A DNA stretch of 34,351 nt from Acidobacteriaceae bacterium (GTDB lineage Bacteria; Acidobacteriota; Terriglobia; Terriglobales; Acidobacteriaceae). This document shows, piece after piece, positions 1-34,351 of the stretch (position 1 is the stretch's first letter; every line of letters begins with the position of its first letter). The stretch lies in the NCBI GenBank assembly GCA_003156235.1, contig PMGP01000002.1:7535-41885 (forward strand). The letters run 5' to 3'. Below the pieces are notes generated by a model, which was given only the letters and a program-made list of their open reading frames with translations, was not told the DNA's origin and searched no databases. The position numbers and the translations under genes are program-made.

Positions 1-2932
1 TGACCGCCGGTAGCAGACTAAGATTGGCGATGGCTTTGGAGACTTCGATCTTGTCCGCCTCAAAGCCGAAGGGTCCGGCCATGCCGCAGCAACTGGAGTT
101 GATGAGTTCGACCGTAGCGCCGGCCTTCTTGAGTAAGGCAATCTCGTTTGCGGGGCCGCCGAAGATGGCTTTGTGGTGGCAGTGGCCATGGAGGATGATC
201 TGCTCGCCCTGAAGCCGGCCGGCGACCCACTCGGGAGCTTTGGCGGCCAGCCAGTCGGCCAGCAGCCAGACCTGATTGCTCATGCGCTGAGCTCGCGTGG
301 CAAGAGGCCCGGAGGGGAATAATTCCAACGCCTCATCGCGGAAGACGCTGGCGCAACTTGGTTCGAGGAAGATGAACGGAAGGCCGGCATCGATCTCCGC
401 AGCCATACGGTCGAATACCTTGGCCAAATAGGCGCGGGCTGTGCCGAGCAAGCCGAAATCGTAGAGCGCGCGGCCGCAGCAGATGTGGCTTTTGGGGATT
501 TGAACCCGGAAGCCGGCCTGAGTAAGAACCTTCTCGGCAGCAATCAGAGTTTGCGGGTGATAGTAGTTGTTCCATGTGTCGGGCCACAAGACGACCACCT
601 GCGGCGGCACCTGCGGTGAGGCCAACTGCCCTTCGGGCGTTGCTGGATTTTGCATGATTGAAGTCCGTCGAACATTGGCGGTTTCATCGGAAGAGCTGCG
701 CGCCTTTCTGTAGTTCTTCGCGGCCAGTCGAGGCATTTTGCGCTCTTGCGCCACGCCCACAATGCGCTTGATGAGCGGGCTGGTCAGCGGGCCGGTGAGC
801 ACGGCGTTAGTCAGCGCGGGGAAGATTGAGCCCAGGCGGGCCAGCAGGTCGGCAAAGCCGAAGACGTAATGGTGCAGCGGATGCGGGCGGTGCTTGTAGC
901 GCTGGGCCAGGAACTCGGATTTGTAAGCGGTCATATCGACAGCCACAGGGCACTCGGTCTTGCAAGCCTTGCAACTGAGGCAGAGGTTGAGGGCCTGGTG
1001 GACGGCTTTGTTGCGGAAGCCTTCCTTGCGCAGTACGCCGGAGAGCATCTCCCAGAGCAGGCGGGCGCGGCCGCGGGTGGAGTGCTGCTCCTCGCCGGTG
1101 GCGCGGTAGCTGGGGCACATGACGCCGCCTTTGGTGTTGAGGCAGGCGCCTACGCCAACGCAGCGCTCGGTGGCGCGTTGCAGCGAGCCTCCGTCGGAGG
1201 CGAAGACGAAGTGGGTTTCAAGGCTGGCCTCTTCTTTCCTGAGATCAGCCGAAGGCGGCTGCCCCTCCGCAGGCGGTTGGCCCCACCGCAGGTGGTGGCG
1301 CAGATTCTCGATGGGGTCGTAGACGCGGACGGCGTCGGAGAGCTTGCCGGGGTTCATGCGGTTCGCCGGATCCCAGATGGCTTTGAACTCCTGGAAGGCG
1401 TGGATCAGCTCGGGGCCGAACATCTTGGGCAGCAGAGCCGCGCGGGACTGGCCGTCTCCGTGCTCGCCCGAGAGCGAGCCGCCGAAGCTGAGGACGAGAT
1501 CTGCGGCGCGGTCGATGAAGCTGCGGAAGTTGCGTATGCCCTCGACGGATTGGAAGTCGAAGTTGATGCGCATGTGGACGCAGCCCTGGCCGTAGTGTCC
1601 GTAGAGCGGGCTGTTATAGCCGAACTCGGCCATGAGCGCCGAGAGTTTGCGCAGGTAAGCGCCGAGGTGCGCGGGAGGAATGCCGGCATCGTCCCAGCCC
1701 TCATGACGCTCCGGCTCGCCGGGGACAAAGGCGGTTGCGCCGAGGGCGGAATCGCGCACGTGCCAGATGCGTGCGGCGTCGGCGGAGTCGTAGATGCGTG
1801 CCACGGGCGCTTCGGGCCAGGACTGCGCGGCTCGAATCAGAGCTTCGGCCTTGGCCTGCGCCTCGGCTGCGTCCCACGCGCCCATCTCGACCATCAGGAA
1901 ACCGCGGCCGGGCGGAAGAAGAGAGACATCGTCCACGGAGAGCTTCTTGCGCTGCATGAAGTCTACGAGCAGCCCGTCAAAGCCTTCCAATCCGATGGGC
2001 GCATGTTCCAGAACACGCGGCACAACATCGGCGGCCAGAAAGGCGTCGGTGAAGGCCAGTACGGTGAGCACGCGAAAGGGCGGGCTGGCGGCGAGGTTGA
2101 GCGTGGCGGAGACGATGGTGGCGCAAGTGCCCTCCGAGCCGACCAGCGCGCGAGCCACGTGGAAGCCGTTCTCGTCGAGCAGCTCGTCGAGGTTGTATCC
2201 GGAAACGCGGCGGGGAATGTTGGGGAATCGCTCGCGTATGAGCGAGGCGTAGCGGTCGCGCAGCTTGGCGAGGTCTGCGTAGATTTGGCCCACGCGGCCG
2301 CCGGAGCGGATCAGGGATTCGAGCTCAGCCGGCGCGGTGCGGCCCACGGACATGCGCGTGCCGTCGTAGAGGATAAGGTCAAGCGATTCGACGTTGTCCA
2401 CCACCTTGCCGGCCATCAGGCCGTGAACGCCGCAACTGTTGTTGCCGATCATGCCGCCGAGAGTGCAGCGGGAATGCGTCGCGGGATCTGGACCATAAGT
2501 CAGATGGTGCTGCTCGGCGGCTTCGCGCAGACGGTCGAGGACGATGCCCGGCTCGACGCGCGCCAACTTTGCAACGGGATCGATAGAGGCTAGCTTGTTC
2601 ATGTAGCGGGAGAAGTCGAAGACTACAGCGACGTTAGCGCATTGGCCGGCGAGACTGGTTCCCGCGCCGCGCGGCAGGACTGCGGCTCCCGTGGCGCGGC
2701 AGGCGGCCAGAGCGGCCTCGACGTCAGCGGCGTCGCGAGGCAGAATCACGCCTACCGGAAGCTGACGGTAGTTCGAGGAGTCGGTTGCGTAAAGGGCGCG
2801 GGAACCGAGATCGAAGCGGACGTCGCCGCGGAGAGATTTTTTGAGCAGCGATTCCAGTTCGCGATGGGCGGAAAAGCGTTCATGGTCGAGGCGAGGCTGA
2901 TTCAGAAGGGCGGAAAACGATGAATTGTCCAC
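1..2932 (-). CDS. FAD-linked oxidase fused to 4Fe-4S/CCG-domain protein (YdiJ/DLD-II type), C-terminus cut by window edge
   Basis: The frame is absent from the ORF track because it has no stop inside the window, but it reads open from a GTG at 2932 to base 1 (about 977 residues). The N-terminal half is a PCMH-type FAD-binding domain (RGAGTSL near residue 88, GGMIGNNSCG near 160) followed by the FAD oxidase C-terminal domain (SGEHGDGQ). A ferredoxin-like part follows, with cysteines near 591 (CVGVGACL) and 651-661 (CLSCKACKTECP). Two CCG-type Fe-S modules come last (ICCG near 818, SSCCGMAG near 949). This order matches the YdiJ family of about 1,000 residues, which oxidises D-2-hydroxy acids and passes electrons to the membrane pool. 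Roughly 40 residues are probably missing. No frameshift was found when methionines along the frame were checked for phase. The start is uncertain: another in-frame GTG lies about 15 codons upstream. The exact substrate cannot be told from sequence. Confidence 0.9.
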   Translation of the reverse strand, partial: MDNSSFSALLNQPRLDHERFSAHRELESLLKKSLRGDVRFDLGSRALYATDSSNYRQLPVGVILPRDAADVEAALAACRATGAAVLPRGAGTSLAGQCANVAVVFDFSRYMNKLASIDPVAKLARVEPGIVLDRLREAAEQHHLTYGPDPATHSRCTLGGMIGNNSCGVHGLMAGKVVDNVESLDLILYDGTRMSVGRTAPAELESLIRSGGRVGQIYADLAKLRDRYASLIRERFPNIPRRVSGYNLDELLDENGFHVARALVGSEGTCATIVSATLNLAASPPFRVLTVLAFTDAFLAADVVPRVLEHAPIGLEGFDGLLVDFMQRKKLSVDDVSLLPPGRGFLMVEMGAWDAAEAQAKAEALIRAAQSWPEAPVARIYDSADAARIWHVRDSALGATAFVPGEPERHEGWDDAGIPPAHLGAYLRKLSALMAEFGYNSPLYGHYGQGCVHMRINFDFQSVEGIRNFRSFIDRAADLVLSFGGSLSGEHGDGQSRAALLPKMFGPELIHAFQEFKAIWDPANRMNPGKLSDAVRVYDPIENLRHHLRWGQPPAEGQPPSADLRKEEASLETHFVFASDGGSLQRATERCVGVGACLNTKGGVMCPSYRATGEEQHSTRGRARLLWEMLSGVLRKEGFRNKAVHQALNLCLSCKACKTECPVAVDMTAYKSEFLAQRYKHRPHPLHHYVFGFADLLARLGSIFPALTNAVLTGPLTSPLIKRIVGVAQERKMPRLAAKNYRKARSSSDETANVRRTSIMQNPATPEGQLASPQVPPQVVVLWPDTWNNYYHPQTLIAAEKVLTQAGFRVQIPKSHICCGRALYDFGLLGTARAYLAKVFDRMAAEIDAGLPFIFLEPSCASVFRDEALELFPSGPLATRAQRMSNQVWLLADWLAAKAPEWVAGRLQGEQIILHGHCHHKAIFGGPANEIALLKKAGATVELINSSCCGMAGPFGFEADKIEVSKAIANLSLLPAV

Positions 2933-3107
2933 CTTGGAATGGTAGCGCGTTGCGGCGCGCGGCGTTAAAAGTGTCGTTCGAAGCACACCTCTTCAGGGTT
3001 TTCAGGGCAACCGGTCGTACATTCCCTTGGCATGCGAGGCCACGTTTCCAGGGAGGTGAGCGCGGATGAACCGGCCAGCAGTTCGAGAATGCCACGCCTG
3101 GAAATTG

Positions 3108-3512
3108 TTATTTCTTGTCTGCCGGGGCAGCCTTCTTGTGCTCCGCGAAGATGTGTGCTTGATGACAGCTCACACACGTCTTGCCTTTCATGAATGGATC
3201 AGACTTCAGTTGTGCCACCTGATCGCTGTGACAGGAGTCGCATGCGCTTAACGCCGGCGTGCCCGCGAAGTCCGGTGCTGTTGTCTCGCCATGGCACACG
3301 GTACATTCGACACCGTTGGCGGCATGCGGGCTGGCTTTCCATTGGTCATAGATCACCTTGTGGCAACTGGCACAGGTATCCCCGGCTGGAAGCAGCCGAT
3401 GGTGAATATGCTTGGCTTGATCCAGCTGAGCAATGGCAGGTTGGACGGCAATAGCCAAAACGAGAAAAACGAACAGGGTGAGACCGAACATGCGCGCACA
3501 GAAACTATTCAT
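3108..3512 (-). CDS. Periplasmic tetraheme cytochrome c
   Basis: The 134-residue product has an N-terminal signal peptide (hydrophobic stretch about 9-28, ending QPAIAQ) and four CxxCH heme sites, CASCH at 47, CTVCH at 70, CDSCH at 91 and CVSCH at 113. Further histidines (HIHH near 35, HQAH near 117) could be distal ligands. It is a small multiheme electron carrier of the doubled-CxxCH or cytochrome c7/NrfH-like kind, acting in the periplasm or attached to the inner membrane. The ORF-track start is 25 codons further upstream. I chose the internal ATG because it follows a full AGGAGG site and begins a clean signal peptide. The next gene in the same direction is the FAD/Fe-S oxidoreductase, 175 bases on, so an electron-transfer link is possible but unproven. 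A CRP-like palindrome and a second perfect inverted repeat lie just upstream. Confidence 0.9.
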   Translation of the reverse strand: MNSFCARMFGLTLFVFLVLAIAVQPAIAQLDQAKHIHHRLLPAGDTCASCHKVIYDQWKASPHAANGVECTVCHGETTAPDFAGTPALSACDSCHSDQVAQLKSDPFMKGKTCVSCHQAHIFAEHKKAAPADKK

Positions 3513-3532
3513 GGACAGACCTCCTGAGTACG

Positions 3533-3549
3533 GGTTCAAGTATTGAACC
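3533..3549. promoter_or_regulatory. Perfect 7-bp inverted repeat in the cytochrome leader
   Basis: GGTTCAA and TTGAACC are separated by GTA. The element lies between the CRP-like site and the AGGAGG ribosome-binding site of the tetraheme cytochrome gene. It could be a second operator or a small RNA stem near the ribosome-binding site. It does not match the FNR box (TTGAT-N4-ATCAA). Confidence 0.4.
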
Positions 3550-3565
3550 GGCGATGGCTGCAATC

Positions 3566-3581
3566 TGTGATACACATCACA
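3566..3581. promoter_or_regulatory. CRP/FNR-family operator (TGTGA-N6-TCACA)
   Basis: The sequence TGTGATACACATCACA has perfect 5-base half sites at the CRP spacing and matches the classic CRP consensus on both arms. Its centre lies about 60 bases upstream of the cytochrome start codon, a reasonable place for activation or repression of that promoter. The regulator could be any CRP/FNR-family member, and none is encoded in the window. Confidence 0.6.
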
Positions 3582-3762
3582 TCTCACCGGAATGCGATCT
3601 GTGCACTGGCTGCGAGGCCTTTTGCCATAGGAATGTTCACTTTTTAGTCCGGCGGCCAGGATCGATAACGGGAAACGCCGATGTCGCCATTCAACTCCTG
3701 AGTGGCCGGCGATCGAGAATCATTCCGCGTGGGCGAGTGGCCGGTCATTCAGAGAAAAAACT

Positions 3763-4335
3763 TTAACGTGTGGGCCACTCATCGACGACGATGCCGAGGT
3801 CGTTGAGTTGCTGGATGATGGCTTCTACGTTGCGGCGGATTTTGGGGCGGTCCTTGGGGCTGGCTTGGGGGGACTCGGCGACGGCGATGACGCGTCCATA
3901 GCGCCATGCGGCGGGAGGCAGGGCGACGAGGGCCTGGGCGAGGTCGGCGGGGCGCAACTGCATCTGCTGGCGGCGGGCGGCCTGGGGACGGAGCATGGTT
4001 CCCTTGCCGATGGGGCTGCGGTTGGCGTCGGCCATGGTGATGCGCAGGTTGAGGGTGTCGGCGTCCACGGTGAGAAATGGATTGGCCCACGCGGCGGGCT
4101 CTTGCACATCCACATACACGCTTTTGGTGGGCAGGGGGATGAGGGCCAGGGCGGCGCGCTGCTGTTCGCGGAGGTCGGCTGCGGATTGAGCGGCGGCCTG
4201 AGCCTGCTGCTCGGCGTTGACCGCGTTCTGGGCTACGCCGGCGACGGCTTGCTCTTCCTTGTGGCAGGCGGCGAGAGCCACGGCGAGGAGCAGGGCCATG
4301 GCAGAAAAACCTTTAAGTCTTGAGGGTTGAATCAC
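3763..4335 (-). CDS. Putative lipoprotein, unknown function
   Basis: With the GTG start used here the protein is 190 residues and begins with a typical lipoprotein signal: basic residues (R6, K8), a hydrophobic core and a lipobox LAAC. The mature part starts CHKEEQ, then a short Ala/Gln-rich helical stretch (about 35-60), and a C-terminal region without a domain I recognise. The ORF-track start 25 codons earlier would put a long hydrophilic leader before the signal, so it is less likely. An internal ATG (MALLL) lacks positive residues ahead of the core. It sits between fadA and the cytochrome gene on the same strand, 178 bases from fadA across a repeat-rich gap, so it is probably not tightly linked to either. 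Confidence 0.65.
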   Translation of the reverse strand: MIQPSRLKGFSAMALLLAVALAACHKEEQAVAGVAQNAVNAEQQAQAAAQSAADLREQQRAALALIPLPTKSVYVDVQEPAAWANPFLTVDADTLNLRITMADANRSPIGKGTMLRPQAARRQQMQLRPADLAQALVALPPAAWRYGRVIAVAESPQASPKDRPKIRRNVEAIIQQLNDLGIVVDEWPTR

Positions 4336-4388
4336 GCTTTGAGAATAACAGCGCGGGCGGCGTTCTTGAAATGCCGGCATCGTGGTAT

Positions 4389-4428
4389 CCCACCCTAGCC
4401 ACAAAAACAAAAACGTGGCGAGGGTGGT
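4389..4428. repeat. Intergenic palindrome (CCACCCTAGCCAC ... GTGGCGAGGGTGG)
   Basis: Two 13-base arms pair with one mismatch around an A-rich 12-base loop. A related half unit (cccaccctttcgc) follows at 4448-4461. The same 'cccaccc' opening recurs in the fadA insertion and near 30580, so this looks like one of a family of dispersed palindromic repeats. It lies downstream of fadA and could also act as a transcript end. Confidence 0.6.
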
Positions 4429-4513
4429 GCACCCAGCGTTTGTGGTTTCCCACCCTTTCGCAAAAAAATATTCTGAGATTACTGGTCAGAAAAGTTATTT
4501 TCCGGATACTGCG

Positions 4514-5782
4514 CTATTCCAATTGCTCGAAGATGGCGGCAGCGCCCATGCCACCTCCCACGCACATGGTGACCATGCCGTAGCGGAGTTGGCGGCGGCG
4601 CATCTCGTTGAGCAGCGTGGTGGTGAGCTTTGCGCCGGTGCAGCCGAGCGGGTGGCCGAGGGCGATGGCGCCTCCGTTGACGTTAATACGCTCCGGGTCG
4701 AGGCCGAGTTCGCGGATGACGGCGAGAGCCTGCGCGGCAAAGGCTTCGTTGAGTTCGATGAGGCCGATGTCGGCCAGGGTGAGGCCAGCGCGGCTGAGGG
4801 CTTTGGGGATGGCAGTGATGGGACCGATGCCCATCTCCTCGGGCAGGCAGCCGGTGACGGCGTAGGCTACCAGGCGGCCGAGGGGTCGAAGGCCCAGTTC
4901 ATGGGCGTGGTTGGCTGCCATAAGAACAGCGGCGGCTGCGCCGTCGGAGATCTGCGAGGAGTTGCCGGCGGTGACGGTTCCCTGGGCGTGGAAGGCGGGT
5001 TTGAGCTTGGCCAGAGCTTCGAGCGAGGTATCGGCGCGCGGGCCTTCGTCAGCGGAGAAGATCGATTCGGTGACGGTTGGCTGCCCGATATCCCACCCCA
5101 GCGACGAAGACCTGTCGCCGGGGGCCCCGGCATCCCACCCCAGCGACGAAGAACTGTCGCCGGGGGCCCCGGTCTTCGCTCCGGGGACTGAAGTGGTGAC
5201 CTTCACCGGAATGAGTTCTTCGTCGAAGCGGCCGGCGGCCTGCGCGGCGAGTGCCTTTTCGTGGCTGGCGTGGGCGAAGGCGTCCTGATCTTCGCGAGAG
5301 ATTTTGTAGTGGCGGGCGACGTGCTCAGCGGTGAGGCCCATGGTGAGCAGCGCGGCGGGATAGTGCTCGGCGAGCCATGGATTGGGACTGGGCTTGAGGC
5401 CGCCCAAGGGCAGCAGGCTCATGGACTCGACGCCGCCGGCTACAACGACGCGGTTGCCGCAGGAGCGGATGCGCAGATCGGCCTGGACGATGGCTTCGAG
5501 GCCGGAGGCGCAGAGGCGATTGACGGTGACGCCGGGAACCTCGACCGGCAAACCGGCGCGCAGTGCGGCAAAGCGGGCGATGTTCCAGCCCTGTTCGCCC
5601 TCTGGCTGGGCGCAGCCGAGGATCACGTCATCGATTTCCGCGCGGTCAAGGCCGGGAACCCGCTGCAAAGCTCCGTTTATCGCAGTTGCGGCTAGCTCGT
5701 CGGGGCGAGTGGTGGAGAGAGCGCCTTTGGGGGCGCGGCCTACAGGAGTGCGTACGGCGCTGACGATGACGGCTTCCGGCAT
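4514..5782 (-). CDS. fadA: Acetyl-CoA C-acyltransferase (3-ketoacyl-CoA thiolase)
   Basis: This enzyme does the thiolytic cleavage step of fatty-acid beta-oxidation. The 422-residue protein starts [16 protein letters not shown] at an ATG with AAGGAGC just upstream; the ORF-track start 12 codons earlier lacks such a site. The thiolase active-site set is complete: nucleophile C91 (NRLCASG), H377 (GHPLGCTG) and C407 (TMCVGGGMG). Residues 205-232 are foreign to the family. They are two copies of a 14-residue unit ([14 protein letters not shown]) encoded by a 42-bp tandem repeat, placed just before the conserved [20 protein letters not shown] segment. This variable loop may tolerate insertion. The partner multifunctional enzyme fadN lies upstream on the same strand, with three other genes between. 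Confidence 0.93.
5090..5173. repeat. Tandem 42-bp repeat (2 copies) inserted in frame within fadA
   Basis: Two adjacent 42-base units, each starting atcccaccccagcgacgaag, differ at only two positions. Each unit can fold, because CCCCAGCGAC pairs with GTCGCCGGGG with one mismatch. As 42 is a multiple of three, the thiolase frame is kept. The opening words match intergenic repeats of the window, so this is likely a dispersed repeat that entered a gene and was then duplicated. Confidence 0.85.
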
Positions 5783-5899
5783 ATGTTGCTCCTTGATATT
5801 CACGGCCATTTCAATCAAGTACTAGTGCGGCAGACAGAGGTCAATCACGAAACATAATTTGCGTTGTCCCTGTTGATATTGATTCGCAGGCGCCCGACG

Positions 5900-7171
5900 T
5901 CATGGTATGGCCCCGGCCTGCATCAATAATGCTCTGATCTCGGCCTGTTCACCGGCCGCATCCAGCGCAGTCTTGTCATCGTTTGACTTGGCGTTCACAT
6001 CGGCTTTGACAGCGAGCAAAGCCTGCACTGTCTCCGGATGTCCATACTTTGACGCATACATCAACGCTGTCCATCCATTGATGTTCCTGGCGTTCACATC
6101 CGCCTTGGCAGAGAGCAGTGTCCGTACTGCCTCCAGCCTGCCTCTTTGCGACACAAACATTAAGGCCGTATCCCCATTTCCATTTTTAGCATTCACATCG
6201 GCATGAGCGTCGAGCAGTTCGCGCACCGCCTCCGGGTTGCCATCCTGCAACGCAAACATCAATGCCGTGGTGCCAGGCGCGTCCATGGCATTCACATCGG
6301 CTTTCGCCGCAATCAAAGCCCGCATTACATCCACGCGACCCATGAACGACGCCGACATCAAAGCCGTGGTGCCGCCGACTGTCTTGATGTTCACATCGGC
6401 ATTGGCAGCTATCAGCGCCAGAATTGCTTCCGCGCGGCCATTCAGAGATGCAGCATTTAATGCGGTGAGGCCTTGCAAATCCATGGCATTCACATCAGCC
6501 TTGGCTTTAAGCAACGCACGCAATACTTCCACGGAGCCAGTGCCGCTCTGTGAAACTAAGATCAAAGCCGTGGCGCCGTCCTTATTTTTTGCATTCACAT
6601 CGGCCCGGGCATTGATCAACGCATGCACTGCATCCAGGCGACCATTCTGCGACGCCGCCATCAACGCTGTGGTGCCATCCTCATTCTTGGTGTTCACATC
6701 GGCCTTGGCGGTGAGCAATGTCTGCACGGCTTCCAGATGACCATTCTGCGACGCAACCATCAACGCCGTGTTGCCATCCTTATCCTTGACGTTCACATCG
6801 GCCTTGGCGGCTACCAACGCCCGCACTGCTTCCAAGTGGTCGTATTGCAACGCCGCGATTAACGCCGTATCGCCATTCTGATTCCTGGCGTTCACGTCTG
6901 CCCTGGCAGCGATCAACGCCTGCACTACCTCCGCGTTTCCGTTCAGCGATGCCAATATCAATGGCGTAATGCCATTTACCGACGTAGCGTTCACATCGGT
7001 CTTGGCTGCTATCAGCGCTTTGACGCGGGCCATGTCACCCTTGGCGGCCGCAGCGAAGAGGTCCTCCCCCTGCGCCTGACCCTGAGCACCTGCTTGACCA
7101 TATGCCAGCAGAATCAGAAGACCCAAAATCAACGAATACTTTTGTAGGCATATTAATTTCAACGTACTCAT
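5900..7171 (-). CDS. Exported ankyrin-repeat protein (12 repeats)
   Basis: The start chosen gives 423 residues beginning MSTLKLICLQKYSLILGLLILL, a signal peptide, after an AAAGAGG site. The ORF-track start 23 codons upstream forms an ATGA overlap with the preceding gene but would bury the signal. After the signal come eleven full ankyrin repeats of 33 residues (one of 35) and a C-terminal cap, each with the TALxxAS...A-V-LL-AKADVNAK pattern. Ankyrin arrays bind proteins; no enzymatic domain is attached. The repeats resemble each other unusually closely, suggesting recent internal expansion. The partner is unknown, but it should be in the periplasm or outside. It lies between fadN and fadA on the same strand. 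Confidence 0.88.
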   Translation of the reverse strand: MSTLKLICLQKYSLILGLLILLAYGQAGAQGQAQGEDLFAAAAKGDMARVKALIAAKTDVNATSVNGITPLILASLNGNAEVVQALIAARADVNARNQNGDTALIAALQYDHLEAVRALVAAKADVNVKDKDGNTALMVASQNGHLEAVQTLLTAKADVNTKNEDGTTALMAASQNGRLDAVHALINARADVNAKNKDGATALILVSQSGTGSVEVLRALLKAKADVNAMDLQGLTALNAASLNGRAEAILALIAANADVNIKTVGGTTALMSASFMGRVDVMRALIAAKADVNAMDAPGTTALMFALQDGNPEAVRELLDAHADVNAKNGNGDTALMFVSQRGRLEAVRTLLSAKADVNARNINGWTALMYASKYGHPETVQALLAVKADVNAKSNDDKTALDAAGEQAEIRALLMQAGAIP

Positions 7172-7236
7172 ATAGCCTCTTTGGAGAAAATGCCTTAGAT
7201 GAGCCGGAATCCTCATCCTTTGAATTGTGGCCGGAT

Positions 7237-7869
7237 TCATTCCGGCATTTCCAGGACGATCCAGGCGCTTTTCAAATAGAAGTGGTAGATGGTGTGTTGG
7301 TCGACGAGCGAATCGGCCAGAGCGTCGTGGTCCACGGGAGCCGGACGGCGCAGCAGGCCAGACTGAGCCTGGCGAATCTGCTCGGGCGAGGCGGGGTCGA
7401 TGCCCCAGTTGAAGCCGAGAACGCCGGATGGGTCGTGAGGTTGCAGGCGCTCAGTTTCCGGCGCGGCGGAGAGCACCAGCAGCTTGTCTGGAGAGCTGGC
7501 AAAGAAGACCAGCAGCGAGACGGTTCCCCGCTCCGAACCCGACTCCGAGCAGAGCACTGCCCAATCGGAGGAGCCGGGGCGTTCCAGGCTGGCGTGGATT
7601 ACGTTTTCCGGGCGATGCGCTTCGTAGGTCTGCGGAATCAGGCAACCGCGGCGGTTGAGCAGGGCCGCGAGTTCATCAGGCAGGCCGGGGAATGAGCTGA
7701 TGGGCAGATGGCGAATGAGGTATGGGATGGAGTGGCCGGCGACGACGATCTGGCCGGAGACGTTAAGATGCGCGGGAGTTGGCTCTGGCTTTTGGGCCGA
7801 AAGCAGAGAGCAAGCCCAGAGCAGCGTGCCCAGCAGACAAGCGACCTTTGTTAAACCTGCGCGAACCAT
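7237..7869 (-). CDS. Exported protein of unknown function
   Basis: The 210-residue product starts MVRAGLTKVACLLGTLLWACSLLSAQ, a clear signal peptide, with GAGGG about eight bases ahead. The ORF-track start 14 codons upstream is less convincing. The mature part has no domain I recognise. It begins with a short beta-rich stretch (HLNVSGQIVVAGHSIPYLIRHLP) and ends with an aromatic-rich helix (YHFYLKSAWIVLEMPE). Its stop overlaps an upstream ATG of the ankyrin frame, and the real ankyrin start is about 65 bases further, so the two are probably co-transcribed. Its own ribosome-binding site lies next to a GGGCT-AAAG-CCC palindrome. Confidence 0.7.
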   Translation of the reverse strand: MVRAGLTKVACLLGTLLWACSLLSAQKPEPTPAHLNVSGQIVVAGHSIPYLIRHLPISSFPGLPDELAALLNRRGCLIPQTYEAHRPENVIHASLERPGSSDWAVLCSESGSERGTVSLLVFFASSPDKLLVLSAAPETERLQPHDPSGVLGFNWGIDPASPEQIRQAQSGLLRRPAPVDHDALADSLVDQHTIYHFYLKSAWIVLEMPE

Positions 7870-7880
7870 TATTCCCTCAG

Positions 7881-7928
7881 GGGCTAAAGCCCGCGTTGAT
7901 TCTGCCTTCAATGTACGGGCTGAAGCCC
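7881..7928. repeat. Pair of GGGC-tetraloop-GCCC palindromes
   Basis: GGGCTAAAGCCC at 7881-7892 and GGGCTGAAGCCC at 7917-7928 fill the 59-base gap between the 51-aa ORF and the exported protein gene. The same words recur at 31472-31524, showing a dispersed repeat type. The first copy abuts the ribosome-binding site of the downstream gene and might influence its translation. Confidence 0.6.
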
Positions 7929-8084
7929 TTACCCTTCATCCGAGGCTACATCGCCTATTAACGCCTCTGCCCATTCCTCTGCTTCCATTTCATGTTCAAT
8001 GTCTGCTGCCATCTGGCGATAGCCCTCGGCCAAGGCAGCTTCTTTTGCCAGGCTTGACTCATGCGCAGCGGAATCGTGTTCCAT
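7929..8084 (-). CDS. 51-aa acidic small protein, possibly antitoxin-like
   Basis: The ATG at 8084 follows a strong GAGGGAG site and gives MEHDSAAHESSLAKEAALAEGYRQ and so on, ending AEALIGDVASDEG. The track shows a longer ORF, but its upstream part is a shadow of fadN. The peptide is strongly acidic and helical. The LAEGYRQMAADIE...AEEWAEALIGDV pattern resembles, from memory, the C-terminal half of small MazE/ribbon-helix-helix antitoxins. No DNA-binding N-terminal half and no toxin gene lie beside it. It may be an orphan antitoxin remnant or an unrelated small protein. It starts 50 bases after the fadN stop, so it is probably on the same transcript. Confidence 0.6.
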   Translation of the reverse strand: MEHDSAAHESSLAKEAALAEGYRQMAADIEHEMEAEEWAEALIGDVASDEG

Positions 8085-8134
8085 GATAATTCTCCCTCTG
8101 CTCATCATCGTCCTAATTTGCTTCGAGCGCAAAA

Positions 8135-10564
8135 TCAATTTCGCAGCGGCTTGCCGGTCTTCAGCGTGAAGGCGATGCGCTCTTGCGTCTTCGGCTCGCC
8201 GCAGAGGGAGAGGAAGGCTTCTCGCTCGAGGTCGAGAATGTACTGCTCGCTGACCAGGGTTCCGGGCGTGATGCGGCCGCCGGAGAGAATGTACGCCACC
8301 CAACGGGCGACCTTCTGGTCGTGCTCGGAGGCGTAGCCGGCTTCGCCCATGAGAAAGACGCCGGTTTGGAGGGTGGCCAAAGCTGCCGTGCCGGGAACGG
8401 GAATTTGGGTGCGAGGCTGCGGAGCGGTGTAGCCTGCCCCGGCCAGCGTCGCGGCCTGAGCCTTGGCGTCGAGCAGCAGCCGCTCGCGATTGAGGGTGAT
8501 GCGGTCTGAGGTGGCGAGCAGGCCGAGGGTGCGCGCCTCGGCAGCGGAGGTGGAAACCTTGGCCAGGGCGATGGTTTCAAAGGAGCGGCGAAGCGCCGTG
8601 GCCAGCTCGGCCGATTGAGCAAAGCGCGAAGGCGGGTCTCGCGGGTCGGCAGGAGCAAGGGCAATGGCTGCGTCGATGGCTCGCAATAACATTTCCTTGG
8701 TTCCTCCGCCTGCGGGGATGAGGCCGACGCCGGCCTCGACCAGTCCGATGTAGGTCTCGGCGTGAGCCTGGCGGCGCGCGGCGTGCAGGCAGATCTCCGC
8801 GCCGCCGCCGAAGGTCATGCCGAAGGGCGCCACGACCACCGGGCGCGGGCAGAATTTGATGGCGGAGGTCATCTGCTGGAAGCCATGAATCACCGCGGCC
8901 AACTCATCCCACTCGCCCTTCTGCGCGGCCATGAGCATTTGCATGAGGTTGGCGCCGACGGAAAAATTTTCGCGGTCGCTGGCAATGACAAAGGCGGCAA
9001 AGTCGCGCACCGCATCGGATGTGGGATTGAGGACAGCAGTGACCATCGCCAACACGTCGCCGCCAATGGCGTTTTTGAGCGAGTGCAGTTCGATGCAGCC
9101 GATGCCGTCGCCCAGATCGACGAGCGAAGCGCCGGAGTTGGAGCGGACGTCTCCGTTGGATCGGCGGAAGTCGGCGATGCGGGCGTGGCCGGGGAAGGTG
9201 GTGACTGGCTCGAGTTGATTTTTCTCCGGCTGGAAACACTGGCGGCCGTCGCTTGAGTACCAGGATGAGTGGCCGGCGGCCAGCAGAGCCTCGACGCGCG
9301 GGCTTACCGGGAGGCCGAGGCTCTTCATGCGGGTGACGGCGGAAGAAACCCCAGCCGCGTCCCACATTTCGAAGGGGCCCAGCTCCCAGTTGAAGCCGGC
9401 GCGCAGGCCGCGGTCGATGGAGGGCGCGTCGCCGGCTGCTTCGCCGATGCGCTCGGCGGCAAAGTTCCACAGCGCGGCGAGAAACGGCCAGAGGAAGGCG
9501 GCGACTTTGTCCTTTGCCGGATCGTTGGCCAGTAGCAGGCGCAACCGCTCGGGCAGCGTGGCGGCGTTTTTGGCCATCTCCAGGGCGGGCAGAGCGGGCT
9601 TGGCGACGGGGCGGTACTCGAAAGTGGTGAGATCGAGGACCAGGCGCTGATCTTTCCCGTCCTCACCCTTGACCTGTTTATAGAAGCCCTGGCCGGATTT
9701 GTCGCCCAGCCAGCCGCGCTTGACCAGCTCTTGAAGGACGTTGGAAAAACCGCCCTGGGAGACGCCGCCGGGAAAGTTGGCGGCCACATGGGCGGGAATG
9801 TCGATGCCCACCATGTCGGCCAGGCGGAAGGTTCCGGCGCGGGGCCAGCCGAGCGCCTGTCCGGTGAGCGCGTCCACTTCTTCAATGGTCAGACCCTGCT
9901 CCAGCATCAGCGCGGCTGCCGTGAACATCACCGAAATGCCGATGCGGTTGGCGATGAAGTTGGGGGTGTCGTTGGCAATGACCACCAGCTTGCCCAGGTT
10001 GCGGTCGGCGAAGGCGGCAAAGGAGACTGCGACGGCCGGATCGGTTTCGGCGGTGGGGATGATTTCGAGCAGGCGCATGGAACGCGGCGGATTGAAAAAA
10101 TGCGTTGCGAAGAAACGGTCGCGGTGCGCGGTAAGGCCGGCGGCGATTTGGCTGACCGGCAGGCCGGAGGTATTGGTGGTGAGCACGGCATGAGGGGCCA
10201 GGTGAGGCACAACGCGGTTGAGCAAGGCAGTTTTGATGGCCAGATTTTCTGCCACTGCTTCGATGACCCAGTCGCAGTTGGCCAGCTTGGGCAGGTCGTC
10301 CTCGAAGTTGCCGGGAGTGATGAGCGCGGCCAGCGTGGGTTCATAGAGTGCGGCTGGTTTTGCCTTGGCCAGGGCGGCGAGCGCGGCCTTCGCCAGGCGG
10401 CTTCTATCGCCATCGCCAGCCGGAACCAAGTCAAGAAGGAGCGTGGGGATTCCTGCGTTGGCAAGGTGAGCGGCGATGCGAGAACCCATGGTTCCGGCGC
10501 CCAGCACGGCGGCGCGGCGAACTAGAAAAGGCAAGGCAGCAGCGGGCGGGGAAGTCGTGCTCAT
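8135..10564 (-). CDS. fadN: 3-hydroxyacyl-CoA dehydrogenase / enoyl-CoA hydratase, FadN type
   Basis: This multifunctional enzyme does the hydration and NAD-dependent oxidation steps of beta-oxidation. It has 809 residues and the dehydrogenase first, as in Bacillus FadN (about 790 residues), rather than the hydratase-first order of E. coli FadB. The Rossmann motif GAGTMGSRIAAHLANAG is at 22-38, followed by NTSGLPVSQIA, the catalytic HFFNPPRSMRLLEI and DTPNFIANRIG. The C-terminal crotonase domain shows NFSVGANLMQML and FGGGAEICLHAAR...EAGVGLIPAGGGTKEML. The ATG is preceded by AGGAGA. The thiolase partner is 2.3 kb downstream on the same strand. The acyl-CoA dehydrogenase that accompanies these genes in Bacillus is not in the window. 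Confidence 0.95.
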   Translation of the reverse strand: MSTTSPPAAALPFLVRRAAVLGAGTMGSRIAAHLANAGIPTLLLDLVPAGDGDRSRLAKAALAALAKAKPAALYEPTLAALITPGNFEDDLPKLANCDWVIEAVAENLAIKTALLNRVVPHLAPHAVLTTNTSGLPVSQIAAGLTAHRDRFFATHFFNPPRSMRLLEIIPTAETDPAVAVSFAAFADRNLGKLVVIANDTPNFIANRIGISVMFTAAALMLEQGLTIEEVDALTGQALGWPRAGTFRLADMVGIDIPAHVAANFPGGVSQGGFSNVLQELVKRGWLGDKSGQGFYKQVKGEDGKDQRLVLDLTTFEYRPVAKPALPALEMAKNAATLPERLRLLLANDPAKDKVAAFLWPFLAALWNFAAERIGEAAGDAPSIDRGLRAGFNWELGPFEMWDAAGVSSAVTRMKSLGLPVSPRVEALLAAGHSSWYSSDGRQCFQPEKNQLEPVTTFPGHARIADFRRSNGDVRSNSGASLVDLGDGIGCIELHSLKNAIGGDVLAMVTAVLNPTSDAVRDFAAFVIASDRENFSVGANLMQMLMAAQKGEWDELAAVIHGFQQMTSAIKFCPRPVVVAPFGMTFGGGAEICLHAARRQAHAETYIGLVEAGVGLIPAGGGTKEMLLRAIDAAIALAPADPRDPPSRFAQSAELATALRRSFETIALAKVSTSAAEARTLGLLATSDRITLNRERLLLDAKAQAATLAGAGYTAPQPRTQIPVPGTAALATLQTGVFLMGEAGYASEHDQKVARWVAYILSGGRITPGTLVSEQYILDLEREAFLSLCGEPKTQERIAFTLKTGKPLRN

Positions 10565-10668
10565 GCGGTCTCTCCTGCGTGCAATGAATTTGGGAGCGAT
10601 CCATCACGCGGAAACCATCGAAGGATACGGAAGTGCGCGGCACACGGTCAAGGAGGAATTGCGTCCGT

Positions 10669-10698
10669 TTGACCCTCCCCGGTCGCGGGCACTAGCTT
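10669..10698 (+). promoter_or_regulatory. Possible sigma-70-type promoter for the M16 peptidase pair
   Basis: TTGACC at 10669 and TAGCTT at 10693 are 18 bases apart, about 60 bases ahead of the first M16 start codon. The -10 match is weak, so this is only a suggestion. The gap between fadN and this operon is divergent, and no clear promoter was seen for fadN. Confidence 0.3.
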
Positions 10699-10755
10699 GG
10701 AAGAGTGCGGGGAGACGCATTTGCGTCCTTCGGACAAGTAAGACAAGGAGACCGG

Positions 10756-12300
10756 ATGCAAAGCAGAAGTTTCCCCTGGTTTTGGAAGGGCGTTTTGGCG
10801 CTGGCGCTGATGGCGATGGCCATCGCAGTCGCCCAGGCGCAGGACCTGAAGAGTTTTGAGCAGAAAATTACAACCAAAGTCCTGCCCAACGGGTTGACGC
10901 TGATTATTTGCGAGCGGACGGATGCGCCGGTCTTCAGCTACTCCACCTTTATTGATGCGGGCGACGTGAACGACCCCTCGGGCGAGAGCGGCCTGGCGCA
11001 CATGTTCGAGCACCTGGCCTTCAAAGGGACCAGCGAAATTGGCACCACGGATTATGCCGCCGAGAAGATTGCGCTGGAGAAGGTGGAGGCGGCCAACGCG
11101 GCCTACGAGGCCGAGTACCTGAAGGCAGTGGGCCGCGATGAGAAGAAGCTGGCTGCGCTGAAACAAAATTTCATAGATGCTCAGACCGAGGCGCACAAGT
11201 ACGTCATCCCCAACCAGTTCACCGACGTGGCCGAGCGCAACGGGGCCGAGGGCCTGAACGCCGAAACTGCGCTGGACAACACGATGTTCTTCTGGTCGAT
11301 GCCGGAGAACCGGCTGGAGCTGTGGGCGTGGCTGGAGAGCGGACGGCTGGCCGACGCGGTGCCGCGCGAGTTCTACAAGGAACGCGATGTGGTAAATGAG
11401 GAGCGGCGGATGCGCACCGACTCCAATCCCATCGGACGGCTTGTCGAGCAGTTGCTGGCCACGGCTTACGTGGCGCACAACTACGGCCGCAGCAGCATCG
11501 GATGGCCCAGCGAAGTGAGCCAGATCAACGCCACCGAGGCCATGGAGTTCCACAAGAAGTATTACGTGGGAGCGAATATTGTTATTGCTGTTGTAGGCGA
11601 CGTGAAAGCTTCAGAGGCTCTGCCGATGCTGGAGAAATACTTCAGCAAGATTCCTTCCAGAGCCAAGCCGGAGGAGATGACCACCGTCGAGCCAAAGCAA
11701 TTTGCTGAGAAGACGGTGGCGATTCGCGAGCAGACGCAGCCGTTTTACGTTGAAGGCTATCATCGGCCCGACTACCGCGACCCGGACGATGCAGTCTTCG
11801 ACGCAATCCAGGACATTTTGTCGAATGGGCGCGTCTCGCGGCTCTATCGCAGCCTGGTGCGCGATGAGCAGATTGCCGCCGAGGCCGCCGGCTTCAGCCC
11901 CTTTCCCGGCGAAAAATATCCCAGCCTCTTCGCGTTCTATGCCGTTCCGCTGCCGGGACACACGCCTGCGCAGATGCGCGACGCCATCCACAAGGAGATT
12001 GAAAAGCTGAGGACCGGCGATGTCAGCGACGAGGAGTTGGCTATGTTCAAGACCCGCACCCGCGCCGACCTGCTGCGCGGACTGGCCAACAACCAGGGCC
12101 TGGCCAACTCGCTGGCCGAGTACCAGACGCGCTACGGCGACTGGCGCGAACTTTTCCTGCAACTCGACAAGGTGGACAAGGTGAGCAAAGCCGACATTCG
12201 CCGCGTGGCTAATCAGATTTTTGTGCCGAGCAACCGCACCAGCGCATGGATTGAAACCGAACCGATGACTGCAGCTAAGAAAGATGGAGGCGCGCAATGA
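10756..12300 (+). CDS. Zinc peptidase, M16 family, catalytic subunit, exported
   Basis: The 514-residue product starts MQSRSFPWFWKGVLALALMAMAIAVAQA, a signal peptide, after AAGGAG; the ORF-track start is 17 codons too early. The inverted zinc motif HxxEH is at 82-86 (HMFEH), and the third ligand should be a glutamate in ERDVVNEERRMRTDSN. Between them is a helical, charged insert of about 60 residues (KIALEKVEAANAAYEAEYLKAV...), seen in some periplasmic M16 proteins. Such enzymes form clamshell chambers that cut short peptides, or work with a second, inactive M16 subunit. The next gene overlaps by four bases (ATGA) and encodes just such a partner. It is transcribed away from fadN. Confidence 0.93.
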   Translation: MQSRSFPWFWKGVLALALMAMAIAVAQAQDLKSFEQKITTKVLPNGLTLIICERTDAPVFSYSTFIDAGDVNDPSGESGLAHMFEHLAFKGTSEIGTTDYAAEKIALEKVEAANAAYEAEYLKAVGRDEKKLAALKQNFIDAQTEAHKYVIPNQFTDVAERNGAEGLNAETALDNTMFFWSMPENRLELWAWLESGRLADAVPREFYKERDVVNEERRMRTDSNPIGRLVEQLLATAYVAHNYGRSSIGWPSEVSQINATEAMEFHKKYYVGANIVIAVVGDVKASEALPMLEKYFSKIPSRAKPEEMTTVEPKQFAEKTVAIREQTQPFYVEGYHRPDYRDPDDAVFDAIQDILSNGRVSRLYRSLVRDEQIAAEAAGFSPFPGEKYPSLFAFYAVPLPGHTPAQMRDAIHKEIEKLRTGDVSDEELAMFKTRTRADLLRGLANNQGLANSLAEYQTRYGDWRELFLQLDKVDKVSKADIRRVANQIFVPSNRTSAWIETEPMTAAKKDGGAQ

Positions 12301-13760
12301 AAATGATTATAGGAAGAACCATTTTATTTGCGGTCTGCGCGCTTGCGTTTGCGCCCTACTCGCTCGACGCCCAGCAGAACAAGCCATGGGAAAAGATTCC
12401 CACGCCCAAGCTGCACGAGTTCAAGCCTCATCAGCCACAACGCATCGAACTCATGAATGGCATTGTTCTGTTTCTGCAAGAGGATCACGAGTTGCCTTTT
12501 GTCTCCGGCTCGGTACTGATTCCCGGCGGCTCACGCGATGAAGACCCGGCCAAAACCGGCCTGGTGGGGCTTTATGGGCAGGCGTGGCGCACCAGCGGCA
12601 CAGCCAAGCTGAGCGGCGACGCGCTCGACGATCTGCTGGAAGCCAAGGCCGCGCACATTGAAACCGGCGGCGACGTGGATTCCACGGCCGTCTCGTGGGA
12701 TTCGCTCAAGGGCGACTCCGATCAGGTTCTTTCTCTGGCGCTGGATTTGCTGTTTCATCCCAGCTTCAGCGCGGAGAAGCTCGAACTGTCCCAGCAGCAA
12801 GAGGCCGCGAGCGTCGTCCGGCGCAACGACGACGAAGCCGAGATTGCCGGACGCGAGTCGACGAAATTAGTCTATGGCCCCGACAGTCCCTACACGCGGC
12901 AGCCTGAGCTGGCCACCATCGGCGCGGTCACCGTGGACGATCTGAAGGCATGGCACGAGCGGACTGTCGGCGGCAAAGAGGGCGGCGGCAAGCTGATCGT
13001 CTCCATCAGCGGCGACTTCGACATAGCGGCGATGGAAGCCAAACTGCGCGCGGCCTTCGCGGGATTGCCGCGGGTCAAAATTGCGCCGGCGCGGCACGAT
13101 GAATTTGCCGGTCCCAAGCCCGGCGTCTATTTCATCGACAAAGAGGACGTGAACCAGTCGAATGTCGAGATTGTGGGACTGGGCACGGACCGCCGCAATC
13201 CCGACGTGCCCGCGCTGGCGGTGATGAACGAGATTCTGGGCGGCGGATTTGCCAGCCGGATGTTCCAGAAAATTCGCACCGAGTTGGGATTGGCCTATGC
13301 CGTGGGCGGCAGCTACGGATACGGCTGGGATCATCCAGGCGAGTTCCACGCCATGGTGCTCACCAAGAGCGCCTCGACGGTGGATGCGACCAAAGCCGCG
13401 CTGGCCGAGATCGACGGCCTCACCACACGGCCCTTTACCGAGGAAGAGTTGGCGCGCGCCAAGGACAACATCCTCAACTCCTTCCTCTTCCGCTACGACA
13501 CGCGGGAAAAGGTGCTGGGCATGAGAGTGCGCCTGGAGTTCTACGGTTATCCTGCGGATTACCTTGAAACTTATCGGGCCGCGCTGGAAAAAGTGACGGT
13601 GGCCGACCTGAACCGGGCGGCAACCAAGTACATTCACCCCGGCAAGCTGGCCATTCTGGTAGTGGGCAACGGGCCGGAGATCAAGCCGGGGCTTGAGGAG
13701 CTGAAGCTGGGTCCAGCGCAGGCGGTGGACATCACGATTCCGATGCCCAAGCAGAAGTAA
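12297..13760 (+). CDS. M16 family protein without zinc motif, exported non-catalytic partner
   Basis: The 487-residue protein has a signal peptide (MKMIIGRTILFAVCALAFAPYSLDAQ) and the M16 fold, with the C-terminal half showing GGGFASRMFQKIRTELGLAYAVGGSYGY. At the place of HxxEH it has YGQAWRTSG, so zinc ligands and the catalytic glutamate are missing. This is the known pattern of heterodimeric M16B pairs, in which the second subunit contributes the R/Y substrate-binding side. The ATGA overlap with the preceding gene points to coupled translation and roughly equal amounts. The substrate is unknown. Confidence 0.92.
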   Translation: MKMIIGRTILFAVCALAFAPYSLDAQQNKPWEKIPTPKLHEFKPHQPQRIELMNGIVLFLQEDHELPFVSGSVLIPGGSRDEDPAKTGLVGLYGQAWRTSGTAKLSGDALDDLLEAKAAHIETGGDVDSTAVSWDSLKGDSDQVLSLALDLLFHPSFSAEKLELSQQQEAASVVRRNDDEAEIAGRESTKLVYGPDSPYTRQPELATIGAVTVDDLKAWHERTVGGKEGGGKLIVSISGDFDIAAMEAKLRAAFAGLPRVKIAPARHDEFAGPKPGVYFIDKEDVNQSNVEIVGLGTDRRNPDVPALAVMNEILGGGFASRMFQKIRTELGLAYAVGGSYGYGWDHPGEFHAMVLTKSASTVDATKAALAEIDGLTTRPFTEEELARAKDNILNSFLFRYDTREKVLGMRVRLEFYGYPADYLETYRAALEKVTVADLNRAATKYIHPGKLAILVVGNGPEIKPGLEELKLGPAQAVDITIPMPKQK

Positions 13761-13777
13761 GGACGCGAAGCTGAGCG

Positions 13778-13813
13778 GAATTCCTAGGTCCCGGAACCGG
13801 GACTTGGGAATTC
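13778..13813. repeat. 17-bp near-perfect palindrome after the M16 operon
   Basis: GAATTCCTAGGTCCCGG pairs with CCGGGACTTGGGAATTC around a two-base loop, the only departures being two G-U pairs. It starts 18 bases after the M16 stop. There is no T-run, so it is either a stabilising/processing hairpin or another dispersed repeat rather than a simple terminator. Confidence 0.55.
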
Positions 13814-13844
13814 GGTATTCAGAGTGTAAGAGGTTTACAAGATC

Positions 13845-14549
13845 ATGCCTCGAAAGTACGTTGTTCTAGTTGCGCTTGCTCTGTTATCCGCCATAGAACC
13901 TGCTTTGGCGCTCTCTCAATGCAGCAATCAAATCACGATCGTGCCGCTTAAGGTTATGAAGGCGGCGAGTAAGGCCCGCGACTTCATTCGCTTTAGCTAC
14001 TCCTTGTCAACTTCCGATTTGCTCCTTATACGGTCGCATGAGGACACCCAGACTTCGATTGGACCTTATGATACTGGCTTTGTGATCACACGAGAAGGGA
14101 AGACGATACAAAGCGTTGTTCTGCGGAAACTACCGGAGTTTCAACGCGAGGAGCCTGAGTATTCAGAGGCATTTATTACGCTTGCCGTGACCCGCGCCTG
14201 TACGAGGAGAGGTCCAATTTACTTCGTTACGATGCAATATATGGGCGACATGACAAGCCCGGCCCTTCTTTTCACATTCGTTCCCTCAGCGCAAGGATAC
14301 GAAGTCTCCGCTCTCCCGATGATCTCCGGTGGAGTGTTAGAGGTTTCAAAGGCTGATCCTTCTCATATCAGGACGTGGGACAATCTGCACGAAGGCGAGT
14401 GCGAAGCTTGCCCAACTGCGTACCAGATTACGGAGTATGAGATTCGAGAGGGCAGGCCTATCCAAATACGGCAATACCGGACACGGCACCTCTACGATTC
14501 CGGGAACTACATCTTCGATTCCCGACGGCGCATCCGATTTATCCCGTGA
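13845..14549 (+). CDS. Secreted protein of unknown function
   Basis: The 234-residue product has a signal peptide (MPRKYVVLVALALLSAIEPALALSQ). Four cysteines (C26, one near 120, and a CEAC pair late in the protein) could form disulfides. No known domain was recognised. The body reads as beta-rich with a charged C-terminus (YIFDSRRRIRFIP). AAGAGG lies about 12 bases ahead of the ATG, a little far. The codons look less GC-rich than those of the M16 genes, and the gene sits directly before a toxin-antitoxin pair, which may mean it came with a transferred segment. Confidence 0.7.
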   Translation: MPRKYVVLVALALLSAIEPALALSQCSNQITIVPLKVMKAASKARDFIRFSYSLSTSDLLLIRSHEDTQTSIGPYDTGFVITREGKTIQSVVLRKLPEFQREEPEYSEAFITLAVTRACTRRGPIYFVTMQYMGDMTSPALLFTFVPSAQGYEVSALPMISGGVLEVSKADPSHIRTWDNLHEGECEACPTAYQITEYEIREGRPIQIRQYRTRHLYDSGNYIFDSRRRIRFIP

Positions 14550-14667
14550 AGATGGTGGATCAGAAACTGACACTTTGGAACGGAGTATAACCAATGTTTT
14601 TTGTATGAGATAATGGATGTTGACGCATACTTGAAATTTTCAAAAAATAAATTTCTCAAAATGGCGA

Positions 14668-14673
14668 TATACT
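14668..14673 (+). promoter_or_regulatory. Likely -10 element (TATACT) of the toxin-antitoxin operon
   Basis: TATACT lies in an AT-rich stretch about 45 bases ahead of the antitoxin start and just upstream of a palindromic operator. A good -35 at the right distance was not seen. Confidence 0.35.
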
Positions 14674-14679
14674 AAACAT

Positions 14680-14698
14680 GTACGGAAGATGTCCGTAC
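14680..14698. promoter_or_regulatory. Probable autoregulatory operator of the DUF1778/GNAT operon
   Basis: GTACGGA and TCCGTAC form a perfect 7-base inverted repeat around AGATG, placed between the -10-like TATACT and the GGAGGG ribosome-binding site. Ribbon-helix-helix antitoxins of this family, with their toxins, bind such palindromes to repress their own operon. Confidence 0.55.
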
Positions 14699-14717
14699 GT
14701 TAACCGCCGGAGGGATT

Positions 14718-15029
14718 ATGGCTTCCGCAGTCGCACTGATGCGCAAGGAAACAATACGCAAAGCCCGAGAACGGATCGATGTACGGCTTCGTCCTGAGCA
14801 GAAATCAGAGATTGAAAGGGCAGCCCAGATCAAAGGTCTCACGGTGACAGATTTCATCATTCAGAACGCCGTCGCAAATGCCAGGCAGGCGATCCGGGAG
14901 TATGAAACCTGGACTCTTGAGCGTCCCGATGCGGAAATCTTCGCCGCGGCCTTGATGGAGCCTGCCGCGCTCGGGTCCCAGTTAGCCCAGGCAGCAAAAC
15001 GTTACAAGGAGCGCTTTCTGTCACAGTGA
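14718..15029 (+). CDS. DUF1778 ribbon-helix-helix antitoxin (TacA-like)
   Basis: The 103-residue protein contains the family core RIDVRLRPEQKSEIERAAQIKGLTVTDFIIQNAV (about 19-52), a DNA-binding ribbon-helix-helix. A C-terminal tail (LERPDAEIFAAALMEP...) follows, the type of region that wraps and blocks a GNAT toxin. The start has a GGAGGG site six bases upstream. Its TGA overlaps the GTG of the toxin gene (GTGA), so the two are translationally coupled. A palindromic operator lies upstream. The chosen start leaves about 18 residues ahead of the ribbon, which is common. Confidence 0.9.
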   Translation: MASAVALMRKETIRKARERIDVRLRPEQKSEIERAAQIKGLTVTDFIIQNAVANARQAIREYETWTLERPDAEIFAAALMEPAALGSQLAQAAKRYKERFLSQ

Positions 15030-15541
15030 GCCAAAATCTACCATCCGGCTACTATTTCGAGCCACTCGCAGAGCGGCACAACCGGGCGGCTTTCTCGTGC
15101 GGGAACGAGGCTCTAGATGCATACTTCATAGGCGATCCCATTCGGCAGGACGTCAGCCGAAGAGTCACCAACGCGTTCGTTCTAACTCCTGACGGAAAGT
15201 TTGTTGCCGGCTTTTATACGCTGTCTCCCATCTCCATCCTCAGCGTGGATTTGACCTCCAGCCTTCAGAAAAAACTCCCCAAGCGGCCCATCGGCGCCAC
15301 GCTCATCGGCCGGATGGGAAGGGATTTATCTCTTCGAGGAAAAGGCGTCGGCGAAATGCTGCTTATGGACGCACTCCACAAGGCATGGCAAGCCTCGAAA
15401 CTTGTCTCCTGCTGGGCAGTGGTAGTGGATGCCAAAGAGGGTGCTCGCGATTTTTACATAGAGAACGAGTTTATCCCTTTCGCAACCCAACCAGACAGGC
15501 TTTTCCTGTTGATGAAGAAGATCGATTTGATGTTCGAATAA
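15026..15541 (+). CDS. GNAT-family acetyltransferase toxin (TacT/AtaT-like)
   Basis: The 171-residue protein begins at a GTG overlapping the antitoxin stop. The family signature HNRAAFSCGNEALDAYF is at 18-34. The acetyl-CoA pyrophosphate loop RGKGVG is at 104-109, and the probable catalytic tyrosine is Y144 in ARDFYIENEFIPF. Relatives acetylate the amino group of charged aminoacyl-tRNAs and stop translation; which tRNA is targeted cannot be told here. All expected residues are present, so the toxin should be active. It ends 57 bases before the GlmU-like gene. Confidence 0.92.
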   Translation: MSQNLPSGYYFEPLAERHNRAAFSCGNEALDAYFIGDPIRQDVSRRVTNAFVLTPDGKFVAGFYTLSPISILSVDLTSSLQKKLPKRPIGATLIGRMGRDLSLRGKGVGEMLLMDALHKAWQASKLVSCWAVVVDAKEGARDFYIENEFIPFATQPDRLFLLMKKIDLMFE

Positions 15542-15598
15542 CCCAATTCCATTCAAACTCGCCAATCAGGATCGAGAAACTACAATGGAAGAGAAGAG

Positions 15599-16285
15599 AT
15601 GAGTGAATTTGTTCAAGAGGAGTTTACGGTGGAAACGAATTCTAAAGGTACGGGCACGACCATCCAGCGGCCCGAGACCTGCGTGATTGACGCCGAGGTG
15701 GAGATTGCGGCCGATGCAGTGATCGAGCCGTTTGTGCAGTTGCTGGGCCGCACCAAAATCGGCGCCAACTGCCTGATCCGCTCCTACTCGGTGATCGAGG
15801 ACTGCACGCTGGGCGACAATGTGCTGGTGCTCCAGTCCTGCGTGTTGACCGAAAGCGCGGTCGCCGACGGCGCCAAGATCGGCCCCTTCGCGCACCTGCG
15901 TCCGGGCAGCGAGATCGGCGAGGAGGCCCACGTGGGCAACTTCGTCGAAACCAAGAAGACCAGACTCGGCAAGGGCGCCAAGGCCAACCACCTCACCTAC
16001 CTGGGCGATGCCGAGGTGGGCGAGCGAACCAATATCGGCGCCGGGACCATTACCTGCAACTACGACGGCGTCCACAAGTCCATCACGCGCATTGGCAAGG
16101 ATGCCTTCGTGGGCAGCGATTCCACGCTGGTGGCGCCGGTCGAGGTGGGGGATGGAGCCTTCATCGGCGCCAGCTCCTGCATCACCCAGAACGTGCCCGC
16201 CGACGCGCTGGCCGTGAGCCGGACACGCCAGATCGTCAAAGAAGGCTGGGCCGCGGCCCGGCGCGCCCGCCAGCAAAAACCGTAG
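15599..16285 (+). CDS. Free-standing GlmU-type left-handed beta-helix acetyltransferase
   Basis: The 228 residues match only the C-terminal half of GlmU (about residue 260 onward of the roughly 456-residue E. coli protein), which acetylates glucosamine-1-phosphate. Hexapeptide repeats run from about 30 to 205. Key residues are kept: R101 (RPGSEIG), K119 and the catalytic-base histidine H131 ([12 protein letters not shown]), then [13 protein letters not shown]. The N-terminal uridylyltransferase domain is absent, and the upstream DNA is the GNAT toxin gene, so there is no room for it. It starts after an AAGAGAAGAG purine stretch. Either this lineage uses a separate acetyltransferase, or the gene was cut by arrival of the toxin-antitoxin module, or it acts on another sugar. 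Confidence 0.88.
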
Positions 16286-16751
16286 GGGTGGCGGCCAGCT
16301 TGCGATCCGCCGTTCACGCGAAGGATTTTGACCTCGCAGCCGCCGCCGACCGGCTAGCCTGACGCCGCCGAGGCCGTTTACCCGCTTCCGCGTCCAGCTT
16401 TGCCGGCTGACGCGCGCCCTAAAATCCGTAAATCTGGATTTTGGAGCGTTTATGCTGGCCTTGCGCTCCGATTGTCTGGTTTCGCAACGCACTTCCAGCC
16501 CGTCAGAGGCCGCTCACCCTCCTGCAAGCGCCTCAGCGGCGACCATCTCTTTCGCCTTGAGCCAGTTCCCTGGTTGCCGGGTTGACCGTTGAAGGCTTGA
16601 GTAAATTCATTATTATTAATAGTTTACTGAGGTCTGCGCGGCTTCAGTGCACGGCCGATTCTCTCCTGGAATCCCCCATGCAGCCGTTTAGTTCAGCCCC
16701 TGAGCCGTTTTTGGAGATTGCTGGCCAGTTTAATTTAAAAAATTTCGATTA

Positions 16752-16785
16752 TTGTATTTGCTTTCTTCTGAATCTATGCTATGGT
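16752..16785 (+). promoter_or_regulatory. Candidate promoter of the small RNA
   Basis: TTGTAT at 16752 and TATGCT at 16775 are 17 bases apart. An alternative pair is TTGCTT at 16758 and TATGGT at 16780, 16 bases apart. The surrounding DNA is the most AT-rich in this part of the window. Transcription would start near 16787-16792. Confidence 0.45.
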
Positions 16786-16786
16786 G

Positions 16787-16898
16787 TATATATTCCAGTT
16801 GAGGCGGCGGTAGCGTATACCGCCAACCAAGGCTGGAAGTGGTTTGCGTCACTGGCCTCCCGGCACGAACAGCTTCACCGTTCGTGCCGCCTTTTTTT
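16787..16898 (+). ncRNA. Candidate structured small RNA, about 110 nt
   Basis: Four stems follow one another behind a plausible promoter. An outer stem TTCCAG (16793)/CTGGAA (16833) encloses a perfect GGCGGTA/TACCGCC hairpin with a five-base loop. A short AGTG/CACT hairpin lies at 16838-16853, and a 10-bp terminator stem with seven T closes the unit. No ORF follows the terminator on this strand for more than 300 bases, so a free small RNA is more likely than a leader attenuator. It does not fit any riboswitch class I could recall. The 5' end is approximate. Confidence 0.5.
16861..16898 (+). terminator. Strong Rho-independent terminator
   Basis: CGGCACGAAC pairs perfectly with GTTCGTGCCG around a nine-base loop and is followed by CC and seven T. 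The direction is plus. It closes the candidate small RNA. Confidence 0.85.
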
Positions 16899-17176
16899 GC
16901 GCCAAAATCGTCGCCACTCCCGCCTGCGCTCAACTTCCCATAGAGATTCTGACGAAAGCGGCTGATCCCGGCCACGCGTCGAGTGGTCTGAGGGTTGACG
17001 AGAACGAGCTTCCGTTCTTGCCTGGGCCGCAATTCAGCCTTTTGACAGAGCGTCACTCGCAACCCCAATTCTGCCTTGCATCTGAGCCCGGAATCTCAAG
17101 GAACCCCTGTAGGCATAGCCCTCAGAGCCATTCAGCCACTTTCAACTGAACGCGCTGCCTGAGTCCCAATATCTCG

Positions 17177-17198
17177 AAAACCCCGCAAAATCAGGGGG
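17177..17198 (-). terminator. Weak terminator-like hairpin after the beta-barrel gene
   Basis: Read on the minus strand, CCCC and GGGG pair across nine bases and are followed by TTTT. It lies about 35 bases after the stop of the 17231-18091 gene. The stem is short. Confidence 0.35.
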
Positions 17199-17230
17199 TC
17201 TACCAGATTATTGCCAAGAACCGGCAAATC

Positions 17231-18091
17231 TTATTGTTTCGCCGACACGCTCGCCGACTTTGTACCCAGCAGAATCTGCACGCCCATATACGCAATCCAG
17301 TCGGGCTCGCTGTTCTGGCGCGTTACCGCCTGGATCGCGCGCCCGCCCATGAACATCAGGCGCAAGTGTCCGGCGCGGTCCAGCGTTTTTCGGCCCCCCA
17401 GGTCGAGCGTCAACGCGCGCTGCCTGGGCGCGCCGTCGATGCGGTTTACGTCCTGCAGGTCGTAGATCTCTCCGTATAGCTCAAACCGCTCACTGAACTC
17501 GTGCCCGGCAATCAGCCCGCGCCCCCAGCGGCTGGGAACATTACGGTTGCCGATCCAGCGGCCCAACTCGCCGTTAAAGTTCACCGGCCCCAGTTTGGTT
17601 GTGAATTCCACCGGCAGATAGTACTGCGGCCCAGGTTCGACGACTCCGCGGCGCACGGCGCTGGTGGGATTGTTGATAACGGCCTGTGGATAGGTTCCCA
17701 GCGAAAAATCCATGTTCTCGTCGGACTTGGGTTCACCCGCGCGATGATGCTCGTAGGGCCGCCACTTCACGCCGAACTGCGATTCGCCCAATCCGGCCTG
17801 TGTGGCGTTGCTTTGGTTATTGCTATTGCTCGGGCCGGTTGCAACGGCAAGCGACAACTCGTACATAAGCTGAATGCGGTCGCCCCAGCCGTAATTCACG
17901 TCGATGTCGGGCAGCCGGTAGCTGGCTGCGCCGGGGTTGTGGCCGCCGGTCAAACCGAGATTGATCTCCCACTGCCGGTTGCCGGGCGTGCCGGGATCGT
18001 CAGTAATAAAAGGCGGGCCGCCCTGCGCGAGCGCCAGCGGGGCAGCCAGAGCCAGTGCAAACAGAAGCATAAGTTGGAGGAACCGGCTCAT
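17231..18091 (-). CDS. Exported protein, probable outer-membrane beta-barrel
   Basis: The 286-residue product starts MSRFLQLMLLFALALAAPLALAQ, a signal peptide. The mature part opens GGPPFITDDPGTPGNRQWEINLG and continues with alternating hydrophobic strands (DRIQLMYELSLAV, SQFGVKWRPY, FELYGEIYDLQ, LRLMFMGGRAIQ). This resembles the MetA-pathway/transporter group of small outer-membrane barrels often found in acidobacteria. It ends SAKQ rather than in an aromatic residue, so the barrel call is moderate. The ORF-track start is a TTG eight codons upstream; neither start has a good ribosome-binding site. The AppA-like gene lies upstream on the same strand, 194 bases away, so it might belong to that operon, but the gap is long. 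Confidence 0.65.
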   Translation of the reverse strand: MSRFLQLMLLFALALAAPLALAQGGPPFITDDPGTPGNRQWEINLGLTGGHNPGAASYRLPDIDVNYGWGDRIQLMYELSLAVATGPSNSNNQSNATQAGLGESQFGVKWRPYEHHRAGEPKSDENMDFSLGTYPQAVINNPTSAVRRGVVEPGPQYYLPVEFTTKLGPVNFNGELGRWIGNRNVPSRWGRGLIAGHEFSERFELYGEIYDLQDVNRIDGAPRQRALTLDLGGRKTLDRAGHLRLMFMGGRAIQAVTRQNSEPDWIAYMGVQILLGTKSASVSAKQ

Positions 18092-18285
18092 TCGAGCGAT
18101 CAAAACTTTCCGCAAAATGGAATTGGCTGAAAAATGGGGTTTACTCGCGTGCGAGAACCTCTTTGCTCACGGTAACACTTCAGCCCTTGCCGGCGTAAAC
18201 GGTCTCCAGTTGAAAGTGCGTCACTTCGATCTGGCTTCAAAGGTGGCGCTCCGCAAAGAACCGCAAACTCCTCCGCAGCCTGAAA

Positions 18286-19629
18286 TCACTTTGTAAAAGC
18301 CGGGTCGATCTCTGCCCGCACAGTCTGCTGAAAACCACTCCATTTGCAGGAACCGTCGGCCTGTCCGCAACCGGGAACGAATACGGGCACGCGTTCGGGA
18401 GGATGGTCGAGAGTTAGCGGCGCCGCGTTGCGCATCTGGTCGAGCGTCTGCGCCATGTAATAGGTGCGCACAAAGTAGTTAGATCCTCCGCGCTTGCTCC
18501 ATAACTCGAAGACCAGCGCCCCGCCCGGCGGGGTGTCGTCGCGGCGGCCGTCAATCAGCCAGGACAGGCCCAAGGCTCCGCTGATATTGGCCAGGTTCGT
18601 ATCGTGCCCCACCAGAATTAGAAGCCGGTCGCCGGGTTTGGTGAGCGCGCCCTTCACGGGGTGCGACTCGGCGGCCTGCTGCATCGACAGAAGAACGTGC
18701 CAAAGCAAGTTAGAAGACTGCGCGCGGGCTATATAACTGGAGCGCCCGGTAATTTCCTCATGTGCGGCATGAAGCTGCATTAGTTCGCGCAGTTTGTGAA
18801 TGTCCACTCTCCCCCAGCCGACTTGGGCCGCGTCCATGCCCTCGGCGTATTCCAGCAGCATATTCTCCGCCATGGTGGAGGCAACCCCAAGAGGCGTACG
18901 CAACTCGACCGGATGCTCGCCTCTTCCGGGAGCGATCGAGGAAGGAAGATCAAAGAGCGATTGAAGCTGGGTCGAGCCCGCGCACTTGTCATTTGAGTTA
19001 CAACCGCGCGAGCTGTATCCGCGCAGAACCTCTTCCAGCGCCTCCAGTTGCGGCCTGTAGGCCTCCGTAAGTCCCTGCGGATTGCCGCCGATGCGGCCCG
19101 CGACAGCCGCCGTCGCGAGCAGCTTGTCGGGATGGCCGACTCTGGCTTCGAGAGGATGGAATAAAGGATCGGCGGGTCCCTCGGGAAGCGACTTGACTCC
19201 CAGCACGCAGCCCGGCGCAAGCCCTGCGGCCAAAGCCTTGCCGGTTTCGCGCGTACGCTGCTCGGAGTCGGCAATGATGCTGATTCGCGACGCATCCGCG
19301 CAGCCATTGGGCGCTAACAGTCCCTGCGCGGCCCATAACTCGCGGTCGTATGCGCCGAGCAGCGTCATAAGTTGCGCGCCGTGCGCGGTAAGATAGCCGG
19401 GAGGAACGCTCCACTTGGGCCACGGCTCCCGCGAGTACTGATTCAGTTCATCGGGCATGCGTGTGGGCGAGCGCACGCCGTGGCGGCTGATGACGACAAC
19501 TAACTTGAGTTCATCGCCCTTGGGGCCGTCGTTTTTCGCTGGGTCGGCGTTGACAGCTTGCGACTGGAGAAGGCCAGCCCCGCAGAGATGAACGCCAAGC
19601 AGAATTGCTGCAATCCGGCCTCGCTTCAT
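18286..19629 (-). CDS. Histidine acid phosphatase, AppA-like (putative phytase)
   Basis: The 447-residue protein has an N-terminal signal and the two hallmarks of branch-2 histidine phosphatases: RHGVRSPT with the nucleophile at H50, and GHDTNLANI with H342/D343 as substrate-binding and proton-donor residues. The long C-terminal stretch (DDTPPGGALVFELW, QTLDQMRNAAPLTL, PGC...GSCKWSGFQ) follows E. coli AppA closely in order and spacing, including a disulfide-type cysteine pair. The RHGxRxPT form favours AppA over glucose-1-phosphatase (RHNLRAP). It should release phosphate from phytate or other esters in the periplasm. Its ATG overlaps the stop of the propeller gene (ATGA), so it is co-translated with it. 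Confidence 0.9.
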   Translation of the reverse strand: MKRGRIAAILLGVHLCGAGLLQSQAVNADPAKNDGPKGDELKLVVVISRHGVRSPTRMPDELNQYSREPWPKWSVPPGYLTAHGAQLMTLLGAYDRELWAAQGLLAPNGCADASRISIIADSEQRTRETGKALAAGLAPGCVLGVKSLPEGPADPLFHPLEARVGHPDKLLATAAVAGRIGGNPQGLTEAYRPQLEALEEVLRGYSSRGCNSNDKCAGSTQLQSLFDLPSSIAPGRGEHPVELRTPLGVASTMAENMLLEYAEGMDAAQVGWGRVDIHKLRELMQLHAAHEEITGRSSYIARAQSSNLLWHVLLSMQQAAESHPVKGALTKPGDRLLILVGHDTNLANISGALGLSWLIDGRRDDTPPGGALVFELWSKRGGSNYFVRTYYMAQTLDQMRNAAPLTLDHPPERVPVFVPGCGQADGSCKWSGFQQTVRAEIDPAFTK

Positions 19630-20648
19630 TGGGCCATACCAGTTTTGGCCGTGGAATAGACCCTGATCTCCGCCGGGGTCACGCCAGCGCCCGGTACCGC
19701 GACGTAAAAAAGATTCTGTGCAGCAACGAAAAGCGCTGTTTTGGCTGCGTCCGCTGTGCGCAGGACTCCAAGCGAATGCAGTTTTCTAGCCTCATCCACC
19801 TGGAACGCGTCCACCTCGCCAGCACCGCTGATCACATACACGCGGCCGAGTGCAGGGTCATAGAACAGATCGTCGGCCTTGCCTGCCGCGGGCATGCTGC
19901 TGACCTCTTTGCCGGTCGCGGCATCCAGGGCGATCACCGTTCCCGGAGTGCGGCAGGCGAGATACAGCAGATTATGCGCGCCGTCGAAGGCTAACGGCAC
20001 ATTATCAGCGGCATTAGCCAGCTTCCAATGAGCGGTAATCCTCTTGCCGACCTCGTCAACCACTGTAACTTCATGCGAATCGGCGATGTTCGCGAAGACG
20101 CGCTCGGTCTGCGCGTCGATGTCGAGCCCCTCTGGGTGAGTCGCTACCGGAAGGTCGGCGGCCAGCGTGAAGCTATCCACGTCTACCATGGCGATTTTGG
20201 CTGGATTGGCCGCGTCCGAGCCGCCATGGCCCACAAAAAGCAGGTGATGAGCCCCGTCATAGGCCATGTCGTCGGCATCTTCGGAAAGCTTGATTGTTCC
20301 TGCCAGCGCGAGCGGAGTTCCTTTATAAACTCTGAGCTCTCCGAGCACGCCATCAGAGATGTATAGGCTGCCGGTGGACGCGGCCCACGCCAGGCCGTGC
20401 GGTTTTCCCAGGCCGATAATGCTTTGCCGCACCTTGTCCGTCTTCAGGTCGATCACTTCCACTGAGTGATTGCCGGGAGCGGCGAGAAACAGTTGATTGC
20501 CAGCCGCATCGATGGCGAGGTGGTCGAATCTGCCTTTAACTCCCGGCAACAGAATGGTCCGGGCGAGAGTAAGAGGCGGCGTTGTCTGCGCGCTGGCTGC
20601 GACTGCGCTCAGCAGGATAAAGGTGAGGGAGATAGCAATCTTTTTCAT
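19626..20648 (-). CDS. Exported YVTN-type beta-propeller protein
   Basis: The 340-residue protein starts MKKIAISLTFILLSAVAASAQ, a signal peptide, and then shows about seven blades with the pattern hhhA..G....-VxVIDxxT (HSVEVIDLKTDK, PHGLAWAASTGSLYISD, EGLDIDAQTERVFAN, VIALDAATGKEV). It belongs to the YncE/YVTN group of periplasmic propellers, which bind ligands or nucleic acid and are usually not enzymes. The acidic calcium-binding motifs of beta-propeller phytases are absent, so it should not be called a phytase. It lies between the TonB receptor and the AppA-like phosphatase and overlaps the latter by four bases, suggesting a helper role in the same uptake system. A stable hairpin stands just before its start. 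Confidence 0.82.
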   Translation of the reverse strand: MKKIAISLTFILLSAVAASAQTTPPLTLARTILLPGVKGRFDHLAIDAAGNQLFLAAPGNHSVEVIDLKTDKVRQSIIGLGKPHGLAWAASTGSLYISDGVLGELRVYKGTPLALAGTIKLSEDADDMAYDGAHHLLFVGHGGSDAANPAKIAMVDVDSFTLAADLPVATHPEGLDIDAQTERVFANIADSHEVTVVDEVGKRITAHWKLANAADNVPLAFDGAHNLLYLACRTPGTVIALDAATGKEVSSMPAAGKADDLFYDPALGRVYVISGAGEVDAFQVDEARKLHSLGVLRTADAAKTALFVAAQNLFYVAVPGAGVTPAEIRVYSTAKTGMAQ

Positions 20649-20663
20649 CGATTCTTTCTCGGT

Positions 20664-20688
20664 CCGCCGCGCTTTTGGGGCGCGGCGG
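20664..20688. promoter_or_regulatory. Intercistronic hairpin between TonB receptor and propeller genes
   Basis: CCGCCGCGC pairs perfectly with GCGCGGCGG around a seven-base loop, 16 bases upstream of the propeller start codon and about 95 bases after the receptor stop. It has no T-run in the direction of transcription. It may protect or process the mRNA, or lower translation of the downstream pair relative to the receptor. Confidence 0.5.
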
Positions 20689-20782
20689 CCCAGCCAGGAT
20701 GGGTTAAGGCCAAAGCTTTCCTATGGCCCCTGATAAGTCTATACGAGCCGCAAGAAAAGCCGTGAGTCAGATGGACGTCCCC

Positions 20783-23620
20783 TTAATTGTCGTGGTGAGA
20801 AGTCCAGCGAAGCCCTCCTCCGTAAGTCGGGTGGTAGTACTCGCGCTGGGCGACATATTGCGGGCTGCCGTAGTAGAAGCCGAAGACTTCGTTATTGAGA
20901 TTCAATCCCTGCGCATAGACTTCGATCCCCTTGCCCAAACGATAACTCGCCTGAGCGTCCACTTGCAGGTGAGCATACAGGTAGTTATCGCCAGTAGGCC
21001 CCTTTACTCCCCCAACCGGCGAAATGGGTGAAGTCGTTCCATCCGAGGAGTTCAGAGCGAGATCCTCGTATTGGTAAGAGTAGATGCTCGCGCCATTGTA
21101 CTCGAGGCCCAAATGAACGGAGATGTGCTTGTTATCATAGCTGGGGCCGATGTTCCAGGTGTTGGGTGTCTGGCGCAGCAGGGCCGGACTGTCAGTGCGC
21201 AGCGGATCGACGCCCTTGGCCTGCGAGTCGCTGTAGGTGTAGTTACCGGAGAAGCCGAAGCCGCTGAGGACTCCGGGAAGGAACGAAAGCCGCTGCTGAT
21301 AGCCGATTTCAAAGCCGTAAACCCATGCGCTGCCAGCGTTGATCGGCTGCGTCACATTTGTCTGGTTCTCCTGGCCCTGATTCAAGATCGTCAGTTTGGA
21401 CGCCTGCGGGTCCGAGAGCGATTTGTAGAAGAAGCCTGCCTGAACGAGTCCCAGGGGATTCAGATAATGCTCATACAGCACGTCGTAGTTATAGGCGTGC
21501 TCGGCAACCAAAGCCGGATTTCCGATGGATTCGGCGATAGGCGTCTGCGAGGTATCGAGCGTGATATACCGAATCAGATCCTGCGGGTCGGGGCGGGCGA
21601 TTCCGCGTCCAAACGAGGCGCGAATGTCCGAGTTGCTGGTGAGTGAATACCTGGCCTGCACGCTGGGAAGCACATCCAGGTACGACTTGGAGCTGTTCAC
21701 CGGAGTCGTACCGCCCCACGAGCCATCAGGGTTGGTTGTAACCAGGTATCCGGTTGTCTGGATGTTTGTTTCCTCGAAGCGTACCCCGGCCTGCAGGCGC
21801 AACTTGTTGAACTGCGTTGTGTTCATGATGTAGCCGGCAGTGATTCGCTGTTGCAGGTTGAAGTTGCTGGCGTCGGAGCCGATGTGAGTTGCGTCTATGT
21901 CCAAGGGGAACAGGCCGGGGTTGGCGTTGCGGTAGGCAACGATCGAATCGAAATCAGTGAGCGGCCCCATCTTGTAGCTGCCGTCATAGTAGTTGTTGTT
22001 GTGTAGGGGGCTGAGAAATTGGCTCATCAGAATTCCGCTGGGCTCGTTGTCGTAGGTGGGAGAGTAGGCGAACTGTCCCTTGTGCTGATTGCGAACCTTG
22101 GCGCCGAATTCCAGCGTGGAGTAGTGCTTGCCAATGTTATAGTTCAATCCATAGGACGCAGAGCCCTGCAAATTGATCTGCGTGGTTTGTCCGCTTGTCA
22201 GATCGAGTTCGGATAACTGGTACTTGGTCGGATCGAATGTCTCCGATCCTGCCGCCGTGCAAGCTGCCTGCCACTGGGGGCGGTACTGGCTTGGATTTGC
22301 CGCAGGGTCGTAGTTGCAGTCGTTGCCCCAGAATGCGTCCCCTTTGTCGGCTTTAATAATCTTGAATTTCGCTCCCGGATTTCCGGCTGCCGCAAGCTGA
22401 CGGGCTCTCGATACAGCCGCTTCCCACTTGAACCAGGAATTCGTGAACAAATGATTTCCGCCCACGGCCAGCATTCCCAGGCCATAATCGGGAGCGCGCC
22501 TCGAGGTTGAATACTTTGGCGCACTGCCATTGTTCAGCGTGTAAACCCACTTATCGCCATAATCTTTGAAGTCCGAGTAGAAGACCTTGGCGAAAAGGAG
22601 CGAATTATCCGATAGCTTGTAATCGAAGCTGGCCGCCGCGCCCCAGCGAGTGCGGTCGTAGCGGTATTCGCGCAGATCGATGCTGTCGTAACTCGGGACA
22701 AGAGTGCCCGTATCCAGCGACGGCTCGATGTCATCGATGCCGCGGCCGTTGTAGTCATAGGTGAAGTTGCCGAGAATGCCAAGCTTCTTGTTGAAATAAC
22801 GTTTGCCTGCCGTGATGCCGTACTGGCTGGCATGGCGGCCATCGAAGATTGGGGTGTAACCGCTATTGCCAAAGGCGGTAATCGTCGGTCGATCGCCAGC
22901 CGATTTGGTTACCAGGTTCACGGAACCGCCAATGGCGTCGCCGTCCTGGTTGGCGGAAAGAGTCTTATTGATTTCAACCGACTCGACGAGATCCGCGGGA
23001 ATGGTATCGAGCTTGATCTGGTTTACCGTGGACTCAGGCGATGGCACAAGGACGCCGTCAATGGTCGTATTGCTCAGGCGCGGCTCGGTGCCGCGAATCT
23101 GCACGTACTTTCCCTCGCCCTCGTCGCGTTCCAGCGTCACGCCTAACATACGGCCCAGCGCATCGGCCACATCCGCGTTGGGCAGGCTCATAATCTGATC
23201 GTTGGTGATGACATTGAGAATGTTTTCGGAACTATTGATGCGGTTGATCGCTTCCGCGTCACCGTGAACACCGGTCGCAGTAACCAGAATCTCTTCCGCC
23301 GCCGAGGCTACTTGCATTACGGCTTCCAAGCGCGCTGGCTGGCCTGACTTGACGGTTACTGTTGCCGTTAAAGGCGCAAAGCCCACGAAGGTAATCTTCA
23401 CTTCGTAAGAGCCAGGCACAAGGTTGGGAACAACGAACTCACCCTGCTTGTCGGATACGAATGAGGCCGAGCTTTGCAGAATCTCAATATGCGCGCCTTG
23501 AAGTACGGCCCCGGCGGTGTCGGTGACGCGGCCGGTCAGCGTTTCCTTGCTGCTTTGACTTATGCCGGGCAGCGGCACGATCAGCAGCAACAGCACGGTC
23601 AGAATTGACAAGCGTCTCAT
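20783..23620 (-). CDS. TonB-dependent receptor with carboxypeptidase-regulatory-like domain (TonB-Xanth-Caul type)
   Basis: The 945-residue outer-membrane protein has a signal peptide (MRRLSILTVLLLLIVPLPGISQ), then a CarboxypepD_reg-like Ig domain (about 27-108, GRVTDTAGAVLQGAHIEI...VPGSYEVKITFVGF). A plug domain (about 115-250) and a large beta-barrel follow. The plug shows YVQIRGTEPRLSNTTIDGVLVPSPES, LDTIPADLVESVEINKTLSANQDGDAIGGSVNLVTKSA, the signature of the receptor group common in Xanthomonas and Caulobacter that imports oligosaccharides and related molecules. The ATG follows AGGAG. Genes for a propeller protein and an AppA-like phosphatase follow on the same strand, and a two-component system diverges upstream. 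Phytate or its breakdown products are therefore a reasonable but unproven substrate. The C-terminus (RWTSHHDN) runs a few residues past the usual terminal aromatic. Confidence 0.93.
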   Translation of the reverse strand: MRRLSILTVLLLLIVPLPGISQSSKETLTGRVTDTAGAVLQGAHIEILQSSASFVSDKQGEFVVPNLVPGSYEVKITFVGFAPLTATVTVKSGQPARLEAVMQVASAAEEILVTATGVHGDAEAINRINSSENILNVITNDQIMSLPNADVADALGRMLGVTLERDEGEGKYVQIRGTEPRLSNTTIDGVLVPSPESTVNQIKLDTIPADLVESVEINKTLSANQDGDAIGGSVNLVTKSAGDRPTITAFGNSGYTPIFDGRHASQYGITAGKRYFNKKLGILGNFTYDYNGRGIDDIEPSLDTGTLVPSYDSIDLREYRYDRTRWGAAASFDYKLSDNSLLFAKVFYSDFKDYGDKWVYTLNNGSAPKYSTSRRAPDYGLGMLAVGGNHLFTNSWFKWEAAVSRARQLAAAGNPGAKFKIIKADKGDAFWGNDCNYDPAANPSQYRPQWQAACTAAGSETFDPTKYQLSELDLTSGQTTQINLQGSASYGLNYNIGKHYSTLEFGAKVRNQHKGQFAYSPTYDNEPSGILMSQFLSPLHNNNYYDGSYKMGPLTDFDSIVAYRNANPGLFPLDIDATHIGSDASNFNLQQRITAGYIMNTTQFNKLRLQAGVRFEETNIQTTGYLVTTNPDGSWGGTTPVNSSKSYLDVLPSVQARYSLTSNSDIRASFGRGIARPDPQDLIRYITLDTSQTPIAESIGNPALVAEHAYNYDVLYEHYLNPLGLVQAGFFYKSLSDPQASKLTILNQGQENQTNVTQPINAGSAWVYGFEIGYQQRLSFLPGVLSGFGFSGNYTYSDSQAKGVDPLRTDSPALLRQTPNTWNIGPSYDNKHISVHLGLEYNGASIYSYQYEDLALNSSDGTTSPISPVGGVKGPTGDNYLYAHLQVDAQASYRLGKGIEVYAQGLNLNNEVFGFYYGSPQYVAQREYYHPTYGGGLRWTSHHDN

Positions 23621-23678
23621 GTGGTCTCCTTATATAGCCGCGGGCGCTATACGACCGCGTGCGCTGCACGGAACTAGA

Positions 23679-23693
23679 GTTGCCGCTGGCAAC
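23679..23693. promoter_or_regulatory. Inverted repeat in the receptor/regulator divergent promoter region
   Basis: GTTGCC and GGCAAC form a perfect 6-base inverted repeat around GCT, about 60 bases upstream of the TonB receptor start, in the 285-base gap shared with the response-regulator gene. It is a candidate operator. OmpR-type regulators usually prefer direct repeats, so the link is uncertain. Confidence 0.3.
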
Positions 23694-23905
23694 GCGAGGC
23701 ACTTTCCCGACTGGCTATAGGCAGAACTCTAAGCCGCGTTATTAAAAGCCCGTTAACAGCGAGGTAAAAAGTTTCTAAGGTTGGGAGCGCGCCTTCGCTG
23801 CCTGGGTGGCGCATCTTCACGGGCGAATGTGAATCTGCGATGAATTCACTTTTGGAGGCCTGTCATTATCCGTCTATCGAGCTTACTCTGGAGATGACTG
23901 AATCC

Positions 23906-24598
23906 ATGCGAATACTGATTGTCGAGGACGAGCCGCGCATGTTGGAGTTGTTGCGCCAGGGGCTCTATGAACATGGATTTACCGTGATGACGGCCGCCGA
24001 TGGCGAGACCGGGCTGACCATGGCCACGGCGCATGAACTGGACGCATTGGTGCTGGACATTGGGCTGCCGCGCTTGGACGGCTGCTCTCTGCTGCGGGCT
24101 CTGCGGGCGAGCGGGCGCCGCACACCGGTGCTGATGCTGACCGCCCGCGACACCGAGGACGAGATTATTCACGGCCTCGACGGGGGCGCGGACGATTACC
24201 TGACCAAGCCCTTTTCCTTTCCTGAACTGGTGGCCCGCTTGCAGTCCATCACTCGGCCACACCGCGAAGAGACAGATAGCGCCATTCGCGCCGGCGACGT
24301 TGTGGTCGATCCCGTCCGGCGCATGGCCTGGCGCAAGGGTGAAAGCCTCAACCTGACGCGCCTGGAGTTACTGTTGCTCGCCGGCCTTGCGCGCCAGGCC
24401 GGCCGGTGCGTTTCACGGCAGGAGCTGATCGCGTCTGTCTGGGGCGCGGAGCACGCGGTGGGGCCGGGCGCACTGGACGTGCTGGTGAATTCGCTGCGTT
24501 CCAAACTGGATACGCCGGGCGGCCGGAAGCGGATCGGAACGGTGCGCGGCCGGGGCTATATCTTTCGCGGCGCGGCGGGCGCGGGGGAAAAAGCCTGA
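23906..24598 (+). CDS. OmpR/PhoB-family response regulator
   Basis: The start used (MRILIVEDEP) gives 230 residues: a receiver domain (1-115) with acidic pocket E7/D8, phospho-acceptor D51 (LVLDIGLPRLDG), T79 and K101 (TKPF), then a winged-helix DNA-binding domain (about 130-225, ending GTVRGRGYIFRG). Upstream ATGs exist 4 and 22 codons earlier. CTGGAG sits about 12 bases from the chosen ATG, so the start is uncertain by a few codons. The sensor kinase follows with a TGATG overlap. The gene diverges from the TonB-receptor operon, which makes that operon its most likely target. Confidence 0.93.
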   Translation: MRILIVEDEPRMLELLRQGLYEHGFTVMTAADGETGLTMATAHELDALVLDIGLPRLDGCSLLRALRASGRRTPVLMLTARDTEDEIIHGLDGGADDYLTKPFSFPELVARLQSITRPHREETDSAIRAGDVVVDPVRRMAWRKGESLNLTRLELLLLAGLARQAGRCVSRQELIASVWGAEHAVGPGALDVLVNSLRSKLDTPGGRKRIGTVRGRGYIFRGAAGAGEKA

Positions 24599-26013
24599 TG
24601 CGATCGCTGCCTATCCGCGTCCGGCTCACGCTGTGGTATTCGCTGGCTATCACGGTCACCATGTTCACCATCGGCCTGGTCTCGCTCTGGATGGTGCACC
24701 ACGCCATCGATAACCTGGAAAAGATCGAGCTGCAGGAGCGTGTGCGCGGCGTTCGGCGCTTTATCGAAAGCCGCCCGGAGGGCGAGACGAGCGCGGCGCT
24801 GCATGAGGCCATCACCGCCGCTTACAGCGCCAGCCACGGCAGCAAATGGCTGCAAGTTATCGACGAGCAGGGCAACTGGATCTACCGCTCACCGCACGTC
24901 GCCGCCGTCTATCCCGAGCTGGCGCTTCCCGCGCAGGCGCCCGACCCCGGTTATTACTTCACTTATCACGCCGAGTCTTCTTTGGTTCGCGCGCTGATCG
25001 CGCCCATTGCGGTGCATGGCGTCCGCTACACCGTGCAGACCGGCCTGACGCTGAACAAGACGCTGGCAATTCTATCCGACCTGCGCATTCATCTGTTTCT
25101 GCTGATTGCCGTGGGACTGCTCGTCTCTTCGATTGCTGGACACTTCATGAGCCGCAAGGCGCTGAGGCCGGTGGCCGCGCTGGCCGCCGAAGCCCGCCGC
25201 ATCAACGATCGCAATCTGGATATTCGCCTGCCCGTGCCAGGAGCCAGGGACGAAATCTCCGACCTATCCGAGACGCTGAACCAGATGCTGGAGCGCATCG
25301 ACAGGGCTTTCGCGAGTGTGCGCACCTTCACCGGCAATGCCTCGCATGAGCTGCGCACGCCCATCTCGCTCTTGCGCACCGAGATTGAGGTTGCGCTGAT
25401 CCGGCCGCGCGAGGCGGCCGAGTACCGCGCCGTTCTTGAACGCCTGCACGGCGAGACCGTGCGCATGACGGGGCTGGTGGAAAACCTGCTCTCCCTGGCC
25501 AGGGCCGATGGCGGAGCCGAAACCATTGCGCGCGCGCCGATTTGCGCCGCCGAGCTCTTTCAGCAGGTTGCCGCTGGCTGGAAGAGCGCCATGGAGGCGG
25601 CGCGGCTCGATTTTCGCGTCGAAATGCCGGCAAAGGGGCTGGCTCTCCTGGGCGACCGGCAGCTCGTCGCGCGCCTGCTCTCGATTCTGTTGGAAAACGC
25701 CAGCAGGTACACGCATGCCGGGGGCTCGGTAAAGCTGTACGCAGCCGTTTCCAGAACGCACGTCATGATCGCTGTCGAAGACACCGGCATCGGCATCGCC
25801 CCCGAGCACCGGGAGCGCATCTTCGAGCGCTTTTACCGCATTGCGCCCGCGGGCGAGCCTGCTCCGGCCGGCTTCGGCCTGGGCCTTTCTCTGGCGCAGT
25901 GGATCGCCGGGCGTCACGGCACCGAGCTCATGCTGGAAAGCGAACCGGGAGCAGGAAGCCGGTTTTCATTCAGCCTGGAAAGAAGCCTGGAGAAGGCAGA
26001 GATCGCGATGTAG
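24598..26013 (+). CDS. Membrane sensor histidine kinase
   Basis: The 471-residue kinase begins MRSLPIRVRLTLWYSLAITV at an ATG overlapping the regulator stop; the ORF-track start 64 codons upstream reads through the regulator gene in another frame. TM1 is at about 11-34 and TM2 at about 164-182, with a periplasmic sensor region of about 130 residues between. A HAMP segment (ALRPVAALAAEARRINDRNLDIRLP), a HisKA domain with H250 (ASHELRTPISLL) and a HATPase with N box (LLENASRYTH), DTGIGIAP and GFGLGLSLAQ complete it. The layout resembles QseC/CusS-type kinases. The signal is unknown; genomic context suggests phosphate esters or phosphate shortage. Confidence 0.92.
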   Translation: MRSLPIRVRLTLWYSLAITVTMFTIGLVSLWMVHHAIDNLEKIELQERVRGVRRFIESRPEGETSAALHEAITAAYSASHGSKWLQVIDEQGNWIYRSPHVAAVYPELALPAQAPDPGYYFTYHAESSLVRALIAPIAVHGVRYTVQTGLTLNKTLAILSDLRIHLFLLIAVGLLVSSIAGHFMSRKALRPVAALAAEARRINDRNLDIRLPVPGARDEISDLSETLNQMLERIDRAFASVRTFTGNASHELRTPISLLRTEIEVALIRPREAAEYRAVLERLHGETVRMTGLVENLLSLARADGGAETIARAPICAAELFQQVAAGWKSAMEAARLDFRVEMPAKGLALLGDRQLVARLLSILLENASRYTHAGGSVKLYAAVSRTHVMIAVEDTGIGIAPEHRERIFERFYRIAPAGEPAPAGFGLGLSLAQWIAGRHGTELMLESEPGAGSRFSFSLERSLEKAEIAM

Positions 26014-26386
26014 CCCCAGTGGCCGGGCCGCCACCCCTGCCAACCGGCCAACTTGCTAACCCGCTCTCGCCGCGCAGCGGAGGGCGGAAGTGGGCAGTTT
26101 CACAGGTTCACACGTTGTGTGTTTTTGTGCGGGAGGCGTGTAAAAATCTTTTATTTTGAATTAGTTAGATCAGGCTCCACAATTTCACAGGCAAAAACAG
26201 AAAAACCACCTGCGGTGGGGCCAATGTTCCCCTCTAATGGCTTTTCCGTTCGATAAGGGGCTTCTATCTGCCAGTATGCGCCAACGGAGGGCTATTTCCG
26301 GCAACCCAACCGCGGTGGGGCTAGACTCCCAGGTCTCAAAAGCGAGACCTGGAAGTTCTGCAACGGCTGGCGCGCGGGATTTTGCG
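26014..26386. other. 373-bp non-coding region with repeats
   Basis: No credible gene is present. A short CACAC/GTGTG stem followed by five T near 26109-26125 could end the two-component operon (weak). Two imperfect direct copies of a word like CYGCGGTGGGGCYAR...TCCC occur near 26208 and 26309. The second runs into the GAGACC palindrome listed separately. Confidence 0.5.
26329..26352. repeat. GAGACC-type palindrome, copy 1
   Basis: CCAGGTCTC and GAGACCTGG form a perfect 9-base stem around AAAAGC. The same arms occur at 27087-27112 and, imperfectly, at 27954-27985, flanking the ChpS/ChpB pair and its neighbour. This defines a dispersed repeat family. Confidence 0.75.
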
Positions 26387-26713
26387 CTACTCAAACAGCG
26401 TCGCTACTTTTGCCAGCACCTCATCCAGGATTTCCGGCGGAAGATCATCCACTTTCCGGCCTCCGCGCGCGGCCAGGCCGAGCACACACGGCTGATCGCA
26501 GCGGATGACCCCGGCGGTGCGGATGCCCTTGATGGGAACCGCGAAGCCGAGGCGGCGGGCAAACTCGCCGCCGCTGGTGATGGGCAGAACCACCGGCAGT
26601 TTTGTCGCTTCGTTGAATGCCGTTGGCGAGACGACCAGGACAGGCCGCTGGCCCTGCTGCTCACGCCCTTGCCTGGGATCAAGCGAGACCAGGTAAATCT
26701 CGCCTCGCTTCAT
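26387..26713 (-). CDS. chpB: ChpB/MazF-family endoribonuclease toxin
   Basis: The 108-residue protein is a PemK/MazF-like mRNA interferase. It shows the N-terminal RGEIYLVSLDP strand, the conserved GQRPVLVVS with R23, LPITSGGEFARRLGFAVPI and a GVIRCDQ segment. The ITSGGEFARRLGF stretch is closer to E. coli ChpB than to MazF. It should cut single-stranded RNA at short motifs and block translation when not held by its antitoxin. The start overlaps the antitoxin stop (ATGA), the usual antitoxin-first order. No disruption is seen, so it is probably active. Confidence 0.92.
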   Translation of the reverse strand: MKRGEIYLVSLDPRQGREQQGQRPVLVVSPTAFNEATKLPVVLPITSGGEFARRLGFAVPIKGIRTAGVIRCDQPCVLGLAARGGRKVDDLPPEILDEVLAKVATLFE

Positions 26714-26967
26714 AGCAGTTCACGGCCAACGGGAGGCGCGTCAAGCCATTCCCGTTCTTCCGGCGTCATGGGCTGAGAATAGTCGGAAATGGCCAGCAGT
26801 TCGTCCAGCGTGTAGCGGGGCCTGGGACGGGGTTCGAGGATCAGGCGTTCCCCGTCCACGGCCAGACCCACGGTGGCTCCGACTTTGAGGTGAAGCTGTT
26901 CAAGAATGACGGGCGGAACGGCCAGCATGACCGAGCCGCCGACTTTGCGCAGGTTGGTGATGTGCAT
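26710..26967 (-). CDS. chpS: ChpS/MazE-family antitoxin (AbrB-type DNA-binding domain)
   Basis: The real start is MHITNLRKVGGSVMLAVPP, giving 85 residues after an AAGAGG site. The ORF-track start 55 codons upstream runs back through the promoter and repeat DNA. The N-terminal half is a swapped-hairpin AbrB/SpoVT fold (GGSVMLAVPPVILEQLHLKVGATVGLAVDGERLIL). The C-terminal half (PRYTLDELLAISDYSQPMTPEEREWL) is the toxin-wrapping tail and parallels ChpS (RRYSLDELLAQCD). It binds its own operator and neutralises ChpB. A palindrome lies over the promoter. Confidence 0.92.
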   Translation of the reverse strand: MHITNLRKVGGSVMLAVPPVILEQLHLKVGATVGLAVDGERLILEPRPRPRYTLDELLAISDYSQPMTPEEREWLDAPPVGRELL

Positions 26968-26986
26968 GGCGAAGCCTCTTCTTTTG

Positions 26987-27003
26987 ATTATATCAAAATA
27001 TAA
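26987..27003 (-). promoter_or_regulatory. chpS/chpB promoter -10 with overlapping palindromic operator
   Basis: On the minus strand TATAAT (26992 down to 26987) is a consensus -10, 20 bases before the antitoxin start. TTATAT and ATATAA form a perfect inverted repeat around CAAA (26988-27003), overlapping it. This fits autorepression by the antitoxin. A -35 could be TTGCTA, 15 bases upstream. Confidence 0.55.
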
Positions 27004-27086
27004 CAAATAGCAATTCTCGAAGGAACAGGTTTCTGCATGAATTGGGGGCTGCGGCCCACACTGACCATCTGAAAATAAACGGGGGC

Positions 27087-27112
27087 CCCAGGTCTCGCTT
27101 CTGAGACCTGGG
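27087..27112. repeat. GAGACC-type palindrome, copy 2
   Basis: CCCAGGTCTC and GAGACCTGGG form a perfect 10-base stem around GCTTCT, upstream of the chpS promoter. It matches copy 1 in both arms but has a different loop. Confidence 0.75.
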
Positions 27113-27175
27113 AGACAGCGAAGTTCGACCATCCATTCCGGGCCTTATGGGCTATTCACGATCCGCGGAACCTGA

Positions 27176-27246
27176 GATTTCCCCGGCCTCAAAATCGAGA
27201 CGCCCTTCGACAGGCTCAGGGCAGGCTCTGGGGCCCCGATCCTGGC
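27176..27246. repeat. Mosaic repeat containing the CCTTCGACAGGCTCAGG word
   Basis: The minus strand of this stretch would read PEPVEG, the telltale translation of a short repeat widely seen in bacterial intergenic DNA. It is followed by ggggccccgatcctggc, and a close match (gcgcccgatcctggc) follows the palindrome near 27985. The region looks like layered insertions of short repeats between the chpS promoter and the small exported protein gene. Confidence 0.6.
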
Positions 27247-27320
27247 AGGGACTGAAGATGCGGCGCGCGGCCATTCTCCAGCTCTTCCGGCGGATTCTGA
27301 AGCCTTCAGCCAAACCTGAA

Positions 27321-27743
27321 TCATTGGGCTGGAGCCGCTGGCTGGGCCGGTTGGGCCGGTTGGACCGGCGCCGCGTCTTTCGGCTTGGCCAGGAATTCAT
27401 CCACGCGCTTCTTGAAGTCACCCTGGTCATCGTGCTCCCAGCCGCTATAGTTTGACACCACTTGCATCTCGCAGCCCGTATCTTTCGGTACCAGGGTGAC
27501 GTGGTTGGTTCGCTGCAGGAGCGCTCCGGAGATGTTGACATGAACGGAGTGCTTGGGATGGAAGGAAGCTGTCAACTTGCTGTCGTCGCTCTTCACATCC
27601 GCGTAGTTTTTCGGATTGCCAAGGGTGTCTTTGACCGCACCCCACAGCTGGCTGCAAGGAACAGAATAGGTGTTCTTGTAAGTCTCGCCGAAGGCTGGCA
27701 GGGCAAGAGCGAGTGAGATCAAAATCACGAGTTTAGTCCCCAT
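27321..27743 (-). CDS. Small exported protein with proline/alanine/glutamine-rich tail
   Basis: The 140-residue product has a signal peptide (MGTKLVILISLALALPAFGE) after a GGAGG site. The mature part is about 100 residues, with alternating strands (KLTASFHPKHSVHVNISGALLQRTNHVTLVPKD) and two cysteines, and no family I can name with confidence. The last 18 residues are a low-complexity tail of PAQ/PAA units. It is transcribed alone on the minus strand between repeat-rich gaps. A lipid-binding or START-like fold is conceivable from the 'SQLWGAVKDTL...' opening, but this is speculation. Confidence 0.75.
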   Translation of the reverse strand: MGTKLVILISLALALPAFGETYKNTYSVPCSQLWGAVKDTLGNPKNYADVKSDDSKLTASFHPKHSVHVNISGALLQRTNHVTLVPKDTGCEMQVVSNYSGWEHDDQGDFKKRVDEFLAKPKDAAPVQPAQPAQPAAPAQ

Positions 27744-28044
27744 TATGGCTTACCTCCTCCTACCGATGTGCTTCCCGGAATGAGAAAAAACTGAACAGGG
27801 CGCCCCAATTTTAACTGGCAAGCGCAGAATACTCCATCGAAAGATCTGGTCTGTGCGTCAAGTCACATCATGTAGTGATGAGAGCGGTTTTTTCAGTCAA
27901 TGCGGAGTTTCGAGAATCGCGCACGGCGGCTTTAACTTTCACCCCAGGCCGGTGCCCAGGTCTCGCTTTTGAGTGAAACCTGGGGCGCCCGATCCTGGCG
28001 GAGGGTGAGATGTGAGGGCACGCGCGGGCGGGTGAGCCGGGAAG
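27744..28044. other. 300-bp intergenic region with an imperfect GAGACC-type palindrome
   Basis: CCCAGGT...ACCTGGG arms at about 27954-27985 make a third, degraded copy of the palindrome, followed by the gcgcccgatcctggc word. CATCA/TGATG (27866-27880) is a small inverted repeat. No gene or clear promoter was found. Confidence 0.5.
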
Positions 28045-29364
28045 CTAGCCAGCGCTTTCAGCGTCGTAGGCGATGCGGCCTTCGCTGATGGTCCAGCGGA
28101 CCTTGCCTTGCATCGTCCAGCCGTCGAAGGGGCTGTTGTGGGACTTGGATTTGCCTTCGTGGGCGCGGTAGGTCCACTCGGCCTTGGGATCAAAGACGAC
28201 CAGGTCGGCGAAGCTGCCCACGGCGAGGGTTCCGCGGCCCTTCAGGTTCAAGAGCGCGGCAGGCTGGGCGCTCAAGAGGCTCAGGACGCGGCCCAGGGGC
28301 ATCTTCCACTCCCGGTGCAGCCAGCGCAGGCTGAGGCCGAGGGCCGTCTCCAGGCCGATGATGCCGTTGGGGGCGAGGTCGAACTCGACCTCCTTCTCGT
28401 GGACGGCGTGGGGGGCGTGGTCGGTGGCGATGGCGTCAACGACACCGTCCAGAATGGCCTCGATGAGGGCCTCGCGGTCGGCGGCCGAGCGCAAGGGCGG
28501 GCACACCTTGGCGTGAGTGTCATAGAGGCCGACGTGCTCGTCGGTGAGCAGGAAGTGGTGGGGGGTGACCTCGCAGGTGACGCGCAGGCCGCTGCGGCGG
28601 GCCTGGCGAACGGCGTTCAGGGCGGCGGCCGTCGAGATGTGGGCCACGTGCAGATGCGGGCGGGCCTCGCGCAGGCTGGTGACCAGGCGGATGTCGCGCT
28701 CGACGATCGAGGACTCGGCCTCGTTGGGCCAGCCGCGCAGGCCGAGCTTGAAGGCCACGGGACCGGCGTTCATGGCGGCCGTCATGCCGGGGATTTGGGT
28801 GAGGCGCGTGTCCTCGGCGTGCTGGATGACGGCGAGGCCGGCGCGGGCCGCGGCGGTGAGGGCCTCGCGCATGACGCTTTCCTTGAGGATGGGCAGACCG
28901 TCGTCCGAAACGGCCACGGCGCCGGCGGACTTGAGGGCGGCGTAGTCGTTGATGGTCTCGCCCTTCAGGCCGCGGGTGGCGGCGGCGATGGGGAAGACGC
29001 GGACAGATGCGTTGCGGTCGGCAGCCTGCATCCAGCGGGTGGCCTCCGGCGAGTCGTTGGGCGGGCGCGTGTTGGGCATGGCGGCCACGGCGGTGAATCC
29101 GCCGGCCGCCGCCGCCGCCGTGCCGGTGGCGATGGTCTCCTTATGGGTCTGGCCGGGCTCGCGCAGATGGACGTGCATATCGATGAGGCCAGGGGCGACG
29201 GTGAGGCCGGTGGCATCGAGGACTTGGGTTCCGTTGGCGGATTTGAGCTTGCCGGGGGCGGCGATCTCGGCGACGCGGCCCTCCTTGAGCAGAATGTCCT
29301 TGAGGGCATCGATGCCGGCGGCCGGATCGACGAGGTGGCCGCCGCGAATGATCAGTGCCGTCAT
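28045..29364 (-). CDS. pyrC: Dihydroorotase
   Basis: The 439-residue enzyme closes carbamoyl-aspartate to dihydroorotate in pyrimidine synthesis. It is a class I, multifunctional-type dihydroorotase. The metal site HxH is at H64/H66 (DMHVHLREPGQTHKET), and later come the histidine in VIQHAED, HVAHIST, and the catalytic aspartate in IATDHAPHAVHEKE. The length is normal. The ATG follows GGAGG and overlaps the pyrB stop (ATGA), so pyrB and pyrC are translationally coupled. This fits the known pairing of class I dihydroorotase with aspartate carbamoyltransferase. Confidence 0.96.
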   Translation of the reverse strand: MTALIIRGGHLVDPAAGIDALKDILLKEGRVAEIAAPGKLKSANGTQVLDATGLTVAPGLIDMHVHLREPGQTHKETIATGTAAAAAGGFTAVAAMPNTRPPNDSPEATRWMQAADRNASVRVFPIAAATRGLKGETINDYAALKSAGAVAVSDDGLPILKESVMREALTAAARAGLAVIQHAEDTRLTQIPGMTAAMNAGPVAFKLGLRGWPNEAESSIVERDIRLVTSLREARPHLHVAHISTAAALNAVRQARRSGLRVTCEVTPHHFLLTDEHVGLYDTHAKVCPPLRSAADREALIEAILDGVVDAIATDHAPHAVHEKEVEFDLAPNGIIGLETALGLSLRWLHREWKMPLGRVLSLLSAQPAALLNLKGRGTLAVGSFADLVVFDPKAEWTYRAHEGKSKSHNSPFDGWTMQGKVRWTISEGRIAYDAESAG

Positions 29365-30533
29365 GCGCGGCCTCCGTTTCCAGCCGTAGCCGGCAGGGTT
29401 CCGGTCGAGTTTTCAGATGAGGCCGTGAGGGCCCGTTCGAGGACGGCCATGCGGATGGCGACGCCATGGCGGACCTGTTCGAGAATCAGCGACTGAGGGC
29501 CGTCGGCGACGCCGGCGGTGATCTCGAGGCCGCGGATGATGGGGCCCGGATGGAGCACCAGGGCCGAGGGCGCGTAGGCGGCCAGCCGCTGGCCGGTGAG
29601 CTGGTAAGCGGCTTTGTACTCTTCGAGTTCCAGTTGCAGACCGGCCAGCCGCTCGGCCTGAATGCGCAGCATCATCACCGCCTGGGACTGGCCGAGGGCG
29701 GCTTCGAGGTTGCGCTCGATACTGATGCCGGGACCAGCCGCGGCCGCCAGTTCGGGCAGAAGCTGCGGAGGGCCGCAGAGCAGGACGCGCGCGCCCAGAC
29801 GGGGCAGCAGCAGCATATTCGAGCGGGCCACGCGGCTGTGCAGAATGTCGCCGACGATGGCGACGGTGACGCCGGAGAGGGTTTCGGGGGTGAGCTGATC
29901 GATGACTGGGGCTGGCGAGGACGAAAGAGACGCAGGTCCTTCGACTCCCTGCGCTGCGCTGCGGTCGCTCAGGATGACAGAGTTTTTATCGTACTCAAGA
30001 TGAAAGGTTTTTGTAGCCGGGTCAAAATGGGCCAGAATCGTCCGCAGGTCGAGCAGCGCCTGGGTGGGGTGCGCGTGCATACCGTCGCCGGCGTTGAGCA
30101 CGGGCAGGCGGGTTGCGGCCTCGAGCAGCCAGGGAGCGCCGGAGCAGTTGTGGCGCAGGATGATGGCCTCGGCTCCCAGGGCGCGCAGGGTCAGGCCGGT
30201 GTCCTTCAGCGACTCGCCCTTCTCAATGCTCGAAGAGAGGTTGGAGACCAGCGCGGTGTCGGCGCCGAGGCTTTTGGCGGCCAGCTCGAAGCTGGTGCGG
30301 GTGCGGGTCGAGGATTCGTAAAAGAGCAGCGCGATGCGGCGATGGGCCAGCGTGCGGGCGCGCGGCAGCGGGTCCTGATTCTCCAGAGCCGTGGCGCGGG
30401 CCAGCAAATGGCTCAGGTCTTCCAGGGTCAGGTCCTGGATCGAGAGCAGCGAACCGCGATGATAGGGAAACGGCGAGGCCGGAACGGGCGGAAGATGAAG
30501 CTGGCGGCGGGTTGGGGTGGCGGTCGGAGTCAT
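29361..30533 (-). CDS. pyrB: Aspartate carbamoyltransferase with an in-frame repeat-derived insertion
   Basis: The 390-residue enzyme joins carbamoyl phosphate and aspartate. Motifs are complete: STRTRTSFE (75-83) and RHNCSGAP (127-134) for carbamoyl phosphate, HPTQALLD (155-162), GDILHSRVARS, RIQAERL and HPGPIIRGLE (from about 328). Family members are about 305-320 residues. The excess comes from N- and C-terminal extensions plus residues about 176-206 (HLEYDKNSVILSDRSAAQGVEG...), between the two domains and just before VAIVGDILHSR. The DNA there matches a CATCCTGAGCGA...GTCGAAGGACC type intergenic repeat. The start chosen has AAAGG upstream; the track start 38 codons earlier runs into repeat DNA. 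It should be active if the loop is surface exposed. Confidence 0.93.
   Translation of the reverse strand: MTPTATPTRRQLHLPPVPASPFPYHRGSLLSIQDLTLEDLSHLLARATALENQDPLPRARTLAHRRIALLFYESSTRTRTSFELAAKSLGADTALVSNLSSSIEKGESLKDTGLTLRALGAEAIILRHNCSGAPWLLEAATRLPVLNAGDGMHAHPTQALLDLRTILAHFDPATKTFHLEYDKNSVILSDRSAAQGVEGPASLSSSPAPVIDQLTPETLSGVTVAIVGDILHSRVARSNMLLLPRLGARVLLCGPPQLLPELAAAAGPGISIERNLEAALGQSQAVMMLRIQAERLAGLQLELEEYKAAYQLTGQRLAAYAPSALVLHPGPIIRGLEITAGVADGPQSLILEQVRHGVAIRMAVLERALTASSENSTGTLPATAGNGGRA
29917..30008. repeat. Dispersed repeat inside pyrB (TCATCCTGAGCG...GTCGAAGGACC)
   Basis: On the coding strand the stretch reads ctgtcatcctgagcgaccg, then gcagcgcagggagtcgaagg and acctgcgtctctttcg. This is the wording of a repeat commonly seen between genes in acidobacteria and other bacteria. 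Here it is inside an essential gene and keeps the frame. The encoded peptide has no counterpart in ordinary aspartate carbamoyltransferases. Confidence 0.7.
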
Positions 30534-30584
30534 TTTTTCAACCTTTATTGATTCGGCCCGATTGCGTGAGACCCTCTTTCCCAC

Positions 30585-30609
30585 CCATTCCGCAAAATAC
30601 GCGGAATGG
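30585..30609. repeat. Palindrome between pyrR and pyrB (CCATTCCGC/GCGGAATGG)
   Basis: Perfect 9-base arms around AAAATAC, flanked by cccac on one side and atggggcacccaggtctt on the other. This is the same repeat style as at 4389-4470. It sits in the pyrR-pyrB gap, about 50 bases before the pyrB start. Confidence 0.65.
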
Positions 30610-30654
30610 ATGGGGCACCCAGGTCTTACTCTTGAGGGCCGGATCAATAACCAT

Positions 30655-30695
30655 TAGCTTTTCGCTGCCAGCTTCTAACTAAGAGCTAAAAGCTA
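30655..30695. repeat. Inverted repeat TAGCTTTT/AAAAGCTA in the pyrR-pyrB gap
   Basis: Eight-base arms separated by 25 bases, starting 18 bases after the pyrR stop. It could fold in the pyrR-pyrB mRNA. It does not show the PyrR-binding loop consensus known from Bacillus. Confidence 0.4.
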
Positions 30696-30713
30696 GCGGC
30701 CAAAAGCGGTTTG

Positions 30714-31283
30714 TCAGTCCACGCGCTCGACCAGTAGCACCTGCTCGTCGTCGTCGACCTCGCGGAATTTGACCTCGATGATCTCACGGCTGCTGGTGGG
30801 CACGCGCCTGCCAACGTAGGTGGCCTCAATAGGCAGCTCGCGATGGCCACGATCGATGAGCACGGCCAGTTGTACGCGACGCGGGCGGCCGTAGTCAAAC
30901 AGGGCGTCCAGCGCGGCCCGGATCGTCCGGCCGGTGTAGAGCACGTCGTCGCATAGGATCACGTCGCGGCCATCGACATTGAAGCCGATGGAGCCGGCCT
31001 TCACCGTCGGGCGCGCGCCCGCCGTGGACAGATCGTCACGGTAGAACTGAATGTCGAGCTCGCCGGTGTCGATGGGGCGCTTCTCGATCGAGGAGATCAG
31101 CTTGCCCAGCCGCTCGGCCAGCGGAACGCCGCGGCGCTTGATGCCGACCAGGGCCAGATCGTCGCTGCCGTTGCTTTTTTCAACAATCTCGTGGGCCAGG
31201 CGCACCAAGGTGCGCTCGATCTCCGAGGCGGACATCAGCCTGCCCTTGATGCGCAGGGAGGGTTGGTTTGCGACTTCGCTCAT
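30714..31283 (-). CDS. pyrR: Bifunctional pyrimidine operon regulator / uracil phosphoribosyltransferase
   Basis: The 189-residue protein carries the PRPP-binding motif VILCDDVLYTGRT (108-120) and the PyrR body (LALVGIKRRGVPLAERL, RRVQLAVLIDRGHRELPIEATYVGRRVPTS). In Bacillus it binds pyr mRNA with UMP and causes attenuation, and it has weak uracil phosphoribosyltransferase activity. Here it is first in pyrR-pyrB-pyrC. The ATG with GAGAG ahead was chosen over the track start 16 codons upstream, which lies inside a repeat element. That MITE-like palindrome ends only 22 bases before the ATG and so occupies the leader. No PyrR attenuator was recognised, so RNA control here is uncertain. Confidence 0.94.
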   Translation of the reverse strand: MSEVANQPSLRIKGRLMSASEIERTLVRLAHEIVEKSNGSDDLALVGIKRRGVPLAERLGKLISSIEKRPIDTGELDIQFYRDDLSTAGARPTVKAGSIGFNVDGRDVILCDDVLYTGRTIRAALDALFDYGRPRRVQLAVLIDRGHRELPIEATYVGRRVPTSSREIIEVKFREVDDDEQVLLVERVD

Positions 31284-31305
31284 GGATGCTCTCTCACGGC
31301 CTGCT

Positions 31306-31420
31306 AGAGCGGTTCTCCAATACACGTGCACTCACCAGTTCTGTGCAAGGTGGCTTTTTCTTGAGGAAAAAGCCACTCAGCGGCGGTGGTTTCGGGGTAG
31401 AGCAATTGGAGAACCGCTTA
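31306..31420. mobile_element. MITE-like palindromic element in the pyrR leader
   Basis: AGCGGTTCTCCAAT (31308-31321) and ATTGGAGAACCGCT (31405-31418) are perfect 14-base terminal inverted repeats about 110 bases apart. Inside is a strong hairpin (GTGGCTTTTTC/GAAAAAGCCAC, 31350-31376). There is no coding capacity. A second, half copy lies 140 bases away in inverted orientation. These are traits of a miniature inverted-repeat element; no target-site duplication was established. Confidence 0.6.
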
Positions 31421-31469
31421 TTGGCAGATAATACGAGGGTTGGGGCCAGGGAGCAAGTGAAGCGGAAGG

Positions 31470-31524
31470 CCCGGGCCTGAAGGCCCTGCTCATTTGCTCC
31501 CTTTCAGGGGGCTGAAGCCCCCTG
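31470..31524. repeat. Two GGGC-TGAA-GCCC palindromes in tandem
   Basis: GGGCCTGAAGGCCC (31472-31485) and CAGGGGGCTGAAGCCCCCTG (31505-31524) are each followed by tgctc. They belong to the type seen at 7881-7928. They lie in the 331-base gap between pyrR and the zinc-ribbon membrane protein gene. Confidence 0.65.
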
Positions 31525-31559
31525 CTCCCTCCAGAATCTTCGATTTACAACGGTAGTAT

Positions 31560-31616
31560 AAGAAAAAGCCACCTTCCACGCCACCAGTAACATGACGTAA
31601 ATAGGAGAACCACTCT
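31560..31616 (-). repeat. Second, inverted copy of the MITE-like element's first half
   Basis: Read on the minus strand it starts AGAGTGGTTCTCC and ends AAGGTGGCTTTTTCTT, exactly 57 bases like 31306-31362 on the plus strand. By eye about 42 of 57 positions agree, with the two ends nearly identical and the middle diverged. It immediately follows the stop of the zinc-ribbon membrane protein gene. Confidence 0.65.
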
Positions 31617-32316
31617 AGACCTGGGGCCGGCGTTTGCGCGCCAGCAAGCGGGCGCCCAGCGCGCCGCCGGCGACGGCAAAGAGCAGCAAAAAGAGCGCAT
31701 TGAAGGCAAAGCCGAAGGCTACAAAGCCGGCGTGGCCCCAGGGCGAGAGCATCAGCGCCTGGATCTGGGCCCGGGCGGCCTGCATTTGCGCGGCGTCGGC
31801 CATGCTCATTCCCGAGGTCAACTGCTGGGCGACCTGCTGGTTCAGGTCCACCTGGGACTTCCAATCGCCGTCAATCTGGGCCGAGTGGTGCAGGAGGAAT
31901 CGCTGGATAAAAAGAGCACCGCCGCTGACGCCGAAGGCCAGCCAGCCGGCGAGCAGGCCGGTGACCAGGCCGATGCGCGCGCCGGCTCCGGGGGTGATCC
32001 ACGCGGGCCGCTGGCTGCGCATATAAAGCGCCACGGCCCAGGTTGCGGCTGCCGCCATCCAGATGAGTCCAAAAAAGCCCACCGGGGAAATGCCGCTAGA
32101 CAAAAATCCGGCGGGAACCGCCAGCAGCAGAGCCGCGCGCAAGGCGGGCTTCCACTCCACGCAGCTGGCATCCCGCACGGCTTCGTTCCACCTCTCCGGC
32201 TGGCTTTCTCCAGGGAGTTCGCCGGCCTCGTAGACCAGTTGAGGCAGTCCGCAGGCGGGGCAATAGCAGTTGTCGGCCTCGACGGTCCGGTGACAGCGAC
32301 TGCAGGTGATTTCCAT
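31615..32316 (-). CDS. Zinc-ribbon membrane protein
   Basis: The 233-residue protein opens with a zinc ribbon, CSRCHRTVEADNCYCPACG (two CxxC pairs at 5-8 and 18-21). Four to five hydrophobic spans follow (about 60-80, 82-98, 112-138, 195-222), with a polar amphipathic stretch between the last two (QIDGDWKSQVDLNQQVAQQL...). The arrangement is common in acidobacterial proteins of unknown role. The ribosome-binding site is weak. The last two codons overlap the end of a repeat copy, so the C-terminus (ARKRRPQV) may have been set by the repeat. Confidence 0.75.
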   Translation of the reverse strand: MEITCSRCHRTVEADNCYCPACGLPQLVYEAGELPGESQPERWNEAVRDASCVEWKPALRAALLLAVPAGFLSSGISPVGFFGLIWMAAAATWAVALYMRSQRPAWITPGAGARIGLVTGLLAGWLAFGVSGGALFIQRFLLHHSAQIDGDWKSQVDLNQQVAQQLTSGMSMADAAQMQAARAQIQALMLSPWGHAGFVAFGFAFNALFLLLFAVAGGALGARLLARKRRPQV

Positions 32317-32368
32317 ATATATACGAGCCTAGCACCTTGGCGCCCCGGCCGGCTGGAGCAGTTTTGGA

Positions 32369-32578
32369 CTACGCCGCGTCGTGGCTCTTGTTGTGGCGCG
32401 AATGGTGCGCGCGGCGCAGTTTGAGGAATTGTGGCAGAAAAGTAAAGGACCGTTCGTGGCAATTTGCGCAACGCACCGGCAGACGCAACAGGAGCAACTG
32501 CGCCAGATCCAGCGCCTGAAAACGGAAGCGCGAAGTTCGAAATTCCGATGAACCGCAATGGCGGCAATAAATTGTCAT
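32369..32578 (-). CDS. Small protein with two CxxC motifs (zinc-ribbon-like)
   Basis: The 69-residue protein starts MTIYCRHCGSSEFRTSRFRFQ after GGAGG. The pairs CRHC (5-8) and CANC (about 38-41) are about 30 residues apart, the spacing of a rubredoxin- or zinc-ribbon-type knuckle fold. The centre (LDLAQLLLLRLPVR) is hydrophobic and the tail is basic and histidine-rich. It lies directly upstream of the zinc-ribbon membrane protein on the same strand, 52 bases apart, so they are probably co-transcribed. The function is unknown. Confidence 0.75.
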   Translation of the reverse strand: MTIYCRHCGSSEFRTSRFRFQALDLAQLLLLRLPVRCANCHERSFTFLPQFLKLRRAHHSRHNKSHDAA

Positions 32579-32804
32579 ACGAGCCTCCAATTCTTGAATA
32601 AACCCAGGGGAAAATGCTGCAAGAAAGAGGCGACAACCTTACGCGCCGGCCACCGGTCAGTTAAATCTACTCAGGTCATTTTAACAGGCGCGCACTCGGT
32701 GCAATGTTCATATGGAAAGGCGGCAAAGCACATTGAAAAAGGTGAAATTTCACAACCAGTTGCGCGAGTTGAGAAGTCTCCGGCCGGGTTTGAGTTTTGA
32801 GATT

Positions 32805-33524
32805 TCAGTTCGCAAGGCGGACAAGCCTGGCGGCCACGATGGCTTCGGCGGCGGCTACAACCTCTTCCAGCGTCAGATGGGTCGTATCAAGCAGAACGGC
32901 GTCGGGAGCTGGCTTGAGCGGCGAATCGGCGCGGTTGCGGTCACGTTCGTCGCGGGCGCGCAAGTCGCGGATCACCTCATCGGGCTGCTGGGCGGGCTCG
33001 GGGCCCATCTGGTCGTAACGGCGCATCCCTCGCACCTCGGGAGCGGCATCCAGGAAGATTTTGACCTCGGCCTGAGGGAAGACCACGGTGCCGATGTCGC
33101 GGCCCTCCATGACCACCCCGCCTCCGGCGCCCATCTGCTGCTGCAGGCGGACCATCCAGGCGCGAATGGCGGGAAGGACGCTGACCCTGGAGGCGGCGTC
33201 GGTGACGGTTTGATTGCGGATCAGGCCGGTCACATCCTCGCCGTCGAGCAGAACATGATTTTCCTCTTCACCGGATTCCAGGCGGATGGCGGTTTCCGCG
33301 GCCAGGCTCTCCAACCCCCGGCTCTCGTCCAAAGGCAAGGCCGCGCGCAGGGCCTTGAGGGCAAAGGCGCGGTACATCGCCCCGGTTTCCAGGTTCAGCA
33401 GGCCGAAATGCCGAGCCAGATGGCGGGCGATGGTGCTCTTGCCCGCTCCGGCAGGGCCGTCAATGGCGACAATAATCTTGCTGGTTGGATCAGCAGAGCT
33501 GAAGGAGGTTTCGTCCGCACTCAT
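32805..33524 (-). CDS. cmk: Cytidylate kinase
   Basis: The 239-residue enzyme phosphorylates CMP and dCMP. The P-loop GPAGAGKST is at 23-31. The NMP-binding part follows (LETGAMYRAFALKAL, VMEGRDIGTVVFPQAEVKIFLDA), and the lid is rich in arginine (RDLRARDERDRNRADSPLKPAPDAVLLDTTHLTLEEV). The length is normal (about 220-230). Its ATG overlaps the stop of the upstream low-complexity gene (ATGA). With pyrR, pyrB and pyrC nearby, the region is rich in pyrimidine-nucleotide genes. A gap of about 225 bases with no visible gene follows it. Confidence 0.96.
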   Translation of the reverse strand: MSADETSFSSADPTSKIIVAIDGPAGAGKSTIARHLARHFGLLNLETGAMYRAFALKALRAALPLDESRGLESLAAETAIRLESGEEENHVLLDGEDVTGLIRNQTVTDAASRVSVLPAIRAWMVRLQQQMGAGGGVVMEGRDIGTVVFPQAEVKIFLDAAPEVRGMRRYDQMGPEPAQQPDEVIRDLRARDERDRNRADSPLKPAPDAVLLDTTHLTLEEVVAAAEAIVAARLVRLAN

Positions 33525-34351
33525 CCGCGTTTCTTTGACTCCTGCTTGGGCCGGGCGGTAAAGCCAAACCGCTTGCTGTTCCCCGCCTTGGCGCTGGCAG
33601 CCAGGCCGGCCTTGCGGCTATTACCGCTGCGCGCCGAAGCGCTGCCGTTGCGGCTGTTTGCCGCGCTCTTGGCGCCGTTGGAATGGCCGTTGCCGTTGCG
33701 CTGGTTCCAGGAGGAGGAGTGGGTAGAGGCTGCGCCAGAAGTGCTGCTGGCCGGACGGGCCGCGGCCCGTCCGCTGCTTCCGGCAGAGCGGCTGCCACTG
33801 GCCGAACGCGATGCGGCGGGCCTGGACTCCGCGCCGGCGCGCCTCGCTGGACGGCTGCCGGAGGCAGATTGCGCCGGCTTGCGATCGCGGGAGTGGGTTG
33901 CCGGGCGGCTGAAATGGGGCCGGGCGGCGGTTTTTCCGTTCGCCACCGGCTTGCAGGCAGCGGCGGGAGGCTCGGGGGAATCATCCGCGGCGGTTGCAGT
34001 TGCTGGTTCGGCCGCCAGATCTATCTCCTTGCCGGCGGGCTCCGCCAGTTCCTCGCCGCGGTCGTGGTCTTCAGAGCGCAGAAAGTAAGCGGATGCGGGC
34101 ATGGAGACGCTGGCGTAAGCGGTGGGCTCGGTGGCGAACTCCGGCAGTGTGCCGGCCACATAGAAGTGAGGCGCGTGGCCAAACGAGATCGTGTGCACCT
34201 GGCGCGTGGCCAGCAGGCCGCGCAGCACCTCGCGCACTTTGCTGCGGGCGGTGAGCGAGGAGAGAAACAGCTCCACATCTTCCATGGTGGCGGCGATGAC
34301 CGCCTGCAGGTAGATGGAGGCAAGCACGGAGATGGCCGTCACCTGCGAGGT
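33521..34351 (-). CDS. Protein with long basic low-complexity tail, N-terminus cut by window edge
   Basis: The frame is open to the right edge (the track's GTG at 34342 is followed upstream by three more sense codons and no ribosome-binding site), so the start is probably outside. The visible N-terminal 70 residues look folded (MEDVELFLSSLTARSKVREVLRGLLATRQVHTISFGHAPHFYVAGTLPEF), possibly a winged helix. From about residue 110 onward the protein is disordered: Ala/Ser/Arg/Gly/Asn-rich, with SGSR, NGNG and ARSG runs and ending FTARPKQESKKRG, strongly basic. Such tails often bind RNA or DNA. It overlaps cmk by four bases. The function is not known. Confidence 0.7.
   Translation of the reverse strand, partial: TSQVTAISVLASIYLQAVIAATMEDVELFLSSLTARSKVREVLRGLLATRQVHTISFGHAPHFYVAGTLPEFATEPTAYASVSMPASAYFLRSEDHDRGEELAEPAGKEIDLAAEPATATAADDSPEPPAAACKPVANGKTAARPHFSRPATHSRDRKPAQSASGSRPARRAGAESRPAASRSASGSRSAGSSGRAAARPASSTSGAASTHSSSWNQRNGNGHSNGAKSAANSRNGSASARSGNSRKAGLAASAKAGNSKRFGFTARPKQESKKRG

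Follow-up and report, generated by a model that had tools for sequence, protein, structure and literature searches.

In-frame copies of a short dispersed repeat in the inter-domain linker of aspartate carbamoyltransferase and in other core enzymes of Acidobacteriaceae

Introduction

Dispersed repeats lying in frame within core genes have hitherto been regarded as mostly peculiar to Rickettsia and Wolbachia, apart from scattered cases involving REPs. The Rickettsia palindromic elements (RPEs: RPE-1 and others), together with those of Wolbachia, are short dispersed repeats that lie in frame in a large number of unrelated core genes; an insert is often present at the same locus in orthologues, and a genome can hold more than one repeat family (PMC10969869, PMC3767692). 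The intragenic REPs, with GTAG or CGTC tags, of for example Opitutus terrae, R. conorii and Xanthomonas recB are palindromic units of 20-50 bp, sometimes dimers, that are also in frame; in recB, two Xanthomonas species have different REPs at nearly the same site, and the idea of a tolerant linker has already been published (PMC3733652). ERIC, BOX and other bacterial MITEs, which are non-autonomous, can likewise be a source of coding sequence (PMC10969869, PMC2759123).

The DNA studied here is a stretch of 34,351 nt (hereafter the window) from an Acidobacteriaceae bacterium, G000 (GCA_003156235.1, contig PMGP01000002.1, positions 7,535-41,885 of the forward strand). Its aspartate carbamoyltransferase (ATCase) catalytic subunit, PyrB, contains 37 residues that are very probably a translated interspersed repeat in the inter-domain linker, a site where repeats would turn over and alleles be exchanged. 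A search of the literature, largely without subscription papers, found no relevant paper on the repeat sequence or its translated forms.

Results

The pyrB gene (window positions 29361-30533, minus strand) is intact and encodes 390 amino acids that match PRK00856 and TIGR00670 above cut-off. The protein contains STRTR, SSIEKGES, HPTQ, GDILHSR, LRIQAER and HPGPI, which we take to be the full set of ATCase catalytic motifs, and the pyrC gene overlaps the pyrB stop. The sister genome G027, which matches this region at ~88-95% in five long blocks, lacks 111 bp of G000 pyrB (29895-30005, minus strand), as do ~65 other PyrBs of the genus. Comparison with this empty site indicates a single clean in-frame insertion, flanked on both sides by pyrB sequence with 92-99% identity to G027 in most 150-base stretches. 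An initial annotation, which proposed the alignment with relatives, had described an in-frame insertion of about 30 residues at 176-206; the insertion is real and its place was right, but it spans residues 177-213. That annotation also called this insert and a second one, in fadA, Ser/Gly/Asp-rich, which is true of fadA, whereas the insert in PyrB is rich in Ser and Ala and poor in Gly.

Within the insertion is an exact 41-bp copy of a repeat, TCATCCTGAGCG...GTCGAAGGA (29937-29977, minus strand), read as (V)ILSDRSAAQGVEG(P), as expected from the earlier proposal that an intergenic-type repeat encodes the insert. It is preceded by the decayed head of a further copy, FHLEYDKNS (29979-30005, minus strand), whose counterpart in the related genome G003 is still RHPERDKGP (CATCCTGAGCG); this half-copy reads CATCTTGAGTAC in G000 and CATCCTGAGCGC in G003. 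The 111 bp exceed the length of one repeat element, and the insertion may at first have had another form, a point against the reading as a translated repeat.

The pattern TCATCCTGAGCG-N-GTCGAAGGA has 33 exact copies in the G000 genome, while the reversed control pattern has none there or in any of the 80 genomes of the genus; chance wording is therefore ruled out as the source of the PyrB repeat. Each repeat end occurs once in the window. The repeat was present in 63 of the 80 genus genomes and in 24 of 297 genomes sampled across the phylum, only two of those 24 lying outside the family. Its build is one of fixed ends around a variable and often palindromic middle, with exact copies in G000 ranging from 23 to 51 bp and units mostly of 31-51 bp; by inspection, the 51-bp copies have clear complementary arms. 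An RNA hairpin was rejected at the pyrB copy, where folding was no better than that of shuffles, and no known RNA family was found for the repeat. In each of four reading frames, 27 or 28 of the 33 copies are free of stops. The fadA insert (5084-5170, minus strand), two tandem units of 42 bp, belongs to a second repeat family with ~40 places in the genome, in agreement with the initial view that the two inserts are of different families.

Repeats were also seen in the spacers around pyrB and pyrC. Upstream of pyrB, the spacer of G000 contains a further inverted repeat, CCCACCCATTCCGCAAAATACGCGGAATGGATGGGGCACCC (30579-30622 of the window), which G027 does not have. The spacer after pyrC (27560-28045 of the window, compared with locus L120) is unrelated between the two genomes, and in G027 it contains the pyrB-type repeat in a slightly diverged form.

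An AlphaFold2 model built with 38 sequences gave a confident two-domain PyrB fold (pTM 0.83), for which the best Foldseek match was the Bacillus subtilis ATCase 3r7l (TM 0.91 by target length); both this fold and the catalytic motifs are those of an aspartate carbamoyltransferase. Residues 190-208 had pLDDT below 50 and the remainder was modelled with confidence. The insert lies between helix 156-169, whose start directly follows the active-site histidine (in HPTQ), and strand 223-227, the first in the domain that binds aspartate. A structural model had been suggested as a check on loop exposure and on any functional placement in the active site; in the prediction the insert is a disordered inter-domain loop, best seen as a floppy segment about one helix length from the active-site histidine.

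Across the genus (~75 PyrBs) the usual linker is about a dozen residues, LRPGxxxVxxxTL, and nine of these proteins carry 16-38 extra, repeat-like residues at the linker, with differing sequences. G000 and G003 have VILSDRSAAQGVEGP, G052 has CHPERAKRVEGP, G042 has CHPELSKNRHPERSRSAAQ, and G001 has VILSDRK..VIPSEA..VILSGARRASAVEGS; the inserts of G016 and G039 are decayed forms, and that of G050 resembles, by inspection, a different repeat (TGGGTGCCCCAGGTCC..GGGGACCTGGG). The ninth carrier is a cultured strain, Occallatibacter savannae AB23 (G009, locus L145), with VIPSEARAASAAEGS, and the insert is thus not an artefact of metagenome assembly. The same element appears in two frames among the carriers, HPER and VILS. 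A misassembly at the repeat or a decaying gene might be expected of a fragmented source genome of 78% completeness, but with the frame intact, every catalytic motif present and similar inserts in eight other assemblies, the cultured strain among them, this explanation is hardly credible.

The carriers do not form one clade. In a PyrB tree made without the linker columns, the well-supported branches cannot be reconciled with fewer than six changes, which rules out a single vertical origin, and G000 pairs at full support with the empty-site genome G027. A flank of the form [FL]D[PL]xx[KR] nevertheless precedes the insert in 9/9 carriers and in no non-carrier, the latter being without the D. The scattered carriers and their common flank together suggest that an insert-bearing allele probably moved from species to species within the genus through local homologous recombination, with its contents turning over. 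At sites that differ between G000 and G027, G003 has the G000 state at 15 of 17 inside residues 171-237 and at 15 of 41 outside them (p = 0.0004). This mosaic patch is best explained by recombination, which would have brought an insert-bearing segment into G000 or an insert-free one into G027.

It is possible, though we think it doubtful, that each lineage independently received its own repeat in the same tolerant linker and that there was no common allele. The scatter of carriers on the tree would be expected under such insertions, as would the differences among them in insert type, frame and length, and a linker of MnmG likewise holds different repeat types, at least two or three, from one species to another. 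Independent insertion leaves unexplained, however, why the flanking motif marks all nine carriers and no other PyrB, why G000, G003 and G052 have VEGPAS and a downstream TPETL segment in common, and why G000 and G003 also share the first half-copy.

The codons of the insert gave a mixed picture. Over the 17 codons of its core, G000 and G003 differ by three synonymous changes and no amino-acid change, while of the nine codons before the core five differ, all of them changing the amino acid. Conservation of the core could hint at constraint, but a recent shared origin could explain it too and the numbers are small; a young age, conversion or mild constraint of the core would each be compatible with these codons. 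Relatives sharing the insert under purifying selection had been named as a finding that would speak against the repeat reading; inserts were found in relatives, but their lengths and sequences differ widely, and neither the G000/G003 codons nor the genus alignment showed purifying selection.

These codons also bear on the idea of a domesticated loop, kept for a role such as regulation or assembly with the product of the translationally overlapping pyrC. The synonymous-only core is compatible with such a role, as are the overlap of pyrC with the pyrB stop and the known PyrB-dihydroorotase complex of Aquifex (3d6n). We nevertheless regard it as very improbable, given that the sister species and most of the genus are without the insert and that peptides of this kind are found in unrelated enzymes as well; the free variation of insert length and sequence across carriers also speaks against a conserved function.

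PyrB is one of six conserved enzymes of G000 that together hold 7 of the 33 exact copies in frame, each flanked on either side by homologous sequence: PyrB, a NifS-type cysteine desulfurase, TsaD (L045), IspE, MnmG (two copies) and aconitase. Three of these enzymes show the repeat as a gap against solved structures, and FolK has an in-frame copy near its C-terminus. All seven intragenic copies are in the 41-51 bp classes, with none among the 20 shorter copies (p = 0.0004), and their most frequent reading is the antisense one, GPST...AQDD. This census rests on retrieved loci, and spanning open reading frames that had no family support on both sides (L051, L049, L067 and L044) were left out of the count. 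Four of the five exact 41-43 bp copies in G000, those with a GACC...GG middle, were within conserved genes, and none of the 33-bp class was.

The two in-frame copies in MnmG (G000:C352; L061, L062) are of the 51-bp repeat and read GPSTAQVAKNATCSAQDD and GPSTAQVAKDATCSAQDD. The first site is filled in G003 too (L320), while the second varies within the genus. After the PyrB linker, a linker of MnmG is thus the second recurrent site in the genus, where GPST, CHPERSEGS and a third type, DVLKGHDFSRA, are found; this third translated repeat occupies the same MnmG linker in G050 and G041 (L231, L235). By reading, the fadA-type repeat was found in a membrane protein and, in frame, in a TsaB-like protein (L348:1059-1898), in the same genome where TsaD has the pyrB-type repeat. 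An ABC transporter ATPase-like open reading frame of 356 aa in G039 (L306) has GPSTRPPYGGLAQDDNQ in frame.

The intragenic habit is not a rule of the genus. In T. gabretensis 0 of 25 copies lie in a gene that is recognisably conserved, and in G039 the count is 1 of 30, against 7 of 33 in G000 (p = 0.004); among 15 retrieved loci each, one intragenic copy was counted in G052 and two in G003. The initial suggestion that this lineage tolerates the conversion of repeats to protein is upheld by the further conserved enzymes and by the fadA-family repeat in the TsaB-like protein, although the PyrB site is a recurrent linker and no one-off, and the habit is uneven among relatives.

Discussion

The history that we favour would begin with a short, REP-like element, transposed by an enzyme acting in trans, entering PyrB at the short linker that joins its carbamoyl-phosphate and aspartate domains. 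Copies that broke the frame or fell into folded parts would have been lost by selection, and copies in flexible surface linkers would have survived. Survival within genes would follow from the element being normally free of stops in four of its six frames, and from the lack of any sequence requirement in a surface linker. The lengthened PyrB linker would then have kept gaining, losing and swapping repeat segments, some of which decayed, and the insert-bearing allele would have been exchanged between species by recombination. The open frame predicts that the insert is translated, and its presence is presumably close to neutral.

Y1 transposases, found in 78 of 79 genus genomes, were considered as the partner of the repeat and showed no association with it: only 1 of 30 Y1_Tnp loci sampled in the genus had a repeat end nearby, and no transposase could be tied to the repeat among them. 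Nor could a target-site duplication be tied to it, the flanks of filled and empty pyrB sites being too diverged at the join.

A more speculative idea, which we consider unlikely, is that the several repeat families of Acidobacteriaceae are a standing supply of stop-free, hydrophilic linker peptides, for which the PyrB and MnmG linkers would serve as recurrent docking sites with exchange between species by recombination, some peptides being kept for tuning the enzyme.

The habit of carrying repeats in core genes now extends to free-living soil bacteria with large genomes and several repeat families. About 80 related genomes display filled, empty and differently filled states of one linker, which makes it directly testable whether inserts of this kind are neutral passengers or serve proteins as raw material. 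Linkers built from repeats can also mislead alignments and annotations.

The repeat resembles RPEs in that it, too, is in frame in several unrelated genes that remain unbroken (seven copies, six enzymes). The RPE unit is ~100-150 bp, however, and the repeat described here 23-51 bp, mostly 31-51 bp; RPE hosts are reduced intracellular bacteria, whereas the bacterium studied here is free-living in soil and its genome measures 4-6 Mb; and the repeat's occupancy of genes varies sharply between close relatives. The comparison with RPEs is one of description, not of sequence, and in the phylum sample nearly all genomes with the repeat are from one family. It differs from REPs in that both the GTAG and the CGTC tag are absent from its ends, TCATCCTGAGCG and GTCGAAGGA, and that no RAYT gene could be tied to it, as judged from the same Y1_Tnp loci. 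MITEs are much longer and have terminal inverted repeats and target-site duplications, neither of which was shown for this repeat. Since it fails the REP tag test and does not have the size of an RPE, we do not file it as a member of either family; the Acidobacteriaceae repeat is functionally like RPEs and intragenic REPs but lies outside their defining features.
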